64,000 bases of DNA from NCBI RefSeq assembly GCF_039536245.1, contig NZ_BAAAYN010000019.1:1-64000 (forward strand), in the 5' to 3' direction. The stretch comes from Cryptosporangium minutisporangium. Its GTDB lineage: Bacteria; Actinomycetota; Actinomycetes; Mycobacteriales; Cryptosporangiaceae. The notes below the pieces were generated by a model. It had not been told where the DNA came from. It was given only the letters and a program-made list of their open reading frames with translations, and did not search any database. Shown piece by piece: positions 1 through 64,000 of the stretch; within the stretch, counting starts at the first letter, position 1; every line of letters begins with the position of its first letter. The translations under genes were made by a program, and so were the position numbers.

Positions 1-1
1 G

Positions 2-598
2 CCAGCCCCCGCCGCGCCGCCAGCCCTCGCCGCGCCGCCGGCCCCCACGGCACCGGCAGCGTCGGCCGGGCGGGCGCTGCCGCCGGAGGTGGTGGCCGCG
101 ATGCGCCCCGCGAGCACGCTGCAACGCCCCACCGGCGAGCGCGCGAGCCTTCCGTTCCGTCCGGGCGACGCCCCGCCCGCGGCTCCCCGGCCCGTCGACC
201 CGAACCCGCCGAACGACGTCACCCCGCCGAACGACGCGACTCCCACGAACGACGCCACTTCCGCGGCCGACCCGCCCTCGGTGGACGGGAGCCTCGACGA
301 GAACGAAACCGACGACATGCGGGACGAGTTCGTCGAGGAGCTCTGGTTCTGGCTGGAGGACGAGGCCGACGACACCCCGGCGACCGTCGACGAGTGGCTG
401 CGCGACACGTTGCTGCGCATCGTCGACGTCACCGAGGAGTCGATCACGTTCGAGGATCCGACCGGTCGTGTCATCGGTCCGATCCCCGTCCCGGCCGGCA
501 TCGCCGAACAGGCCGAGCCGGGCTGGCGAGTCCGCCTCACCGCGGCCCGGACCGGCGACGCGTGGCGCCTCCGCCGCGGTGAGGCGGGTACCTCGTAA
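2..598 (+). CDS. Hypothetical protein, 5' end cut by the window edge
   Basis: The frame is open to the left edge of the window, so the N-terminus is probably missing; GTG 89 and ATG 100 are internal candidates but lack a clear ribosome binding site. The visible N-terminal half is Pro/Ala/Asn-rich low-complexity sequence with repeats around PPND and PTND. The C-terminal ~95 residues form an acidic, folded-looking segment (FVEELWFWLEDEADD and onwards) ending in a short beta-rich stretch (ITFEDPTGRVIGPIPVP). I do not recognise the family; a disordered linker followed by a small domain is all that can be said. Confidence 0.6.
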   Translation, partial: PAPAAPPALAAPPAPTAPAASAGRALPPEVVAAMRPASTLQRPTGERASLPFRPGDAPPAAPRPVDPNPPNDVTPPNDATPTNDATSAADPPSVDGSLDENETDDMRDEFVEELWFWLEDEADDTPATVDEWLRDTLLRIVDVTEESITFEDPTGRVIGPIPVPAGIAEQAEPGWRVRLTAARTGDAWRLRRGEAGTS

Positions 599-613
599 TT
601 CCTCGGAGCCCGC

Positions 614-889
614 TCAGCGGACCGAGGCACACTCCGGCAACGGCTCGTCGCCGGCGGAGGCTTGCACGCCGAGCAGGTGTGCGGCGTGCCGACGGTAGGC
701 CGCGCGGTGAACCGCGTCCGGCGCCTCGACACCCGCAACCGCGGCTCGGGCGGCGACCAGTGCGGCCGCGTGAACACGAAGTCGTAGGGCGTGTGCTTGT
801 CGTCGTTCTCGTGCCGTCATCGCGCTCACCGACCCCTGTAGCGCTGTGGCACCGAGCAGTTCGTCGTCCTCTGCTTGATGCGTTGACAC
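614..889 (-). CDS. Small hypothetical protein (91 aa)
   Basis: Ala/Arg/His-rich protein of 91 residues beginning with GTG; an internal ATG at 820 (MTARERRQAH) is an alternative start. It fills the only gap between the first gene and the sensor kinase and converges with the first gene. A TATCGT hexamer lies 4 nt before the GTG, a little close for a leaderless start. A helix-rich basic centre (RRQAHALRLRVHAAALVAAR) is visible, but there is no recognisable family or membrane segment. It could be spurious. Confidence 0.4.
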   Translation of the reverse strand: MSTHQAEDDELLGATALQGSVSAMTARERRQAHALRLRVHAAALVAARAAVAGVEAPDAVHRAAYRRHAAHLLGVQASAGDEPLPECASVR

Positions 890-971
890 CTACACGATAA
901 CCGGTCGCGCAACCGGCTTTACGCAAGTTGCAGCCCGCATCCTCGCGCTGTTGCGCTGAAGCGGCCACCCG

Positions 972-977
972 TACGGT
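972..977 (+). promoter_or_regulatory. Putative -10 element of a leaderless promoter (histidine kinase)
   Basis: TACGGT matches TANNNT and ends 6 nt before the ATG at 984. There is no Shine-Dalgarno sequence, so transcription probably starts at or next to the start codon. The same hexamer and spacing recur in front of the ABC gene at 2859. Confidence 0.5.
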
Positions 978-983
978 GGTGCG

Positions 984-2123
984 ATGGTGGGCAGCCGGAT
1001 CCCCCGACGGGTGATCGACACGCTCGCGCTTGCCACCGTCGCCCTCGTGACCGGCCTGGACGTGTGGTGGAGCCCGCCCGGCAGCCCCCGGGCCGACGCA
1101 CTCGGTTACGCGCTCGCCGGAGCGTCGATCGCGGCATTACTGCTCCGCCGCCGACAACCGTGGCTGGTACTCGCGGTCTGCGCCGGTGCGTTCACCGTGC
1201 TGTCGCTGCGGGGCTACCGCGGCGAACTGCTGTTCCTCCCGACCGCCGTGGCGCTCTACACGGCGGTGGTCCGCAGCTCGCGGTCGCGCACCGTCCTGAT
1301 CGGTGCGATCGCGGTCGGCTGGTCGGTAGCTCTGGCGTGGACGGCCGGTGATCGGTCCAGTGCTCCGATCACCGCGATGGCCTGGCCGGTCGTCGCGGTG
1401 CTGCTCGGCGAGGTGGTGCGATCCGGCCGGGAGCTGCGCCGGGAGCAGGCCGCTCGGGAAGCTCGGTTGGCCGCCGACCGCGAACGCGAGATCGCCCGCC
1501 GGATCGAGGCGGAGCGGCTACGGATCGCCCGCGAGGTGCACGACGTCGTCGCGCACGTCATGGCGGGCGTCACCGTGCAGATGGGAGTCGCCGTCGCCGC
1601 GGTCGACCGGCGTCCGGAGGTGGCCCGCGCGGCGCTGCACCAGGCCCGCACCGCGAGCCGGGGCGCGCTGGCCGAGTTACGCACCGCGGTCGCGCTGCTC
1701 CGCGACGGCACGTCCGCCCTCGACGCCGGTCCGCCGCCGGGTTTGGCCGACCTCGCCGGCCTGGCGGACGGCACGCGTTCACCGACCCTCCAGGTCGACG
1801 TCCGCACGGATCCGGACGCCACGCCGCTGCCCGCCGTCCTCGAACTCACCGCGTACCGCATCGTCCAGGAGGCGCTGACCAACGTCGTCCGCCACGCGCA
1901 CGCCACCCGGGTGGACGTCTCGGTACGCCGAGACCAGGAGGTCTTGGTCGTGGACGTCACCGACGACGGTGTCGGCGGCACCGATCCGCCCGGCCGGGAG
2001 GGCTTCGGGCTGCGCGGAATGGCCGAACGGGCCGCGAGTTTCGGTGGTCGGATCGAGGCCGGTCCGCGGCCTGACGGTGGCTTCCGGGTCCGCGCGTTCC
2101 TTCCGACCGGAGGTGCGTGGTGA
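984..2123 (+). CDS. Two-component sensor histidine kinase (DesK/NarL-type, HisKA_3)
   Basis: A 379-residue membrane sensor kinase that should autophosphorylate on His and pass phosphate to the overlapping response regulator. About four hydrophobic segments occupy residues 12-140. A coiled linker rich in Arg/Glu (145-180) leads to the dimerisation/phosphoacceptor helix, with the likely phospho-His at 186 in REVHDVVAH. The HATPase domain shows the N-box around N300 (QEALTNVVRHA), a G1 box at 327-332 (DDGVGG) and a G2 box at 340-346 (GFGLRGM). No extracytoplasmic sensor domain is evident, so it may sense a membrane signal. The stop overlaps the regulator start (GTGA). The ABC exporter downstream suggests control of drug or peptide efflux, which is inference from context. 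Confidence 0.93.
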   Translation: MVGSRIPRRVIDTLALATVALVTGLDVWWSPPGSPRADALGYALAGASIAALLLRRRQPWLVLAVCAGAFTVLSLRGYRGELLFLPTAVALYTAVVRSSRSRTVLIGAIAVGWSVALAWTAGDRSSAPITAMAWPVVAVLLGEVVRSGRELRREQAAREARLAADREREIARRIEAERLRIAREVHDVVAHVMAGVTVQMGVAVAAVDRRPEVARAALHQARTASRGALAELRTAVALLRDGTSALDAGPPPGLADLAGLADGTRSPTLQVDVRTDPDATPLPAVLELTAYRIVQEALTNVVRHAHATRVDVSVRRDQEVLVVDVTDDGVGGTDPPGREGFGLRGMAERAASFGGRIEAGPRPDGGFRVRAFLPTGGAW

Positions 2124-2803
2124 CCGCGATCCGGGTGGTGCTCGCCGACGACCAGACGATCGTGCGGGCCGGCTTCCGTGCGCTGTTCGACCTCACCGAC
2201 GATCTGCGCGTCGTCGGGGAGGCAGCGGACGGGCCGTCCGCGGTCGCCTGCGCGCGGCGGACCAGGCCGGACGTCGTTCTCATGGACATCCGGATGCCGG
2301 GGCACGACGGCCTGGAGGCCGCCCGCCGGATCCTCGCCGACCCGACGCTGACCGGCACCCGCATCCTGGTCCTGACGACGTTCGGGCTGGACGAGTACGT
2401 CTTCGAGGCCCTCTCCGTGGGCGCCAGCGGCTTCCTGCTCAAGGACGTCGACCCGGACGATCTCTATGCGGCCGTCCGGATGGTCGCGGGCGGCGGCAGC
2501 CTGCTCGACCCGGCCGTGACCCGAGCCGTCGTGCACGAGTTCGCCCGGCTGCGCGGGACGCTCGTCGGCGTCGAGCGGCTGGACGTCCTGACCGAGCGGG
2601 AGCGGGGCGTCGTCGCGCTGGTCGCTCGGGGACTGTCCAACGAGGAGATCGGCGCGCGGCTGGTCATCAGCCCGCTGACGGCGAAGACCCACGTCAGCCG
2701 TGCCCTGACCAAGCTCGGCCTGCGCGACCGGGTGCAGCTCGTCGTGCTCGCCTACGAGACCGGCCTGGTGCGGACCGGCGACTCGGTACTCCCATCGGAG
2801 TAG
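2120..2803 (+). CDS. LuxR/NarL-family response regulator
   Basis: A 227-residue DNA-binding response regulator, partner of the kinase whose stop codon it overlaps by 4 nt (GTGA); GTG 2117 would add one residue. The receiver domain has the acidic pair near the N-terminus (LADDQ), phosphoacceptor Asp about residue 56 (VLMDIRMPG), the conserved Thr (LVLTTF) and Lys (FLLKDV). The C-terminal LuxR helix-turn-helix starts with LTERERGVVALVARGLSNEE and contains LVISPLTAKTHVSRALTKLG. It probably activates the ABC-type exporter 50 bp downstream; no operator is identified. Confidence 0.93.
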   Translation: MTAIRVVLADDQTIVRAGFRALFDLTDDLRVVGEAADGPSAVACARRTRPDVVLMDIRMPGHDGLEAARRILADPTLTGTRILVLTTFGLDEYVFEALSVGASGFLLKDVDPDDLYAAVRMVAGGGSLLDPAVTRAVVHEFARLRGTLVGVERLDVLTERERGVVALVARGLSNEEIGARLVISPLTAKTHVSRALTKLGLRDRVQLVVLAYETGLVRTGDSVLPSE

Positions 2804-2846
2804 TCGCCGACTCCCGGTGGCGGATTCGGCGGACGTCGTCGCTTCC

Positions 2847-2852
2847 TACGGT
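2847..2852 (+). promoter_or_regulatory. Putative -10 element of a leaderless promoter (ABC ATPase)
   Basis: TACGGT ends exactly 6 nt before the ATG at 2859, with no ribosome binding site. It matches the element in front of the histidine kinase in hexamer and spacing. This supports 2859 rather than 2817 as the start. Confidence 0.5.
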
Positions 2853-2858
2853 CGGGCC

Positions 2859-3770
2859 ATGATCCGGACGCGGCACTTGACGAAACGGTACGGCAGCACA
2901 TCGGCCGTCGAGGACCTCTCACTCGACGTCCTTCCCGGCCGCGTGACGGGCTTCCTCGGCCCCAACGGCGCAGGCAAGTCGACGACGATGCGGCTCGTCC
3001 TCGGCCTGGACGCGCCGACGGCGGGCACGGCGGAGGTGAACGGGCGGGCCTACCGGGACCTCGCGATCCCGCTGCGGGAGGTCGGCGCACTGCTCGACGG
3101 CCGGGCGCTGCACCCGGGTCGCAGCGGCTACCACCACCTGCTCTACCTCGCGCAGGCGAACGGTCTGCCCCGCGAGCGGGTCGCCGAGGTCCTGGCGGAG
3201 GTCGGGCTCACCGACGTCGCCCGACGCCGAGCCGGGACGTACTCGCTGGGTATGGCGCAGCGCCTCGGGATCGCCGCGGCGCTGCTCGGCGAGCCGTCCG
3301 TGCTGATCCTCGACGAGCCGGTCAACGGGTTGGACACCGACGGCATCCGGTGGCTGCGAACGCTGCTCCGGCGCGTGGCGGCCGAGGGCCGCACGGTCCT
3401 GCTCTCCAGCCACCTGATGAGCGAGATGGAGCTCACCGCCGACCACCTGGTCGTGATCGGTGCCGGACGGCTGCTCGTCGACACCGACATGCAGGGCTTC
3501 CTCACCGCGCACTCGCAGGCGTACACGGTGGTCCGCGCGGCGGAGGCCGAACGCCTGCGGGACGTCCTCCGGGACGCCGGTGGCACGGTCCGGCCGGATC
3601 AACGAGGCGGGTGGCAGGTCGCCGGGGTGGACACCGCGACCATCGGCGAGTTGGCCGGCGCGCACCGGATCGTCCTGCACGAGTTGACGCCGCACCGGGA
3701 CTCGCTCGAGGACGCCTACGCTCGCCTGACCGACGACGTGGGTGCCCATCGGACGAGGACGGCCGCATGA
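2859..3770 (+). CDS. ABC transporter ATP-binding protein (ABC-2 export type)
   Basis: A 303-residue nucleotide-binding subunit of an ABC exporter. It shows Walker A at 34-42 (GPNGAGKST), a variant signature (YSLGMAQRLG), Walker B (VLILDEPVNGLD) and an H-loop (LLSSHLMSEM). The ~90-residue C-terminal extension is typical of drug/lantibiotic-type ATPases. The stop codon overlaps the permease start (ATGA), so the two are translationally coupled. Position after the two-component pair suggests induction by that system. Substrate is unknown; antibiotics, peptides or lipids are all possible. Confidence 0.92.
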   Translation: MIRTRHLTKRYGSTSAVEDLSLDVLPGRVTGFLGPNGAGKSTTMRLVLGLDAPTAGTAEVNGRAYRDLAIPLREVGALLDGRALHPGRSGYHHLLYLAQANGLPRERVAEVLAEVGLTDVARRRAGTYSLGMAQRLGIAAALLGEPSVLILDEPVNGLDTDGIRWLRTLLRRVAAEGRTVLLSSHLMSEMELTADHLVVIGAGRLLVDTDMQGFLTAHSQAYTVVRAAEAERLRDVLRDAGGTVRPDQRGGWQVAGVDTATIGELAGAHRIVLHELTPHRDSLEDAYARLTDDVGAHRTRTAA

Positions 3771-4492
3771 GGCACCTGGTCACGAGCGAGTTCACGAAGG
3801 TTCGGACGATCCGCTCGACGGTGGCGACGCTGCTCCTGATGGCCGCGACCACGATCGGGACGGCGCTGCTGGTCGCGTTGACCGGGAGCCTGCACCCAGG
3901 CGAGACCGCGTTGGCTGGGGCGTTGGGCAACAGTGGGGTCGGTCTGGTCGTGGCGGGGGCATTCGGGGTGCTGGTGGTGTCCACCGAGTACTCGTCCGGG
4001 ACGATGCGGGCGACGTGCGCGGCGTCCCCACGGCGGGGTGCGGTGCTCACGGCGAAAGTGTTCGTCACTGCGGCACCCGTGTTCGTCGTCGCCCTGGTCG
4101 CCGCCGCGATCGCCTACGGAGTCGCCGGCGTCCTCCTCGACCGGGCGAGCCATCCGCTCGGCGAACCGTTTCCGGCGCTGTTCGGTGTCGCGGCCTGCCA
4201 TGCCGTCGCGGCGCTGCTCGGGCTGGCGCTCGGCACCGCGCTGCGCAACGCCGCCGCCGGCGTCTCCGCGGTCGTCGGCGCGCTGCTCGTTCCGACGCTG
4301 ATCGGTCCGCTGCTCGGCGACGCCCAGCCCTGGGTGAACGGTGCGACGCCGGTCGCGGCGCTGCAGAAGCTGGTGGGTCCGACCGAAGGCCTCGGATCCC
4401 TGGCGGCGTGGCCCACGGTGGCGCTGATGGCCGCGTACACAGCGGCCGGGTTGGCCGCGAGCACGTACCTGTTCCGCACCCGCGACATCTGA
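3767..4492 (+). CDS. ABC-2 type transporter permease
   Basis: A 241-residue integral membrane protein with about six hydrophobic segments (for example TLLLMAATTIGTALLVAL, VVAGAFGVLVVSTEY, VFVVALVAAAIAYGVAG and a C-terminal LMAAYTAAGLAASTYLF). Its N-terminus (MRHLVTSEFTKVRTIRST) is the usual cytoplasmic lead-in of ABC-2 permeases, and EYSSGTMRATCAASPRR is a typical first loop. It overlaps the ATPase stop by 4 nt and should form the membrane channel of the same exporter. Confidence 0.9.
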   Translation: MRHLVTSEFTKVRTIRSTVATLLLMAATTIGTALLVALTGSLHPGETALAGALGNSGVGLVVAGAFGVLVVSTEYSSGTMRATCAASPRRGAVLTAKVFVTAAPVFVVALVAAAIAYGVAGVLLDRASHPLGEPFPALFGVAACHAVAALLGLALGTALRNAAAGVSAVVGALLVPTLIGPLLGDAQPWVNGATPVAALQKLVGPTEGLGSLAAWPTVALMAAYTAAGLAASTYLFRTRDI

Positions 4493-4504
4493 GCGGCGAC
4501 CCCC

Positions 4505-4537
4505 TAGAGTGAGGCGACTTAGGTAAGCCTAACCATA
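4505..4537 (+). promoter_or_regulatory. Promoter with IdeR/DtxR-type iron box
   Basis: A TAGAGT hexamer (4505-4510) can act as -10. Immediately downstream is TTAGGTAAGCCTAACCATA (4519-4537), which closely follows the 19-bp iron-box consensus of IdeR/DtxR/DmdR1 repressors in the left half and centre. The box covers the expected transcription start of the siderophore-interacting protein gene, so iron-loaded repressor should block it. Confidence 0.75.
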
Positions 4538-4549
4538 TGAGGTGGACGC

Positions 4550-5383
4550 ATGGCCCGGCAGAACCTGCACGCGAACCGCATCAAGCCCCAGACGTCCGAG
4601 TTGCTCACCCTGCACGTCCTGCGCCGGGAACAGATCTCGCCCCACTTCAGCCGGGTGACGCTGGGCCGCGGTGACGTCGAACGGTTCGTGCCGATGGGGT
4701 TCGACCAGTGGTTCCGTCTGTTCATCCCGGTGTCCGACGGCTCGCTGGCGCGGGCACCGCAGAAGCTCAACACGATCGCCTTCCTGCGCTTCCTGGCCGT
4801 CTCGAAGTCCGAGCGTCCGGTGCTGCGCAACTACACGGTCCGGGACTACCGCGAAGACGGCCCGGACGGCCCCGAGCTGGACGTCGACTTCGTCCTGCAC
4901 GGCTCGGCCTCCGACGAGACCGCCGGGCCCGCCGCGACCTGGGCGTCGACTTGCACGGAGGGCGACCCGGTGGCGATCTTCGACGAGGGCGTCGGCTTCA
5001 ACCCGCCGGACGGCCTGAACCGGGTCCGCCTCGTCGCCGACGAGTCCGGCCTGCCCGCCGTCGCCGGAATCTTGCGTTCGCTACCGGCCGACGCCACCGG
5101 CGAGGCGATCGTCGAGGTGCCGTCCGCAGAGGACCAGCAGCCGCTGACCGGGCCGACCGGCGTCGAGGTGACCTGGGTCGTCCGGCCGGACCCGCACGGG
5201 GTGCCGGGACAGGCGGCGCTCGCCGCGGCCTCGGCGCTGCCGGCGACGACCGAACCGTTCTACGGCTGGGTGGTCGGTGAGCAGAGCCTGCCGACCGAGC
5301 TGCGGCGGCACTGGGTCGGCCAGGGTGTACCGAAGAATCACATCATGTTCTGCGGCTACTGGCGCGTCGGTCGGAGCCAGTGA
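4550..5383 (+). CDS. Siderophore-interacting protein (FAD-dependent ferric-siderophore reductase)
   Basis: A 277-residue member of the SIP/ViuB family: cytoplasmic FAD enzymes that reduce imported ferric siderophore to release iron using NAD(P)H. The FAD-binding motif is RNYTVRDYR, followed by an acidic segment and FVLHG. The NAD(P)-binding half carries ESGLPAVAGILRSLP, and FYGWVVGEQS and FCGYWRVG lie near the C-terminus, as usual for the family. A GAGGTGG ribosome binding site precedes ATG 4550. The iron box just upstream predicts expression under iron starvation. No siderophore synthesis or uptake genes are adjacent. Confidence 0.93.
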   Translation: MARQNLHANRIKPQTSELLTLHVLRREQISPHFSRVTLGRGDVERFVPMGFDQWFRLFIPVSDGSLARAPQKLNTIAFLRFLAVSKSERPVLRNYTVRDYREDGPDGPELDVDFVLHGSASDETAGPAATWASTCTEGDPVAIFDEGVGFNPPDGLNRVRLVADESGLPAVAGILRSLPADATGEAIVEVPSAEDQQPLTGPTGVEVTWVVRPDPHGVPGQAALAAASALPATTEPFYGWVVGEQSLPTELRRHWVGQGVPKNHIMFCGYWRVGRSQ

Positions 5384-5641
5384 CCATGCGGAACGCGAAG
5401 ACTGACCCGCAAGTAACTTCAGAGCGTGACAGCGAAATCACGATCCGCCTGCGAAATCCGACAGCCCAGCCCTAGCATCAGGTGCGCCGCGCCCGACCTC
5501 CGCGTCGGTCGAAGAAGGTACTCACCGGCTGGAAAAGCGGGGTGGCTGGAACCTGTGCTGAACACCGGCTCGCTACCGAAGACCGGATATGGACGCAGGC
5601 CGGCTCGGCGCGGCCCCGCTGGTACTCCCCATCAACGGCCG

Positions 5642-6673
5642 GTGCGAATGCCCGCGGAGTGGGCACCGCACGCCGCCACGTGGATGGCGTTCCCGACGCC
5701 GAACGCGACGTTCGAAGAGGACGGTGGCCCGGCGTTGGCCGCGGCACGGAACGCGTGGGCGGCGGTGGCGAACGTCATCGTGGACTACGAACCGGTCCGG
5801 ATGCTGGTCAACACCGCCGATCGGGCCGCGGCCCGCGAGGTCCTCGACCGCCGCGTGCAGCTGATCGACGTGGAGCTGGACGACGCCTGGCTGCGGGACT
5901 CCGGGCCGACGTTCGTGCACGAGGAGAGCGGGACGGGCTCCGGGCCACGGGCGGTCGCCTGGCATTTCAACGGCTGGGGCGCGCAGTCGTGGGCCGCCTG
6001 GGATCGCGACCGGCACCTCGGGACGCGGGTCGCCCACTCGGCCGGCGTCGAGGTCGACCGGTCGCCGCTCACCCAGGAGGGCGGCGGCTTCCACGTCGAC
6101 GGCGAGGGCACGGTGCTGCTCACCGAGACCGTCCAGCTCGACCCGGACCGCAACCCGGGCTGGACCCACGCCGACGTGGAGGGCGAGATCCACTCCCGAC
6201 TCGGCACCACCACGGCGATCTGGTTACCGCGCGGGCTGACCGCGGACTACGACGAGTTCGGCACCCGCGGGCACGTCGACGTCGTCGCCACGTTCGCCTG
6301 CCCGGGGACGGTGCTCGTCCATACCCAGCCCGACCCCGGGCATCCGGATCACGAGCCCATGCGGGAGATCGCCGAGATCCTGCGCACCGCCGTCGACGCC
6401 CGGGGCAGGCGGCTGCGCGTCCTCGAACTGCCCTCCCCGACCGTCGCCGACTACGACGGGCGTCTGGTCGACCACTCCTACGTCAACCACTACCTGGGTA
6501 ACGGGGTCGTGGTCGGCTGCGCGTTCGACGACCCGGGGGACGCCCGGGCGGCGGCCGTGCTGGCGGAGGCCTACCCGGGCCGGGACGTCGTACTCGTCGA
6601 CGCCCGGGACATCTTTCGCTTCGGGGGCGGCGTGCACTGCATCACGCAGCAGCAACCCGCCACGCCCGGGTGA
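5642..6673 (+). CDS. Agmatine deiminase / peptidylarginine deiminase family protein
   Basis: About 343 residues of the PAD_porph/agmatine deiminase family, which hydrolyse a guanidino group (agmatine to N-carbamoylputrescine plus ammonia). Seen: the N-terminal MPAEWAPHAATWMAFP, a DDAWLRDSGPTF segment with substrate-binding acids, the GGGFHVDGEG loop, HVDVVATF with an active-site His, and C-terminal GGGVHC with the catalytic Cys. GTG 5642 is chosen because family proteins begin just before MPAEW; ATG 5648 is possible and no strong ribosome binding site is seen. No polyamine pathway partner lies nearby. About 255 bp of non-coding sequence separate it from the preceding gene. Confidence 0.9.
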   Translation: MRMPAEWAPHAATWMAFPTPNATFEEDGGPALAAARNAWAAVANVIVDYEPVRMLVNTADRAAAREVLDRRVQLIDVELDDAWLRDSGPTFVHEESGTGSGPRAVAWHFNGWGAQSWAAWDRDRHLGTRVAHSAGVEVDRSPLTQEGGGFHVDGEGTVLLTETVQLDPDRNPGWTHADVEGEIHSRLGTTTAIWLPRGLTADYDEFGTRGHVDVVATFACPGTVLVHTQPDPGHPDHEPMREIAEILRTAVDARGRRLRVLELPSPTVADYDGRLVDHSYVNHYLGNGVVVGCAFDDPGDARAAAVLAEAYPGRDVVLVDARDIFRFGGGVHCITQQQPATPG

Positions 6674-6680
6674 GGTGACC

Positions 6681-7850
6681 TCAGGCGGTCGGCGTAGCCA
6701 CCGCGAGCAGGACGTCGACCAGGCGGTCAGCGGCGTCCGGGCGGCCGTGGGCACGCGCCGCGTCGGCGACCTCCCGTCGCCGGGACGGATCGGCCAGCAG
6801 CGGCGCCACCGCACTCCGCAGGTCGTCGGCCGACACCTCCCCCAGCAACCCGATCGCCGCACCGGCGTCCGCCAGGTGCCGCGCGTTGTGCGCCTGCTCG
6901 CCACCGGCCGCCGCCGCGTACGGGATCAGCACCGACGCCTTGCCCAGCGCGGTGAGCTCCGCGATCGTGCCCGCACCGCTCCGGGACACCACGACGTCGG
7001 CCAGCGCGAGGACGTCCGGCAGCTCGGTGCCCAGGTAGCCGGTCACGTGGTACCGCGCGGCGAGCTCGACCGGCAGCGTGGCAGCGACCGTCCGCAAGTC
7101 CTCGACGTTCGCCGGGCCGCACTGGTGCAGGACGTTGGCCTGGGTGAGCAGCCACGGCAGGAGCTCACGCACCAGCCGGTTGATCTGCACCGCGCCCTGC
7201 GCGCCGCCGGTCACGTAGACGGTCGGCAGCACCGGGTCGAAGCCCTGCAGGCCGAGCGCTTCGATCGCTTTCTGCGGCTCGCCGGCGAGCACCGCGGGGC
7301 GCACCGGATTGCCGGTCACGACCGCCGACGCCCGGGCCGACTCCGGCAGCAACTCCACACTCGACTCGGACGAGAGCGCCATCCGGGTGGCCACCCGGGC
7401 CAGCGTCCGGTTGGCCAGGCCGAGCCGGACGGTCTGCTCGTGCACCACCAGCGGACGACGGCACATCTTCGCCGCCAGGCCGACCGGCACCGCCACGTAA
7501 CCACCGGTCGCCAGGACGACGTCCGGGCGGAACTTCGACACCAGCGACCGCGCCTCGTTCGCACCCACCGGGACCCGCGCCATGTCCCGCATGTTCGCGG
7601 CGGAGAGCATCTTCAGCGGGTTGCGGTCGCGACGGACCTTGCCGGTCGCCACCGACTCGAACCGGATTCCCTCCGCCTCGGCCACCCGGGACTCCAAGCT
7701 GTTCGCGGAGCCGATCCAGAGCACGTCCAACGCCCCGGCCAGCCGCGACTGCAGCGCGCGCACGGCGGTCAGGGCGGGATACGTGTGGCCTCCGGTTCCT
7801 CCTCCCGAAACGATCAGGCGGAACGGCCGGGCGGCAGAGGCAGAAGTCAC
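6681..7850 (-). CDS. MurG-like glycosyltransferase (UDP-GlcNAc transferase family)
   Basis: A 389-residue GT28-type glycosyltransferase with GGGTGGHTYPA at the N-terminus, FRPDVVLATGGYVAVP, HEQTVRLGLANR in place of the usual HEQNAVPGLANR, and the donor-binding region SRSGAGTIAELTALGKASVLIPYA. MurG adds GlcNAc to lipid I at the inner membrane face. This gene is not in a mur/fts cluster and deviates at several MurG positions, so it is more likely a paralogue modifying another glycolipid or metabolite. GTG 7850 has a TAATCT hexamer 6 nt upstream, suggesting a leaderless start. It lies 9 nt after the TetR stop on the same strand. Confidence 0.82.
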   Translation of the reverse strand: MTSASAARPFRLIVSGGGTGGHTYPALTAVRALQSRLAGALDVLWIGSANSLESRVAEAEGIRFESVATGKVRRDRNPLKMLSAANMRDMARVPVGANEARSLVSKFRPDVVLATGGYVAVPVGLAAKMCRRPLVVHEQTVRLGLANRTLARVATRMALSSESSVELLPESARASAVVTGNPVRPAVLAGEPQKAIEALGLQGFDPVLPTVYVTGGAQGAVQINRLVRELLPWLLTQANVLHQCGPANVEDLRTVAATLPVELAARYHVTGYLGTELPDVLALADVVVSRSGAGTIAELTALGKASVLIPYAAAAGGEQAHNARHLADAGAAIGLLGEVSADDLRSAVAPLLADPSRRREVADAARAHGRPDAADRLVDVLLAVATPTA

Positions 7851-7856
7851 GTCACC

Positions 7857-7862
7857 AGATTA
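7857..7862 (-). promoter_or_regulatory. Putative -10 element of a leaderless promoter (MurG-like gene)
   Basis: On the minus strand TAATCT ends 6 nt before GTG 7850. It overlaps the last codons of the upstream TetR gene, so the glycosyltransferase may be transcribed separately from the regulator. Confidence 0.45.
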
Positions 7863-8498
7863 GAACGAGCTGGCCTCGCCGACCGCCGGGCGTCGCACAG
7901 GAGTGGCCGGATCGCTGAAGAGGCCGTCGAGCAGGACCTGGAGCAGCCGCTCGGTCGCCTCTCCGCGGTCGACGGTGGAAGGCCCGCCGGCGAGTGCGCC
8001 CTCCAGCATCTCGAAGACGAGGGGAAGGTCGGCGATCGAGACGTCGGCGCGCAGGCTGCCCTCCTCCTGGGCGCGGCGGAACGCGGGGCCGAGCACGGCG
8101 AGCAGCCCTTCGGTGTACCGGCGCTGCTGCCGCTCGGGCAGTTCCCGGAAGAGGCGCACGAGTGGGCGGTGCTCGAGCTGCATCGACATCACCGCGTGCA
8201 GCAGGTCGCGGAACGTCAAGCCGTCGGCGTCGTGCGCGGCCGCCCCACGCTCGAGGTCCGCGAGCCACTGGGCCGCGACCGCGAATCCCAGCGCGTTGCG
8301 GTCGGGAAAGTGCCGGTAGACGGTCGCCCGGCCGAGCCCGGCACGGCGTGCGATCTCGTCCAGCGGAACGACGTCGCCATCGCTCCGGAACGCGTCCTCG
8401 GCGACCCGCAGAATAGCTTCCCGGTTACGCCGGGCATCCAGCCGTCGAGGCTCTGATCCCGCCGCTGGAATCGCTCGCACGATGCGGACATTACCCAT
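7860..8498 (-). CDS. TetR/AcrR family transcriptional regulator
   Basis: A 212-residue repressor-type regulator. The N-terminal helix-turn-helix reads NREAILRVAEDAFRSDGDVV, IARRAGLGRATVYRHFP and RNALGFAVAA, followed by a helical ligand-binding half of typical length. ATG 8498 is preferred; a longer reading to TTG 8516 exists. It is divergent from the GMC oxidoreductase gene (about 100 bp between starts) and directly upstream of the MurG-like gene, so either could be its target. A short dyad GACAAATCTGTC (8568-8579) in the shared gap is a possible operator. Confidence 0.9.
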   Translation of the reverse strand: MGNVRIVRAIPAAGSEPRRLDARRNREAILRVAEDAFRSDGDVVPLDEIARRAGLGRATVYRHFPDRNALGFAVAAQWLADLERGAAAHDADGLTFRDLLHAVMSMQLEHRPLVRLFRELPERQQRRYTEGLLAVLGPAFRRAQEEGSLRADVSIADLPLVFEMLEGALAGGPSTVDRGEATERLLQVLLDGLFSDPATPVRRPAVGEASSF

Positions 8499-8599
8499 CA
8501 GTAGTGAGATCGGCAATCAGTTCTTTCTCTCGGTTCGGCTCCCTAGAGTTCGGCCATCGTTGTCGCCGACAAATCTGTCATTGCCGGGAGGAATTCGGG

Positions 8600-10177
8600 A
8601 TGCGCACTCTGAGCCGACGTTCACTCTTGCGGGGTGCGGCGGGACTGACCACGCTCGGCGCGGGTGTCACGCTGCTCCCGGCAAGCGCGTCCGCCCGGGT
8701 CCGCGTAGTCCGCGAGCAGCACCGCGTCGTCGTCATCGGCTCGGGCTTCGGCGGAGGTGTCACCGCACTCCGCCTGGCGAACGCCGGCGTTCCGGTGCTG
8801 GTACTCGAGCGTGGCCAGCGCTGGCCGGCCGGGCCGAACTCCGAGACGTTCCCCCGCCCCACCTCGCCGGACAAGCGGATGTTCTGGCTCGGGTCGGCAC
8901 CGTCGCTGCCCGGCATCCCGTCGATTCCGTTCGCCCCGTACACCGGACTGCTGGAGCAGGTGCCCGGCGAAGGCATGCTGACCATCTGCGCCGCCGGCGT
9001 GGGCGGCGGCTCGCTGGTTTACCAAGGAATGACGCTCCAGCCGAGCGCTGAATTGTTCCAGAAATGTTTTCCGGAGACACTCGACTACGCAGAACTCGAT
9101 CGTGTCTACTATCCGCGGGTCGCCGCGATGCTGAAGCTGCAAACCGCGCCGGACGAACTCGTGAACAGCAAGACCTATGCGGCGGCGCGGATCTTCGCAC
9201 GTAATGCCCGGCGAGCCGGCTACGCGATCGAGAAGATCCCGATGCCGATCGACTGGAATTTCGCGCTCCGGGAACTCAAGGGCGAGATGAAGCCGGCGTA
9301 CACCAACGGTGACGGCGCGCTCGGCGTGAACAACGGCGGCAAGCACTCGATCGACGTCACGTACCTCGCCGCCGCCGAGGCGACCGGTCGCTGCACGGTC
9401 GCGACCCGGCACAACGTCACCGGCGTCGCCCGGACACCGAGCGGCGAGTGGCAGGTGTCGGTCGATCACATCGACGCCGACGGCACCGTGCAGGTGAAGA
9501 AGATCCTCACCGCGAAGGCACTGGTGATGGCGGCCGGCACCGCGAACACCACCCGGCTGTTGATGCGCGCGGGAGCGAAGGGCGACATCCCGGATCTGCC
9601 TGATGGGCTGGGGACCAACTGGGGATCGAACGGCGACCGCATCTACACCTGGACGAACCTGGCGGACGATTTCGGTGCACCACAGGGCGGACCGGTGGTG
9701 TACGGCACCAAGGACTGGAGCGACCCAGCCACCGCGAACACCGTCATCCAGGCGTCGCTGCCACCCCTGCCGAACCTGCGCACGACCATGCTGGTCGGCT
9801 ACGGCATCAGCGCGGGCCGGGGAAAGTTCGTCTACGACTCGGCGAAGGACGACGCGGTCCTGCACTGGCCCATGGACGCCGACGCCGCGCTGAGCAAGCG
9901 CATCCACACCCGCATCAGCCGGATCGCCGGATCGCTCAGCGGACTCGTGGACACCACCGCGATCGCCGCGAACACCTGGCACCCGCTCGGCGGGGCGTCG
10001 ATGGGATCGGTCTGTGACCTGGAGGGACGGGTACTCGGTCAGCGCGGGCTCTACGTGCTCGACGGTGCGCTGATGCCCGGCACCACGGCGGCCTGCAACC
10101 CGTCGATGACGATCGCCGCGGTCGCCGAGCGGGCCCTCGACCGTCTCGTCCGCGACGATGTCGGCCGGGTCATCTGA
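8600..10177 (+). CDS. Secreted GMC-family oxidoreductase, probable cholesterol oxidase
   Basis: A 525-residue FAD enzyme. The Tat signal peptide is clear (SRRSLLRGAAGL, cleavage near ASASA about residue 32), so it is exported folded. The FAD dinucleotide-binding motif GSGFGG is at 47-52, followed by an E in LVLERGQRW. A GVGGGSLVYQGM segment and the C-terminal NTWHPLGGASMG with the active-site His are characteristic of actinobacterial cholesterol oxidases, which convert cholesterol to cholest-4-en-3-one with release of H2O2. The ribosome binding site GGGAGGA (8586-8592) fixes ATG 8600. Other 3-beta-hydroxysteroids are possible substrates. No sterol catabolic genes are nearby. Confidence 0.88.
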   Translation: MRTLSRRSLLRGAAGLTTLGAGVTLLPASASARVRVVREQHRVVVIGSGFGGGVTALRLANAGVPVLVLERGQRWPAGPNSETFPRPTSPDKRMFWLGSAPSLPGIPSIPFAPYTGLLEQVPGEGMLTICAAGVGGGSLVYQGMTLQPSAELFQKCFPETLDYAELDRVYYPRVAAMLKLQTAPDELVNSKTYAAARIFARNARRAGYAIEKIPMPIDWNFALRELKGEMKPAYTNGDGALGVNNGGKHSIDVTYLAAAEATGRCTVATRHNVTGVARTPSGEWQVSVDHIDADGTVQVKKILTAKALVMAAGTANTTRLLMRAGAKGDIPDLPDGLGTNWGSNGDRIYTWTNLADDFGAPQGGPVVYGTKDWSDPATANTVIQASLPPLPNLRTTMLVGYGISAGRGKFVYDSAKDDAVLHWPMDADAALSKRIHTRISRIAGSLSGLVDTTAIAANTWHPLGGASMGSVCDLEGRVLGQRGLYVLDGALMPGTTAACNPSMTIAAVAERALDRLVRDDVGRVI

Positions 10178-10187
10178 CCTCCGCAGC

Positions 10188-10239
10188 CGAGCGGTGTGCG
10201 TTCCGGCGACCTATGGCTCGCCGGAACGCACACCGCTCG
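10188..10239. terminator. Bidirectional terminator hairpin
   Basis: A perfect 22-bp inverted repeat (10188-10209 and 10218-10239) with an 8-nt loop lies between the convergent stops of the GMC oxidase and the MMPL transporter. It lacks a clear U-tract, as is common in actinomycetes, but size and position fit a two-way terminator. Confidence 0.75.
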
Positions 10240-10250
10240 ACCGGCCCGGG

Positions 10251-12431
10251 TCAGGCGTTGACGAGCACCTTTTCGGCCGACTGCTCGTGCAGCTGTACGC
10301 GGAGCTTCTCGCCCTCGATATCGACGTTCGGCAGCAGCCGGTCCAGCCACCGCGGCAGCCACCACGCGCTCCGGCCGAACAGCGAGATCACCGCGGGCAC
10401 GATCGTCATCCGGACGATGAACGCGTCGACCGCGACGCCGAGCGCCAGCGCGAAGCCCACCGCCTTGATCGTCGGGTCGTCGATCAGGACGAAGCCCGCG
10501 AACACGCTGGTCATGATCAACGCCGCGGCGGTGACCACCCGAGCGCCGTGCCCCATGCCGCTGATCGTGGCCTCCTGCGGGCCGGCGCCGTGGACGTAGT
10601 CCTCCCGCATCCGGGAGACGAGGAACACCTCGTAGTCCATGGCCAGTCCGAACAGGATCCCGATCAGCAGGATCGGCAGGAAGCTCACGAGCGGGCCCGG
10701 CGTGGAGACGCCGACCAGGTCCGCGAGGTGCCCCTCCTGGAAGATCCAGACCGTGATGCCGAACGTGGCACCGACCGTCAGCAGGAAGCCTCCGGCCGCC
10801 TTCAGCGGCACCAGGATCGAGCGGAACACCAGCATGAGCAGCAGCACCGACAGCCCGACGACCAGCGCGAGGTAGACCGGGAGCGCGTTGGACAGCTTCT
10901 CCGACACGTCGATGCCGATCGCGGTCTGACCGGTCAACGACACCTCGGCGGGGGTGATGCCGTCGGTCTTCAGCCGGACGTCGTGCACCAGCGTCTCGGT
11001 GCTGGCGGCGGTCGGCCCGTCCTTCGGGATGATGCCGAGCAGCGCGGTGCGCTTGTCCGGGCTCAGGTTCGGCGGCGTGATCGCGAGCAGGTTCGGCGTG
11101 CCCTGCAGGGCCTGGGTGACGGTCTGCACGGCCTTGACGGTCTGCTCGGGCGAGTCGCTGGAGACGACCAGGGCCAGGCGGCCGGTGAAGCCGGGTCCGA
11201 AGCCCTCGCTGATCAGGTCCGCGGCCTTCCGCTCGGGTGAGCCCTCGGCGGCGGTGCTCGAATCGGGTAGCGAGAGCCGCATGTCCGTGGCGGGCAGCGC
11301 GAGCAGCCCGAGGCCGACGATGCCGACGACCACGACCGGAATCCGCAGCCGGATGACCAGCCGGGCCCAGCGGAACCCGAAGCCCTCCTTCGCCGCGGGC
11401 GCCCGGTGGCCGGCGGTCCCCCGGAGCTTGCGCGGCAACACCTTCATCCCGGCGAAGCCGAGGAAGGCCGGCAGCAGCGTCACCGCCACCAGGACCGCGA
11501 CCGCGACGGTTCCCGCCGCGGCCAGGCCCATCGCGGTGAGGAACGGGATGTTGACGACCGCGAGGCCGGCCAGCGCGATGATCACGGTGATACCGGCGAA
11601 GACGACGGCCGATCCGGCGGTGCCGACCGAGCGTGCCGCCGCCTCCTCGGGCTCGACGCCCTCGGCGAGGTGCTGACGGTGTCGGGACGTGATGAAGAGC
11701 GAGTAGTCGATGCCGACGGCCAAGCCCAGCATCAGCGCGAGGATCGGCGCGGTGCTGTTCAGCTCGAACACGCTGGACAGCGCGTACAGACCGGCCATGC
11801 CCGCACCGACGCCGATCAGCGCGTTGAGCATCGTCATCCCGGCGGCGACCAGCGACCCGAACGTGATCAGCAGGACCACCAGGGCGACCGCCACACCGAT
11901 GGCCTCGGTGCTGCCGACCTCCGGGGGCGAGCTCATCACCTCACCGCCGTGCTCGACCCGCAGCCCGGCGGCCTTCGCGTCGGCGCCCGACTCCTCGTAG
12001 GCGCTGCGCTGGGCTTCGGTGACCTCGTCGGCACGGTCCGCAAACTGAACCTGTATCAGCGCGTAACGGCCGTCCGGTGTCAGGGCCTTCGCGGTGAACG
12101 GGTCGACGGCGCCCACCACGCCGGGGAGCGTGGAGGCCTCCTCGACCAGGCCGCGGACGGCGGCGGTGAGCTGCGGATCGGCGAGCGTGTCGCCTTCCGG
12201 AGCCGCCACCACGATCGTGCCGGTGGCGCCGCTGGCTTCGGGGAACTCACGGGCCAGAGCGTCCAGCGCGTGTTGCGACTCGGTGCCCGGGAGGGAGAAA
12301 TCGCTGGTGGTCTGGCCTTTGAAGGCGAGCGCGCCGCCCCCGAGGGCGACCAGCAACACCAACCAGGCGACGAGGACGAGTTTGCGGCGGCGGAACGAAC
12401 CCCGGCCGAGGCGGTAGAGCAGCGTAGCCAA
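10251..12431 (-). CDS. MMPL/RND-family transporter
   Basis: A 726-residue membrane protein with the two-fold MMPL architecture. One N-terminal transmembrane helix is followed by an extracytoplasmic domain and a 5-helix bundle (for example GVAVALVVLLITFGSLVAAG and the GLAVGIDYSLFITSRHRQ motif), and the pattern then repeats (AMDYEVFLVSRMREDYVHG). MMPL proteins use the proton gradient to export lipids or drugs. The start is TTG 12431, supported by an AAGGA ribosome binding site at 12438-12442. A CTAGCC/GGCTAG dyad about 85 bp upstream is a probable repressor site. Substrate unknown. Confidence 0.92.
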   Translation of the reverse strand: MATLLYRLGRGSFRRRKLVLVAWLVLLVALGGGALAFKGQTTSDFSLPGTESQHALDALAREFPEASGATGTIVVAAPEGDTLADPQLTAAVRGLVEEASTLPGVVGAVDPFTAKALTPDGRYALIQVQFADRADEVTEAQRSAYEESGADAKAAGLRVEHGGEVMSSPPEVGSTEAIGVAVALVVLLITFGSLVAAGMTMLNALIGVGAGMAGLYALSSVFELNSTAPILALMLGLAVGIDYSLFITSRHRQHLAEGVEPEEAAARSVGTAGSAVVFAGITVIIALAGLAVVNIPFLTAMGLAAAGTVAVAVLVAVTLLPAFLGFAGMKVLPRKLRGTAGHRAPAAKEGFGFRWARLVIRLRIPVVVVGIVGLGLLALPATDMRLSLPDSSTAAEGSPERKAADLISEGFGPGFTGRLALVVSSDSPEQTVKAVQTVTQALQGTPNLLAITPPNLSPDKRTALLGIIPKDGPTAASTETLVHDVRLKTDGITPAEVSLTGQTAIGIDVSEKLSNALPVYLALVVGLSVLLLMLVFRSILVPLKAAGGFLLTVGATFGITVWIFQEGHLADLVGVSTPGPLVSFLPILLIGILFGLAMDYEVFLVSRMREDYVHGAGPQEATISGMGHGARVVTAAALIMTSVFAGFVLIDDPTIKAVGFALALGVAVDAFIVRMTIVPAVISLFGRSAWWLPRWLDRLLPNVDIEGEKLRVQLHEQSAEKVLVNA

Positions 12432-12514
12432 TGTGGATCCTTCTCAGGGGTGGAGTCAGGGCACGCACACGCCCCTCCCGTGCTCCCAATCCTGCCGGAC
12501 CACCCTCGTACCTG

Positions 12515-12530
12515 CTAGCCGGGCGGCTAG
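12515..12530 (-). promoter_or_regulatory. Palindromic operator candidate upstream of the MMPL gene
   Basis: CTAGCC, a 4-nt spacer, then GGCTAG form a perfect 6+6 dyad. It lies 84 bp upstream of the MMPL TTG start, a usual place for a TetR-type operator. No dedicated regulator gene is adjacent. Confidence 0.4.
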
Positions 12531-12621
12531 TGGCATGGATTACAAAGAGCCCGCGTTTAGCGTCCTGAACCGTGACCGGGGTCACCGTGCGTCACGTCGG
12601 CCGACCCGCCGTCCGTTACCT

Positions 12622-13017
12622 CTACCTGGCGACTTCCGGATCCAGGTCGGGTAGCCGGGTGGACGCGAGAATCCTCCCGCCGACCTGCTGGAACATCGAG
12701 ACGACGTCCCGGGTGCGGTGCTCGAGGATCAGCGCCAGCGCGACCTCACCGGGCACCATCGCACCCGCGAACTCGACCACGCTCTCCGCGTCGATCAGCC
12801 GGACGTCCTCCGCAGGCCCCCAGTCGTCCGGCACCGCCACGTCGGTGAAGTCTTCGCACCGCACCACGCCCGCCGCACCGCGGAGGATCAGCATCGCCTC
12901 GATGACCAGGACGTCGTCCCGGCCGTTGATGTCTTCCAGGGTGCGGGCCGCGCCGGCAGGCAACTCGTCGCCGGGGAACTGCACCACCAGGTACTCCAGA
13001 GGGCCTCTGCCGGCCAT
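12622..13017 (-). CDS. DUF6325-like protein
   Basis: A 131-residue protein beginning GPLEYLVVQFPGDELPAG, a pattern I associate with DUF6325: small proteins with an N-terminal beta-alpha segment that predicts regulation or transport of unknown type. The middle (INGRDDVLVIEAMLILRGAAG) and the C-terminal GEVALALILEHRTRD match the family layout. A second, more distant member is encoded at 25274. It lies between the MMPL gene and a divergently transcribed LAL regulator. Function unknown. Confidence 0.75.
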   Translation of the reverse strand: MAGRGPLEYLVVQFPGDELPAGAARTLEDINGRDDVLVIEAMLILRGAAGVVRCEDFTDVAVPDDWGPAEDVRLIDAESVVEFAGAMVPGEVALALILEHRTRDVVSMFQQVGGRILASTRLPDLDPEVAR

Positions 13018-13264
13018 GTTCGCTCCCGTCCCGTTTCGCCGGACGGTGGAGTCGCCGGGGGCTGCGTGGGACCGCTGTCGTCAAGAGGCTTCCCGATCCA
13101 GCCGCTTTCGAACGCTTTCTGCGCACCCGACCTCATCGGGGCGGGACGCGCCCGGCAGATCCGTCGCCAGCGATCCGTGGCGGCCTTTGTCAGCGATGGT
13201 GACAATATGCCCCCTGCGTTCTAGGGTCGCACCGGCAGCACCGTGCGCCTGTGAGGGGGCCGCG

Positions 13265-15880
13265 ATGAGCAACCCGCCACCGCTGCTGGCCGCGAAGCTC
13301 GACGTACCGCGCCTACCTTCGTTTCACCTGCCCCGGCCGCGGTTGCTGCGGACGCTGGGCACAACGACGGTCACCGTGATCACCGGCGCGGCCGGCACCG
13401 GCAAGACGGTCCTCGCCGCCCACTGGACACGCAGTGGACAGGCGCCCGGCCCGGTTGCCTGGCTCCGTCTCGACGCCGAGGACAACACCCCGGACGTCTT
13501 CTGGACCTTCGTTCTCGCCGCGTTGCGCGCGCACCTGCCCCGCCTCGATCCGGTCGACCGGCCGCTCGTCGTCGACCGCGCTTTCCTCGGACGCCTGGCC
13601 GGCCAGCTGTCGGAGCGGCAGAAACCCGTCGTCCTGGTGTTGGACCGCACCGACCATCACCTGCGAAGCCGAACGATCGGCCGGGAGCTGGACTCCCTGC
13701 TGCGGTACGCAGGCGACGGTCTGCGGCTGGTCCTCGTCGGCCGGGGTGTCCGGCTGTTGCCGTTGCACCACTACCAACTGGCCGACGCGCTGACCACGCT
13801 GTCCACCGAGGACCTGGCGTTGCGGCCGGACGAGACCGCCGAGCTGGTCGCGTTGCACGGCGTCCGACTCGATCCGTCGGAGGTCAACCGGCTGCACGCG
13901 GACACCGAGGGCTGGATCACCGGAGTCTGCCTGAACGCGCGGGCCCGGCGTGCCGCCCCCGCGGATCCCGGCGGGGCCCGAGCCGCGGCACACCGGGCGA
14001 TCGGCGGCTTCTTCCGGAGCGAGGTGCTGGACGCGCTGCCCGGCCGCGTCCAGGAACTGCTGCTGCGGAACAGCCTGGTCCGCGACGTCGAGAGCGGCCT
14101 GGCGGACCGACTGACGGCGCGGTACACCGCCGCCGGTGTCCTCGACGAGCTGGTGCGGGCCGACGCGTTCGTCCGGCAGATCGACCTGTCCACGTACCGG
14201 ATCCACCGGCTGTTCCGCGAGGTGCTTTCCGAGGAGCTGTCCCGCCGCCACCCCGGCCTGGTACGCCGCCTGCACCAGCGAGCCGCCCGCTGGTACGCCG
14301 AGCACGACCGCACCGCGGACGCGGTGCGGCACGCCGCGCTGGTCCGGGACTGGAGGTACGCCGCTGAGCTCGTCGTTCCCCGCGGCGGAGTGCTGGCGAT
14401 GCTCACGTCGCCCCGCTGCGAACCGTCGGTCGCGACGTTCGCCGGTCTGTCCGCGGAGACCGTCGGGGCCCCGGTGGCGCTCGTCCGTGCCGTCGCCGCC
14501 CTCACCCGATACGACTTCGTAACCGCTCGCGGGCATGCGCGGACCGCGCGGAACCTCGCGCTGGCCGAGGCGGACGACGTCTCGGCCGCGGCCCGGTCGA
14601 CCGCGACCAGCCTGGAGATCGTGATCGGCCGGCTGTCCGGTGAGTGCGACGCCGCCGCGACCGCCGACGGCGAGGCCGACGTGCTCGCGGCCCTGCTTCC
14701 CTCGCACTACCCGGCGGATCGGAACGTCCGCTCGTTCCTCGTGGCGAACCTCGGCGCGGCACATCTGTGGGCCGGCCGGCACCGCACGGCCCGCGTTCTG
14801 CTCGACCAAGCGGCCGGCGACGCGGACCCGGCGACGAGCGTCGGTGTGCACGATGCGCTCGCGCAGCTGGCCTTGCTCGACTACGCCGACGACCTGCTGG
14901 GCCCGGCCGAGGCCCACGCCGCCGCGTCGGTCACCGCGGCCGTGCGCGCCGGCCTCCCCGCGGCCGGACAGTACGGGGCGGCGAGCGCCGCGCTGGCCGG
15001 GGTCGCTCTCCAGCGCAACGATCTGCCCGCGGTCCGCGAGCACCTCGCCCGGGCGATCACGGCGGCCGGCTCACCGCACGATCCGACGACCGCGGTCGCC
15101 CTCGCCCTGCTGCGGTCCCGTCTCTCCAGCGGACGCGGGGACGGCCACCGAGGACTGGCCGCGCTCCAGGTGATCCGAGCCAACGCCGCCGGCTGGCACC
15201 TTCCGGCGACGGTCCGGAGCCGCCTCGACCTCGCGACCGCCGAGGGCCATCTCGTGCTCGGTGAGCTCGGCGTGGCCGAGGAGTACCTACGCCGGATACC
15301 GGCGGGAGCCGAGCAGGCGCTCGGGTTGGCGCGGCTCGCGCTGAGCCGAGGCGACCTGAGGTGCGCCGCCGGGCTCCTCGACGACGCCCGCACCGCGACG
15401 AACTCCCCCGGCGCGCTGCTGCGGGGCGCGTTGCTGCGGGCCGAGGTCGCGGCCCGGGGCGAGCAGTACGACGCCGCGTGCGAGGCGCTCCGTGAGGCGC
15501 TCGAACGCGCGCGGCCGGATCAACAACGTCGGCCGTTCGTCCTGGCGAGCGCGTGGATCCGACCGTTGCTGCGGGGGGATTCGGCGCTGGCGGCCGAACA
15601 CGCCTGGCTCTCGTGCGCGACCGACCGGTCCACGAGCGGTCCGCCCTCGCCGACGTCGGCGGCGGCAGAACGACTGACCAATCGGGAGGTCGACGTGTTG
15701 CGCCGGCTAGCGCAGGCCCAGTCCACCGGCGACATCGCGGTCGACCTGCACCTGTCGGTGAACACGGTGAAGAGCCACTTGAAGAGCATCTACCGGAAGC
15801 TGGGGGCCACCGGCCGCAGCCAGGCCGCGCGACGGGCGCGCGAACTCCACTTGCTCGACGACTCCCGGGACGCCGGTTAG
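13265..15880 (+). CDS. LAL-type (MalT-like) LuxR transcriptional activator
   Basis: An 871-residue large ATP-binding LuxR regulator. Walker A GAAGTGKT lies at 41-48, followed by a STAND-type NTPase region (VVLVLDRTDHHLRSR, a likely Walker B). A winged-helix-like part (LSTYRIHRLFREVLSEEL) and a long alpha-helical TPR-like array follow. The C-terminal LuxR helix-turn-helix (LTNREVDVLRRLAQ, VNTVKSHLKSIYRKLGA) completes it. Such proteins are switched by ATP and an inducer binding the TPR region. ATG 13265 has a GAGGGGGC ribosome binding site; longer readings in the same frame lack one. Divergent from the DUF6325-like gene. Target unknown. Confidence 0.92.
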   Translation: MSNPPPLLAAKLDVPRLPSFHLPRPRLLRTLGTTTVTVITGAAGTGKTVLAAHWTRSGQAPGPVAWLRLDAEDNTPDVFWTFVLAALRAHLPRLDPVDRPLVVDRAFLGRLAGQLSERQKPVVLVLDRTDHHLRSRTIGRELDSLLRYAGDGLRLVLVGRGVRLLPLHHYQLADALTTLSTEDLALRPDETAELVALHGVRLDPSEVNRLHADTEGWITGVCLNARARRAAPADPGGARAAAHRAIGGFFRSEVLDALPGRVQELLLRNSLVRDVESGLADRLTARYTAAGVLDELVRADAFVRQIDLSTYRIHRLFREVLSEELSRRHPGLVRRLHQRAARWYAEHDRTADAVRHAALVRDWRYAAELVVPRGGVLAMLTSPRCEPSVATFAGLSAETVGAPVALVRAVAALTRYDFVTARGHARTARNLALAEADDVSAAARSTATSLEIVIGRLSGECDAAATADGEADVLAALLPSHYPADRNVRSFLVANLGAAHLWAGRHRTARVLLDQAAGDADPATSVGVHDALAQLALLDYADDLLGPAEAHAAASVTAAVRAGLPAAGQYGAASAALAGVALQRNDLPAVREHLARAITAAGSPHDPTTAVALALLRSRLSSGRGDGHRGLAALQVIRANAAGWHLPATVRSRLDLATAEGHLVLGELGVAEEYLRRIPAGAEQALGLARLALSRGDLRCAAGLLDDARTATNSPGALLRGALLRAEVAARGEQYDAACEALREALERARPDQQRRPFVLASAWIRPLLRGDSALAAEHAWLSCATDRSTSGPPSPTSAAAERLTNREVDVLRRLAQAQSTGDIAVDLHLSVNTVKSHLKSIYRKLGATGRSQAARRARELHLLDDSRDAG

Positions 15881-15888
15881 GGCCGTGC

Positions 15889-16575
15889 TCAGCTGAGGTC
15901 CCAGGTCTGCCACGAGATCACCCAGTCCCGCTCCACCCGCTCGGGTGACTCACCGGTGAACGCGGTGTCTATCGTCGCCGTGCTCTGCCGGACGCCCTTC
16001 TCCTCGTGGATGGCGGGGCACTCGACGTAGACGTTGCCGCCGGCGACGAACGTGCGGACCGACTGCCGCGTCCGCCGACGGACCATCCCGCGCACCACCT
16101 TCCGCAGCTCGGCCTGTTGATCACCGGGTACGCCGTGGATCTCGGCGAAGCCGCGCTGCTCGACGACGCCCGCCGCCAGTTCCGCCACCAGCGCCAACCG
16201 CGAGTCCGGCGTGGGCGTGGGGAAGTAACGGTCGATCAGCGCGAGGCAGCGACGGCAGGTCGGCGCGAAGGCCACGTCGCCGTGCGGACCCACCGGTCCC
16301 CCGTCACTGCCGGCCATGACGGCCCACTCGCACCCGCACAGGGTGCTCCGTGACCACAGCGGGGCGGTCAACGCAGCGCGGTCGTAGCCGGACATCGTTC
16401 GGCCGTCGTCCTCGGTCGCCCGGTCGAACTCGACGTCGGGGACGGCTTCGCGGCCGCTGCCGGGCTCGTCCGCGACGGTGGCCAGGTGAACGGCGGCGCC
16501 GCTGCTCGTGGTCGTGAGCAACATGGGCCTACCGGTTACCTCGATCACGTTCGGTCCGTGCCGCGAGGAAGACAT
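15889..16575 (-). CDS. Hypothetical protein with CxC/CxxC cysteine pairs
   Basis: A 228-residue protein starting MSSSRHGPNVIEVTGRP; ATG 16575 is chosen because the longer reading to 16710 is Arg/Ala/Pro-rich and unlikely. Two cysteine pairs (LCGCEW and TCRRC) about 30 residues apart could bind a metal. The C-terminal half is basic and beta-rich (RTFVAGGNVYVECPAIHEEK). It converges with the LAL regulator, whose stop is 8 bp away. No family recognised. Confidence 0.65.
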   Translation of the reverse strand: MSSSRHGPNVIEVTGRPMLLTTTSSGAAVHLATVADEPGSGREAVPDVEFDRATEDDGRTMSGYDRAALTAPLWSRSTLCGCEWAVMAGSDGGPVGPHGDVAFAPTCRRCLALIDRYFPTPTPDSRLALVAELAAGVVEQRGFAEIHGVPGDQQAELRKVVRGMVRRRTRQSVRTFVAGGNVYVECPAIHEEKGVRQSTATIDTAFTGESPERVERDWVISWQTWDLS

Positions 16576-16774
16576 ACCTGCATTCTCACCGCGTACGAGC
16601 GTGCTCACCACCGTGCGCGGATCACCGGCACCGGAGGTCACCCGTCGTTCACTCCCGCCTCGCCGAGCGGGACGCGCACCCGGTGCCGGGCGCGCGTCCA
16701 CGTCAGTCACATGTGTGCTGCCGGCGGCGCGTCCGGATCGGGCGAGCGCGAAGCCGACCAGGCGGCACCAAGTT

Positions 16775-16821
16775 GAGAGGTTGTCTCTAAGTGGAGACTG
16801 TGTCTCAGCTCATGTTACGGT
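16775..16821 (+). promoter_or_regulatory. TetR operator and leaderless promoter of the adjacent TetR gene
   Basis: Alternating GAGA and TCTC blocks form nested dyads: GAGAGG (16775), GTCTC (16783-16787), GAGAC (16794-16798) and GTCTC (16802-16806). They end 9 bp before a TACGGT -10 hexamer (16816-16821), which itself lies 7 nt from ATG 16829. The layout predicts autorepression by the encoded TetR protein. Confidence 0.6.
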
Positions 16822-16828
16822 GAACCGC

Positions 16829-17503
16829 ATGACGGGCAAGGACGCCGGGACATCGAATCGACCGCTCCGGCGCGACGCTGAGCAGAACCGGCTACGCATC
16901 CTGGCCGCCGCACGTGAGGTGTTCGCCGCCCGCGGCGTCGACGTCACGCTCGACGACATCGCCCACCACGCCGGCCTGGGCGTCGGTACGGTCTACCGCC
17001 GCTACCCCAGCCGCGAACATCTCGTCGAAGCGCTCTTCGACGAGCAACTCGACCGCATGGTGACGCTGGCCCAGGACGCCGCCCGGCACCCGGACGCCTG
17101 GACCGGCCTGACCGAGTTCTTCGCCGACTCCATCGAACTGCTCGCCGCCGACCGGGGCCTGCGGGACGTCCTCTTCAGCCGCGTGTACGGGCACCAACGG
17201 GTCGCGAAGGCCCGCGACCGCATCGGACCCGCGGTCGACGCGCTGATCAGTCGCTGCCAGCAGGCGGGCGTGGTTCGGCCGGACGTGACCGGCACCGACA
17301 TGCCGCTCGTGCAGTTCATGACGGCGGCACTGTTGGAGTACACCGAATACGCGGCCCCCGGCCTGTGGCGCCGGTACCTGACGATCCTCCTCGACGGCCT
17401 GCGCCCGGACGCGACACCGCTCCCGGTCGCCGCACCGGACTTCGACGCCCTCGCCGAGATCGCACGCGGCTGGCACCCGCCTCGTCGCCACGCCCCGGAG
17501 TAG
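16829..17503 (+). CDS. TetR/AcrR family transcriptional regulator
   Basis: A 224-residue regulator. Helix-turn-helix: NRLRILAAAREVFAARGVDV, DDIAHHAGLGVGTVYRRYPSR. The rest is helical, with an EFFADSIELLAADRGLRDVL stretch resembling the SbtR-like C-terminal domain. ATG 16829 is set by the TACGGT hexamer 7 nt upstream; there is no ribosome binding site. Its own promoter carries nested GTCTC/GAGAC dyads. The MFS gene downstream on the same strand is a plausible target. Confidence 0.92.
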   Translation: MTGKDAGTSNRPLRRDAEQNRLRILAAAREVFAARGVDVTLDDIAHHAGLGVGTVYRRYPSREHLVEALFDEQLDRMVTLAQDAARHPDAWTGLTEFFADSIELLAADRGLRDVLFSRVYGHQRVAKARDRIGPAVDALISRCQQAGVVRPDVTGTDMPLVQFMTAALLEYTEYAAPGLWRRYLTILLDGLRPDATPLPVAAPDFDALAEIARGWHPPRRHAPE

Positions 17504-17534
17504 CGGCCCCGGACGTTGCCCCACTCGCCACTAA

Positions 17535-17549
17535 TGCAAGTATCTTGCA
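17535..17549 (+). promoter_or_regulatory. Inverted repeat upstream of the MFS gene
   Basis: TGCAAG-TAT-CTTGCA is a perfect 6-bp dyad with 3-nt spacer, 68 bp upstream of the MFS start. It differs from the GTCTC dyads in front of the TetR gene, so another regulator (MarR, ArsR or TetR type) may act here. Confidence 0.45.
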
Positions 17550-17616
17550 ATAGCGGATGAGTTGCAGCTGAGGGGGGCGCAGTGCGGGCGAGGCACGCAT
17601 ATCTGCTCAGCGGCCG

Positions 17617-18885
17617 ATGAACGCCGATCTGTCGCCGCTGCGGCGCGTCCGGATTCTCGTCGTGGGCTCCGCCGTCGTCAGCCTCGCGAACGCCGTCACC
17701 GTCCCTTTTCTCGCCATCTACCTGCGCACCGAGCTGGACGTGTCGATCTCCGCGGTGGGGTTGCTGCTGGCCTGCGCCGTGCTGTTCTCGATCGCCGGGG
17801 GCTTCGTCGGCGGCGCGCTGTCGGACGCGCTGGGGCGTCGGGTGGTGCTGTGCGCGGCCGTGCTCGGCGTCGTCGGCTCGTTCGTGGGCCTGTCACTGAG
17901 CGACGACGTCGGCACGGCGTTCGTCTGTACGGCGACGCTCACGACCGCGTCCGGCGCCTACAACCCGGCCGCCAAGGTGCTGCTGGGCGACCTGGTGGCC
18001 CCGGCCGACCGGCCCCGGTGGTTCTCCTACCAGTACCTCGCGATCAACGCCGGTTACGCGGTCGGGCCGCTGCTCGGGACCGTGCTGGGGGTGACCGGGG
18101 ACCGGACTTCGTTCCTCGTCGCGGCTGGGTTCTACGCCCTGTACCTGCCGGTGTTGCTGGTCGTCGCAGCTCCCGACCGGCCGCATGTGGCCCGCGCCGG
18201 AACGCCCGGAACGGGGACGCCCGGCGCACCCGAGGCGGGGCCGGCCGGGATCGGGACGGCCCCGCCGACCAGGCCGGGGTGGCGTACCGCGCTGGCGCGG
18301 TCCGCGCTCGCGCTGGTCACCGACCGGCGGCTGCTCTTGTTGCTGATCGCCGCCGTCCTGCTGGAGACCGTGCACAACAAGATCTCCGTGCTGCTCGCCC
18401 AGTACTTCGTCGGTGCCGACGAGAACAGCACCACTCTCCTGGGTGCGGTGATGACGACGAACGCGGTGGCCGTCGTCGGGCTGCAGGCCGTTCTGGCTCG
18501 GTCCGTCCGTCGGCGCGATCCGCTCCACGCGCTGACCGCCGGTGGCGTGCTGACGTTCGTCGGGATGGCGGGCTTCGCGCTCGCGACCGACCTGTGGCAG
18601 TACGTCGCCGCCATGGTCGTCCTCACCCTCGGCGAGGTGCTCATCGTCCCCTCCGAGTTCGCGCTGCTCGACCGAATCGCCCCCGCTGACCTGCGCGGCG
18701 GCTACTTCGGCGTGCAGACGCTGTCGCAGCTCGGCGGCTTCACCGGCCCGTACCTCGGCAGCCTGATCCTCGCCGCGTACGGCGGTCCGGCCATGTTCCT
18801 CTCGATCGGATCGCTGGCCCTGGTCAGCGTCGGGATCTACCTGTTCGTCGGGCGACTCACTCCGGCGCCGGCGGCGACGCCGTGA
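17617..18885 (+). CDS. Major facilitator superfamily transporter
   Basis: A 422-residue membrane protein with 12 predicted helices in two halves separated by a Pro/Gly-rich loop of about 45 residues (around 185-230). The signature loop GGALSDALGRRVVL between helices 2 and 3 is the MFS motif A. Sequence type suggests a drug:H+ antiporter. No ribosome binding site precedes ATG 17617. It follows a TetR gene by 113 bp with its own dyad in between; a role in efflux controlled by one of these is inferred. Confidence 0.9.
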   Translation: MNADLSPLRRVRILVVGSAVVSLANAVTVPFLAIYLRTELDVSISAVGLLLACAVLFSIAGGFVGGALSDALGRRVVLCAAVLGVVGSFVGLSLSDDVGTAFVCTATLTTASGAYNPAAKVLLGDLVAPADRPRWFSYQYLAINAGYAVGPLLGTVLGVTGDRTSFLVAAGFYALYLPVLLVVAAPDRPHVARAGTPGTGTPGAPEAGPAGIGTAPPTRPGWRTALARSALALVTDRRLLLLLIAAVLLETVHNKISVLLAQYFVGADENSTTLLGAVMTTNAVAVVGLQAVLARSVRRRDPLHALTAGGVLTFVGMAGFALATDLWQYVAAMVVLTLGEVLIVPSEFALLDRIAPADLRGGYFGVQTLSQLGGFTGPYLGSLILAAYGGPAMFLSIGSLALVSVGIYLFVGRLTPAPAATP

Positions 18886-18903
18886 GCGCGCGCAGCCGGT
18901 CGA

Positions 18904-19686
18904 TCACGGCTGCGACCGCGGGGGCAGGGTGAGGATCTCGGCTCCGTCGTCGGTGATGGCGATCGTGTGTTCACTGTGGGCGGTCCGGCAGCCCGTCGCG
19001 CTCCGGAGCGTCCAGCCGTCGGCATCCGTGACGAGTTCGGCGGTGTCCGCCATGACCCACGGCTCCAGCGCCAGCAGCAGCCCGGGGCGCAGTCGGTATC
19101 CACGACCGGGTCGTCCGGTGTTCGGGATGTGCGGACCTTGGTGCATCGTCGAGCCGACGCCGTGACCGCCGAACTCGGTGTTGATTTCGTACCCCGCCTC
19201 GCTGAGCACCACGCCGATGGCATGGGAGATGTCGCCGATGCGAGCATCGGGGCGGGCCACGGCGATTCCTGCGCTCAACGCGCGCTCGGTCGCGCTGATC
19301 AGGGCAACGGTCTCCGAGGACGTCGCGTCACCCACGATGAAGCTGATCGCGGAGTCCGCGACGACCCCACCTGCGGAGACGGCGAGGTCGAGCGTCAGGA
19401 GATCGCCGTTGGCAAGCGTGTAGTCGTAGGGCTTCCCGTGCAGCACAGCGTCGTTGACCGACGTGCAGATGTAGTGACCGAACGGCCCGCGCCCGAAGGA
19501 CGGTTCGTAATCGACGTAGCAGGACTGCGCTCCGGCCTCGGTGATCATGGCTTGGGTCCACAGGTCGATGTCCCGCAGGTTGGTGCCTACCTCGCAGCGG
19601 CTCTTGAGCGTCTGCAGAATGCCGGCGACGAGGGCACCTGCCTCTCTCGCTCGGGGCAGTTCTGTGGTGTTCAAGACCTCGATCAT
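18904..19686 (-). CDS. map: Type I methionine aminopeptidase
   Basis: A 260-residue metalloprotease that removes N-terminal Met from new proteins. Metal ligands are all visible: two Asp in TLDLAVSAGGVVADSAISF, His in GGHGVGSTMHQGPHIPN, Glu in LLALEPWV and Glu in AHSEHTIAI. SVNDAVLHGKP is the substrate-side motif. ATG 19686 has a GGGAAGG ribosome binding site; the longer reading to 19710 is rejected. It is divergent from a tiny XRE regulator and shares a repeat-bearing promoter region with it, unlike housekeeping map genes next to secY/adk. Probably a regulated second copy. Confidence 0.92.
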   Translation of the reverse strand: MIEVLNTTELPRAREAGALVAGILQTLKSRCEVGTNLRDIDLWTQAMITEAGAQSCYVDYEPSFGRGPFGHYICTSVNDAVLHGKPYDYTLANGDLLTLDLAVSAGGVVADSAISFIVGDATSSETVALISATERALSAGIAVARPDARIGDISHAIGVVLSEAGYEINTEFGGHGVGSTMHQGPHIPNTGRPGRGYRLRPGLLLALEPWVMADTAELVTDADGWTLRSATGCRTAHSEHTIAITDDGAEILTLPPRSQP

Positions 19687-19712
19687 CTGGCACCTTCCCG
19701 CGATACCCAATA

Positions 19713-19745
19713 ACTATCCCGGTAAGACTATCCCGGTACTAGAAT
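19713..19745. promoter_or_regulatory. Tandem operator and promoter between map and the XRE gene
   Basis: ACTATCCCGGTA occurs twice in direct orientation (19713-19724 and 19727-19738), a 14-bp period. A TAGAAT -10 hexamer (19740-19745) abuts the second copy and lies 7 nt before ATG 19753. The repeats also lie 27 bp upstream of the map start. One regulator bound here could control both genes. Confidence 0.6.
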
Positions 19746-19752
19746 TGGTGTC

Positions 19753-20013
19753 ATGGTCAGGTTGCCCCTCACCCCCGCAGAGGTCGAACGCGGACAGCGC
19801 CTCGGTGCCCTCCTGCGACGCGCCAGAGGGCAGCGGTCGATGCTCGACATCGCGCTGCGAGCAGGCGTCTCACCCGAGACCCTGCGGAAGATCGAGTCCG
19901 GTCGCGTAGCCACCCCGGCCTTCTCGACCATCGCCGCGATCGCCGACGTACTCGGCCTCTCCCTCGACGCGCTGTGGACCGAGGTCAACCAGGCGGAGCG
20001 GATGGTCTCCTAG
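19753..20013 (+). CDS. XRE-family helix-turn-helix regulator (86 aa)
   Basis: A single-domain Cro/C1-type DNA-binding protein: RLGALLRRARGQRSMLDIALRAGVSPETLRKIESGRVATPAFSTIAAIADVLGLSLDALW spans the five-helix fold (about 16-76). There is no effector domain. ATG 19753 is leaderless by the TAGAAT spacing. The tandem 12-bp repeats just upstream are the likely binding sites, giving autoregulation and control of the divergent methionine aminopeptidase. Confidence 0.9.
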   Translation: MVRLPLTPAEVERGQRLGALLRRARGQRSMLDIALRAGVSPETLRKIESGRVATPAFSTIAAIADVLGLSLDALWTEVNQAERMVS

Positions 20014-20024
20014 CCTCGGCGAAG

Positions 20025-20579
20025 TCACTTCCCTCCATGGGCCATCTCGTCGATCGCGACCGTGACGGCGAGCAGCAGCACCGCGTCCTGATCGGGCGCG
20101 ATCTCCACGCCGTAGGTGTCACGGACCCGGAACCACCGCTTCGACACGTTCGCGACCTTGCGGCCGTCGGCCTCGATCTCGTATTCGTGGTCGGCGATGC
20201 TTCCGTGGGCCTCGAGATCAGGGCCGTTCTCCACCTCGACCTTCCACCGGTCCCGCAGCGGCGAGATCATCGCCTTGTGCACGAGCGCGATGCGGCCGCC
20301 CTCGGGCCCCTCGATCTCCATCGTGTCGCGGATGTGCATTACTCGCTTCTGGATCGTGCAGAGGCGCCGTCCCTCCAGATCCTCGAGGTGGAACGTTTTC
20401 CTGAGCCGCAGTGCCTTCCCGTCCACGTGGAAGGCCCGTTCGCCGTCCTCGTCCTCGACCCAGTAGTCGTCCCCGATCGAGATCAATTTCTGCCGTAACT
20501 GGTAGCGCCGCGCGCTGCCACCGCGTCCGAACGTCTCGCGCTCCTCACGCCGTCTCGCTCGCCGATCTCCTAGCCCCAT
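20025..20579 (-). CDS. LURP-one-related (DUF567) family protein
   Basis: A 184-residue protein matching the LURP-one/scramblase-like beta-barrel fold: RRYQLRQKLISIGDDYWVEDEDGERAF opens the barrel, then KTFHLEDLEGRRLCTIQKRV, WKVEVENG, HEYEIEADGRKVANVSKRWF and a hydrophobic C-terminal helix (AVLLLAVTVAIDEM). Function in bacteria is unknown. ATG 20579 starts where family homology begins; the open frame runs far upstream but is compositionally non-coding. Converges with the XRE gene. First gene of the stress-type island. Confidence 0.85.
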   Translation of the reverse strand: MGLGDRRARRREERETFGRGGSARRYQLRQKLISIGDDYWVEDEDGERAFHVDGKALRLRKTFHLEDLEGRRLCTIQKRVMHIRDTMEIEGPEGGRIALVHKAMISPLRDRWKVEVENGPDLEAHGSIADHEYEIEADGRKVANVSKRWFRVRDTYGVEIAPDQDAVLLLAVTVAIDEMAHGGK

Positions 20580-20677
20580 GCCGCGGCCTCCGTTCAGTGG
20601 AAGGCCCGGCGCGCTGCGCGCCGGGGAGCGACCTGGGCTCGCGATGCCCGGGTGCGCCCATCTCACCGGCTCCACCG

Positions 20678-20884
20678 TGCCCCGAACCGGCGGCCCTGTC
20701 GTCATCCTGCCCGGGTGACGACCCGCGGCGCCGACGGCACGGCTCGTTCGCCGACGGTGGCCGGCGCAGGCCGGCCGGGGCCGCGCCGGGGCGGCCTCAC
20801 CCCGTCGGGATGAGGCGGCGTTCCCGGCGCGTCCGGCACCGTGACCTTCAGCCGGAGTAGTCCGAGCGACCGGAAGGGCGGGCC
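20678..20884. repeat. Intergenic repeat element, copy A (~207 bp)
   Basis: Aligns end to end with 26849-27055. The first 52 bp differ at 9 positions and the last ~66 bp are similarly close (shared GGCACCGTGAC, TTCAGCCGGA, GACCGGAAG); the centre is diverged. This copy fills the gap between the LURP-one start and the BrkB start and ends at the BrkB GTG. It contains the 21-bp dyad at 20795-20815. No conserved reading frame explains the similarity, so it looks like regulatory DNA or a small RNA gene. Confidence 0.65.
20795..20815. promoter_or_regulatory. CCTCATCC-type dyad element
   Basis: Near-perfect 21-bp palindrome with outer arms CCTCA and TGAGG around CCC...GGG, 70 bp upstream of the BrkB start. 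Related sites are at 21947, 23961, 24962 and 36452. Confidence 0.4.
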
Positions 20885-21940
20885 GTGGTGCGTGAGGCCG
20901 GCCGGCGGGTCGGTGCCCGGCTGGGCCGGGCCGGGGCGTCGATCGTGCGTCGGCTGGACGTTCTGCAGAACCGCCACCGATTCCTCGGCCTTCCCTGGGC
21001 GGTGTTCCGCAAGTACTCCGACGACAACGGCGCACAACTGGCGGCGTTACTCACCTACTACGGGTTCCTGAGCCTGTTCCCGCTGCTGCTCGTAGCCACG
21101 GTCATCGTCGTCGAGGTGCTCCGGTCGCAGCCGGAGTTGCAGCAACAGCTACTCGAGCGCCTGGTCAATCCGCAGATCCGGCCCGACGTAGAGCAGGCGC
21201 TGCGCCAGTTGCCGTCGAGCGGATTCCCGCTCGCCCTGGGGCTGGTGAGCCTCGTGTACGCCGGCACCGGCGGCGTGCTCGCCCTCTACTCCGCGCTGAA
21301 CCGGATGTGGGGCGTGCCCCGGCGGGACCTTTACCCCCTCGGCCGGCGATACGTCCGGGTACTCGTCGTTCTCGTACTGGCCTTCGCCAGCGCACTGCTC
21401 TCCGCCGGCTCGGCCGTGGTCACCGACGAGGTGCTGGGGCTCCCCGCGGTGCAACGCGTCGCCGCAGCGGCCGCGACGGCAGCGGAGATGGTCGTGCTCA
21501 TCGCCATCGCGCACAAGATGCTGGTCTGCCGACCACTGCGGATCCGCGACTTCTGGGTCGGCGCCGTCATCGGCGCCGTCGTCATCACCGCTCTGCTCAC
21601 CGTGGCCGTGACCGTGCTTCCGGCCCTCGTCGCCAGGGCCGGACCCGTCTACGGCAGCTTCGCGACGGTGGTAGGGGTCTTCGCGGTGCTGTATCTCCTC
21701 AGCCAGACGCTGGTGCTGAGCGTCGAGATCTCGACCGTCCTCGAGGCGGGGCTCTCACCGCGGGGCCTCACCGACGCCCGGCTGACCGCGAGCGATCGCC
21801 GGGCGCTCGTCCTTCAGGCGCGCCGACAGGAACGGGTCGCCGGCCAACGCATCACCACGACCTTTCCGACGCCGGCCGCGGACCGTTCGTCCGGAGCCGG
21901 CGAGCCCGGAGAGCCGAATCGGGGGGACGTCGCCGAGTAG
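20885..21940 (+). CDS. YihY/BrkB (virulence factor BrkB) family inner-membrane protein
   Basis: A 351-residue protein with six predicted helices. The first follows NGAQLAALLTYYGFLSLFPLLLVATVIV, the family's signature; others include FPLALGLVSLVYAGTGGVLALYSALNRMWGV and VVGVFAVLYLLSQTLVLSVEI. The C-terminus is hydrophilic. Formerly called ribonuclease BN; molecular role unsettled, possibly transport. GTG 20885 abuts repeat copy A; GTG 20888 is equally possible. Confidence 0.88.
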   Translation: MVREAGRRVGARLGRAGASIVRRLDVLQNRHRFLGLPWAVFRKYSDDNGAQLAALLTYYGFLSLFPLLLVATVIVVEVLRSQPELQQQLLERLVNPQIRPDVEQALRQLPSSGFPLALGLVSLVYAGTGGVLALYSALNRMWGVPRRDLYPLGRRYVRVLVVLVLAFASALLSAGSAVVTDEVLGLPAVQRVAAAAATAAEMVVLIAIAHKMLVCRPLRIRDFWVGAVIGAVVITALLTVAVTVLPALVARAGPVYGSFATVVGVFAVLYLLSQTLVLSVEISTVLEAGLSPRGLTDARLTASDRRALVLQARRQERVAGQRITTTFPTPAADRSSGAGEPGEPNRGDVAE

Positions 21941-21946
21941 CGGCGA

Positions 21947-21965
21947 CCATCCGCTCCGGATGAGG
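21947..21965. promoter_or_regulatory. CCTCATCC-type dyad element
   Basis: Contains CATCCG-CTC-CGGATG, a perfect 6-bp dyad followed by AGG, between the convergent ends of the BrkB and GH15 genes. Its position fits a terminator or insulator better than a promoter, although the sequence matches the other dyads. Confidence 0.3.
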
Positions 21966-22002
21966 CGCTTCGTCGTGGCTGCCCAGCGGCCAAGCAGGAC
22001 GG

Positions 22003-23904
22003 TCAGTCGAACTCCTGCTGGAACTCGGCCATGATGATCCGGCCGGCCGCCTCGATCAGGGCCAGGTGGGAGAACGCCTGAGGAAAGTTCCCCAGGTGAC
22101 GCCCGGTCGCGACGTCGAACTCCTCCGCGTAGAGCCCGAGCGGCGACGCAACCCGCAGCAGGCGCTCCATCAGGTCGCGGGCCCGCTGGTGGGCGCCGGT
22201 GATCGCCAGCGCGGAGACCAGCCAGAACGAACAGATGAGGAACGAGCCCTCGCGGCCGGACAGACCGTCGTCGGTCTCGTCGGTGCGATACCGGAGGACG
22301 AAGCCGTCCTCCGTCAGCTCGTCGGCGATCGCGTCCACTGTGGCGCGCAGGCGCGGGTCGTCGTGGGGCAGGAACCCGAAGATCGCCGCGAGCAGCGCTG
22401 AGGCGTCCAACGAGTCGGTTTCGTAGTGCTGACGCAGCACGCCGGCATCGGTCAGGCCGTTGGTGAGGATGTCCTGCTTGATCTCCTCGGCCGTCGCCCG
22501 CCACCGGCTGACGAGCTCCGCGTCCGAACGGATGTCGGCGAGCTTCGCGGCGCGGTCGAGGGCGACCCAGCACATGAGCTTGGACGACACGTAGTGCTGC
22601 GGTTTGCCGCGAGCCTCCCAGATGCCCTGGTCCGGCTCGCGCCAGACCGCTTCGGCGCATCGGGCCTGGGACTCGACGAGCGCCCACAACCGGCGCGGCA
22701 GCCGTTGGCTGCGGCGGCTGTGCAGCAGGATGCAGTCCAGCACCGCGCCGAACACGTCGTTCTGCCGCTGGTCGAAGGCGCCGTTCCCGATCCGCACCGG
22801 GTGGGCGCCCGCGTAGCCCGACAGATCGTTCCGGATGGACTCGGTCAGGTCGCGACGACCGTCGATCCCGTACATGATCTGCAGCGAACCGTCCTCGTTG
22901 GGTTCGAGGTCGGCGACGAACTGCATGAACTCGTCGGCCTCCCAATCCAGGTTCAGGTAGTGCAACGCCTGGAGAGTGAAGGTCGAGTCGCGCATCCAGG
23001 TGTACCGGTAGTCCCAGTTACGCTCGCCCCCGGGTGTCTCGGGCAGGGACGTGGTGAGCGCCGCGATCGTCGCGCCGGTCGGCATGTAGGTCAGGCCCTT
23101 CACCACCAGCGCGGCACGTTGGATCGGGTCGCGCCAGTGATGGTCGGGGATCCGGGCCCGGTCCAGCCACGCGCGCCAGAAGCGGACGGTGGCGCTGAGC
23201 CGACGACCGGCCTCCTGGACGTCGGGCACCGAGGCGAGACCCGCCTGCCACGACAACGAGCAGTAGACCTCGTCGCCGGCGGTCAGCGTCCGCCGCGCCC
23301 GGACCCGGTCGCCCTCGATGCCGAGGGCCAGGTCCGTCTGCAGGCGGATCGTCTGCCCCGCCCCGTGCGCGTCGGCGATGTGCCTGCCGCTGTCCGTCAC
23401 CATCGTCCACTCGGCGGGGACCCGCCCGTAGTCGAAGACCGGCTCGCAGACCAGCTCCATCTCGACGCTGCCCTCGAGGCACCGCATCGTGCGCACGAGT
23501 TGGTGGTCGGCGTCGTCGTCGGCCGGCGGCCGGCTGTGCGGCGTCACCTCGTCCTCGTCCTCGCTGGGCCCCATCGTGAGCGCCTCGCGGACCTCGACCC
23601 AGCCGCTCGGCGTCTTCCAGGTGGTGATCAGCACGTTCGTGCCCGGCTCGTAAGCCCGTGCGGTCGGGTGGTGGACCCCGAACGGACCGATCCGGAAGTA
23701 CCCGGCCTGACGGTCGAGCAGTGTGCCGAACACGCTCGCCGAGTCGAAGCTGGGGACGCAGAGCCAGCCCACCGAGCCGTCCGGCGAGATCAGCGCACCG
23801 GTGTGGCAGTCGGAAAGAAAGGCGTAGTCGGCGATCGGAGGGAACGGGGAGGGCGCGGCAGCGCTCTGCACGTGCGCCCCGGGGGCACTGGCCATCTCAC
23901 CCAT
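22003..23904 (-). CDS. Glycoside hydrolase family 15 protein (glucoamylase/trehalase-like)
   Basis: A 633-residue cytoplasmic enzyme (no signal peptide). The N-terminal beta-sandwich region begins IADYAFLSDCHTGALISPDGSVGWLCVPSFDS, as in actinobacterial GH15 proteins including mycobacterial trehalase. The (alpha/alpha)6 catalytic domain shows NWDYRYTWMRDSTFTL and, near the C-terminus, REGSFLICSFW with a probable catalytic Glu. Likely substrates are trehalose or maltodextrins. ATG 23904 has a GGAGCG ribosome binding site. It converges with BrkB, and a CCTCATCC-type dyad lies 57 bp upstream. Trehalose turnover would fit an osmotic-stress context. Confidence 0.88.
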   Translation of the reverse strand: MGEMASAPGAHVQSAAAPSPFPPIADYAFLSDCHTGALISPDGSVGWLCVPSFDSASVFGTLLDRQAGYFRIGPFGVHHPTARAYEPGTNVLITTWKTPSGWVEVREALTMGPSEDEDEVTPHSRPPADDDADHQLVRTMRCLEGSVEMELVCEPVFDYGRVPAEWTMVTDSGRHIADAHGAGQTIRLQTDLALGIEGDRVRARRTLTAGDEVYCSLSWQAGLASVPDVQEAGRRLSATVRFWRAWLDRARIPDHHWRDPIQRAALVVKGLTYMPTGATIAALTTSLPETPGGERNWDYRYTWMRDSTFTLQALHYLNLDWEADEFMQFVADLEPNEDGSLQIMYGIDGRRDLTESIRNDLSGYAGAHPVRIGNGAFDQRQNDVFGAVLDCILLHSRRSQRLPRRLWALVESQARCAEAVWREPDQGIWEARGKPQHYVSSKLMCWVALDRAAKLADIRSDAELVSRWRATAEEIKQDILTNGLTDAGVLRQHYETDSLDASALLAAIFGFLPHDDPRLRATVDAIADELTEDGFVLRYRTDETDDGLSGREGSFLICSFWLVSALAITGAHQRARDLMERLLRVASPLGLYAEEFDVATGRHLGNFPQAFSHLALIEAAGRIIMAEFQQEFD

Positions 23905-23960
23905 GGTCGCTCCATTCGTCGGCACGAGAACCCATGCTCGACCGATGCAGCGGAGACGCA

Positions 23961-23979
23961 CCTCATCCCGTCAGGGTGG
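23961..23979. promoter_or_regulatory. CCTCATCC-type dyad element
   Basis: CCTCATCCCGTCAGGGTGG, 57-75 bp upstream of the GH15 start; same layout as the element in front of the CMD-family gene. Confidence 0.4.
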
Positions 23980-24072
23980 TTCCTTCCGTACCGAGCGACG
24001 CCGCCGATGCGATGCACACCAGGGGCCGCTGGAGGGGAGAAAAGTGTGCACAGCCGCGACCGGCCGTCCCGC

Positions 24073-24783
24073 TCAGTAGGACGGCGGCATCGGCCGGCCA
24101 GCCGTCGCCGCAGCATCCGGCCCGACGGTCAGCGCCACGTCGAGTGCCAGCTGTGCCTCCAGGACCCGGGGCCGCAGCACCCGCCAGCTCCTTCCGGCCG
24201 CGATGCTCTCGCTCTCCGCGTCGACGGCGGCGATCAGCTCCCGGAGCAGTCCGTTGAGCCGGAGGGCCCACTCCCGACGCGATTCGCCGGGGGCGCTCTC
24301 GACGAGCAGGTCCCATTGGTCGACGAGCCCCACGAGCCCGGTGCGGATCGGTGGCCACACCACGCCGCGGTCCGCGCGGCCCGTCGTGTTCAAGACCGGG
24401 GGCACCCTGCTCTCGGCCGCTGCCACGGTCGAAGAGCGCAGCTGCTGCGCCTGCCGGTCCCACGCCGACCGTCGTTGCGACCGGGAGAGCACTAGACCAC
24501 CGACGAAGAGCCCGACGATAACCAGCACCAGAACGCATCCCAGCACGCTGACCGCGGTGTTGTCCTCGGCTGCGGCCGCTGGGGACTGCGTGCTCGCGGG
24601 CTGAGATGCCGCGGCCTGGCTCTCGGCAGGGCGGGACTGCTCGGCCGCGGACTCGACCGCATTGTTCGGCCGATCGGTGGCACGCGACCTGGGCTCCCCC
24701 TCCGCGCACGCGGCCGGCACTGCAGCGAGTACGGCCACGACGAACGCGGCGCCCAAGAGACGAAGTCGGGGTGAAGCCCTCAT
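24073..24783 (-). CDS. Hypothetical secreted/membrane protein with possible lipobox
   Basis: A 236-residue protein. The N-terminal signal segment (LLGAAFVVAVLAAVPAACAEG) ends in a lipobox-like PAAC. A Ser/Ala/Pro/Gln-rich linker follows (about 30-75), then a transmembrane helix (VSVLGCVLVLVIVGLFVGGLVLS, ~78-100) and a cytoplasmic helical domain of ~130 residues. The two hydrophobic segments would place the linker outside the cell. No family recognised. Same strand as the GH15 gene, 168 bp upstream of it. Confidence 0.7.
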   Translation of the reverse strand: MRASPRLRLLGAAFVVAVLAAVPAACAEGEPRSRATDRPNNAVESAAEQSRPAESQAAASQPASTQSPAAAAEDNTAVSVLGCVLVLVIVGLFVGGLVLSRSQRRSAWDRQAQQLRSSTVAAAESRVPPVLNTTGRADRGVVWPPIRTGLVGLVDQWDLLVESAPGESRREWALRLNGLLRELIAAVDAESESIAAGRSWRVLRPRVLEAQLALDVALTVGPDAAATAGRPMPPSY

Positions 24784-24961
24784 GCGCGGCTCCTACTCAT
24801 CGGCGTGGGGTGCTCCGACGCTATGGAGAGCCGGTCGCCCGGACATCGCTCGCAGGGAATGACTGCCGGATGGTGAATCGACCGGACGTGTCGCCGCACT
24901 GAGCGAGTTGTGCGCCCGGTCGCGTGTTCCTCGATGTCCGGCGCGGAGAGCGCGAGATCCG

Positions 24962-24977
24962 CCCGCTGGGGATGAGG
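24962..24977 (+). promoter_or_regulatory. CCTCATCC-type element (half-conserved)
   Basis: CCCGCTGGGGATGAGG, 54 bp upstream of the chosen SHOCT start. The GGGATGAGG arm matches the dyads at 20795 and 23961; the left arm is poor. Confidence 0.3.
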
Positions 24978-25031
24978 CGGTACCGGCCGCATCCGCGCAA
25001 CGCTGCAATTCGTCGACGGGAGGAGGCCGAT

Positions 25032-25274
25032 GTGCGGTTGGTGCCCAGGCAGTTGCTGCGTGCGGGGATGACCGGCGATGTGCCCTACTACGGCGGACGC
25101 ATGACACCGGCCCAGGCGTACGCCGCGTCCCACCCTCCGCCGCCTCCACCCGCGCCGGCACCACCGGTGGCGAGGAGTGGGCCTGATCCACTGCTGGCGC
25201 TCCAGCACTTGCTCGACACCGGCGTGATCACGACCGAGGAGTACCGGCAGTTCTGCGCCCGGGTGCGTCAGTGA
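25032..25274 (+). CDS. SHOCT-domain protein
   Basis: An 80-residue protein. GTG 25032 is chosen for its GGGAGGAGG ribosome binding site (25018-25026) with 5-nt spacing; earlier in-frame starts at 24924 and 24972 lack one. A poly-Pro/Ala linker separates the N-terminal part from the C-terminal SHOCT helix hairpin (LLALQHLLDTGVITTEEYRQF), a module that mediates interactions or membrane association. The stop overlaps the next start (TGATG), so it begins a tight operon with a DUF6325-like gene and two further small stress-type genes. Confidence 0.8.
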   Translation: MRLVPRQLLRAGMTGDVPYYGGRMTPAQAYAASHPPPPPPAPAPPVARSGPDPLLALQHLLDTGVITTEEYRQFCARVRQ

Positions 25275-25756
25275 TGGCACCGGTGCAGGTGCTCGTCGTG
25301 GGTTTCGACCGCCCTGCGTTCTCCGGCGAGGTTCTCGCCGAGCTCACCCGGCTCCGGCACGCCGGGATCGTCCGCCTGATCGATCTGCTTCTCGTCGCGC
25401 GGGCGGCGGACGGCACGCTCGAAACGCTGACCGCGCCGGCCGGCGTCGGCGCGGGCCTCGGTGGACTCGCCATCAGGCTTCTCGCCCGGCCTGAGGTCGA
25501 GGCCGACGGTGAGGAGCAGGGGCCCGAGTCCGACCCTTCCGGTACGTGGGCGTGGTCTCTGGCCGATGCGGTGCCGGCCGGCTCCGCGGCGGCCGTGGCG
25601 CTGATCGAGCATCTGTGGGCCGAACCCTTGGCGGCCGCGATTCGGCGCGCCGGTGGTACGTCGCTGAACGAGACCTGGCTGGCGACCTATGACCTGGCCC
25701 GGCTCGAGGCCCTGGTCGCGCAGCGCCCGACCAGCGACGTGTCGATGTCGCAGTAA
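25274..25756 (+). CDS. DUF6325-like protein
   Basis: A 160-residue protein: APVQVLVVGFDRPAFSGEVLAELTRLRHAGIVRLIDLLLVAR is the DUF6325 opening, followed by a Gly/Ala-rich helix, an acidic loop and AAVALIEHLWAEPLAAAIRRAGG. ATG 25274 overlaps the SHOCT stop; GTG 25271 would add one residue. Paralogue of the gene at 12622, which is shorter. Members often neighbour SHOCT proteins in actinobacteria; function unknown. Confidence 0.8.
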   Translation: MAPVQVLVVGFDRPAFSGEVLAELTRLRHAGIVRLIDLLLVARAADGTLETLTAPAGVGAGLGGLAIRLLARPEVEADGEEQGPESDPSGTWAWSLADAVPAGSAAAVALIEHLWAEPLAAAIRRAGGTSLNETWLATYDLARLEALVAQRPTSDVSMSQ

Positions 25757-25779
25757 GCGAGACGAGGAGAGGAGTTGAG

Positions 25780-26240
25780 ATGACCACGAAGGATGCGTTC
25801 TCCCCCGAGGAGTGGAAGACAGTGCTGGAAGGTCCACCGGCCGCCGGCATGATCGTGATCAGTGCCGCTCGTGGCGGCACGATCCGCGAGACGATGGCGA
25901 TGGCCAAGGCCTACGCCGAAGCACGCGCCGAGCACGGCCAAAGCGAGCTGCTCGACGAGATCGTGGCGGCCAAGCCCAAGGCTGACCACACCAGGTACCA
26001 CTCGTACGACGAACTCCGGAACCACGGCCTCGGACACCTGCGAACGGCAGTGGCTCTGCTGGAGCGCAAGGCAACGGCCGACGAGGTGGACGGTTACCGG
26101 CGCTTCGTTCTCGCCGTCGCGAACAAGGCCGCGGCCGCGCACCGCGAGCACGGCCAGATCGTGAGCCCGGCGAGGCCGCCGCCATCGACCAGGTCGCAGC
26201 GGCGCTCCGCCCGACCGACCCCGAAGCGTCTCGAACCTGA
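25780..26240 (+). CDS. Hypothetical stress-island protein, disrupted by an apparent 1-nt frameshift
   Basis: The first ~128 residues (TTKDAFSPEEWKTVLEGPP, VISAARGGTIRETMAMAKAY, HTRYHSYDELRNHGLGHLRT, RRFVLAVANKAAAAHREHG) form a coherent helical protein. At about 26168 the frame changes to Pro/Arg-rich nonsense, while the next frame continues naturally (GEAAAIDQVAAALRPTDPEAS) to a TGA at 26238-26240. One base appears missing after 26168. Without correction the frame runs on into the next gene and would make a 342-residue fusion. The ribosome binding site GAGGAGAGGAG precedes ATG 25780. Sequencing error, true mutation or -1 frameshifting are all possible. Confidence 0.7.
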
Positions 26241-26268
26241 TCGTTCGAATGAGCAAGGAGGGATGGGA

Positions 26269-26808
26269 ATGGCTGTCGACACTTTCCTGGCCTACGTCGG
26301 GGTGTACCGGAGAGTCGAGGATGCCGAGGCGGACTACGACCTGGTGCGGGATCTGCACCGCAAGGTCGGGCTGATCGACGCCTATGACGCCGCCGTGATC
26401 GAGCGACGCGCCAACGGCAAGACGAAGATCGTCAAGAAGCACGAGACCCCGACCCGCGTCGGTGGGGCGCTGGGCAGCGGCTTCGGTCTCGCCACTGGTC
26501 TGGTCGTCGCGCTGTTCCCGTTCGCTGCGATCGGCGGCGGCCTGCTGGCGGCCACCACTGCCGGTGGCGCAGCGCTCGGTGCGCTGGCCGGCCACGCAGC
26601 GGCCGGAATGAGCCGCAGCGATCTCAAGGAACTCGGCGAACACCTGGACGCCGGGACCGCCGGGCTGGTGGTCATCGCCGTGTCCGACATGGCGTCGAAG
26701 GTCGAGCGCGAGATGCGCCGCGCCGAGAAGGTGGAGGCCAAGCAGCTCAAGGCTGACACCGCTGAGATCGAGCAGGACGCAAAGGCGGCCGGGGCCGGGC
26801 AGGCGTAG
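26269..26808 (+). CDS. DUF1269-type membrane-associated protein
   Basis: A 179-residue protein. An N-terminal ferredoxin-like part (AVDTFLAYVGVYRRVEDAEADYDLVRDLHRKVG) leads to a Gly/Ala-rich hydrophobic double segment (about 68-107: GLATGLVVALFPFAAIGGGLLAATTAGGAALGALAG). The C-terminus is charged and helical, rich in Lys/Glu. ATG 26269 has AAGGAGG (26255-26261) with 7-nt spacing; ATG 26263 is too close. It has its own good ribosome binding site, which argues that it is a separate gene and not the natural tail of the preceding frame. Function unknown. Confidence 0.8.
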   Translation: MAVDTFLAYVGVYRRVEDAEADYDLVRDLHRKVGLIDAYDAAVIERRANGKTKIVKKHETPTRVGGALGSGFGLATGLVVALFPFAAIGGGLLAATTAGGAALGALAGHAAAGMSRSDLKELGEHLDAGTAGLVVIAVSDMASKVEREMRRAEKVEAKQLKADTAEIEQDAKAAGAGQA

Positions 26809-26848
26809 AGATCCGAACGGAGCGGTGGACCGTGGGTTCGCGAAGGGG

Positions 26849-27055
26849 TGCCCCGGCCGGGCGGCCTTGTCCTCGTCCTGTCCGGCTGACGACCTGCGGT
26901 CCGCCTGCCATTTCGACCGATGCGAGACGGCGCAGGCCTGCCGTGTAGCTAGGTCGGCGCGGCATCAGCCGCATCGACACGAGGCCGTGTTCCCGGTGCG
27001 TGCCGGCACCGTGACGTTCAGCCGGACGACGTCCGAGGGACCGGAAGTGCAGGCC
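26849..27055. repeat. Intergenic repeat element, copy B (~207 bp)
   Basis: Diverged second copy of 20678-20884 in the same orientation. Here it lies between two convergent genes and covers the last codons of the alpha/beta hydrolase, so it cannot be that gene's promoter. Best-conserved blocks are the first 52 bp and the segment 26989-27055. The central dyad is degenerate in this copy. Confidence 0.65.
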
Positions 27056-27929
27056 GATAGGGCTGGGTGGTCCGGAGGAAGGCGTGGATCGCCGGGAGGA
27101 TCTGGGCGGGAGCGGTCTCGTGCGGGTAGTGCCCGGCATTCGCGATCTCGAGCGAATGGGCGTCGGGTAGCTGCTGGACGAGCGTCCGGTGGTGGTGCGG
27201 CGGAATGGTCCGGTCGCGGCCGCCCCAGGTGACGAGGACGGGAAGGTCCGCGAGGAGACCGAGTTGACGGCTCGCGCTGACCGTCTGACCTCGCCAGTCG
27301 ATGACCGACCGGGCGGTGCGCAGGAACGCGCGACGCTGCTGCGCCCGGGCCATCCCGCGGAGATCCTCGGCGACCGAGCGGGCATCCTCCCGGGCGATCA
27401 CGCCCGGGACCACGGAGATCAAGGGCAGGATTCGGCGGGTCAGGCCCACCGGGAGCCGCCCGAGGCCGGCCACGAGGGTTGCGGCGCCGGGGAGTGTCGC
27501 CACCCGCAGCATCGGCGATACCTCGGCACCCAAGCCTCCGCTGCTGATCAGCACGACCCGGTCGGTACGCTCGGGAAACTGGTAGGCGAACTGCAGCGCG
27601 ACGCCGCCCCCGAGGCTGTGCCCGACCAGCGTGGCGCTGGAGTGCCCCAGCGCCGCGAGCAGATCGCGCAGCGCGGACGCGTGAGCACCGAGGGAGTAGT
27701 CACCGGCGGGCGAATCGGACTGCCCGTGACCGGGGAGATCAACGGCGATCACGGTGTGGGTGGTCGCCAACGAGTCGATCAGGTGACGCCAGGTGCGGCG
27801 GGTTCCCCCCAGCCCGTGAACCAGCAGGAGCGGCTCGCCCGTCCCGGCCGTGGTGTACGCAAGGATGCCTGCAGGCGTCGCGATGCGACCGTCCGCGCGA
27901 GCGCTGGGCGGAAGGGCGAGGGCGGTCAT
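27018..27929 (-). CDS. Alpha/beta-fold hydrolase
   Basis: A 303-residue hydrolase: oxyanion-hole segment LLLVHGLGGTRRTW, AVDLPGHGQSD, nucleophile elbow GHSLGGG, acid in VLVTWGGRDRTIPPHH, and a catalytic His in ANAGHYPHETAP. The cap region is helical. Substrate not predictable (ester, haloalkane, epoxide or lactone). The last ~13 codons fall in repeat copy B. Transcribed divergently from the small membrane protein gene at 28240. Confidence 0.9.
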   Translation of the reverse strand: MTALALPPSARADGRIATPAGILAYTTAGTGEPLLLVHGLGGTRRTWRHLIDSLATTHTVIAVDLPGHGQSDSPAGDYSLGAHASALRDLLAALGHSSATLVGHSLGGGVALQFAYQFPERTDRVVLISSGGLGAEVSPMLRVATLPGAATLVAGLGRLPVGLTRRILPLISVVPGVIAREDARSVAEDLRGMARAQQRRAFLRTARSVIDWRGQTVSASRQLGLLADLPVLVTWGGRDRTIPPHHHRTLVQQLPDAHSLEIANAGHYPHETAPAQILPAIHAFLRTTQPYRPALPVPRTSSG

Positions 27930-28239
27930 GGTTCCAACTTCCTGGCGGAGAGGTCCGCCCGCGATCGGGATTACGAGATCAGCGGGCGTTTGTTGCGGCG
28001 GAGCCGTGTCGGAGACGCATTGATCATTCCCGTCGGCTGGCTCGACTCTACGGCGCCGCTAACGACGGTTCGGCCGAAATCAGCTTCCGACCGTCGTAGT
28101 GCGACGAAACCGAAAGCGACGGAGGCGTGTATCACCTGAAGCTGATCTCTCCATTCCCGATTGGCGGGGAGAGGGCGGGGTATCTCCTGGTGGCACACCG
28201 AATAGATTCACCCCTTCTTGGCCCTCAATTTGGAGAGCA
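27930..28239. other. Divergent intergenic region
   Basis: About 310 bp between the hydrolase start and a small membrane protein start. It should contain both promoters, but no convincing -35/-10 pair, operator or RNA structure stands out. Several short AT-richer patches (around 28070-28120 and 28200-28230) break the G+C-rich background. Confidence 0.4.
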
Positions 28240-28539
28240 ATGACTACCGCTAATCCCACCGGCACCTACGCGGCCGACACAACCGCCGATCGGGCACCGC
28301 ACACGCGGCGTCTGAGCACGGAAACAAAGGCCTCGTTCAAGACCAGCGAACTAGTCGCCTACCTGGTTGCCGTCGTCGGTGTGCTGGTCGCTTCGCAGGT
28401 CGTCGGCGGCGACGACGGGCACAGCGACTACTTCCGCGCCGACCGCGCGTGGCTCTACATCGTCATCCTGACCGTCGGTTATCTGGTCAGCCGCGGACTG
28501 GCGAAGTCCGGCAGCCGCGACCCCTACGACGCCAAGTAG
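28240..28539 (+). CDS. Small membrane protein (99 aa)
   Basis: Hydrophilic, Thr/Ala-rich N-terminus (about 35 residues), then two hydrophobic segments: ELVAYLVAVVGVLVASQVVGG and WLYIVILTVGYLVSRGL, separated by an acidic loop (DDGHSDYFRADRA). Ends in a short basic tail. ATG 28240 follows TGGAGAG. Resembles small actinobacterial membrane proteins of unknown function. Confidence 0.8.
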   Translation: MTTANPTGTYAADTTADRAPHTRRLSTETKASFKTSELVAYLVAVVGVLVASQVVGGDDGHSDYFRADRAWLYIVILTVGYLVSRGLAKSGSRDPYDAK

Positions 28540-28623
28540 ATCCGGCGCACGGCCCGGCGGGTGCGAATCCGCCGGGCCGCACCCGGCGTTGCGGCCGGAA
28601 TGCCGTACCCGGCGGGACAATCG

Positions 28624-28995
28624 TCACGATTGCTCGGCCGGCAGGAAGGTCGTGCGGGGGGCGGATCGCCCGGAGGAGGCCCGGAGCACAAGGCTGGCTC
28701 GCGCGGACGGCCGCCACACGATCAACTCGGTGCCCGCAGGCATCCTGCGGGAGAGCCTGGCGAGAAAGTTCAGCAGCGCCGAGCCGGCGAAGGTCACTGC
28801 CGCGAGGTCGATCAACACGCCGGGCGGCACATCGTCGTCGGCCAGCCAGTCGACGGCCTCGGACAACAAGCACAATGCTGCCGTGTCGACATCGCCGACG
28901 AGATCCACGCGGGCTCGACCGGTTTTGGAAGGCGGGCTCGAAATAGTGACCGTGAGCCCTGCTTCAGATCGGTGAAATATGCCGCGCGATGACAT
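28624..28995 (-). CDS. STAS-domain anti-sigma factor antagonist-like protein
   Basis: A 123-residue single STAS domain: ARVDLVGDVDTAALCLLSEAVDWL, VLIDLAAVTFAGSALLNFLARL and a C-terminal strand/helix (GTELIVWRPSARASLVLRASS). The Ser in FAGSALLN aligns with the phosphorylated Ser of SpoIIAA/RsbV, so it probably joins a partner-switching module releasing a stress sigma factor. No kinase or sigma gene is adjacent. ATG 28995 has GGAGGCGGAG upstream. Confidence 0.87.
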   Translation of the reverse strand: MSSRGIFHRSEAGLTVTISSPPSKTGRARVDLVGDVDTAALCLLSEAVDWLADDDVPPGVLIDLAAVTFAGSALLNFLARLSRRMPAGTELIVWRPSARASLVLRASSGRSAPRTTFLPAEQS

Positions 28996-29275
28996 CGCTC
29001 CGCCTCCGACATACCGAAAGATGCCGGGGTCCGGGGCAACGGCTCATTAAGGAAGCCGCGCTCGGATTCTACGCTCGACGGCGTTCCACAGCTAGCCCGA
29101 CGCGGCTCCGAGTACTCTTGACCGAGGACCGGAGCCTCCGGTCCTGCTGCCCCGGCCCTCGGCGGTCAACTCGAGACACCGAGAGGCACGGTCGTGCCAC
29201 GCAGGAATCACCCTCCGCGTCGTCTTCTTCTTTTCCGTGACTGGACACAGGTCTCCCGTTCTCCGAGTGAACCGC

Positions 29276-29986
29276 ATGCCTGAGCGGGAGAGTGTCATCA
29301 GAGGCCTCATCGAGGCCCAACCCTCTTCGCCGGGCACGAGAGGGACCTTGCTGCGCATCTGCCGAGCCGCCTCGGAGGCGCTCGCCGCGTCGGGGACCGG
29401 GGTCAGCGTGTTCACCGCGGGTGCCGACCGGGGAGTGTGCGCCGCCTCCGACTCACGGAGCGAGCGGCTCGAGGAGCTGCAGTTCGTTCTCGGGGAAGGC
29501 CCGTGCATCGATGCCTTCGACAGCCGCCGCCCGGTACTCGTCGCTGACCTCACCGAGGACGCGACGGCCCGATGGCCGATGTACGCACCCGCCGTGCACG
29601 GCCGGGGTGTCCGGGCCGTGTTCGCTTTTCCCCTGCAGATCGGCGCGGCTCGGCTCGGTGTCTTCGACGTCTTCCGCGATCAGGTGGGTGCGCTGTCCAC
29701 CGAGCAACTCGTCGACGCGTTGACCTTCGCCGACGTCACCGTCGCGGTCCTCCTCGACGAACAGGACGGGCTCGGCGGCGCGGGCGGTGAGGACGTCACC
29801 GACGCGGTCGAGCATCGGGCGGAACTATTCCAGGCTCAAGGGATGGTGATGGTGCAAATCGGCGGGACAATCAGTGAGGCCATGGTCCGCATGCGGGCGT
29901 ACGCGTACGCCGAGAACCGTGGCTTGAGCGAGATCGCCCGCGACGTCGTCGCCGGGCGTCTGAGGTTCGATCAGGGCGATTCGTGA
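29276..29986 (+). CDS. GAF and ANTAR domain protein (first of tandem pair)
   Basis: About 236 residues. The GAF domain (about 10-150) includes FVLGEGPCIDAFDSRRPVLVADL and VFAFPLQIGAARLGVFDVFR, the usual heme/ligand-pocket style of actinobacterial GAF proteins. The C-terminal ANTAR domain (FQAQGMVMVQIGG, EAMVRMRAYAYAENRGLSEIARDVVAGRL) binds RNA hairpins and acts as an antiterminator. The start is uncertain: GTG 29237 and GTG 29267 are alternatives and no ribosome binding site is strong. Followed 37 bp later by a similar gene. Confidence 0.88.
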   Translation: MPERESVIRGLIEAQPSSPGTRGTLLRICRAASEALAASGTGVSVFTAGADRGVCAASDSRSERLEELQFVLGEGPCIDAFDSRRPVLVADLTEDATARWPMYAPAVHGRGVRAVFAFPLQIGAARLGVFDVFRDQVGALSTEQLVDALTFADVTVAVLLDEQDGLGGAGGEDVTDAVEHRAELFQAQGMVMVQIGGTISEAMVRMRAYAYAENRGLSEIARDVVAGRLRFDQGDS

Positions 29987-30023
29987 CCGCGGGAAGTCCA
30001 CGCCCAGACGCCGGGAGGCAGGC

Positions 30024-30749
30024 ATGACGACCGTTTCCGCTGAGCGGTTGGCGTCGATCTTCGTTGATGTCGCCGACACCCTGGTCGAGCAGTTCGACTT
30101 GCTCGAGTTCCTGCACATGCTCACCGACCGGACCGCCGACCTCGTCAGCGCGGCCGCGGTGGGGCTGGTGCTGGCCGACAAAAACGGCCGTCTGGAATTC
30201 CTCGCCGGCTCGAACGAGAACGTGAGACTCCTCGAGCTCTTCCAGCTGCAGACCCGAGAGGGACCCTGCCTGGAGGCCTACCGCACCGGACAACCAGTCA
30301 TCAACATCAACCTGGGCGAGGCATCCTCCCGGTGGCCCCGGTTCGCTCCCCAGGCCACCGCCCTCGGATTCCAGTCCGTTCATGCGTTCCCGCTGCGACT
30401 GCGTAACCAGACCATCGGCGCGTTGAACGTCTTCGGCGACACGAAGGGCGGCAGATTCGAGGAGAGCGACGTCCCGATCGTGCAGGCACTCGCCGACGTC
30501 GCCGCCATTTCGCTGCTACAGGAACGTGCCATTCATCGCGGCGAGATCCTCACCGAGCAGCTTCAAGGCGCGCTCAACACGCGCATCGTCATCGAGCAGG
30601 CCAAAGGCGCCGTGGCCCAGATCCACCAGATCAGCGTCGACGAGGCGTTCATGCGGATCCGCGCATACGCACGCAACAACAACAAGAGGCTCACCGACGT
30701 CGCCCACGCCGTGATCGCCGATCGGACCAGAGTGCCTGGCCTCGTCTGA
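30024..30749 (+). CDS. GAF and ANTAR domain protein (second of tandem pair)
   Basis: A 241-residue paralogue of the preceding gene. GAF: DLLEFLHMLTDRTADLVSAAAVGLVLADKNG, LQTREGPCLEAYRTGQPV, HAFPLRLRNQTIGALNVFG. ANTAR: NTRIVIEQAKGAVAQIHQISVDEAFMRIRAYARNNNKRLTDVAHAVIADR. GGGAGG precedes ATG 30024. Such proteins sense small ligands and relieve transcription termination in target leaders; the non-coding elements of this island are possible targets, by inference only. Confidence 0.9.
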   Translation: MTTVSAERLASIFVDVADTLVEQFDLLEFLHMLTDRTADLVSAAAVGLVLADKNGRLEFLAGSNENVRLLELFQLQTREGPCLEAYRTGQPVININLGEASSRWPRFAPQATALGFQSVHAFPLRLRNQTIGALNVFGDTKGGRFEESDVPIVQALADVAAISLLQERAIHRGEILTEQLQGALNTRIVIEQAKGAVAQIHQISVDEAFMRIRAYARNNNKRLTDVAHAVIADRTRVPGLV

Positions 30750-31016
30750 CCATCAGGGGTCGGCGCGGCCGGCGACGCCCCGGCACAGTGGGTTACGAAG
30801 ATCGCCCCGGTGGGCGGGTTTACTCGTCGCCGTGAGGGGCAGCCGAGGGTGGGGAACCGCGTCGGCATCCACCGGCTCGCTGCGTTCCGTTGTTCAGGGG
30901 TGGCCTCCCCGGGGACGGCGACCATCCGGAAAGCCCCGATCAGCACTGCCTGCACGGCACCTCCGGCTCGCGCCTGCCGCCGCTGGTCTCCGCTTCGCAC
31001 CGAACACAGGAGAGCC

Positions 31017-32120
31017 ATGCCCACTTCACTGCAATCGCTGGCCGCCGTCGGGCAGAGTCCCTGGCTCGACTATCTGTCGCGGGTCTTCGTCCGCGACGGT
31101 GATCTCGCCGGGCTCGTCGCCGACGGGGTGACGGGCGTGACGTCGAATCCGACGATTTTCCAAGCCGCGATCGCCGAAGGCGACGCCTACGACGAGCAGA
31201 TGCGCGAGGTGCTGAGGTCGGAGGAGGACCCGAAGCAGGTGTTCCTCGCTCTTGCCGTGCAAGATATCCGCGCAGCTTGCGATCTTCTCTTGCCGGTCTA
31301 CGACCGTGGCGATTCATCCCGCGACGGATGGGTGTCGTTCGAGGTCGACCCGCACCTGGCCCACGATGCCGAGGCCACCGTCGAGGAGGCCGTCACTCTG
31401 CACCGGCGCATCGACCGTCCCAACCTGTTCATCAAGATCCCGGGCACCGAAGCCGGTATCACCGCGGTCGAAGAGACGATCGCCCGCGGCATTCCGGTGA
31501 ACGTCACCCTGCTGTTCTCGTTGGAGCGCCACCGCGCCGCTGCCGAGGCGTACCTCCGTGGCCTGCGGCGACTGCGCGACGCCGGCGGTGACCTGGCCGC
31601 GGTGGCGTCCGTCGCCTCGTTCTTCGTCTCCCGCGTCGACGCGGAAGCAGACCGTCGCCTCGACGAGAAGAGCGGCCCGGCCGACCTGAAGGGCGCGCTG
31701 GGGATCGCCAACGCCAAGCTGGCCTACGAGGCCTACCAAGAGATCTTCACCGGCGACGAGTGGACGGACCTGGAGGCTGCCGGCGCCTCGCCGCAGCGAT
31801 GCCTGTGGGCGTCCACGTCGATGAAGAACCCGGATCGCCGCGACGTGACCTACATCGAGCAGCTGATCGGGCCGAACACGGTCACGACGATGCCTCGGAC
31901 GACGCTCGAGGCGTTCGTCGACCACGGCCTCGTCGCCGACACTCTGACGAGGGACGTCGAGGACGCGCACCGCACCTTCGATCGACTGGCCGCGGCCGGC
32001 GTCGACTACGACGACGTCGTCGCCGAACTCGAACGCCAGGGCGTCAAGGCATTCGTCGAATCCTTCCAGCAGCTCTTCGACGGGATCGCCGAAAAACGCT
32101 CGGCGCTCATCGCCACCTGA
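31017..32120 (+). CDS. tal: Transaldolase
   Basis: A 367-residue enzyme of the pentose phosphate pathway, moving a dihydroxyacetone unit from sedoheptulose-7-phosphate to glyceraldehyde-3-phosphate. Seen: SNPTIFQAAIAEGDAYDEQ, the Schiff-base Lys in NLFIKIPGTEAGITAVE, VNVTLLFSLERH and VASFFVSRVD. Length is typical for the actinobacterial class. ATG 31017 follows CAGGAGAG. It precedes transketolase by 47 bp, so the two non-oxidative steps are probably co-transcribed. The 267 bp upstream contain no gene. Confidence 0.95.
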   Translation: MPTSLQSLAAVGQSPWLDYLSRVFVRDGDLAGLVADGVTGVTSNPTIFQAAIAEGDAYDEQMREVLRSEEDPKQVFLALAVQDIRAACDLLLPVYDRGDSSRDGWVSFEVDPHLAHDAEATVEEAVTLHRRIDRPNLFIKIPGTEAGITAVEETIARGIPVNVTLLFSLERHRAAAEAYLRGLRRLRDAGGDLAAVASVASFFVSRVDAEADRRLDEKSGPADLKGALGIANAKLAYEAYQEIFTGDEWTDLEAAGASPQRCLWASTSMKNPDRRDVTYIEQLIGPNTVTTMPRTTLEAFVDHGLVADTLTRDVEDAHRTFDRLAAAGVDYDDVVAELERQGVKAFVESFQQLFDGIAEKRSALIAT

Positions 32121-32167
32121 TCGACCGCTGACGCGGTACCCCGCACTACCGACGGATCGGGAACACC

Positions 32168-34363
32168 ATGACGCAGGGCCTCTCTCTCGATCGCCGGGCA
32201 GCGGCGCCGATCGCCGACACCGCCGGCTGGGACGACATCGACATCCGGGCCGTCGATACGGCCCGAATGCTGGCCGCCGACGCCGTGCAGAAGGTCGGCA
32301 ACGGGCACCCGGGTACCGCGATGAGCCTGGCCCCGCTGGCGTACCTGCTCTTCCAGAACGTGCTCCGCCACGATCCGAAGGACGATCAGTGGCTCGGCCG
32401 GGACCGGTTCGTACTGTCCTGCGGTCACTCCAGCCTGACGCTCTACATCCAGCTCTACCTCGCCGGGTACGGCTTGGAGCTCGATGACCTCCAGGCGCTC
32501 AGGACCTGGAACTCTGCCACCCCCGGACACCCGGAGTACCGGCACACCCGAGGGGTGGAGATCACCACCGGGCCGCTCGGCCAAGGACTGGCCAGCGCGG
32601 TCGGCATGGCGCTGGCGGCCCGGCGCGAACGCGGTCTGCTGGACCCGGACACCCCAGCGGGCGCGAGCCCGTTCGATCACCACGTCTACGTGGTGGCTTC
32701 CGACGGCGACCTGATGGAGGGCGTCACCGCGGAGGCCAGCTCGCTCGCCGGACACCAGCAACTCGGCAACCTGGTGCTGTTCTACGACTCGAACCACATC
32801 TCGATCGAGGACGACACCGACATCTCCTTCAGCGAGGACGTCGCCGCCCGCTATGCCGCCTACGGCTGGCACGTGCAGAGCGTCGACTGGACCGGCACCG
32901 GCGAATACGTCGAGGACGTCGACGCGCTGCTCGCCGCGACGGAGTCAGCGAAAGCAGAAACCGGCCGCCCGTCGCTGATTCTTCTGCGGACGATCATCGG
33001 CTGGCCCGCGCCGACCAAGCAGAACACCGGCAAGGCGCACGGCTCCGCGTTGGGTGCTGCCGAGATCGCCGCCACCAAGACCCTGCTCGGATTCGACCCG
33101 GACACCACGTTCGCGGTCGACCAGGACGTTCTGACCCGCACCCGTGGCGCCGTGGACCGTGGGGCGCGGCTGCACGAGGACTGGCTGCCGCGGTACGCGG
33201 CGTGGCGCACTGCCCACCCTGACCGCGCCGCACTGCTCGACCGACTGCAGAAGCGGCAGCTTCCCGACGGCTGGGCCGCAGCGCTACCGGTGTTCGCTGC
33301 TGACCCGAAGGGCATGGCCACCCGCAAGGCCTCCGGGGAGATCCTCACCGCGCTCGCTCCGGTTCTGCCCGAGCTCTGGGGCGGCTCGGCCGACCTGGCG
33401 GAGAGCAACAACACGACGATGAGCGGGGAGCCCTCGTTCGTTCCGGCCGACCGGCAGACGCGCGACTGGTCCGGCGGTCCCTACGGGCGAACCCTGCACT
33501 TCGGTATCCGTGAGCACGCCATGGGCGCGATCCTGAACGGCATCGCCCTGCAAAGCCTGACCCGCCCCTACGGCGGCACGTTCCTGGTCTTCAGCGACTA
33601 CATGCGTCCGGCGGTGCGCCTGGCGGCGCTCATGCAACTACCCGCCACCTACATCTGGACGCACGACTCGATCGGCCTGGGCGAAGACGGCCCGACGCAC
33701 CAGCCGGTCGAACATCTGGCCGCGCTACGGGCCATCCCGGGGCTGGATGTCGTACGGCCCGCCGACGCCAACGAGACCGTGGCCTGCTGGCGCACCATCC
33801 TCGAGCACACCGACCGGCCCGCCGGCCTGGTACTCACCCGGCAGAACCTGCCCGTGCTCGACCGCGGGCCGGACGGCTACGCACCGGTCGACGATGCGGC
33901 CCGCGGCGGGTACGTCCTGACCGTAGAAAGCGACCCCGCGGTCCTGCTGATCGCCACCGGTTCCGAGGTGCAGATCGCTCTGGACGCCCGCGGCCTGCTC
34001 GCCGCGGAGGGAATCACCGCGCGGGTCGTCTCGCTGCCGTGTCGGGAGTGGTTCGCCGAACAATCACAGTCCTACCGGGACGCGGTCCTGCCGCCGACCG
34101 TCCGCGCACGCGTCAGCGTCGAGGCCGGCATCGGCCAGGGCTGGCGCGAGATCGTGGGCGACGCCGGCCGGATCGTCAGCCTCGAGCACTTCGGCGCCTC
34201 CGCCGACTACCAGCGCCTCTACCAGGAATTCGGCATCACGCCCGAAGCCGTCGCCAGTGCCGCACGCACCAGCATCCACGACAGCTCCGGCTCCGTCCGC
34301 CCCGGCGGCAACCAGCAAACCGCCGCACCCACCCGCGGCGGCACCGGGGACCGGCCCGCCTGA
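32168..34363 (+). CDS. tkt: Transketolase
   Basis: A 731-residue TPP-dependent enzyme. KVGNGHPGTAMSLAPLAYLL and the TPP/Mg site SDGDLMEGVTAEASSLAG with LVLFYDSNHISIEDDTDI lie in the N-terminal domain. GIREHAMGAILNG carries the catalytic Glu, and HDSIGLGEDGPTHQPVEHLA is in the Pyr domain. The C-terminal tail (~35 residues after TSIHDSSG) is low-complexity. Pairs with transaldolase upstream. Being next to GAF-ANTAR and STAS genes and away from zwf/gnd, it may be a stress-expressed copy; whether a second tkt exists cannot be told here. Confidence 0.95.
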   Translation: MTQGLSLDRRAAAPIADTAGWDDIDIRAVDTARMLAADAVQKVGNGHPGTAMSLAPLAYLLFQNVLRHDPKDDQWLGRDRFVLSCGHSSLTLYIQLYLAGYGLELDDLQALRTWNSATPGHPEYRHTRGVEITTGPLGQGLASAVGMALAARRERGLLDPDTPAGASPFDHHVYVVASDGDLMEGVTAEASSLAGHQQLGNLVLFYDSNHISIEDDTDISFSEDVAARYAAYGWHVQSVDWTGTGEYVEDVDALLAATESAKAETGRPSLILLRTIIGWPAPTKQNTGKAHGSALGAAEIAATKTLLGFDPDTTFAVDQDVLTRTRGAVDRGARLHEDWLPRYAAWRTAHPDRAALLDRLQKRQLPDGWAAALPVFAADPKGMATRKASGEILTALAPVLPELWGGSADLAESNNTTMSGEPSFVPADRQTRDWSGGPYGRTLHFGIREHAMGAILNGIALQSLTRPYGGTFLVFSDYMRPAVRLAALMQLPATYIWTHDSIGLGEDGPTHQPVEHLAALRAIPGLDVVRPADANETVACWRTILEHTDRPAGLVLTRQNLPVLDRGPDGYAPVDDAARGGYVLTVESDPAVLLIATGSEVQIALDARGLLAAEGITARVVSLPCREWFAEQSQSYRDAVLPPTVRARVSVEAGIGQGWREIVGDAGRIVSLEHFGASADYQRLYQEFGITPEAVASAARTSIHDSSGSVRPGGNQQTAAPTRGGTGDRPA

Positions 34364-34381
34364 TCCGCGAGCCGATGCCGC

Positions 34382-34433
34382 CGAATGATGACGCGTTGCG
34401 CGCGCTGTCCCGCGCCAGATCCGTCATCATTCG
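34382..34433. terminator. Inverted repeat between convergent genes
   Basis: CGAATGATGACG (34382-34393) and CGTCATCATTCG (34422-34433) pair perfectly over 12 bp around a 28-nt GC-rich loop. It lies just after the transketolase stop and before the end of the opposing gene; a bidirectional terminator is the simplest reading. Confidence 0.5.
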
Positions 34434-34509
34434 AGCCGGTTGCACGGACGCGCGATGACCCGCCGACGATCAGCACGGTCCTGCCCGGCGGCGGGGTCGT
34501 CTCGTGTCG

Positions 34510-35637
34510 CTACTCGGGTGACCCTGGCCGGGGCGGCTCGCCCGGCCCGGACGAGACCGACACGGCCCGCTCCCCCTCTGCTCGCCGGAACTCGTAGATC
34601 GGCCGGTAGCGGTCGTCCAGGAGGGTGGTGAGGCTGAGCAGCAGAACGAAGAAGAGTGTGTTCCCCATGTTCAGGTCGCCCCGGCCACGACCGAGCAGGA
34701 CCTCGGCGAGAACGACCAGCCCGGAGTTGAGCAGCACCCGGAGCGCGAACGCGGACACGATCGACTGCACGCCCCGAGCACCGCGCGCGACCCACAGGGT
34801 GACCGCGGCGTTGATCACGACCAGCACGGCGACGCCGAGGAACAGCTGCAGGTCCGTCGTCCGCCGACCGGGCACCATCTGCGCGTAGATGACCAGCAGC
34901 AGGCCGACGAGGAACACCTTCTCCGCGGTGGAGGAGGACAGCAGGCGTCCGTGGGTCGCCACCCACCGTTCGCGCTGCGGCGCGGTGCGTATCCCGGCCG
35001 GCAGCGGATCGGCGGCGACCCGCCACGGCTGATCGGGCGCGGGAAGCCGTGGGCGGAGGACCGTCCAACCCACCGCTGCCAGGACGACCAGCAGCACGGC
35101 GATGCCGACGCCCACCCAGGGGTATTCGCCCAGGAGATCGGTCACGTCCAGCTGAGCGACGTGGATCCAGTACTCCTGCGGCAGCTTGACGAAGATCCAG
35201 ATCGACGCCGCGGTCACCACCCAAAATCGGGTGCCGCACCGGTTCGGACGCCACCAGATCCGGACTACCTCGTACGCGATGAAGTAGTACTCGAACGTGT
35301 TCGGGAAGATCAGGAGCATCGGCCGCCAGTCGGTCAGCTCGAACGCGACCACGCCGACCAACCGGTAGAAGTAGAGGAAGGCGGCGATTCGGATCGCTGG
35401 CTGACTCGTCCAGTTCCGCATCGTCGTGAGGTAGGCGATGGACAGGTAGTACACGTCCATCGCCTTGTCGTAGCCCTGGTAGCCCGGCGGGTCGTACCCC
35501 ATGGCCTGGAAGATCGTCTGGTCGACGCCGTCGAGAATCAGTGCCGCGAGAATCGCAGGCAACGGGAACCGCGGGATGAGCAGCGGGACCAGAAATCGCG
35601 CAGCCACGACCGCGGCGAACACCAGGACGTCGTCCAT
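34510..35637 (-). CDS. Polytopic integral membrane protein
   Basis: A 375-residue protein with about nine hydrophobic segments, e.g. VLVFAAVVAARFLVPLLIP, FWVVTAASIWIFVKLP, VGVGIAVLLVVLAAVGWTVL, VFLVGLLLVIYAQMVPG and TLFFVLLLSLTTLLDD. Aromatic-rich loops (RNWTSQPAIRIAAFLYFYR, NTFEYYFIAYEVVRIWW) are characteristic. ATG 35637 has GGGGAGC upstream; the longer frame to 35793 is rejected as low-complexity. I recognise the look of an actinobacterial membrane protein of unknown function but not a named family. Confidence 0.8.
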   Translation of the reverse strand: MDDVLVFAAVVAARFLVPLLIPRFPLPAILAALILDGVDQTIFQAMGYDPPGYQGYDKAMDVYYLSIAYLTTMRNWTSQPAIRIAAFLYFYRLVGVVAFELTDWRPMLLIFPNTFEYYFIAYEVVRIWWRPNRCGTRFWVVTAASIWIFVKLPQEYWIHVAQLDVTDLLGEYPWVGVGIAVLLVVLAAVGWTVLRPRLPAPDQPWRVAADPLPAGIRTAPQRERWVATHGRLLSSSTAEKVFLVGLLLVIYAQMVPGRRTTDLQLFLGVAVLVVINAAVTLWVARGARGVQSIVSAFALRVLLNSGLVVLAEVLLGRGRGDLNMGNTLFFVLLLSLTTLLDDRYRPIYEFRRAEGERAVSVSSGPGEPPRPGSPE

Positions 35638-35640
35638 CAC

Positions 35641-36025
35641 CGTGCTCCCCAGGGTGCTAGTGGGTGGCGGACGCTCCGGCGTCGACACCATTCGTTGCGG
35701 ATCAGGCGCCGCTCGTTCTCGGCGTCGACCTGGAGGGTTCCAAGCCTGTTCCCCGCCCCGGGTGCGGTCGCTGATCGGCGTCCCGGCCACCACCTCGACG
35801 ACAGGATGCCGGTGATCGCCATGGACGAGGTCGACCCGTGCCGTGACGAGAGCTTCCCGCGGTGGCCCGGGACGTGACCGGCCATGTGTCCCCCGGTCGT
35901 GTCGGCGCGGACGGTCCTCCCACGATCGTCGCCGCCGATCGCGCGCACATCATCCGGTCCGGAGGACCCCCGGCCCGCCGTCGGCGCGTAACGGCGTCCT
36001 CGCCCGGCGCAGTCCAGGCAGTGAG
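35641..36025. other. Intergenic region without a supported gene
   Basis: About 385 bp between the membrane protein start and the end of the CMD-family gene. The only short frame with reasonable composition is a 23-codon one (MPVIAMDEVDPCRDESFPRW, from 35806), too short to support. The promoter of the membrane protein should lie at its left end. No hairpin or operator stands out. Confidence 0.4.
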
Positions 36026-36361
36026 CTACCCCCGTCGCGCGCTAGCGATGGCCGTCATGGCTTTCTCGGCACCGGACAGCACCCGTGCGCTGCCCACCAC
36101 CGGTCCGAGCGCGATCAGCACACCCCGCACCTCGTCCGCGGTGATGCCGACCTCGTCCGCGACAGCCAGGGTGACGAGGTAGGACGCCGCCGAGGCGTCG
36201 ACAGCCACCAGAGCCGCTATCCGCACCAGGAGGTAGGTGCGATCGTCCAGGCCGGACTGCTCCTGAGTGTCCGCCTGCAACTGGACCAGGCTCTCCAGCA
36301 GGGGCGCCTCACCAGGGACGAGAGCTTGCAGAAGCTCCGTGACCACTGCGTCTACCGACAT
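36026..36361 (-). CDS. Carboxymuconolactone decarboxylase-like protein
   Basis: A 111-residue all-helical protein of the CMD/AhpD type: LESLVQLQADTQEQSGLDDRTYLLVRIAALVAVDASAASYLVTLAVADEVGITADEVRGVLIALGP. The catalytic CxxC of AhpD-type peroxidase partners is absent, so it is not a thiol peroxidase component. ATG 36361 with GGAGAT fits best; ATG 36376 is possible. A CCTCATCC-type dyad lies about 90 bp upstream. Role unknown. Confidence 0.8.
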   Translation of the reverse strand: MSVDAVVTELLQALVPGEAPLLESLVQLQADTQEQSGLDDRTYLLVRIAALVAVDASAASYLVTLAVADEVGITADEVRGVLIALGPVVGSARVLSGAEKAMTAIASARRG

Positions 36362-36938
36362 CGTCCGCATCTCCATCCGACAGGTTCTGACCGGGACGGT
36401 CTTCGGCCCGGTCTCCGACCGCTTTACCGTGCGGCAGCGAGACGACGGCTGCCTCATCCGACGGGGGTGGCTTTCTGCGGTACCGGGCCGGATCACCGGC
36501 GCGGCGCCGGGCCGGATCGGCTCCGTCCTCATCCGCTGCGACCGAGGCCAGCCCGGGCGGCCCAGACGACGATCGGGGCATCGGACTGCCCGATTCGGGG
36601 AAGATCCGGTTGCTGTGCGTTCTCGGCCGCCGGCGGCCGGAGGAGGTCGAGGACGACGCGGTCTCCGGGAACATCGATGCCGAGGAAGAGAAGGTCGGCT
36701 ACGCGCCGCGCTTCGATTCTCGGTCGGTCACGCCTTCAGAACGCCAGCCCGACGCTGGCCCAGATGATCTCGCCTGGGGGCAACTACCTTTACCGGCGAT
36801 GGCGGGCTCACCACGGCGCTCCTCCGTACCGCGCGCTGCCTGCCATCCGCGAGTGGAGCAGCGCGCGGATGCTCACCGACTCCCCGTCACGCTAGGTGAC
36901 CTCCGGTCGGCGTACCCCTGGAACGACGAAGCCCCCCG
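36362..36938. other. Intergenic region without a supported gene
   Basis: About 577 bp upstream of the CMD-family gene and downstream of the tRNA. Apart from the dyad at 36452-36470 I see no RNA motif and no reading frame of convincing composition. The frame crossing it on the plus strand runs antisense through the tRNA and is spurious. Confidence 0.4.
36452..36470. promoter_or_regulatory. CCTCATCC-type dyad element
   Basis: CCTCATCCGACGGGGGTGG, very like the element at 23961, 91-109 bp upstream of the CMD-family start. Confidence 0.4.
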
Positions 36939-36963
36939 CTTACCCCCGGATCCGGGTGGTAAG
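36939..36963 (-). terminator. Terminator hairpin downstream of tRNA-Asn
   Basis: On the minus strand CTTACC-A-CCC pairs with GGG-GGTAAG around a GGATCC loop (9 bp with one bulged A). It starts 52 nt after the 3' end of the tRNA, as expected of its terminator. Confidence 0.55.
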
Positions 36964-37015
36964 AGAGGGCTAGCGCTGCGCAGCGAGCGAGAAACCCGTC
37001 TGCGCTGGGCGAATG

Positions 37016-37088
37016 CTCCCCCGACTGGACTCGAACCAGTAACCCTTCGATTAACAGTCGAATGCTCTGCCAATTGAGCTACGGGGGA
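37016..37088 (-). tRNA. tRNA-Asn (anticodon GTT)
   Basis: 73 nt without encoded CCA. Acceptor stem TCCCCCG/CGGGGGA with discriminator G, D-arm GCTCAATTGGCAGAGC, anticodon loop CTGTTAA (anticodon GTT), and T-arm ACTGG-TTCGAGT-CCAGT. All stems pair. No integrase gene or duplicated 3' tRNA fragment was noticed nearby. Confidence 0.96.
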
Positions 37089-37240
37089 CTGCTCTGACCG
37101 CGCCGCCTCTCGGCGACGTGCCTGGGCAAGCCTACAACATGCCGGTTGGTGCTCGCGGACGGCGGTCACCCCGTCCGTTCGCAGGCGCGACCACCCGGTA
37201 TGCCCCGACAACGGCCCTAACAGACCCCCGGGCTGCCACG

Positions 37241-37264
37241 GTTTGGTACTACGGGTGTGGGATA
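37241..37264 (+). promoter_or_regulatory. Putative sigma-B/F-type promoter
   Basis: GTTT (37241-37244), 14 nt, then GGGATA (37259-37264) resemble the GTTT / GGGTAT pattern of actinobacterial stress sigma factors. It lies 63 nt upstream of the YtxH-like start. Confidence 0.35.
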
Positions 37265-37327
37265 GACCCTCGTCGGGCATCACCTCGTCATCAGGCAACC
37301 ACCCGGAAGCCGACTTCAGGAGTCGAC

Positions 37328-37687
37328 ATGCGCAACAAGCTGCTCTTCCTCACCGGTGTTGGTATCGGCTACGTGCTGGGCACCAAGGCCGGCCGCGAGC
37401 GGTACGAGCAGATCCGCCGCAGCGCCGCCAAGATCAAGGAAAACCCGACCGTCCAGGAGGCGGCCGGCGTCCTCCAGGCGCAGGCCGGTGGCCTGGTCAA
37501 TACCGCCAAGGACGTCGCGAACGACAAGCTCGGTAACACGGCCATCGGCGCCAAGGTGAGCAACCTGCTCGGCTCGTCCACGGGTAGCTCCACCGGAACG
37601 CCGAGCACGATCAACGCGGGCCCCGCGACCGGCGCCCCGTCGGCCAACACGCCGCGTCCGGCCGGCTCGAACGGCGTCATCGACTAA
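37328..37687 (+). CDS. YtxH-like small membrane-anchored protein
   Basis: A 119-residue protein. The N-terminal glycine-zipper-like helix (NKLLFLTGVGIGYVLGTKAGRERYEQIRRSAAKI) is the YtxH signature and a likely membrane anchor. An amphipathic helical stretch follows, then a Ser/Thr/Gly/Pro-rich disordered tail. ATG 37328 follows CAGGAG. YtxH proteins belong to general-stress regulons in other bacteria; a sigma-B-like promoter upstream agrees. Two strong hairpins follow the stop. Confidence 0.82.
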   Translation: MRNKLLFLTGVGIGYVLGTKAGRERYEQIRRSAAKIKENPTVQEAAGVLQAQAGGLVNTAKDVANDKLGNTAIGAKVSNLLGSSTGSSTGTPSTINAGPATGAPSANTPRPAGSNGVID

Positions 37688-37700
37688 GGCCTGCGCCTGG

Positions 37701-37727
37701 GCGGATCTCGCTGCGAGCGAGATCCGC
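37701..37727 (+). terminator. Hairpin after the YtxH-like gene
   Basis: A perfect 12-bp stem (37701-37712 / 37716-37727) with a 3-nt loop, 14 bp after the stop codon. Confidence 0.65.
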
Positions 37728-37768
37728 AGGAGACGGCCTAGTTCACCCGCCCGCCGGGTCGAACCACG

Positions 37769-37803
37769 GACGAGGGCCCAGCCGCTACGGCTGGGCCCTC
37801 GTC
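37769..37803. terminator. Strong hairpin, probable bidirectional terminator
   Basis: A perfect 15-bp stem (37769-37783 / 37789-37803) with loop GCTAC, between the YtxH-like gene and the convergent sugar operon. Together with the hairpin at 37701 it would insulate the two units. Confidence 0.65.
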
Positions 37804-37938
37804 GTGTTCTCGTGTCCGTGGCTAACTGGGGCCACGCCGGGTGCCCGGCCACGGCCGGGCCGCCGCCCGAAGCTCCGAGCGGCTCGCGCGCCGCGGCCGG
37901 TCGACCCGCTCATCGCGCGGCTCGGGCGCCACGGCCCG

Positions 37939-38946
37939 CTAGCTTCCGCTGGAGAACGCCGCGTCGAACGAGGCCGCCGGGGGCTCGATCGCCACCAGCT
38001 TCCGCACGAACGCCAGCGCGTCCGGCGCCCCGACCAGGCGGTCCATCCCGGCGTCCTCCCACTCGATGCTGATCGGCCCGGCGTACCCGATCGAGTTCAG
38101 CATCCGGAACACCGGCTCCCACGGCACGTCGCCGTGGCCGGTCGACACGAAGTCCCACCCGCGCCGCGGGTCACCCCACGGCAGGTGCGAGCCGAGCCGC
38201 CCGTTCCGCCCGTTGAACTGCTTCACCGACTCCTTGCAGTCGACGTGGTAGATCCGGTCCTTGAAGTCCCACAGGAACCCGACCGGGTCCAGGTCCTGCC
38301 AGACGAAGTGCGACGGGTCGAAGTTCAGCCCGAACGCCGGCCGGTTGTCGACGGCCTCCAGGGCCCGCACCGTCGACCAGTAGTCGTAGGCGATCTCCGA
38401 CGGGTGCACCTCGTGGGCGAAGCGCACACCTTCGGCATCGAACACGTCCAGGATCGGGTTCCAGCGATCCGCGAAGTCCTGGTACCCGCGGTCGATCATC
38501 GACTCGGGCACCGGCGGGAACATCGCCACGGTGTGCCAGATCGAGGATCCGGTGAACCCGATGACCGTGTCGACGCCCAGTGCCCTGGCCGCCCGAGCCG
38601 TGTCCTTCAGCACCGCGGCGGCCCGCTGCCGCACTCCCTCGGGGTCTCCGTCGCCCCAGACCTCCGGGGAGAGCATGCCCTGATGCCGCTCGTCGATCGG
38701 GTGGTCGCACACCGCCTGCCCGGTCAGGTGGTTCGAGATCGCCCACACCTCGAGCCCGTACCGCTTCAAGATCTCCCGCCGGGAGGCGACGTACGACGGG
38801 TCGGAGACCGCCAGCCCCACGTCGAAATGGTCACCCCAGCACGCGATCTCCAGCCCGTCGTACCCCCACCCGGACGCGAGTTCGCACACCTTCTCGAACG
38901 GCAAGTCGGCCCACTGCCCCGTGAAGAGCGTTACTGGCCTCGGCAT
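37939..38946 (-). CDS. Sugar phosphate isomerase/epimerase family (TIM-barrel) protein
   Basis: A 335-residue AP-endonuclease-2-type TIM barrel, as in xylose/inosose isomerases. Metal ligands are visible along the barrel: [13 protein letters not shown] (Glu/His), [12 protein letters not shown] (Asp/His), YHVDCKES (His/Asp) and SIEWEDAG (Glu). GGTCTGACG precedes ATG 38946. It lies 2 bp after the dehydrogenase stop, last gene of the sugar operon. Probably isomerises or dehydrates the keto-sugar made by that dehydrogenase; substrate unknown. Confidence 0.87.
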
Positions 38947-38948
38947 CG

Positions 38949-40115
38949 TCAGACCTCCACCCATCCAGAATTGGACTCCGCACTCGAGGAGACCGCCGCC
39001 AGCACCCGCTGCACCTGCAGCCCGTCGGCGAAGCTCGGCGAGGGGTCTGTGCCCTCGTCGAGAGCCACCAGGAAGTCGCGGAACTCGTGCGTGAACGTGT
39101 GCTCGTACCCCAGCGGGTGCCCCGGCGGCCACCACGCCTCCAGGTACGGGTGCGAGGCCTCGGTCACCAGCACCCGCCGGAAGCCGCCCTCCTCGTCCGG
39201 GTCGGAACCGTTGAAGAACTGCAGTTCGTTCATCCGCTCGAAGTCGAACCGGATCCCGCCGCCCGACCCGTAGAGCTCCAGCTGCATCGCGTTCTTCCGC
39301 CCGGTCGCGAACCGGGTCGCCTCGAAGGTCGCGATGCCGCCCTGTGCGAACCGACCGAAGAACACCGCCGCGTCGTCCACGGTGACGTCGCCGACGCCCG
39401 CGCCGCCCGCGGCCGCCGAGAGGCCGGAGCCACCCGAGAGCGGACGGGACTTGACGAACGTTTCGGTCATCCCGCTGACCCCGGACAGTACGTCGCCGAC
39501 CACGAACTGCGCCGCGTCGACGATGTGCGCGGCGATGTCGCCCAGCGCTCCCGACCCGGCCCGCTCCTTCTGCATCCGCCAGGTCAGCGGCGCCGACGGG
39601 TCGACCAGCCAGTCTTGCTGGTAGGCCGCCCGCACGTGGTGCAGCGTGCCGATGCGGCCGTCAGCCACCAGGGCCCGGGCATAGGCGAGCGCCGGAACCC
39701 GCCGGTAGTTGAACGCCACCATCGAGCGGACGCCGCGGGCCGCGTCGTCCGCCGCCGCGGAAGCCATCGAGACGGCCTCCTCGACAGTGTTGGCGAGCGG
39801 CTTCTCGCAGATCACGTGCTTGCCTGCGGCGAGCGCGGCCACCGCGATCTCCGCGTGCGTGTCTCCCGGCGTGCAGATGTCGACGATCGCGACGTCGTCG
39901 CGCTCGATCAGCGCACGCCAGTCGGTCTCGGCCGCCGCCCACCCGTGCCGGTCGGCCGCCGCTTTGACCGCAACCGGATCCCGTCCGCCGATGGCCGCCA
40001 GCCGGACCCCGACCGGCAGGTCGAATACGTGGTTCACGGTGCGCCACGCCTGCGAGTGCACGGCGCCCATGAACGCGTACCCGACCATGCCGACGCCCAG
40101 CTCAGCCTTGCTCAT
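38949..40115 (-). CDS. Gfo/Idh/MocA family oxidoreductase
   Basis: A 388-residue NAD(P)-dependent sugar or inositol dehydrogenase. The Rossmann N-terminus is [50 protein letters not shown] contains the EKP motif; the C-terminal half supplies the beta-sheet domain with [14 protein letters not shown] (catalytic Asp/His region). TTG 40118 would add one residue. It sits 8 bp after the binding-protein gene in the transport operon, so it probably oxidises the imported sugar. Confidence 0.9.
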
Positions 40116-40123
40116 CAAACCCC

Positions 40124-41197
40124 CTAGGACCGGAAGCCGGTGTTCATGTACTCATCGACGTTCTCCTTGGTCACGGTCGCCGAGGCCAGCGTGATGTGCG
40201 CCGGGACGTCGTTCTCGACCAGGTCGGAGAAGCCCTTCTTCTGGCCGATCAACCGGGCGATCGAGATCGCCGACGACGCCATGCTCGGGCTGTACGTCAC
40301 GGTCGCCTTGAGCACGGAGTTGTCGGCCTTGATCGCCTCCATCGCGTCCAGCGAGCCGGCGCCGCCGACCATGAAGAACTCCTTGCGGTTGGCCTGCCGG
40401 ATCGCCGCCAGCACGCCGAGGCCCTGGTCGTCGTCGTGGTTCCAGATCGCGTCGATCTTCGGCGCCGCCTGCAGCAAGTTCGAGGTGACCTGTTGCCCCG
40501 AGGCCACCGTGAACTCCGCCGCCACCCGGTTCGTCACCCGGAATCCGTAAGTGCCCAGCGCTTCCTTGAAGCCCCGGCTGCGATCCTGGGTGAGCGGCAG
40601 CGAGTCGATGCCGGCGATCTCGGCGATCACCGGGTTGGTCGTATTCGCCTGCTTCAACCGCGCTCCGATGTAGTGACCCGCAGAGACACCCATGCCGTAG
40701 TTGTCCCCACCGATCCACGTCCGGTACGCGAGCGGACTGGCAAAGATCCTGTCCAGGTTCACGACCGGAATCCCGGCATCCATCGCCTTCCGCGCCACGG
40801 CCGTGAGCTGCTTGCCGTCGTTCGGCAGCACGACGAGCACGTTGACCTTCTTGGTGATCAGCGTCTCGATCGCCGCGATCTGCGCCGCCACGTCGTTGGT
40901 GGGCTCCACCGGCTCGAACGTGACGTCCTCGAACGTCTTGGCCTGCGCCTCCGCGTTCTTGGCGATCGCGCCGATCCAGCCGTGGTCGGCCTGCGGCGCG
41001 GAGAACCCGATCGTCACCTGGGTGCCCTTGGCGGCGTTGTCACCGCCGACGGTCTTGGTGTTCGTCTCGTTGTTGTCGTCTCCCGAGTCGTTCGAGGTGC
41101 ACCCGGCGACCAGCACGGTCGCTCCGACGGCGGCTCCCCCGAGCAGGAAGCGCCGGCGGCCGAGCCCGCTTTGCGGGCCGCTGATGACGTCACTCAT
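40124..41197 (-). CDS. Sugar ABC transporter substrate-binding lipoprotein
   Basis: A 357-residue periplasmic-binding-protein-like (RbsB type) protein. The export signal combines a Tat motif (GRRRFLLGGAAVG) with a lipobox (LVAGC, Cys about residue 33), followed by an Asp/Asn-rich linker. Mature part: VTIGFSAPQADHGWIGAIAKNAEAQAK, LVVLPNDGKQLTAVARKAMDAGIPVVNLD, IWNHDDDQGLGVLAAI. Belongs with the downstream enzymes and upstream permease/ATPase. The ligand is a monosaccharide or polyol, not identifiable. Confidence 0.92.
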   Translation of the reverse strand: MSDVISGPQSGLGRRRFLLGGAAVGATVLVAGCTSNDSGDDNNETNTKTVGGDNAAKGTQVTIGFSAPQADHGWIGAIAKNAEAQAKTFEDVTFEPVEPTNDVAAQIAAIETLITKKVNVLVVLPNDGKQLTAVARKAMDAGIPVVNLDRIFASPLAYRTWIGGDNYGMGVSAGHYIGARLKQANTTNPVIAEIAGIDSLPLTQDRSRGFKEALGTYGFRVTNRVAAEFTVASGQQVTSNLLQAAPKIDAIWNHDDDQGLGVLAAIRQANRKEFFMVGGAGSLDAMEAIKADNSVLKATVTYSPSMASSAISIARLIGQKKGFSDLVENDVPAHITLASATVTKENVDEYMNTGFRS

Positions 41198-41386
41198 GGT
41201 TCTCTCCTTTGAGATGAGCTAATTACGCGTGCGGGCGAACCACCGCAGGACGGTCAACTGCGGTGGGCCAACGGGATCTGGGGTCGAGCCGGCGTCGAGC
41301 GGGGACCGCTCGGGCCGACAGGGTTCGTCGAGTGACCAGCCGTCCGGGGGGCGTCCCGGCAACCGGGGTTGTTTTCGGGAACTCCG

Positions 41387-41441
41387 CCCCCACGTGCCCG
41401 TGGAGGGGCGAACCTTCGGGAACGCCGCCTCGACGGCGGCG
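41387..41441. other. Hairpins between permease and binding-protein genes
   Basis: Two adjacent stem-loops: an imperfect CCCCCAC/GTGGAGG stem near 41387-41406 and a perfect 7-bp CGCCGCC/GGCGGCG stem (41423-41429 / 41435-41441). They begin 10 bp after the permease stop inside a 253-bp gap in the operon. They could protect or attenuate mRNA so that the binding protein is expressed at a different level. Confidence 0.35.
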
Positions 41442-41450
41442 CCCCCAGCG

Positions 41451-42527
41451 TTAGGTCGCGGCTCCGGACCGGCGACGCTGCAGCAGGACCGCGCCGATGA
41501 TGATCAGGCCCTTCGCCAGGTTCTGAACCGGCGTGGACAGGTTGTTCAGGATGAACAGGTTCGTGATCAGCGTGAACACCAGCACGCCGAGGAACGTGCC
41601 GACCAGCGTGCCCCGGCCACCGGTGAGCAGCGTTCCGCCGATGATGACCGCGGCGATCGCGTCCAACTCGTAGCCCTGGCCGTTCGTGGACGATCCCGAC
41701 GCGGTCTGCGCGGTGAGCATCACCGCGGCGAGGCCGCAGCAGAGCCCGGACACGCCGTAGAGGAGTGCGGTGTGCAGGCGGACGTTGATACCCGCCAGCC
41801 GCGCTGCCTCCGGGTTGCCGCCGACCGCGACCGTGCGGCGGCCGAACGTGGTCAGGTTCAACACGACCCAGCCGATCACGAACGTCCCGATCAACAGCCA
41901 GACCAGGTACGGGACGCCGAGCAGCGACCCGTCGGCGATCTGGTTGAACCCCTGCTGGGTGACGACCTGGGTTTGCAGGTTGGCGATGTACTGGGCCAGC
42001 CCGCGGGCGCCGATCAGCATGCCGAGCGTCACGATGAACGCGACCAGCCGTCCGTAGGCGATCAGTACGCCGTTGATCAAGCCGACGGTCAGCCCGACCA
42101 GCAGCGCGCAGAGCACCATGACGACCGGCCCGTACTCCTGGGTCGCCACGGTGGTGCACCAGACCGAGGCGAGCCCGACGATCGAGCCGACCGACAGGTC
42201 GATGCCCCCGCCGATGATCACGAACGTCATACCGACCGAGACCACGCCGATCACCGAGGCGTTGGTGAGGATCGTGCGGATGTTGCCGGTGTTCGAGAAC
42301 GTCTCCGCGGTGACCAGGCCGACGATGCAGAGAATGATCAGCGCGACGAGCAGCCCGATGTTCCGGGTGGCGCCACCTTCGGACAGCGACGCCAGCCAGG
42401 TACGCAGCGGGCTGGCTTGGCCGTCCGGTTCAGCGGCGGCCGCCTCGACCCGGGTGTGTTCGTCGGCGGGTGGAACAGTGACCGTGGCCGAAGAGTCGGC
42501 CGACGGTCTGGGGGTGGGATCGGTCAT
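41451..42527 (-). CDS. Sugar ABC transporter permease (RbsC type)
   Basis: A 358-residue membrane protein with 8-10 helices (for example NIGLLVALIILCIVGLVTAETF, VVMVLCALLVGLTVGLINGVLIAYG, FVIGWVVLNLTTFG). Motifs common to the BPD_transp_2 family: VGMTFVIIGGGIDLSVGSIVGLA and GLCCGLAAVMLTAQTASG. The N-terminal ~35 residues are hydrophilic. It lies 111 bp after the ATPase gene and works with it and the lipoprotein. Confidence 0.93.
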   Translation of the reverse strand: MTDPTPRPSADSSATVTVPPADEHTRVEAAAAEPDGQASPLRTWLASLSEGGATRNIGLLVALIILCIVGLVTAETFSNTGNIRTILTNASVIGVVSVGMTFVIIGGGIDLSVGSIVGLASVWCTTVATQEYGPVVMVLCALLVGLTVGLINGVLIAYGRLVAFIVTLGMLIGARGLAQYIANLQTQVVTQQGFNQIADGSLLGVPYLVWLLIGTFVIGWVVLNLTTFGRRTVAVGGNPEAARLAGINVRLHTALLYGVSGLCCGLAAVMLTAQTASGSSTNGQGYELDAIAAVIIGGTLLTGGRGTLVGTFLGVLVFTLITNLFILNNLSTPVQNLAKGLIIIGAVLLQRRRSGAAT

Positions 42528-42638
42528 GAGCGCCTCGCTCCAATGCGGTGGCGGAAATCGGCGTAGCGTTCGATAGCGGAGAACTGCGCACAGTGGGGAT
42601 TGCGGGCCTGTGCGTACTCCGGTTCGGACGGTTGAAGA

Positions 42639-44411
42639 TCAGCGGGAAGTGGTGACGCGCTCCCCGGCCATGACGAGGTCGAGGACCTGAGCTTCGGTGA
42701 GGTCGGACGCCGGCGCTTCGTGCACCACACGCCCCTCTCGCACGACCAGGACGCGGTCGGCGAGGCCGAGTACTTCGGGGACTTCGCTGGAGACCATGAG
42801 CACGCCGACGCCCTGGTCGGCGAGCGAGCGGATCAGCTGGTAGAGCTCGGCCCTGGCCCCGATGTCGACACCCCGGGTCGGCTCGTCCAGGAGCAACAAG
42901 CGGGTCTTGCCCAGCAGCCAGCGGCTCACGACCGCCTTCTGCTGGTTGCCGCCGGAGAGCGTACGCATGACGCGGCGCGGATCGGCCGGGCGGAGGTCCA
43001 GCGAACTGGTCACCGCACTGACCTCCGACCGCTCCAGCCCACGCCGGACGAAGCCGAGGCGGGCCAACCGCCGCAGCGACGCCAGCGAGACGTTGCGGTA
43101 GACCGGCTCGCCGAGCAGCAGCGCCTGACTCTTGCGCTCCTCCGGTGCGAGCCCCATCCCGGCGGCGACCGCGGCCTGCACGCTGCCCCGGCGCAGTGAC
43201 TTGCCGTCCACTTCGACGGTGCCGATGGCGGGTTTCCGGGCGCCGTAGACGGTCTCCAGGATCTCCGAGCGGCCGGCACCGACCAGCCCGGCGAGCCCGA
43301 CTATCTCGCCCGCCCGAACCTCGAACGAAACCCCTTCGAACTCTCCCGGCCGGCCGAGGTTCGCGACCCGCAACAGCGGCGCGGCGCCGCCCGGCGATCC
43401 AGCGGTGTCGGCTGCGGCGGGGCGAGGCACGGCGGTGTCGTCGCCGACCCGATCCGGGGAGAGGGCCACGGTGGGGGTCTCGCCGCCGGGTGACGCGGCC
43501 GAAGCCTCGGCGGCGCCGGCGCGCGCCGCGTCCGCGTCGGTCGTGCGGTCGGCCCGCTCGGCGCGCCGGGCCGGGAAGACGTACTCGACGTTGCGGCCGG
43601 TCATCAGCGTGACGACCTCGTTCGTCGGCGTGGTCCGGGCCGGCAGGTTGACCGCGACGGTCCGGCCGTCCTTGAGGATCGTGACCCGATCGCCGATGTC
43701 CCGGATCTCGGCCAGCCGGTGCGAGATGTAGATGACCGCGACACCGGCGGAGGTCAGGTCCCGGATCACCCGGAACAGGTTCTCCACCTCGTCGTGGGCG
43801 AGCACCGCGGACGGCTCGTCCATGATGATCAGCCGCGCCTCGTGCGAGAGCGCACGGGCCATGCTGACGATCTGCTTGCCTGCGGCGGGCAGCCGACCGA
43901 CTTCGCGCCCGACCGGAATCTCCGCGTGGCCGAGCCGGGCGAGCAGCTCCTTGGCGCGGCGACGCGCCACACCCCGGCTGGTGAAGCCGAGCCGGCGGGG
44001 CTCGTGCCCGAGGAACACGTTCTCCGCGACCGTGAGGTCGTTGACCAGGTCCAGCTCCTGGTAGATCGTCGCGAGCCCGGCCCGCAACGCGGCGGTCGGT
44101 TTGGTGAACCGGACCTGCTCACCGAGCCACTCGATCGTTCCCTCGTCCGGCTGGTGCGCGCCGGAGAGCACCTTGATCAGCGTGGATTTCCCGGCGCCGT
44201 TCTGCCCGAGCAGGCAGTGCACTTCACCGGGCAGAACGGTCAGGTCGACGCCGTCCAGCGCCCGGACGCCCGGGAAGGTCTTGACGACCCCGGTGAGTCG
44301 GAGCAATGGCTGCGCCGCCGAGTCCCCCGCCGCGCCGGTGGTGCCCGCGCCGGTCACGTCCGACACGCTGCCCGGGCCGGGCGTGCTGCCCGGGTCCGTC
44401 CCGGCGCTCAT
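42639..44411 (-). CDS. Sugar ABC transporter ATP-binding protein (two cassettes)
   Basis: A 590-residue protein with two ABC domains as in RbsA/XylG/MglA. The first has Walker A GQNGAGKST, signature-type LPAAGKQIVSMARAL and Walker B LIIMDEPSAVL. The second has the degenerate GLVGAGRSEILE and intact LSGGNQQKAVVSRWL and LLLLDEPTRGVDIGA. An unusually long Ala/Asp/Pro-rich linker (~80 residues) separates the cassettes. ATG 44411 overlaps the ROK stop (ATGA), so translation is coupled; longer upstream reading is spurious. Confidence 0.92.
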   Translation of the reverse strand: MSAGTDPGSTPGPGSVSDVTGAGTTGAAGDSAAQPLLRLTGVVKTFPGVRALDGVDLTVLPGEVHCLLGQNGAGKSTLIKVLSGAHQPDEGTIEWLGEQVRFTKPTAALRAGLATIYQELDLVNDLTVAENVFLGHEPRRLGFTSRGVARRRAKELLARLGHAEIPVGREVGRLPAAGKQIVSMARALSHEARLIIMDEPSAVLAHDEVENLFRVIRDLTSAGVAVIYISHRLAEIRDIGDRVTILKDGRTVAVNLPARTTPTNEVVTLMTGRNVEYVFPARRAERADRTTDADAARAGAAEASAASPGGETPTVALSPDRVGDDTAVPRPAAADTAGSPGGAAPLLRVANLGRPGEFEGVSFEVRAGEIVGLAGLVGAGRSEILETVYGARKPAIGTVEVDGKSLRRGSVQAAVAAGMGLAPEERKSQALLLGEPVYRNVSLASLRRLARLGFVRRGLERSEVSAVTSSLDLRPADPRRVMRTLSGGNQQKAVVSRWLLGKTRLLLLDEPTRGVDIGARAELYQLIRSLADQGVGVLMVSSEVPEVLGLADRVLVVREGRVVHEAPASDLTEAQVLDLVMAGERVTTSR

Positions 44412-45601
44412 CGGGTCACCGGTCCGTACGCGAGTTCGCTGACCAGCGCGGTGGCTCCGGCCACCCCGGCGCGCGATCCGAGTTCGGACAGCACCACCGG
44501 AAGGTTGCGGGTCGCCAGCGGTAGCGACCGCCGATAGATCACCGACCGCACCTCGGCGAGCAGCAGGTGCCCGAGCCCCGCCAGCCCGCCGCCGATCACG
44601 ATCATCGACGGGTTGAAGAAGCTCACCAGGCTGGCCAGGACACCGCCGAGTCGGCGGCCACCGTCCCGGATCAGGCCGATGCACACCGGGTCGCCCTCGA
44701 CGGCGCCTGCCCCCACGTCGGCTGCGGTGACCGTGCCGTGGGTGCGGAGACGTTCGGCCAGCGACGGCGAGGTGTCGTTCCGGGCCGCGGCCAGCGCGTC
44801 GCGCGCCAGCGCGGCACCGCCGAACACCGCTTCCAGACAGCCGGCGTTGCCGCAGGCGCACACCGGGCCGTGCGGGTCGACCTGGATGTGGCCGATGTCG
44901 CCGGCGCAGCCGTCGACACCCCGGTACACCTGGCCGCGGACCACGATGCCGCAGCCGATGCCGGTGCCCACCTTGACGAAGAGCAGGTCGTCGACGGAGC
45001 GGGCCACTCCGCCGCGGCGCTCACCGACCACCATGATGTTGACGTCGTTGTCGACGACGACCGGGCAGCCGTGCCGCCCGGCCAGCTCCTCACGGACCGG
45101 GTAGCGATCCCAGCCCGGCATGATCGGCGGCGACACCGGGACACCGTCCCGGAAGCTCACCGGCCCCGGAACGCCGAGCCCGATGCCCGCGAGCCGGGTG
45201 AGGTGACCGTCGGCGCGCAGCTTGGCGACCAGGTCGTCGATCCGATCGAGGACGGCTTCCGGGCCCCGCCGGATGTCGATCTCCTCCTCCACCGACGCGA
45301 CCGGTTCCAGCGACGCGTCGGTGACCTCCAGGGTCACCGACGTCACGCCGAGGTCGACGCCGACGAACCGCAGCTCGGGGTCGAGCTCGACCATCGTGGA
45401 GCGGCGACCACCCCTGGACGCGGCGGGTCCACCGTCGCGGGCGAGGCCGAGCTCGGTGAGCCGGCTCAGCTCGGCGGCCAGCCGCGCTCGCGGGAGTTCG
45501 AGCCGGTCGCCGAGCTCGGCCCGTGAGACGGGCCCCTCGTCACGAAGGGTCAGGAGTATTTGGGACTGGGCGGAGTTGTCCGGCCTGGGCCGAGGCGTCA
45601 T
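44408..45601 (-). CDS. ROK family transcriptional regulator (NagC/XylR type)
   Basis: A 397-residue regulator. The N-terminal winged helix (SQILLTLRDEGPVSRAELGDRLELPRARLAAELSRLTELGLA) precedes a ROK sugar-kinase fold: VGVDLGVTSVTLEV, a GIGLGVPGPVSF loop, DNDVN, GTGIGCGIVV and the zinc motif VCACGNAGCLEAVFGG. ATG 45601 has GGAAGG; GTG/ATG further upstream is less likely. As first gene of the transport operon it probably represses that operon until the sugar binds. Confidence 0.9.
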   Translation of the reverse strand: MTPRPRPDNSAQSQILLTLRDEGPVSRAELGDRLELPRARLAAELSRLTELGLARDGGPAASRGGRRSTMVELDPELRFVGVDLGVTSVTLEVTDASLEPVASVEEEIDIRRGPEAVLDRIDDLVAKLRADGHLTRLAGIGLGVPGPVSFRDGVPVSPPIMPGWDRYPVREELAGRHGCPVVVDNDVNIMVVGERRGGVARSVDDLLFVKVGTGIGCGIVVRGQVYRGVDGCAGDIGHIQVDPHGPVCACGNAGCLEAVFGGAALARDALAAARNDTSPSLAERLRTHGTVTAADVGAGAVEGDPVCIGLIRDGGRRLGGVLASLVSFFNPSMIVIGGGLAGLGHLLLAEVRSVIYRRSLPLATRNLPVVLSELGSRAGVAGATALVSELAYGPVTR

Positions 45602-45729
45602 GAGGCGGCCTTCCCGAGCTTCCAGCACGCTGCCGAGTGGGGGTTTCTCGGTGGCGCGCGTCACAAGGCGTGGGGAGACCGTAGGGCGGCACAGCGGCCC
45701 CTGTCCAGACTCTTTTGTATTACGACCGC

Positions 45730-47136
45730 CTAACTTTTGTTCGGCTGAGTCGAAAGTTCGACCACTGCGGTACGGAACTGGGCGTAGCGGTCACGAGCTG
45801 CGGAGTAGTCGGCCGGGTTGGTCTCCGGTGCTCGCTGTGCCGCGACGGGCCACTGCGGAGGCTCGGCCGCACCCGAGAGCGCCCACGCGGCCTGCCGGGC
45901 CGCACCCAGCGCCACGTACTCCCCCGGCGCCGGGACCTCGACCGGAACGCCGAGGATGCCCGACGCGACCGCGCGCACCGCCGGCGAGAGCGCCGCACCG
46001 CCGATCAGCAGCGCGCGACGCACCGGGACACCGTGCTGGCGGACGGCGTCCAGGCCGTCGGCGAGACCGAGCAGCATGCCCTCCACGGCGGCCCGGGCCA
46101 GGTGCTCGGGACGGGCGTTCGCGCGGGTCAGGCCGGTGAGCCGACCGGTCTCGTCCGGGAGATCGGGCGTGCGCTCGCCGTCCAGATAGGGCAACAGCGT
46201 GAGCCCGGCGGCACCGGGCGTGCTGGCGAGCGCCAACTCCGACAACCGGTCGAGATCGACGCCGAGCAGGTCGGCGGCGGCGGTCAGCACCCGGGCCGCG
46301 TTGAGCGTGCACACCAGCGGCAGGAACCGGCCCGTCGCGTCGGCGAACCCGGCGACGAAGCCGCTCGGGTCGGTGGTGGGCCCCTCGGCGACCGCGAACA
46401 CCGTGCCGCTGGTACCGAGCGAGACGACGACGTCGCCGGGCCCGGCGCCCAGTCCCAAGGCGGCGGCCATGTTGTCGCCGGTGCCCGCGGCGAGCGCGAT
46501 GCCGTCCGCGGTGTGGCCGACGATCGCGTCGGGCTTCTTGACCTCGGGCACGCCCACGTCCCGCCCGAACGCCCGTCGCAGCAGGTCGAGGCGGTACTCG
46601 CCGGTCGCTCCTGACCAGTAGCCGGTGCCGGACGCGTCGCCGCGGTCGGTGGTCGGGTCGGCGTTGGTCGACAGCTTCCAGGTGAGCCAGTCGTGCGGGA
46701 GCACCACCCGCTCGGTGCGGGCGGCCGCGGCCGGTTCGTTCGTGGCGAGCCAGCGGAGCTTGGTGATCGTGAAGCTGGCCACCGGCACCACCCCGACCGC
46801 GTCCGCCCAGGCCTGCCGACCGCCGAGCTCGTCGATCAGCTCGGCGGCGGCGCCGGCCGACCGGGTGTCGTTCCAGAGCAGCGCTGGGCGGACCACCTCA
46901 CCGTCGGCGTCGAGCGTCACCATGCCGTGCTGCTGGCCGCCGACGGCCAGCGCCTCCACACCGTCCAGCAATCCGTCGGACGCGCTGCGCAGCGCGTCCC
47001 ACCAGATCGTGGGGTCGACCTCGGTCGCATCGGGGTGCGGTGCCCGCCCTTGCCGGACCACCGCCCCGGTCTCGGAGTCACAGATCAGGACCTTGGTGGA
47101 TTGCGTCGAGCAGTCGACGCCCGCGACGAGTGCCAT
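45730..47136 (-). CDS. xylB: Xylulokinase (FGGY family carbohydrate kinase)
   Basis: A 468-residue kinase phosphorylating D-xylulose (or a similar ketose) with [21 protein letters not shown] is the N-terminal phosphate-binding loop; [27 protein letters not shown] and the C-terminal [24 protein letters not shown] are typical of XylB. GTAGGAAAAG precedes ATG 47136. It lies 8 bp after the MocR stop and 128 bp before the ROK gene on the same strand. It suggests that the cluster feeds a pentulose into the pentose phosphate pathway, for which tal/tkt occur at 31-34 kb. Confidence 0.9.
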
Positions 47137-47144
47137 GGCTTTTC

Positions 47145-48701
47145 CTACCTCGTGACGCCGCCCCGCACCACCGCGGTGAGGCGGGCTCCCATCCTGCGGG
47201 CGGCCTCTTCGAGACGGTTCGGGGGATGTGCGGCATAACCGATCACCAGACCGGGCCGCCCGGGCTTCATCCGGTGCCAGGACAGCGGGTGCACCCGCAC
47301 GCCCACCACGGCGGCCTCGTCGGCGAGGACCGTGTCGGGGACGTCGCCGGGCAGGGTGATCAGCAGGTGCAGGCCGGCCGCGACCCCCTCCACCCGGGCA
47401 TCGGGGAGGTGCTCGTGGAGCGCGGTGAGCAACGCGTCCCGGCGGCGACGCTGACGGACCCGGACCCGTCGCAGGTGGCGCTCGTACTCGCCGCTGGTCA
47501 GGAGCTCGGCCAGAACCAACTGGGACAACGCCGGATTGCCGAGGTCCACGGAGTGCTTGGCGGCGAGCAGGTCGTCCCGCAACGCGCGCGGCGGGATCAT
47601 CCACCCCAGCCGCATGCCCGGCGCGAGCGTCTTGGACGTACTGCCCATGTAGACGACGCGGTCCGGTGCCGACGCCTGCACTGCGGCCACCGGCGCGCGG
47701 TCGTAGCGGTGCTCGGCGTCGTAGTCGTCTTCGAGGACCAGCCCGCCCCAGGCGAGCAGCTCGCGGCGCCGCTGTGGGCCGAGGACGACTCCGGTCGGGA
47801 ACTGGTGCGCGGGCGTGAGCAGCACGGCCGGCAGGCCGCTGGCGACCAGCGCGTCCACGCGGAGCCCGTCGCCGTCCACCGGAACCGGCTGCGGACGCAG
47901 GCCCCAGCTGGTCAGCTGGTCGCGGGCGCCCCGGGAGCCCGGGTCCTCGATCCCGACGTCGCGCCCCTCGCCGAACACGCGGGCGACCAGCGCGAGCGCC
48001 TGGGCCACCCCGGCCACCACCAGGACGTCGTCCGGCTCGGCGCGAGTGCCCCGGGTGCGGGCCAGCCACGCGGCCAGCTCGGTCCGCAGCGCGAGCGTGC
48101 CGCGCGGGTCGCCGTAACCGAGGTCGGCGCTGGTCATCGTGGCCAGGACCGTGCGCTCAGCACGGAGCCAGGCCGCGCGGGGGAACGCGGCGAGGTCGGG
48201 GCGGCCGGGCGAGAGGTCGAACTCGATCCCGGCCGCGGGGCCCAACGGCAGCCGAAACCCCGGCGGATTCGACGCCCACCCGGGCGCGTGGCTCCCCGCC
48301 GCCGAGTGCCCCGCCGCGGCGCCGTCCGCCGCACCCTGGGCAGGTGGCACGCGCACCCGCGGCGCGCGGTCTTCCCCCGGCGTCCGGCCCGTAGGCGCGA
48401 CGCGCTCCCGAGTATCGCCACCGAGCCCGGACACCGGCGCCAACAGGTTCGTGACGACGGTGCCCACGCCGGTGCGGCCCTGCGCGAGCCCTTCGTCGAC
48501 GAGGCGCTGATACGCCTCGACCACCACGCCCCGCGAGATGCCCAGATCCGCGGCGAGCATCCGGGTCGGCGGTAGCCGCGTACCGGCTGCGAGGCGCCCG
48601 TCGGCGACGGCCGCACGCACCGCGTCCACCAGCCAGGTCGTCAGGCCCTTGGCCGGCGCCGACGCCGCTCGCAGCTGGAGAAAATCCGCACCGGCCGACA
48701 T
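47145..48701 (-). CDS. MocR family regulator (GntR helix-turn-helix plus aminotransferase domain)
   Basis: A 518-residue PLP-dependent transcription factor. The GntR winged helix ([44 protein letters not shown]) is joined by an Ala/Pro/Arg-rich linker to a fold-type I aminotransferase domain. PLP site: [20 protein letters not shown] with the Schiff-base Lys; [13 protein letters not shown] contains the pyridine-binding Asp. Divergent from an EamA exporter across repeats at 48702-48745, its likely binding sites. The kinase downstream is only 8 bp away. Confidence 0.92.
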
Positions 48702-48745
48702 TGGTCCACTCCTTCGCGCGTCCAGTGGTCCTTCAACCGAACCAC
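48702..48745. promoter_or_regulatory. Probable MocR operator region
   Basis: TGGTCC occurs in direct orientation at 48702-48707 and 48726-48731, 24 bp apart, and GTGGT (48725-48729) pairs with ACCAC (48741-48745). Half-sites of this kind in a divergent promoter are typical of MocR-controlled transporter genes. Confidence 0.5.
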
Positions 48746-48767
48746 GAGGGTCGCCGAGCATGGCTGC

Positions 48768-49733
48768 ATGGTCAACTCGGTACTCACCCCACCGCGCGTC
48801 GGGCCCCGCTTGCCCGCAGGTGGAGTCGCCGCGGCATCCGGCGCCACCGGCATGGTCTTCGTCGGGGGCAGTGTCGCGGTGTCGTCGCTGCTCGTCAGCA
48901 GCCCGCTCTTCACCGTTCAGGCGGTGCGCTACGGCCTGGCGTGCGTGCTGCTCGTCGTGTTCGCGAAACTCACCCGGCGGCACATCCACGCCCCGCGAGG
49001 GGTGGAGTGGCTCTGGCTCAGTGGGATCGCGGTGCCCGGGTTGGTGGTGTTCAACATCGCGCTGGTGTACGGGTCGAAGCACGCCGAGCCCGCGGTGCTC
49101 GGCGTCGCGGTGGCGAGCGTGCCGGTGGTGATGGCGGCGGTGGGGCCGCTGCTGGAAGGTGCCCGTCCCACGGTCCGGGCGCTGGTCGCGGCGCTGGTGG
49201 TCACCGCGGGGGCGGCGCTGGTCGAAGGGCTCGGGCGCAGCGACGCGATGGGCTTGATGTGGGCGGTCGTGGTGTTCGCGTGCGAGGCCGGCTTCACGCT
49301 GCTGGCGATCCCGGTGCTGCGACGGCACAAGCCGTGGGGCGTCTCGGTGCACACGACGTGGATGGCGGCGCTGATGTTCCTGGCGATCGGGATCGTGCGG
49401 GAAGGTCCGACCGCCGTCCTCCGCCTGGGCCGGACCGAACTGGTGGCGATCGTCTACCTGTCGGTCGCGGTGACCGCGGTGGCGTTCGTCCTCTGGTACA
49501 CCTGCGTGACCCGTTTGGGGTCCGGGCGCGCCGGGCTGCTCACCGGCGTTGCACCGGTGGCGGCAGCGCTGAGCGGCGTGGCGCTCGGCCAGCCGGTCCC
49601 CGGCGTCCTGGTCTGGGTGGGCATCGCCGTGGTCGGGTGCGGCCTCGCGCTCGGCCTTCCGTCCCGCTCCGGTCCCGCCCGGCCCACCGTGCCCGGGCGT
49701 GCTCCTACCGCGCTGCACGAAGCGGCAGTCTGA
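48768..49733 (+). CDS. EamA/DMT family transporter
   Basis: A 321-residue membrane protein with ten predicted helices in two EamA repeats; examples are VAAASGATGMVFVGGSVAVSSLLV, VLLVVFAKL, AALVVTAGAALVEG and TGVAPVAAALSGVALGQPVPG. Such carriers export amino acids or metabolites. Divergent from the MocR gene with a shared operator region; MocR proteins often control a neighbouring EamA carrier. The C-terminal ~20 residues are Pro/Ala-rich. Confidence 0.9.
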   Translation: MVNSVLTPPRVGPRLPAGGVAAASGATGMVFVGGSVAVSSLLVSSPLFTVQAVRYGLACVLLVVFAKLTRRHIHAPRGVEWLWLSGIAVPGLVVFNIALVYGSKHAEPAVLGVAVASVPVVMAAVGPLLEGARPTVRALVAALVVTAGAALVEGLGRSDAMGLMWAVVVFACEAGFTLLAIPVLRRHKPWGVSVHTTWMAALMFLAIGIVREGPTAVLRLGRTELVAIVYLSVAVTAVAFVLWYTCVTRLGSGRAGLLTGVAPVAAALSGVALGQPVPGVLVWVGIAVVGCGLALGLPSRSGPARPTVPGRAPTALHEAAV

Positions 49734-49746
49734 GCCGCCCCGATCG

Positions 49747-50415
49747 TCAGGCGGGCGGGGCGATGCCGTCGAGAAGTCGGTCCAGGCCCCAGCGGAACTG
49801 CTCGGTGGAGACGTATTCGGCCACGACCGGCGCCGCGGCCGCGGTCCGCGGGAAATGCTCCGTGGGCGCGGCGGCGAACGCGTCCCGGCGCGCCGCGATC
49901 CGTTCGGCTTCCGGCGGCAGCGGGCCCGCGCCGGGATGCTCCGCGGTTTCCAGCGCGACCGCACCCAGCACGTACACGATGACCAGATAGGACGCTCGAG
50001 CCGCGACGTCCGGCGCTAGGCCGGCCTCCGCCAGGACGTCGAGCAGGTGTTCGCCGAGCGCGAGCGCCTCGGGTCCGTCCATCGGCCCGCCGAGCAGCAG
50101 CGGAACCACCGCCGGATGCGCGCTCAGCCGCGCCCGCACCTCGAGCGCGAGGCCGTGGATCCGCTCCCGCCACGGCAGCCCCGACGCGGTGAGTGCCCGA
50201 TGGTCGACCGCGCCGAGAATCCGGTCGACGAGCGCCCGCTGTACGGCGGCCTTGTCGGGGAAGTACGTGTACACCGCGTTCGGAGCCACTCCGACCGCCG
50301 CGGCGATGCGCCGGACCGAGGCCGCTTCCAGCCCGCCCTCGTCGAGCAGCGCGAGCGCCGCGTCCAGGATCGCGTCCTCGCTCAACACCCGCCGCGGACC
50401 GGGGCGTCCGATCAT
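49747..50415 (-). CDS. TetR/AcrR family transcriptional regulator
   Basis: A 222-residue regulator. Helix-turn-helix: SEDAILDAALALLDEGGLEAASVRRIAAAVGVAPNAVYTYFPDKAAVQRALVDRILG; the C-terminal half resembles the tetracycline-repressor-like domain (WRERIHGLALEVRARLSAHPAVVPLLLGG). GGGAGGTGCG precedes ATG 50415. Divergent from the DUF4386-type gene across two TGTACGCCGTACA sites, its probable operators. Confidence 0.92.
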   Translation of the reverse strand: MIGRPGPRRVLSEDAILDAALALLDEGGLEAASVRRIAAAVGVAPNAVYTYFPDKAAVQRALVDRILGAVDHRALTASGLPWRERIHGLALEVRARLSAHPAVVPLLLGGPMDGPEALALGEHLLDVLAEAGLAPDVAARASYLVIVYVLGAVALETAEHPGAGPLPPEAERIAARRDAFAAAPTEHFPRTAAAAPVVAEYVSTEQFRWGLDRLLDGIAPPA

Positions 50416-50455
50416 CGCACCTCCCTTGACGTAACCCTGCACACCGTACATCATC

Positions 50456-50484
50456 TGTACGCCGTACAAATTGTACGCCGTACA
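50456..50484. promoter_or_regulatory. Duplicated palindromic TetR operator
   Basis: TGTACGCCGTACA occurs at 50456-50468 and again at 50472-50484 (16-bp period), with a partial ACCGTACA copy at 50443-50450. The sites lie between the divergent TetR and DUF4386-type genes, 14 bp before the latter's ATG. Confidence 0.7.
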
Positions 50485-50497
50485 GAATCGAGGGATC

Positions 50498-51205
50498 ATG
50501 AGCCGTCGCCTCACCGGTGCGCTGTTCGTCGTCGGCGCGGTGGCGTTCGCCATCGCCGCGACCGTCCTGTCGTCGACCTTCGAGTGGCCCGACATCCTGC
50601 GGGAACCGGCCTCCGTCGTGCTGCCGGCGTTCACCGACGGCGGGAACGGGCTGATCTGGACGTGGTTCACCACCGCGTGGACGTACGCGATCCTGCTCGT
50701 CCCGGTGCTGTTGTTGCCGGGTGCACTGGCTCGGTCCGCGCACCCTGCCTTACGAGCGGCGACGTGGATCGGCGCGGCGTCCGTGCTGCTCTCGCTGGTC
50801 GGTTTCCTGCGGTGGGTCGTCGTCGTGCCGCCGCTGGCGCGTGCCTACGAAAACGGCGACGCGACGATGCGCGCCGCCGTCGAGGCGGCCTGGATCGCCC
50901 AGCACCAGTTCGGCGGAGCGCTGCTCGGCGAGCACCTGGGGCAGTTACTGGCGATCGGATGGTCGGCGACCGTGAGCGTCGTCGTGCTCCGCTCCGGGCT
51001 GCTACCGGCGGTGCTGGGGTGGTTCGGACTGCTCGCGAGCGGGCTTTACCTGCTCAACCAGGGCGACGTCCTGGCGACCGCGGTGCCGGACTTCCCGGTC
51101 TGGGACGCCGCCGGATTCGTCGGCAGCACCGCCTGGGGTGCGTGGGTCGCAGCCCTGGGCGTCACGCTGCTGGTCCGTCGCCCCAACTCACCCGAGCCTC
51201 GGTGA
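50498..51205 (+). CDS. DUF4386-like membrane protein
   Basis: A 235-residue membrane protein with about six helices (GALFVVGAVAFAIAATVL, YAILLVPVLLLPGALA, ATWIGAASVLLSLVGFLRWVVVV, VSVVVLRSGLLPAVLGWFGLLASGLYLL). The AWIAQHQFGGALLGEHLGQLLAIGWS stretch fits the DUF4386 pattern. Function unknown; its TetR partner suggests chemical induction. The 3' end overlaps the convergent hypothetical gene by 44 bp. Confidence 0.82.
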   Translation: MSRRLTGALFVVGAVAFAIAATVLSSTFEWPDILREPASVVLPAFTDGGNGLIWTWFTTAWTYAILLVPVLLLPGALARSAHPALRAATWIGAASVLLSLVGFLRWVVVVPPLARAYENGDATMRAAVEAAWIAQHQFGGALLGEHLGQLLAIGWSATVSVVVLRSGLLPAVLGWFGLLASGLYLLNQGDVLATAVPDFPVWDAAGFVGSTAWGAWVAALGVTLLVRRPNSPEPR

Positions 51206-51734
51206 GGAGTCCTTCGGCCTCGGCGCGGGCCGCGGGCACCTCGCGATCGGACGGATCGTCGAAACGGAGATGCCACGTCAGGCCGTCCCGGCCCGGCACC
51301 CGGCGAGCCACCACCCGCACTCCCCCGCCGGTGCTCAGCCGGTGGTGCTCGGTGTACGCGACGCTCTTGGTCACCCGCGTCCGCACCTCGGCCGGGAGAT
51401 CACGCGGCTCGACGAGTCGCAGCCGACGCTCCGGACCGTCGGTGACCACGCCCGGCTCGATCTCGACCCCGGTCGTGACGACGAGCGCCCCGTCACGCCA
51501 GACCGCCTTGTGGATCTCCGACCAGCCGAGCCGGTGCCACTCCGTGCCGTCGGGGCCGGTTACCCCCTCGGCGCCCTTCTTCGGCGGCAACCACAGCGCC
51601 CGGATGCTGGCCACCGCGACCGCCTCCGCGGTGGTGGCCCACGCGACCACCCGGTCGTGCGGCTCCAGCGGCGGCGTCGCCGGTGGGGCGTCCCGTCGCA
51701 GGAACCGGTCGAGCACTGTCTTCGGATTCAGCAC
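51162..51734 (-). CDS. Hypothetical protein downstream of dnaG
   Basis: A 190-residue soluble protein: LNPKTVLDRFLRRD, HDRVVAWATTAEAVAVASIRALWLP, EWHRLGWSEIHKAVWRDGALVVTTG, then a helical C-terminus. GTG 51734 begins 4 nt after the dnaG stop, so it is probably translated from the dnaG mRNA. Similar proteins accompany dnaG in actinobacteria; function unknown. Confidence 0.8.
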   Translation of the reverse strand: MLNPKTVLDRFLRRDAPPATPPLEPHDRVVAWATTAEAVAVASIRALWLPPKKGAEGVTGPDGTEWHRLGWSEIHKAVWRDGALVVTTGVEIEPGVVTDGPERRLRLVEPRDLPAEVRTRVTKSVAYTEHHRLSTGGGVRVVARRVPGRDGLTWHLRFDDPSDREVPAARAEAEGLLTEARVSWGDGPAA

Positions 51735-51738
51735 GGAA

Positions 51739-54651
51739 CTACAGGCCTCCGATCGCCTGTTCGCGCAAGCCGCGGGCGTACTGCTCCAGCGCCACCAGCT
51801 CGCCGAACAACCGGCTGTACTCGTCCGCCGACTCCACCGGGTTGAGCCGCTGCAACTTGGATTTCACCGCGACGATGCGCCGCACGGTCGCCAGTTCCTG
51901 CACCCGGTTCAGCTGTGCGGCGACGTACCTCGGGTCGAGCTCGCCGTCGTTGTAGAGGCGCTCGACCGCCAGCTCCGGGATGAGCGCCTTCCCCACCGCG
52001 TCGTCGCAGGAGGACACCAGCGTCTGCACCCACTCCGGGCCGGACGTACCCGCCACGGCGCCCCCGGCGGCGCTCACCGCACGCCGGACCGCCCGGAACG
52101 CCGGGTGGGTGTACGCGTCCTCGCCGACCGCGTCGAACAGCGGACCGGCCAGTACTGGCTCCTGCACCGCGAGCTTGAGAGCTTCTCGCTCGACGAGCAG
52201 CGCGCGGTCGTGCGGGTCGGGCCGTCCCCCCGCCGGGCTCACCGGCTCGGACGCCTCCGCCTCGGGCGCCCCACCTTGGCGCGGCGCCCGTCCGTTCGGC
52301 GCGGCGGCCGGCCGGCCGCCCTGCGCACCCCGACCGCCCTGCGCACCCCGACCGCCCGGCGCGCCCTTGCCTGCGGCGCCCGCGGCCTCGTTCACGGCCT
52401 TGAGCACCGGCTCCAGGTCCATGCCCAGGTCACCGGCGAGCTTGCGGGCGTACTCCGGCCGCATCGCCCGGTCTTTGATCCGGGCGACCAATGGTGCGGC
52501 GGCCCTCAACGCGGCCACGCGCCCTTCGACGGTGTCCAGGTCGTAGCGCGCGAGCAGCGTCCGCAGCACGAACGCGACCAGCGGCTCCCGGCGGGCCACC
52601 AGATCGCGGACCGCGGAGTCTCCGTGGGCGAGCCGCAGGTCGCACGGGTCCATGTTCTGCGGCGAGACCGCGATGAACGTCTGCGCGACGAACCGCTGGT
52701 CGTCCTCGAACGCCCGCACCGCGGCTTTCTGCCCGGCGGCGTCGCCGTCGAAGGTGAAGATGACCTCGCCGCGGAACTCGTCCTGGTCCATCAGCAGGCG
52801 CCGGAGCACCTGGATGTGGTCGGCCCCGAACGCGGTGCCGCAGGTGGCGACCGCGGTGACGACCCCGGCCAGGTGGCAGGCCATCACGTCGGTGTACCCC
52901 TCGACGACGACGGCCCGCTGCTGCTTGGCGATGTCTTTCTTCGCGGCCGCGACCCCGTACAGGACGTGCGACTTCTTGTAGATCGGCGACTCGGGCGTGT
53001 TGAGGTACTTCGGGCCGTCGTCGCCCTCCAGCAGCCGGCGGGCACCGAACCCGATCACCTCGCCGCCGAGGTCGCGGATCGGCCAGACCAGCCGTCCGCG
53101 GAACCGGTCGATCAGCGAGCCGGAGCGCGCCGTCTTCGAGATGCCGCCGGCGACCAGTTCTTCGTTGGTGAACCCGCGCCCCCGCAGGTGCTTGGTGAGG
53201 ATGTCCCACCCGGTGGGCGCGAAGCCGCAGTCGAACCGGGTGGCAGCGTCCGGCCCGAAGCCGCGGGCGGCCAGGAACTCGCGGGCGGGCAGCGCCTCAC
53301 GGCTGCCGAGTTGCTCGACGTAGAACTCCGCGGCGGCGGTGTGCGCCGCGATCAGCCGCTGGCGCTGGCCGGTGTTGCGCACCGGCGCCGGACCGGCCTC
53401 GGTGTAGGTGAGCTGGACGCCGACCCGCGCCGCCAACCGCTCGACGGCCTCGCTGAAGTTCAGCATCTCCGTCTTCATGACGAAGCTGAGGATGTCGCCA
53501 CCTTCAGCGCAGCCGTAACAGTTTCCCGTGAGGATATTGTCCTCGAGAACGAAAGCATGGCCATCGTCGACGACCGCACAGAACACCTCCTCGACGCGGT
53601 CAGTCGGTTCGACCGACTCAACCACCCAACCGCGCCGCGAATACGCCTTCCGCGCGGCGCGGTAACGGTCGCGGTGTTCGTCGATCAGGAAGAAGCTCTC
53701 AGTGAGGTCGTCGCTGACGATGTGTACCCGGTAGAGATCGGTCGGCTCACCCGTCTTGTAGCCCTCACGCGACTGCGACGTAATGCCGTACGTGGCGATG
53801 CCGAGGCGCGTGCAGACCGTACGAACGAATTCGAGATTCTCACGGCGCGCCGAATGAAGCACCACGCTGCCGTCCGCCGCGACGTGACCATCTGCCGCGA
53901 GGTACCCCGCCAGCCAGCCGTACAGGTACGGCACGGACTCGTCGAGATCGGGAAGCCCCTTGAAGAACTTGGGTAGGTGGTGCACCAACACCGAATCAGG
54001 GCGGCCGCTGACCTGACTGGTGAAGCTGTGCGGGAACCACTTGCGGAGTTGAGCGTCCTTCTCGCCGACCAAGAGAGCCATCGAGCCGGTCCCGCTCAGC
54101 GTTCCGTCACCGAACGTGATCCCATGTGCGATACCGAAGGGCGAGGGAGTTGTGTTTTGAACCCGCGAACGCGGATAGGTGTACGAGAGCCGCTGGCCAG
54201 GCCGTAGCTCACTCGTCACCGTCTCCCGGCGCCCTTGCAGCTTCACGCCGGACCGGACGAACCACCGATGCTCCGCTGTCGCGAACAGCTCCTTCCGGCG
54301 ACCGTTTCGCTGCACCACCACGCGCATCAACGGCTGGACACCGAACGAGTAGAACGGCGCCTCCTGCCAGTCCGCCCGCGCATTGAGGATGCGGTGGGTT
54401 CCGCCCGCCAACTCACGGATCGGCCGTGGGCCGTCCCAGGTCAGCACCTCGGTCTCGCCAGCCAGGCAGTAGTAGACGCCCTTGGCCGGGTTGACGTTGA
54501 ACGACGGCGTCTTCTCGTCGTGGAACGGGCACAGGCCTTTGAACGTGCCGCCGCCCGCCGGACGGAGTGTCACGCGTTCGCCGATGACGTCGACGATCGC
54601 CGACCGTTCGCGCACCAGCGCGATGTCGCTGTCCCTGATCCGCCCCGCCAC
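51739..54651 (-). CDS. dnaG: DNA primase DnaG precursor containing an intein
   Basis: A 970-residue precursor; removal of the 316-residue intein leaves 654 residues, a normal DnaG length. DnaG makes RNA primers for replication. Extein: GRIRDSDIALVRERSAIVDVIGE; zinc ribbon with C41, H44, C378 and C381 (the CPFH and CYGC pairs, split by the intein); RNA polymerase core; Toprim with VVVEGYTDVMA and TFDGDAAGQ; a Gly/Ala/Gln-rich linker; C-terminal helicase-binding helices. GTG 54651 is chosen over TTG 54681: TAAACT lies 7 nt upstream and homology begins here. Divergent from a PhzF-type gene. Confidence 0.95.
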   Translation of the reverse strand: MAGRIRDSDIALVRERSAIVDVIGERVTLRPAGGGTFKGLCPFHDEKTPSFNVNPAKGVYYCLAGETEVLTWDGPRPIRELAGGTHRILNARADWQEAPFYSFGVQPLMRVVVQRNGRRKELFATAEHRWFVRSGVKLQGRRETVTSELRPGQRLSYTYPRSRVQNTTPSPFGIAHGITFGDGTLSGTGSMALLVGEKDAQLRKWFPHSFTSQVSGRPDSVLVHHLPKFFKGLPDLDESVPYLYGWLAGYLAADGHVAADGSVVLHSARRENLEFVRTVCTRLGIATYGITSQSREGYKTGEPTDLYRVHIVSDDLTESFFLIDEHRDRYRAARKAYSRRGWVVESVEPTDRVEEVFCAVVDDGHAFVLEDNILTGNCYGCAEGGDILSFVMKTEMLNFSEAVERLAARVGVQLTYTEAGPAPVRNTGQRQRLIAAHTAAAEFYVEQLGSREALPAREFLAARGFGPDAATRFDCGFAPTGWDILTKHLRGRGFTNEELVAGGISKTARSGSLIDRFRGRLVWPIRDLGGEVIGFGARRLLEGDDGPKYLNTPESPIYKKSHVLYGVAAAKKDIAKQQRAVVVEGYTDVMACHLAGVVTAVATCGTAFGADHIQVLRRLLMDQDEFRGEVIFTFDGDAAGQKAAVRAFEDDQRFVAQTFIAVSPQNMDPCDLRLAHGDSAVRDLVARREPLVAFVLRTLLARYDLDTVEGRVAALRAAAPLVARIKDRAMRPEYARKLAGDLGMDLEPVLKAVNEAAGAAGKGAPGGRGAQGGRGAQGGRPAAAPNGRAPRQGGAPEAEASEPVSPAGGRPDPHDRALLVEREALKLAVQEPVLAGPLFDAVGEDAYTHPAFRAVRRAVSAAGGAVAGTSGPEWVQTLVSSCDDAVGKALIPELAVERLYNDGELDPRYVAAQLNRVQELATVRRIVAVKSKLQRLNPVESADEYSRLFGELVALEQYARGLREQAIGGL
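52321..52356. repeat. 18-nt tandem repeat in the dnaG linker
   Basis: Two exact 18-nt units plus a partial third encode the Gly-Gly-Arg-Gly-Ala-Gln linker repeats between the Toprim core and the C-terminal domain of DnaG. Linker length probably varies between strains. Confidence 0.6.
53521..54468 (-). other. DnaG intein with LAGLIDADG (DOD) homing endonuclease
   Basis: A 316-residue in-frame insertion (residues 62-377 of the precursor). It starts CLAGETEVLTWDG (N-terminal splicing block A, nucleophile Cys1) and has a block-B-like LFATAEHRWFV with the His. Endonuclease motifs are AHGITFGDGT and LYGWLAGYLAADGHV. Then come block F (VEEVFCAVVDDGHAFVLED) and block G (NILTGN) followed by extein Cys378. 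The penultimate residue is Gly where His is usual. The +1 Cys is also a zinc ligand of the primase, so only spliced protein can fold its zinc ribbon. The DNA is visibly less G+C-rich than its flanks. Confidence 0.95.
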
Positions 54652-54658
54652 GGCGTTG

Positions 54659-54664
54659 AGTTTA
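54659..54664 (-). promoter_or_regulatory. Putative -10 element of the leaderless dnaG promoter
   Basis: TAAACT on the minus strand, 7 nt before GTG 54651. There is no ribosome binding site. Confidence 0.45.
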
Positions 54665-54770
54665 GGCTGCCCCGCCGACAATCGGCGGCGCGGTCGATGG
54701 CAGGATTCTTGCGATCATGGGCAAACCTGCCACTCGACGGAGAAGGCGCACGCACGGCATGCTCTGCCCC

Positions 54771-55451
54771 ATGAGTATCGACGTTCACGAATTGCTGGTC
54801 TTCCCTGGTCCGGACGGTCAGGCCGGTAATCCGCTCGGCGTGATCCTGGACGGTGCGCGGGTGCCCGACGCCGACCGCCAGCGGGTCGCCGCCCAGCTCG
54901 GCTACTCCGAGACGGTGTTCGTCGACGACGCCACCACCGGCGCGATTCGGATCTTCACGCCCTCGACCGAACTGCCGTTCGCCGGCCACCCGACGGTCGG
55001 CACCGCCTGGTTGCTGGCCCGGGAAGGAAAGCCGGTCGAGGCGCTCCGCCCGCCGGCCGGCACCGTGCCGGTGCGGTACGAGGCCGAACTGACCTGGATC
55101 ACCGGCCGCCCGGAGTGGGCCCCCGACTTCGACTTCCAGCAGCTCGGAAGTGCCACCGAGGTCGAGAGCCACCCGCAGCCCGCCGACGGCCGCACCTACG
55201 TCTGGGCCTGGATCGACGAGGCCGCGGGCGTCCTCCGCTCGCGGTGCTTCCCGGTGAGCCTGGGGATCGCCGAGGACGAGGCCACCGGCGCCGCCGCGGT
55301 GGCGCTCGTCGGCAAGCTCGGACGGCGCGTGCAGATCCACCAGGGGGTCGGTTCGGTGCTGGTCGCCGGACCGACCGGCGACGGCGCGGTGGAGCTCGGC
55401 GGCCGGGTGTCGGCCGTCCGCACGTTCGCGCTGGACGGAGCCGCGCGGTGA
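54771..55451 (+). CDS. PhzF family isomerase/epimerase-like protein
   Basis: A 226-residue member of the diaminopimelate-epimerase-like fold family. The N-terminal [37 protein letters not shown] with the conserved catalytic Glu, [21 protein letters not shown] and the C-terminal [17 protein letters not shown] are all PhzF hallmarks. It is shorter than the usual 260-290 residues, with a reduced C-terminal lobe. ATG 54759 would add four residues. The stop overlaps the rhodanese start (GTGA). Substrate unknown. Confidence 0.87.
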
Positions 55452-55858
55452 CCGCGCCCCGGGTGTTACGCGGGCTGGTGACCCGCGTCCCGGCCGCGGA
55501 CCCGGAGAGCGCGGTGGCGCGCCTGAGTGAACGGTTCCGCTTCGAGACCGATTGTGCGGACGTCGCGAGCGACCTGGCGCACGGCGTCGCGGGTTTCGTC
55601 GTGGTGGACGCCCGGTCGCCGGAGAAGTACGCGGCCGGGCACGTCCCGGGATCGGTGAACCTGCCCACCCGGACGATCACCGAGCAGAGCACCGCCGGGC
55701 TCGATCGAGAGCTGGTCTACGTCACGTACTGCGACGGGCCGCACTGCAACGGGTCGACGCGATCGGCGTTGCGCCTCGCGGAGCTCGGGTTCCGCGTGAA
55801 GGAGATGCTCGGCGGCTTCCACTTCTGGCAAATCGACGGGCACCCCGTCGAATACTGA
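55448..55858 (+). CDS. Rhodanese-domain protein
   Basis: A 136-residue single rhodanese domain: FVVVDARSPEKYAAGHVPGSVNLPTRTI, then the active-site loop YCDGPHCNGSTRSALRLAELGF with the persulfide-forming Cys at HCNGST, and MLGGFHFWQIDGHPV. Transfers sulfur or acts on related thiols. GTG 55448 overlaps the PhzF stop by 4 nt, so the two are co-translated. A strong hairpin follows. Confidence 0.9.
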   Translation: MTAPRVLRGLVTRVPAADPESAVARLSERFRFETDCADVASDLAHGVAGFVVVDARSPEKYAAGHVPGSVNLPTRTITEQSTAGLDRELVYVTYCDGPHCNGSTRSALRLAELGFRVKEMLGGFHFWQIDGHPVEY

Positions 55859-55866
55859 TCCGGAAC

Positions 55867-55899
55867 GCGGTAGCGGCGGAACAGCGCCGCCGCTACCGC
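55867..55899 (+). terminator. Terminator hairpin after the rhodanese gene
   Basis: A perfect 13-bp stem (55867-55879 / 55887-55899) with a 7-nt loop, 8 bp after the stop; flanking CCGGAACG and CGTTCCGG can extend the pairing. Confidence 0.7.
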
Positions 55900-56036
55900 A
55901 CCGCATCATTCGTTCCGGACGATGTGTGCTCGCGGTCAGGTCGGTAGTTCTGGAACATGCCGATAGCTGACGTGACGGAGCCGCAGATATCCACTGGCTT
56001 CGCTGACCGGACCGACTTCGACAACCCGAACCACTG

Positions 56037-56714
56037 ATGGGTGAAGCCATCGGAGGATCGCTGCCGCTCGCGGTCGGGATCGCGCTCAGCCCGCTTCCGA
56101 TCATCGCGGTCGTGCTGATGCTCACCAGTCGCCAGGCGAAGGTGAACGGCCCGGCCTTCCTCGTGGGCTGGCTGCTCGGCCTGGGGATCGTCGGCGCCCT
56201 CGTCCTGAGCCTCGCCGGATCGGGCGGGGCCAGCGACGGCGGCGCTCCGGCCACCTGGGTGAGCTGGGTCAAGATCGTCCTCGGCGTCCTGCTGCTCCTG
56301 GTCGCACTGCGTCAGTTCCGGGGCAGGCCGCACGGCGACGAGGAAGCGCAGATGCCCGAGTGGATGGCGAGCATCGACAAGACCAGTCCGCTCGCCGCGC
56401 TCGGGCTGGCCGCGGTCCTGGCCGGCGCGAATCCCAAGAACCTCCTGCTGGCCGTGGGCGGCGGCGCCGCGATCGCCCAGACCGGGATCACGGGCGCGCA
56501 GCAAGCCACCGCCTACCTGGTCTTCGCGCTCATCGGGACGCTCGGCGTCGGCGCTCCGGTCGTCCTCTACTTCGCTCTGGGCCGGCGCTCGGAGCGGATG
56601 CTCGCGTCGCTGAAGGACTGGATGGGCGCCCACAACGCGGTCATCATGTCGGTCCTGTGCCTGGTGATCGGGGCCAAGCTCATCGGCGACGCGATCGGGG
56701 CGCTCAGCGGGTGA
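56037..56714 (+). CDS. GAP family (SfLAP-type) membrane protein
   Basis: A 225-residue protein with six helices: LPLAVGIALSPLPIIAVVLMLTS, AFLVGWLLGLGIVGALVLSLAG, WVKIVLGVLLLLVALRQFRG, PLAALGLAAVLAGANPKNLLLAVGGGAAI and others. The GANPKN loop between helices is the family mark. GAP proteins are linked to glycopeptidolipid transport in mycobacteria. No ribosome binding site precedes ATG 56037. Confidence 0.85.
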   Translation: MGEAIGGSLPLAVGIALSPLPIIAVVLMLTSRQAKVNGPAFLVGWLLGLGIVGALVLSLAGSGGASDGGAPATWVSWVKIVLGVLLLLVALRQFRGRPHGDEEAQMPEWMASIDKTSPLAALGLAAVLAGANPKNLLLAVGGGAAIAQTGITGAQQATAYLVFALIGTLGVGAPVVLYFALGRRSERMLASLKDWMGAHNAVIMSVLCLVIGAKLIGDAIGALSG

Positions 56715-56886
56715 GGACGGCTGCTCCGGGCGGTGGTTCCGCTGGTCCGGCGGTGCCGGCCCCGGGGGCACTGACGAGGACGCGAGGGCACCTGCCCGCG
56801 CCACGACGGCGGAGCGGGACGTCGTGCGGCCGGCCGACCGGGCGCCGGATCCGGAAGCAACCGACGCCCGCCCGGCAGGCGTAGAT

Positions 56887-57864
56887 CTAGAAGCCGACCA
56901 CCGGATGGGGGACGTAAGGCTTCCCGAGTGTCTCGAGTTCCTCGGCGGTGAGGTCGATCTCGACCGCCGCCACCGCATCGTGGAGATGCGACAGCTTGCT
57001 CGCACCGACGATCGGCGCGGTCACCCCCGGCCGGTGCAACAGCCAGGCGAGCGCGATCTGCGCACGCGGGACGCCGCGCTCGGCGGCGATCCGGGCGACC
57101 GCGTCGATCACCGCGCGGTCGGCCTCCTCGGTGGCGTCGTAGAGCGAGCGGCCGAAGCGGTCGTTCGCGCTGCGGGCGGTGGTGACCTCGGGGTCGCGGG
57201 TGAGGCGGCCACGGGCCAGCGGCGACCACGGGATGACGCCGATGCCCGCGTCGAGGCAGAGCGGCAGCATCTCCCGCTCCTCCTCGCGGTTGAGCAGGTT
57301 GTAGTGGTTCTGCATGCTCACGAACTTCGTCCAGCCGTGTCGCTCGGCGGTGTGCAGGTACTTCGCGAACTGCCACGCCCACATCGAGCTGGCACCGAGG
57401 TAGCGGGCCTTGCCGGCCTTCACGACGTCGTGGAGCGCTTCGACGGTCTCCTCGATCGGCGTGTGCGGATCGAACCGGTGGATCTGGTAGAGGTCGACGT
57501 AGTCGGTGCCGAGGCGGCGCAGGCTGTGGTCGATCTGGGCGAAGATGGCTTTGCGGGAGAGTCCGGCGCCGTTCGGACCCTCGTGCATCCGACCGTGCAC
57601 CTTCGTGGCGAGAACGACCTCGTCGCGGTTTGCGAAGTCGCGGAGCGCGCGGCCGACGATCTCCTCGCTGCTGCCGTCCGAATAGACGTTCGCGGTGTCG
57701 AAGAAGTTCGCGCCGCTCTCGAGCGCCTTACGGATGAACGGACGGCTCTCGTCCTCGGGCAGGGTCCAGGTGTGGTTGCCGCGGTTCGGATCGCCGTAGG
57801 TCATGCAGCCGAGGCAGATCCGGGAGACTTCCAGGCCGGTGTGTCCCAGTCGGGCGTATTTCAT
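56887..57864 (-). CDS. Aldo/keto reductase (YghZ/L-glyceraldehyde-3-phosphate reductase type)
   Basis: A 325-residue NADPH-dependent carbonyl reductase. The catalytic tetrad is visible: Asp in NFFDTANVYSDG with the following Tyr, Lys in LATKVHG, and His in YQIHRFDP. VIPWSPLARGRLT and the C-terminal VTAPIVGASKLSHL complete the cofactor site. It lies 27 bp after the dGTPase-like gene on the same strand. Physiological substrate unknown. Confidence 0.92.
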   Translation of the reverse strand: MKYARLGHTGLEVSRICLGCMTYGDPNRGNHTWTLPEDESRPFIRKALESGANFFDTANVYSDGSSEEIVGRALRDFANRDEVVLATKVHGRMHEGPNGAGLSRKAIFAQIDHSLRRLGTDYVDLYQIHRFDPHTPIEETVEALHDVVKAGKARYLGASSMWAWQFAKYLHTAERHGWTKFVSMQNHYNLLNREEEREMLPLCLDAGIGVIPWSPLARGRLTRDPEVTTARSANDRFGRSLYDATEEADRAVIDAVARIAAERGVPRAQIALAWLLHRPGVTAPIVGASKLSHLHDAVAAVEIDLTAEELETLGKPYVPHPVVGF

Positions 57865-57891
57865 GGGGCGATCTTCCCTCGGCTCGGGCGG

Positions 57892-59115
57892 TCAGGCTCC
57901 CGTGAGGCGGTCGTGCCAGGCGACCGCCGCCGGGTCGGTCAGGCTCGCCACCTGATCGATGACGACGCGGAGCCGCGCGGCGTCGTCGGGTGCGCTTCTC
58001 CACAGCGGGGCGAACACCGGGTCGAGCTCGTCCGGAGCCTTCCGCAGCAACGCCTCGACCAGCGTCACCAGGATCTCCCGCTGCCACTCGTAGCGGGCGT
58101 CCGCACCCGGGCGGTTCATGACGTAGCGCAGCGCCAGCCCTTTGAGCAGGGCGCACTCGGCGCGGATCGTTCTGGGGACGATGAGGTCCGCCGCGTAACC
58201 GCGCAGAGGCTCCGGCCCGGCCTTTTCCCGGGTGGCGCGCACCGCCACGGCGGACAATCGGCCGACCAGCGCGCTGGTCACGTGCTTGAGCCGGGACTGG
58301 GCGAGGTAGCTCCCGTCGTACCCGGCGAGCCCGTTGACGACCGGCTCGGCGAGCAGTTCGTCCAGGACGGTCTGCAGGTCGCTCGGGCTCTCGGGTGAGT
58401 AGGCGCGCGCGACGTCGGCGCAGAGCGCGAGCCGCTCGTCCGGGTCGGCGAGCAGCTCGATCCGGACGTGCCCGGCGTGCACACCGTCCTCCAGGTCGTG
58501 CACGGAGTAGGCGACGTCGTCGGCCCAGTCCATGATCTGCGCCTCGAGGCACCGTTTGTCCTGCGGCGCGTCGTCTCGGTACCAGTGGAAAACCGGGAGG
58601 TCGTCGCGGTAGACGCCGAACTTGCGGGTGCCGGGTTTGCGCTCCCACGGGTACTTGGTGATCGCGTCGAGCGTGGCGCGGGTGAGGTTCAGCCCGGCGC
58701 CGGGGACCTTGGCCTCCAGGCGGCTCACCACCCGCAACGTCTGAGCGTTGCCCTCGAAACCGCCGGCGGCTCGTGCGACCTCGTCGAGCGCGTCCTCGCC
58801 GTTGTGACCGAACGGCGGGTGCCCGAGGTCGTGCGCGAGGCCCGCGGTGTCGACGACGTCCGGGTCGGCGCCGAGCGCGACGCCCATCTCGCGGGCGATC
58901 TGCGCGACCTCCAGCGAGTGCGTGAGCCGGGTGCGGAGGAAGTCGTCCTGGCCTCCGGTGATCACCTGGGTCTTCGCCGCCAGCCGCCGGAAGCCCGCGG
59001 AGTGCAGGACGCGGGCCCGGTCGCGTTGGAACGGGGTCCGGCCGGTGCCGGGGTCCTTCGCCGGCTCGGCGACCCGGCGCTGTGCGCCCCGTGTACCCCA
59101 GGCGTCGTCGTCCAT
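57892..59115 (-). CDS. dgt: Deoxyguanosinetriphosphate triphosphohydrolase-like protein
   Basis: A 407-residue HD-domain nucleotide hydrolase (dNTP to nucleoside plus triphosphate). TPFQRDRARVLHSAGFRRLAAKTQV opens the domain; HD ligands are in LTHSLEVAQIAR and AHDLGHPPFGHNGE, with IMDWADDVAYSVHDLEDG further on. ATG 59115 or GTG 59118 has TACGCT (59124-59129) a few nt upstream, consistent with a leaderless start; the longer frame to 59313 is rejected. Actinobacteria often keep dgt beside dnaG; here several genes intervene. Confidence 0.93.
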   Translation of the reverse strand: MDDDAWGTRGAQRRVAEPAKDPGTGRTPFQRDRARVLHSAGFRRLAAKTQVITGGQDDFLRTRLTHSLEVAQIAREMGVALGADPDVVDTAGLAHDLGHPPFGHNGEDALDEVARAAGGFEGNAQTLRVVSRLEAKVPGAGLNLTRATLDAITKYPWERKPGTRKFGVYRDDLPVFHWYRDDAPQDKRCLEAQIMDWADDVAYSVHDLEDGVHAGHVRIELLADPDERLALCADVARAYSPESPSDLQTVLDELLAEPVVNGLAGYDGSYLAQSRLKHVTSALVGRLSAVAVRATREKAGPEPLRGYAADLIVPRTIRAECALLKGLALRYVMNRPGADARYEWQREILVTLVEALLRKAPDELDPVFAPLWRSAPDDAARLRVVIDQVASLTDPAAVAWHDRLTGA

Positions 59116-59249
59116 CACGACGCAGCGTAACTCGCTCCGGGTGGGGCAGCCCTCGCCCGGCGCGCGCCGCGGCCGCCCGTGCTCGGGGCGCCCTGCCTCA
59201 CGCGCTGTGGGCGGGGATGGTTGGCGTGCTTCCCGGGTGGCGCGGACCG

Positions 59250-60170
59250 CTACCAGACCGCGCGGGCTGACCCGGACACGAGCACCGACCACACCCCCTG
59301 CCGGACCTCCCACGACCGCCGACGCACCTCGTCGCTCACCTCGCCGTCGGTGTTCACCCGGAACGGCTCGGCGCCGTCCGCCACCAACAGCGACACGTGC
59401 CGGCCGCGGTGTACCCGCACGTCTTCTCGCCTGATGTGGACGCCGTCCCGCAGCGCCATCCCGTACGCGTACCGGTTCCGCGGACCGTGTACCGCGGCCA
59501 CCACCACGTCCAGCAGCCCGTCGTCCGGCTCGGCGTTCGGGGCCAGCGGTGTGCCCCCACCGATCGACCGCCCGTTGCTCACCCCCAGCATGAGGATCGG
59601 CCGGCCGGCGTCGTGGACCCGCACACCGTCCACTTCGACGTCCATCGCCCAGCCCTCGCTGCTGAACCCCGCGACCAGGCCGCCCAGCGGATAGGCCGCC
59701 ACCCCGAGCGCGGGCTTCCAGCCGGTGGCCAGCCGGCCCGCCTCCGCCCCGACGCCGGCGTGGGCGGCGTTGACCAGTACCTCACCGGTGTCGTCGACCG
59801 CGATGTCGAGGGTCCGTGGCCGTCCTTCCAGCACGGTCTCGGCCGCGCCGACCGGGTCGAGCGGGATCCCCAGCGTCCGCGCGAGGTCGTTGCCGGTACC
59901 CAGGGGAAGGAGCCCGAACGGACGTCGTGGATCGAGCAGGTGCGCGTTGTAGAGCAGCTGGACCGCCGCGTGCAGCGAGCCGTCACCCCCGGCCAGCACG
60001 GTCAACCGCTCCCGGTGGACGCGGAGCGCGGCACCGAGCGCATCCAGGTCCGCGGTGCGGACCACGATGACGTCGGCCACCCGGCGTAGAACATCGACGG
60101 CCTTGTCGACGGCGGCGAGTTCGGTGCTGCCAGCACCCTCGTTGACGACCACTAGCAGCTCTTGCGCCAT
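59250..60170 (-). CDS. Diacylglycerol kinase/lipid kinase family protein
   Basis: A 306-residue DAGK-catalytic-domain protein (LCB5/YegS type): LTVLAGGDGSLHAAVQLL is the GGDG nucleotide motif, followed by LLPLGTGNDLARTLGIPLD and VLVNAAHAGVGAEAGRLA. It should phosphorylate a lipid alcohol with ATP at the membrane. ATG 60170 has TAGGGT exactly 6 nt upstream (60177-60182 on the minus strand) and no ribosome binding site, another leaderless start. Confidence 0.9.
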   Translation of the reverse strand: MAQELLVVVNEGAGSTELAAVDKAVDVLRRVADVIVVRTADLDALGAALRVHRERLTVLAGGDGSLHAAVQLLYNAHLLDPRRPFGLLPLGTGNDLARTLGIPLDPVGAAETVLEGRPRTLDIAVDDTGEVLVNAAHAGVGAEAGRLATGWKPALGVAAYPLGGLVAGFSSEGWAMDVEVDGVRVHDAGRPILMLGVSNGRSIGGGTPLAPNAEPDDGLLDVVVAAVHGPRNRYAYGMALRDGVHIRREDVRVHRGRHVSLLVADGAEPFRVNTDGEVSDEVRRRSWEVRQGVWSVLVSGSARAVW

Positions 60171-60286
60171 GTGCCGACCCTAGCCAGGACGGTTGTCCAC
60201 AGCGACTCGGGCACCGCTGCGGAACGTCGTACCGGCCTGCCAGAGTGCTCTCGTCATCCGCCGGAGCGCGTTCCCAGGAGAGTTTG

Positions 60287-61027
60287 ATGTCCGCTTCCGA
60301 AGCCAAGCTTGCGACGATCCGTAAGCTGCTCGCCCAGGCCGAGGACGCAGCCGCCAGTCCGGCCGAGGCCGAGACGTTCACCGCCAAGGCCGCCGAGCTG
60401 ATGGCCCGGTACGGCGTCGACCGGGCGATGCTCGCCGATGGCGACGAAACCGTCGACGCGATCGCCGACCGGGTGATCCGCCTCGATCCGCCCTACGCGC
60501 TCGACAAGATAGGCCTGCTCAGCGGCATCGGGCAGGCGCTCGGGCTGCACGTCGTCCAGCGCACCGGGTTCGGCGTGCGCGGCAAGGAGATCTCGGCGCT
60601 GCTGTTCGGGTACTCGTCCGACCTCGAGCGTGCCGAGATCCTGTTCACGTCGCTCCTGGTCCAGGCCGCGCGTGGACTGGCCGCCGCCCGGGTTCCGACG
60701 CACGAGAACAAGGCCGCGTACCGGCGCGCGTGGCTGGCCGGGTTCAGCACGACCGTGCGGCTGCGGCTGGCCGACGCCGAGCAGCGGGCGCGCGCGGAGG
60801 CCACCGAGGCGGCGTCCACGAGTGCGACGGGGCGCCCCGCTGAGCTCGTGCTCGCCGATCGGCGGCACGTCGTCGACCAGCGCTTCGCCGAGGCGTTCCC
60901 GAGGTTGCGGTCGGCGCCCCGCCGGGTGCTGAGTGGCAGCGGGCACGGGGACGGGATCGTCGCCGGCCACCGCGCCGATCTCGGCGGCGCCGCCCTGCCG
61001 ACGCGACGCCGCTCCCTCGGCCGCTGA
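60287..61027 (+). CDS. DUF2786 domain protein
   Basis: A 246-residue protein. The N-terminal ~40 residues (EAKLATIRKLLAQAEDAAASPAEAETFTAKAAELMARYGVD) are the DUF2786 helix pair, followed by an alpha/beta segment (YSSDLERAEILFTSLLVQAARGL, RAWLAGFSTTVRLRL). The C-terminal ~35 residues are basic and disordered. CAGGAG precedes ATG 60287. Divergent from the lipid kinase gene. Function unknown. Confidence 0.85.
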   Translation: MSASEAKLATIRKLLAQAEDAAASPAEAETFTAKAAELMARYGVDRAMLADGDETVDAIADRVIRLDPPYALDKIGLLSGIGQALGLHVVQRTGFGVRGKEISALLFGYSSDLERAEILFTSLLVQAARGLAAARVPTHENKAAYRRAWLAGFSTTVRLRLADAEQRARAEATEAASTSATGRPAELVLADRRHVVDQRFAEAFPRLRSAPRRVLSGSGHGDGIVAGHRADLGGAALPTRRRSLGR

Positions 61028-61061
61028 CCCGGAGGCACCCGCCCGCGGCGGCTCCCCCGCG

Positions 61062-63845
61062 TCAGCGGCTGTCCGAGCCGCCCTCCTGCGCCACCGTGGC
61101 CCGCGCCGCCTCGAGGCGCGCCACCGGCACGCGGAACGGCGAGCACGAGACGTAGTCCAGCCCCACCTTGTTGAAGAAGTGCACCGAGTCCGGGTCACCG
61201 CCGTGCTCACCGCAGACACCGACCTTGAGGTCCGGCCGGGTGGCCCGCCCCTTCTCGGTACCGATCCGCACCAGCTCTCCGACGCCGTCCTCGTCGATCG
61301 TCTCGAACGGGCTGACGCCGAAGATCCCGACCTCCAGGTACGTGGAGAAGAACGCCGCCTCCACGTCGTCGCGGGAGAAGCCCCACGTCGTCTGGGTCAG
61401 GTCGTTGGTGCCGAACGAGAAGAACTGGGCGGCCTCCGCGATCTGGTCGGCGGTGAGCGCCGCCCGGGGCAGCTCGATCATCGTCCCGATCATGATCGGC
61501 AGGTCGCAGCCGGTCTCCTCGGCGACCTCCTTGAGCACCTGCTCGGTCTCGCCGCGGATGATCTCCAGCTCCTGCACCGAGCCGACCAGCGGGATCATGA
61601 TCTCCGGCCGGGGATCCTTGCCGAGCTTCACCAGCTGGGCCGCCGCCTCGGCGATCGACCGGGTCTGCAGGTTGAACAGCCCCGGCACGACCAGTCCCAG
61701 CCGGACGCCGCGCAGCCCCAGCATCGGGTTCTGCTCGTGCAGCCGGTGGACGGCCTGCATCAGCCGCAGGTCGTTCTCGTTCTTCTCGCCCCGCGACTCC
61801 GCCAGCGCGACCCGGACGGACAGCTCGGTGATGTCCGGCAGGAACTCGTGCAGCGGCGGGTCGAGCAGCCGGATCGTCGTCGGCAGCCCGTCCATCGCGG
61901 TGAGCAGCTGCAGGAAGTCCCAGCGCTGCAGCGGCAGCAGCGCTTCGAGCGCCTGGTCCCGCTGCTCGTCGTCCTCGGCCAGGATCAGCCGCTCGACGTG
62001 CTGACGCCGCTCGCCGAGGAACATGTGCTCGGTGCGGCACAGTCCGATGCCCTCGGCGCCGAACCGCCGTGCCCGCTCGGCGTCCTCGGCCGTGTCGGCG
62101 TTGGCGCGGACGCCCATCCGGCGGGCGCTGTCCGCGTGCGTCATGATCCGGTGCACTGCGGAGACCAGGTCGTCCTTCGCCGTGGAGACGTCGACCTGAC
62201 CCTCGAAGTACTCGACCACCGGCGAGTCCACGACCGGTACCTCACCGAGGTAGACCCGGCCGGTCGAGCCGTCGATCGAGATGACGTCGCCCTCGTGCAC
62301 CTCGGTGCCGTCCGGCGCGGTGAGGAACCGGCGCTTGGTGTTGACCTGCAGTTCCTCGACACCGCAGACACAGGTCTTGCCCATGCCCCGGGCGACCACG
62401 GCCGCGTGCGACGTCTTGCCACCGCGGCTGGTCAGGATGCCCTGGGCGGCGATCATGCCGTTGAGGTCGTCCGGGTTCGTCTCCCGGCGAACGAGGATGA
62501 CCTTCTCCCCCGACCGCGACCACTTGACCGCGGTGTACGAGTCGAACACCGCCTTGCCGACCGCGGCACCCGGCGACGCCGATATGCCCCGACCGAGCTG
62601 GTGCACCTTCGCTGACGTGTCGAACTGCGGGAACATCAGGTGGACGAGCTGCTCACCGGTGACCCGCTGGACCGCCTCGTCGAGGTCGATGACGCCCTCG
62701 TCGACCAGCTGCGACGCGATCCGGAACGCGGCGGCTGCGGTGCGCTTCCCGACCCGGGTCTGCAGCATCCAGAGCTGGCCGGCCTCGATCGTGAACTCGA
62801 TGTCGCACAGATCGCGGTAGTGCCCCTCCAGCGTGGCCATGATCTCCATGAGCCGGTCGTAGGAGGTCTTGTCGAGCTTCTCCAGGTCCTGCAGCGGCAC
62901 CGTGTTCCGGATGCCGGCGACGACGTCCTCGCCCTGGGCGTTCTGCAGGTAGTCGCCGTAGACGCCCTGCTCGCCGGTGCCCGGGTCACGAGTGAACGCG
63001 ACCCCGGTGCCCGAGTCCATGCCCATGTTGCCGAAGACCATCGCGACAACGTTGACCGCGGTACCGAGATCGGCCGGGATGCGCTCCTGCCGCCGGTACA
63101 GCACGGCGCGGTCGGAATTCCAGGAGTCGAACACCGCGTTGATCGCCGCGGTCAGCTGCTCCCGGGGGTCCTGCGGGAAGTCCGCGCCGGTGTGCTCCCG
63201 CACGATGCCTTTGTAGACGTCGACCAGCTGCCGTAGGTCGTCGGCGTCCAGGTCGAGGTCGTTGTGCGTGTCCTTCGCGCGCTTGATCTCCTCCAGCGCC
63301 TCCTCGAAGGCCTCACCCTCAATGTTCTGAACGGTCTTGCCGAACATCTGGATGAGCCGTCGGTAGGAGTCCCAGGCGAACCGGTCGTTGTCGGCCTGGC
63401 GTGCGAGCCCCTCGACCGACTGGTCGTTGAGACCGACATTGAGGACGGTCTCCATCATCCCCGGCATCGAGAACTTCGCCCCCGACCGGACGCTGACCAG
63501 CAGCGGGTCGTCCGGGTCTCCGAGCTTCTTGCCCCGGGCCTTCTCCAGCGCGGCCAGGTGAGTGGCGACCTCTTCGTCCAGGCCTTCGGGGGTCGAGCCG
63601 GTGTTCAGATACGTCGTGCAGGCCTCGGTGGTGATCGTGAACCCGGGCGGGACCGGCAGACCCAGGTTGGTCATCTCGGCGAGGTTGGCGCCCTTGCCAC
63701 CGAGGAGGTCCTTCAGCTCCTTGTTGCCCTCGGCGAAGGCGTAGACGTACTTCTTCCGATCGTCCTTCAACGCGGCCTCCGTTTGGTGTGCATCAACCGA
63801 CGGGTTACCGGCCTCGTCGTCGCGGAGCGTCACGGGTTCGGGCAC
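61062..63845 (-). CDS. ppdK: Pyruvate, phosphate dikinase
   Basis: A 927-residue enzyme interconverting pyruvate + ATP + Pi and PEP + AMP + PPi. Domain order: nucleotide-binding (LLGGKGANLAEMTNLGLPVPPGFTI, SMPGMMETVLNVG), the swivelling phosphohistidine domain (LTSRGGKTSHAAVVARGMGKTCV with catalytic His), and a C-terminal PEP/pyruvate barrel (IGLCRTEHMFL, SFGTNDLTQTTWGFSRDD, VGVCGEHGGDP with catalytic Cys). GTG 63845 has GAGGGAG upstream. The remaining 155 bp to the window edge hold its promoter region; no riboswitch consensus was recognised. Confidence 0.96.
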   Translation of the reverse strand: MPEPVTLRDDEAGNPSVDAHQTEAALKDDRKKYVYAFAEGNKELKDLLGGKGANLAEMTNLGLPVPPGFTITTEACTTYLNTGSTPEGLDEEVATHLAALEKARGKKLGDPDDPLLVSVRSGAKFSMPGMMETVLNVGLNDQSVEGLARQADNDRFAWDSYRRLIQMFGKTVQNIEGEAFEEALEEIKRAKDTHNDLDLDADDLRQLVDVYKGIVREHTGADFPQDPREQLTAAINAVFDSWNSDRAVLYRRQERIPADLGTAVNVVAMVFGNMGMDSGTGVAFTRDPGTGEQGVYGDYLQNAQGEDVVAGIRNTVPLQDLEKLDKTSYDRLMEIMATLEGHYRDLCDIEFTIEAGQLWMLQTRVGKRTAAAAFRIASQLVDEGVIDLDEAVQRVTGEQLVHLMFPQFDTSAKVHQLGRGISASPGAAVGKAVFDSYTAVKWSRSGEKVILVRRETNPDDLNGMIAAQGILTSRGGKTSHAAVVARGMGKTCVCGVEELQVNTKRRFLTAPDGTEVHEGDVISIDGSTGRVYLGEVPVVDSPVVEYFEGQVDVSTAKDDLVSAVHRIMTHADSARRMGVRANADTAEDAERARRFGAEGIGLCRTEHMFLGERRQHVERLILAEDDEQRDQALEALLPLQRWDFLQLLTAMDGLPTTIRLLDPPLHEFLPDITELSVRVALAESRGEKNENDLRLMQAVHRLHEQNPMLGLRGVRLGLVVPGLFNLQTRSIAEAAAQLVKLGKDPRPEIMIPLVGSVQELEIIRGETEQVLKEVAEETGCDLPIMIGTMIELPRAALTADQIAEAAQFFSFGTNDLTQTTWGFSRDDVEAAFFSTYLEVGIFGVSPFETIDEDGVGELVRIGTEKGRATRPDLKVGVCGEHGGDPDSVHFFNKVGLDYVSCSPFRVPVARLEAARATVAQEGGSDSR

Positions 63846-64000
63846 GAGTCGTTCTCCCTCGTCACCGGCGCTGGGGATGGCCAGAGGTTAGTGAGACCGT
63901 CTCCATGCTGGTGCCCGTTGTGAGCAGACGCACGCCGCTTGCACTGACTGTTCCGATTCAGCCCGGCCGGGTTACCCGCAAACCTCCATAACCGCACGTG

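Follow-up and report, generated by a model that had tools for sequence, protein, structure and literature searches.

The open reading frame at 25780-26808 on the forward strand very probably joins two genes that are normally separate, through a net loss of one base, whose source would be a genuine indel of very recent date or else a consensus error of the draft assembly. Between these two sources, our confidence is divided about evenly. The window, meaning the whole stretch of 64,000 nucleotides analyzed, is taken from contig 19 of the draft genome of Cryptosporangium minutisporangium (9.23 Mb in 152 contigs), and its features are collected in Table 1. Gene 1 normally encodes a free-standing protein of about 150 residues with a conserved helix at its C-terminal end, and it is followed here by a short gap and then a separately initiated DUF1269 gene, gene 2. 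With one base net lost near 26166-26170, translation in frame 0 would bypass both the final helix and the stop, pass through a linker, and enter gene 2 in frame, while gene 2 could still be started from its own ATG.

Table 1. Features around the junction of gene 1 and gene 2, in window positions
Feature	Position	Strand	Comment
SHOCT-like gene	24924..25274	+	SHOCT E 0.0057, under cut-off
DUF6325-like gene, upstream	25271..25756	+	20.2 bits, under cut-off 23.4
Gene 1, frame 0 part	25780..26169	+	130 codons, MTTKDAFSPEEW...HGQIVSP
Change of the conserved frame (CCCGG)	26166..26170	+	C_CCG tetramer at 26166-26169
Rest of gene 1, -1 frame, GEAAAIDQVAAALRPTDPEASRT, then TGA 26238-26240	26169..26240	+	alignment, codon bias, profile
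AAGGAGG, likely ribosome binding site of gene 2	26255..26261	+	read directly
Gene 2, DUF1269 (PF06897)	26269..26808	+	start ATG 26269 from relatives

Results

The site of the frame change

The initial annotation had placed the loss of the natural frame at about 26168, with plausible sequence continuing one base back to a stop at 26238, and the sequence, the alignment, a profile, and codon bias all agree with that reading. Frame 0 of gene 1 remains in the conserved frame up to about 26168, and from 26169 it is the -1 frame that continues the conserved C-terminal helix to its stop. The homologue-like character of this -1 tail beyond chance is confirmed: on a C-terminal profile of 15 columns, built from the ends of 17 homologues, it scores 15.7, compared with -17.5 for frame 0 and -14.2 for frame +1. 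The homologues themselves score 12.8 to 23.5 when included in the profile and 6.2 to 21.1 when left out one at a time. No shuffle of the tail among 100,000 reaches 15.7, and of the 106,031 stop-free 15-mers in the six frames of the window the single one to do so is the tail itself.

Codon bias switches frame at the same place as homology. Codon log-odds over 26038-26168 are +14.0 in frame 0 and -21.1 in frame -1; over 26168-26238 they become -6.6 in frame 0, +4.7 in frame -1, and -9.2 in frame +1; and over 26269-26448, within gene 2, frame 0 returns to +26.8. G+C content by codon position in the tail is 0.83/0.65/0.83 when read in frame -1 and 0.65/0.83/0.83 in frame 0, and set against the 0.70/0.48/0.84 of gene 1 before the switch, the -1 reading gives the better fit.

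As written, the reading frame is nevertheless open throughout its 342 codons, with the conserved part of gene 1 making up the first 129 to 130 of these and the DUF1269 protein the last 180 or so. The description of a 342-residue product with a nonsense linker stands for the sequence as given: the linker between the two parts, RPPPSTRSQRRSARPTPKRLEPDRSNEQG, is unlike every aligned homologue, is rich in proline and arginine, and is poor in both codon log-odds and profile score.

Homologues across the junction

Seventeen loci homologous to gene 1, with 27% to 78% identity over the matched part, were aligned across the junction. All 17 carry an xExxAIxxIxxAL-like helix in their main frame, followed by a stop, and none is fused; 16 have lengths of 144 to 162 residues, and the N-terminally partial L018 has 102. 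The proposal of a one-base frameshift joining naturally separate genes is supported by this comparison, and no natural fusion with a similar linker was found among these 17. Two further loci were left unaligned, one cut by a contig end (L012) and one partial (L005, E 8.6e-4); L001, L002, and L095 all represent the copy in the window itself, and L093 and L094 repeat L003 and L004. In a profile search at order level, covering 298 genomes with a profile of 147 positions, the two strongest matches span positions 1-146 and 1-147 in one frame, and on the window the same profile covers 1-131 only. From fourth place on, the order-level matches (E no better than 9.9e-10) were kept out of the alignment.

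Apart from the frame change, no damage to gene 1 was seen, and eight relatives align with it over all 129 of its frame 0 residues, at 60% to 78% identity. Gene 1 belongs to a family that is conserved in actinobacteria and whose members have about 150 residues. Of 396 genomes sampled from the phylum, 10 contain the family, its own genome counted. A single-sequence search gave no match in the three other genomes of the genus; by profile, 52 of the 298 genomes at order level match gene 1 at greater or lesser distance, and one genome of the same genus (G003) has one distant match at 1.4e-4. Record titles of the close relatives include Actinoplanes and Virgisporangium, together with metagenome-assembled genomes of Nocardiopsis, Mycobacterium, and Acidimicrobiaceae. 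Mobile spread of gene 1 was considered and dropped, as the plasmid collection, the phage collection, and the viral contigs searched gave no match.

Pfam and NCBIfam gave no family for the frame 0 part of gene 1 in the window, and the seven members of one gene 1 alignment (A1) produced chance-level matches only, the best being 0.059 (Pfam) and 0.014 (NCBIfam). In PHROGs, four of the same seven members match phrog_19649, of function unknown, at best at 4.3e-5, and in the first member this match spans the C-terminal part. The predicted structure of an intact relative, L006, is helical with a mean pLDDT of 61, its fold comparison gave no PDB match at E <= 0.001, and comparison by sequence gave one weak match at E 0.14. 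Because the model is helical and of low confidence, without a fold match, and the sequence match is weak, no function is read for gene 1.

Gene 2 and the neighborhood

Gene 2 matches PF06897 at E 7.2e-8 with 33.1 bits, above the Pfam cut-off of 26.9, and nothing unusual was seen in it. The motif that had been pointed out as its ribosome binding site, AAGGAGG, is indeed there, 7 nt ahead of the ATG at 26269. Among selected fetched loci, a subset of all gene 2 matches, the nearest gene 2 relatives found, L044 (80%) and L046 (77%), start with MAVDTFMAYVGVY, past the linker, and this aligns with MAVDTFLAYVGVY from 26269. On this comparison, gene 2 is a separate gene with its own start at that ATG. 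One of the two relatives, L046 in genome G439, is itself split over two frames. No literature on DUF1269 together with actinobacteria was found.

The genes scanned around the junction include GH15, SHOCT-like, DUF6325-like, DUF1269, and GAF/ANTAR genes and one with a weak match to STAS. Over 50 residues (21-70), gene 1 resembles the ANTAR part of the GAF/ANTAR protein (29834-29974) at 38% (E 8.9e-4), a similarity that may be chance. In Virgisporangium aurantiacum (L010), the order is a SHOCT-like gene (L010:2305-2517, 62% over 69 residues), a DUF6325-like homologue (69% identity) that adjoins an intact gene 1 on its upstream side, that intact gene 1, and then a gene on the opposite strand.

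Gene 1 and DUF1269 genes can be near neighbors, since in L006 a DUF1269 gene (L006:4320-4706, E 4.2e-37) follows the intact gene 1 homologue at a distance of about 1.8 kb; the two are separate there, with two called genes between them. A tblastn search with gene 2 at E 1e-3 gave no match beside gene 1 in the fetched flanks, the window's own copies aside, and the same search also missed the DUF1269 gene of L006. The junction of gene 1 with gene 2 as it stands in the window was not found at any other locus compared.

Frame switches and isolated N's elsewhere in the assembly

An ab initio scan called eight strict frame switches in this assembly (409.5 kb covered) and four in a control, a genome of the same genus that consists of one contig (400 kb covered), which is no clear excess. 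With simulated losses, the scan found 90 of 150 placed mid-gene and 60 of 150 placed near the 3' end, and it did not call the site at 26166-26170. Since there is no clear excess, sensitivity is modest, and the site itself went uncalled, error-prone sequence in this assembly is not demonstrated. In a sampling of the draft assembly, seven isolated single N's were present in 345.5 kb, in 6 of 20 stretches (L073, L076, L085, L087, L088, and L091), and the control, the one-contig genome, had none in 20 stretches and 400 kb. The window itself has no N, and an N may also mark a left-out stretch and not only an uncalled base.

The eight calls fall in L085 (two), L083 (two), and L091 (one), plus L073, L077, and L092. 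Both calls in L085 are edges of a tandem repeat; at L085:7836-8300 (contig 13), a repeat with an 18-base unit leaves all three forward frames open where displayed (GTDALL, WGRMRC, and AGDGCA). At L083:13631-15630 (contig 11), two possible gene disruptions lie near each other: in the first, the right part is Thiolase_C_1 and the left part, without a Pfam match, is one that we take to resemble the start of a thiolase; in the second, a short-chain dehydrogenase part on the left runs into a CoA_transf_3 remnant on the right. The call in L091 is a broken transposase with an N nearby. The four control calls are in L042 (two), L038, and L024; the two in L042 look like ordinary overlapping genes, and that in L038, whose right part is without a Pfam match, may be a real disruption.

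Discussion

The undecayed tail is compatible with both an assembly error and a genuine indel. The isolated N's of the draft assembly favor a consensus error, as does the expectation, in the GeneTack survey (PMC3711429), that homology-validated singleton frameshifts are sequencing errors. A real indel is favored because frame switches are not clearly in excess in the assembly and because the change lies near the 3' end, where, according to the same survey, a frameshift is likelier to be an indel than in other parts of a gene. The singletons of the survey resemble the present case, which is a homology-validated, near-3' frame change in an otherwise conserved gene of a single genome; they differ in that frame 0 here stays open through the next gene to give a fusion open reading frame. 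We take that open frame to reflect how few stops GC-rich sequence contains, and the event is an ordinary one.

We infer a recent indel or consensus error rather than recoding, although the frame change does coincide with a Z_ZZN tetramer, C_CCG, which is one of two such tetramers in gene 1 (the other is at 25803). Programmed -1 ribosomal frameshifting at this tetramer would have most ribosomes make the fusion and a minority slip back one base to produce the conserved protein, which would have about 153 residues. A slip at C_CCG would give VSP-GEAAAI, which can be compared with VSPGETVAI in L007, and the tail is undecayed. The tetramer provides the likeness to the Z_ZZN systems of PMC4066793, in which C_CCG is reported as a weak motif in E. 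coli, being one of four that, even with the IS3 pseudoknot, reached just 1.8- to 3.6-fold over background. Nor is C_CCG rare in the window: eight of its genes, with 2,096 codon positions in all, have it at 22. The codons at the switch form no X_XXZ_ZZN heptamer. The present site further differs from those systems in that no stimulator was found: the RNA of three stretches around and downstream of the site, compared with shuffles, has z values of -1.04, -0.20, and +0.58 under a model that leaves pseudoknots aside.

None of the 17 aligned relatives depends on a frameshift or shares the frame transition, and slippage would make the normal product the minor one. As C_CCG is weak, the RNA is not clearly more stable than its shuffles, and no homologue has the frame change, recoding is considered very unlikely. 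The same slim chance is given to its corollary, that a weak C_CCG frameshift in a GC-rich actinobacterium could draw both a gene 1-DUF1269 fusion and a free gene 1 protein from one mRNA. Among the three options that the initial annotation had listed, a missing base and a real mutation are therefore both compatible with the data, while -1 frameshifting is at best faintly suggested (a lone C_CCG, no stimulator, and an arrangement that is not conserved).

It could also be argued that gene 1 is an older pseudogene, functionless and decaying, as frame 0 lacks the final helix and the family of gene 1 is patchily distributed in the phylum. The full-length match of its frame 0 residues to eight relatives and the intact coding character of the -1 tail speak against decay, and we regard this reading as highly improbable. 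Because there is no further damage and the tail is undecayed, any loss of gene 1 looks very recent. Least probable of all is a natural fusion protein, in which a real linker would let both parts act as one polypeptide: the uninterrupted frame and the DUF1269 gene downstream of gene 1 in L006 would suit it, but it was rejected on the 17 unfused homologues, and the separate DUF1269 gene of L006, the tblastn result with its noted miss, the start of the nearest gene 2 relatives after the linker, and the poor scores of the linker all point the same way.

In conclusion, an indel or a consensus error best accounts for the reading frame, and the consequences depend on which of the two applies. If the bases are wrong, nothing unusual is present. 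If they are right, the organism would make a gene 1 product lacking its last helix and joined through an unrelated linker to DUF1269, plus a separately started gene 2 product. The case bears mainly on annotation: gene calling on the sequence as given would record a 342-residue fusion that is very probably no natural unit, and would conceal both the conserved family, with its members of about 150 residues, and where the DUF1269 protein truly starts.
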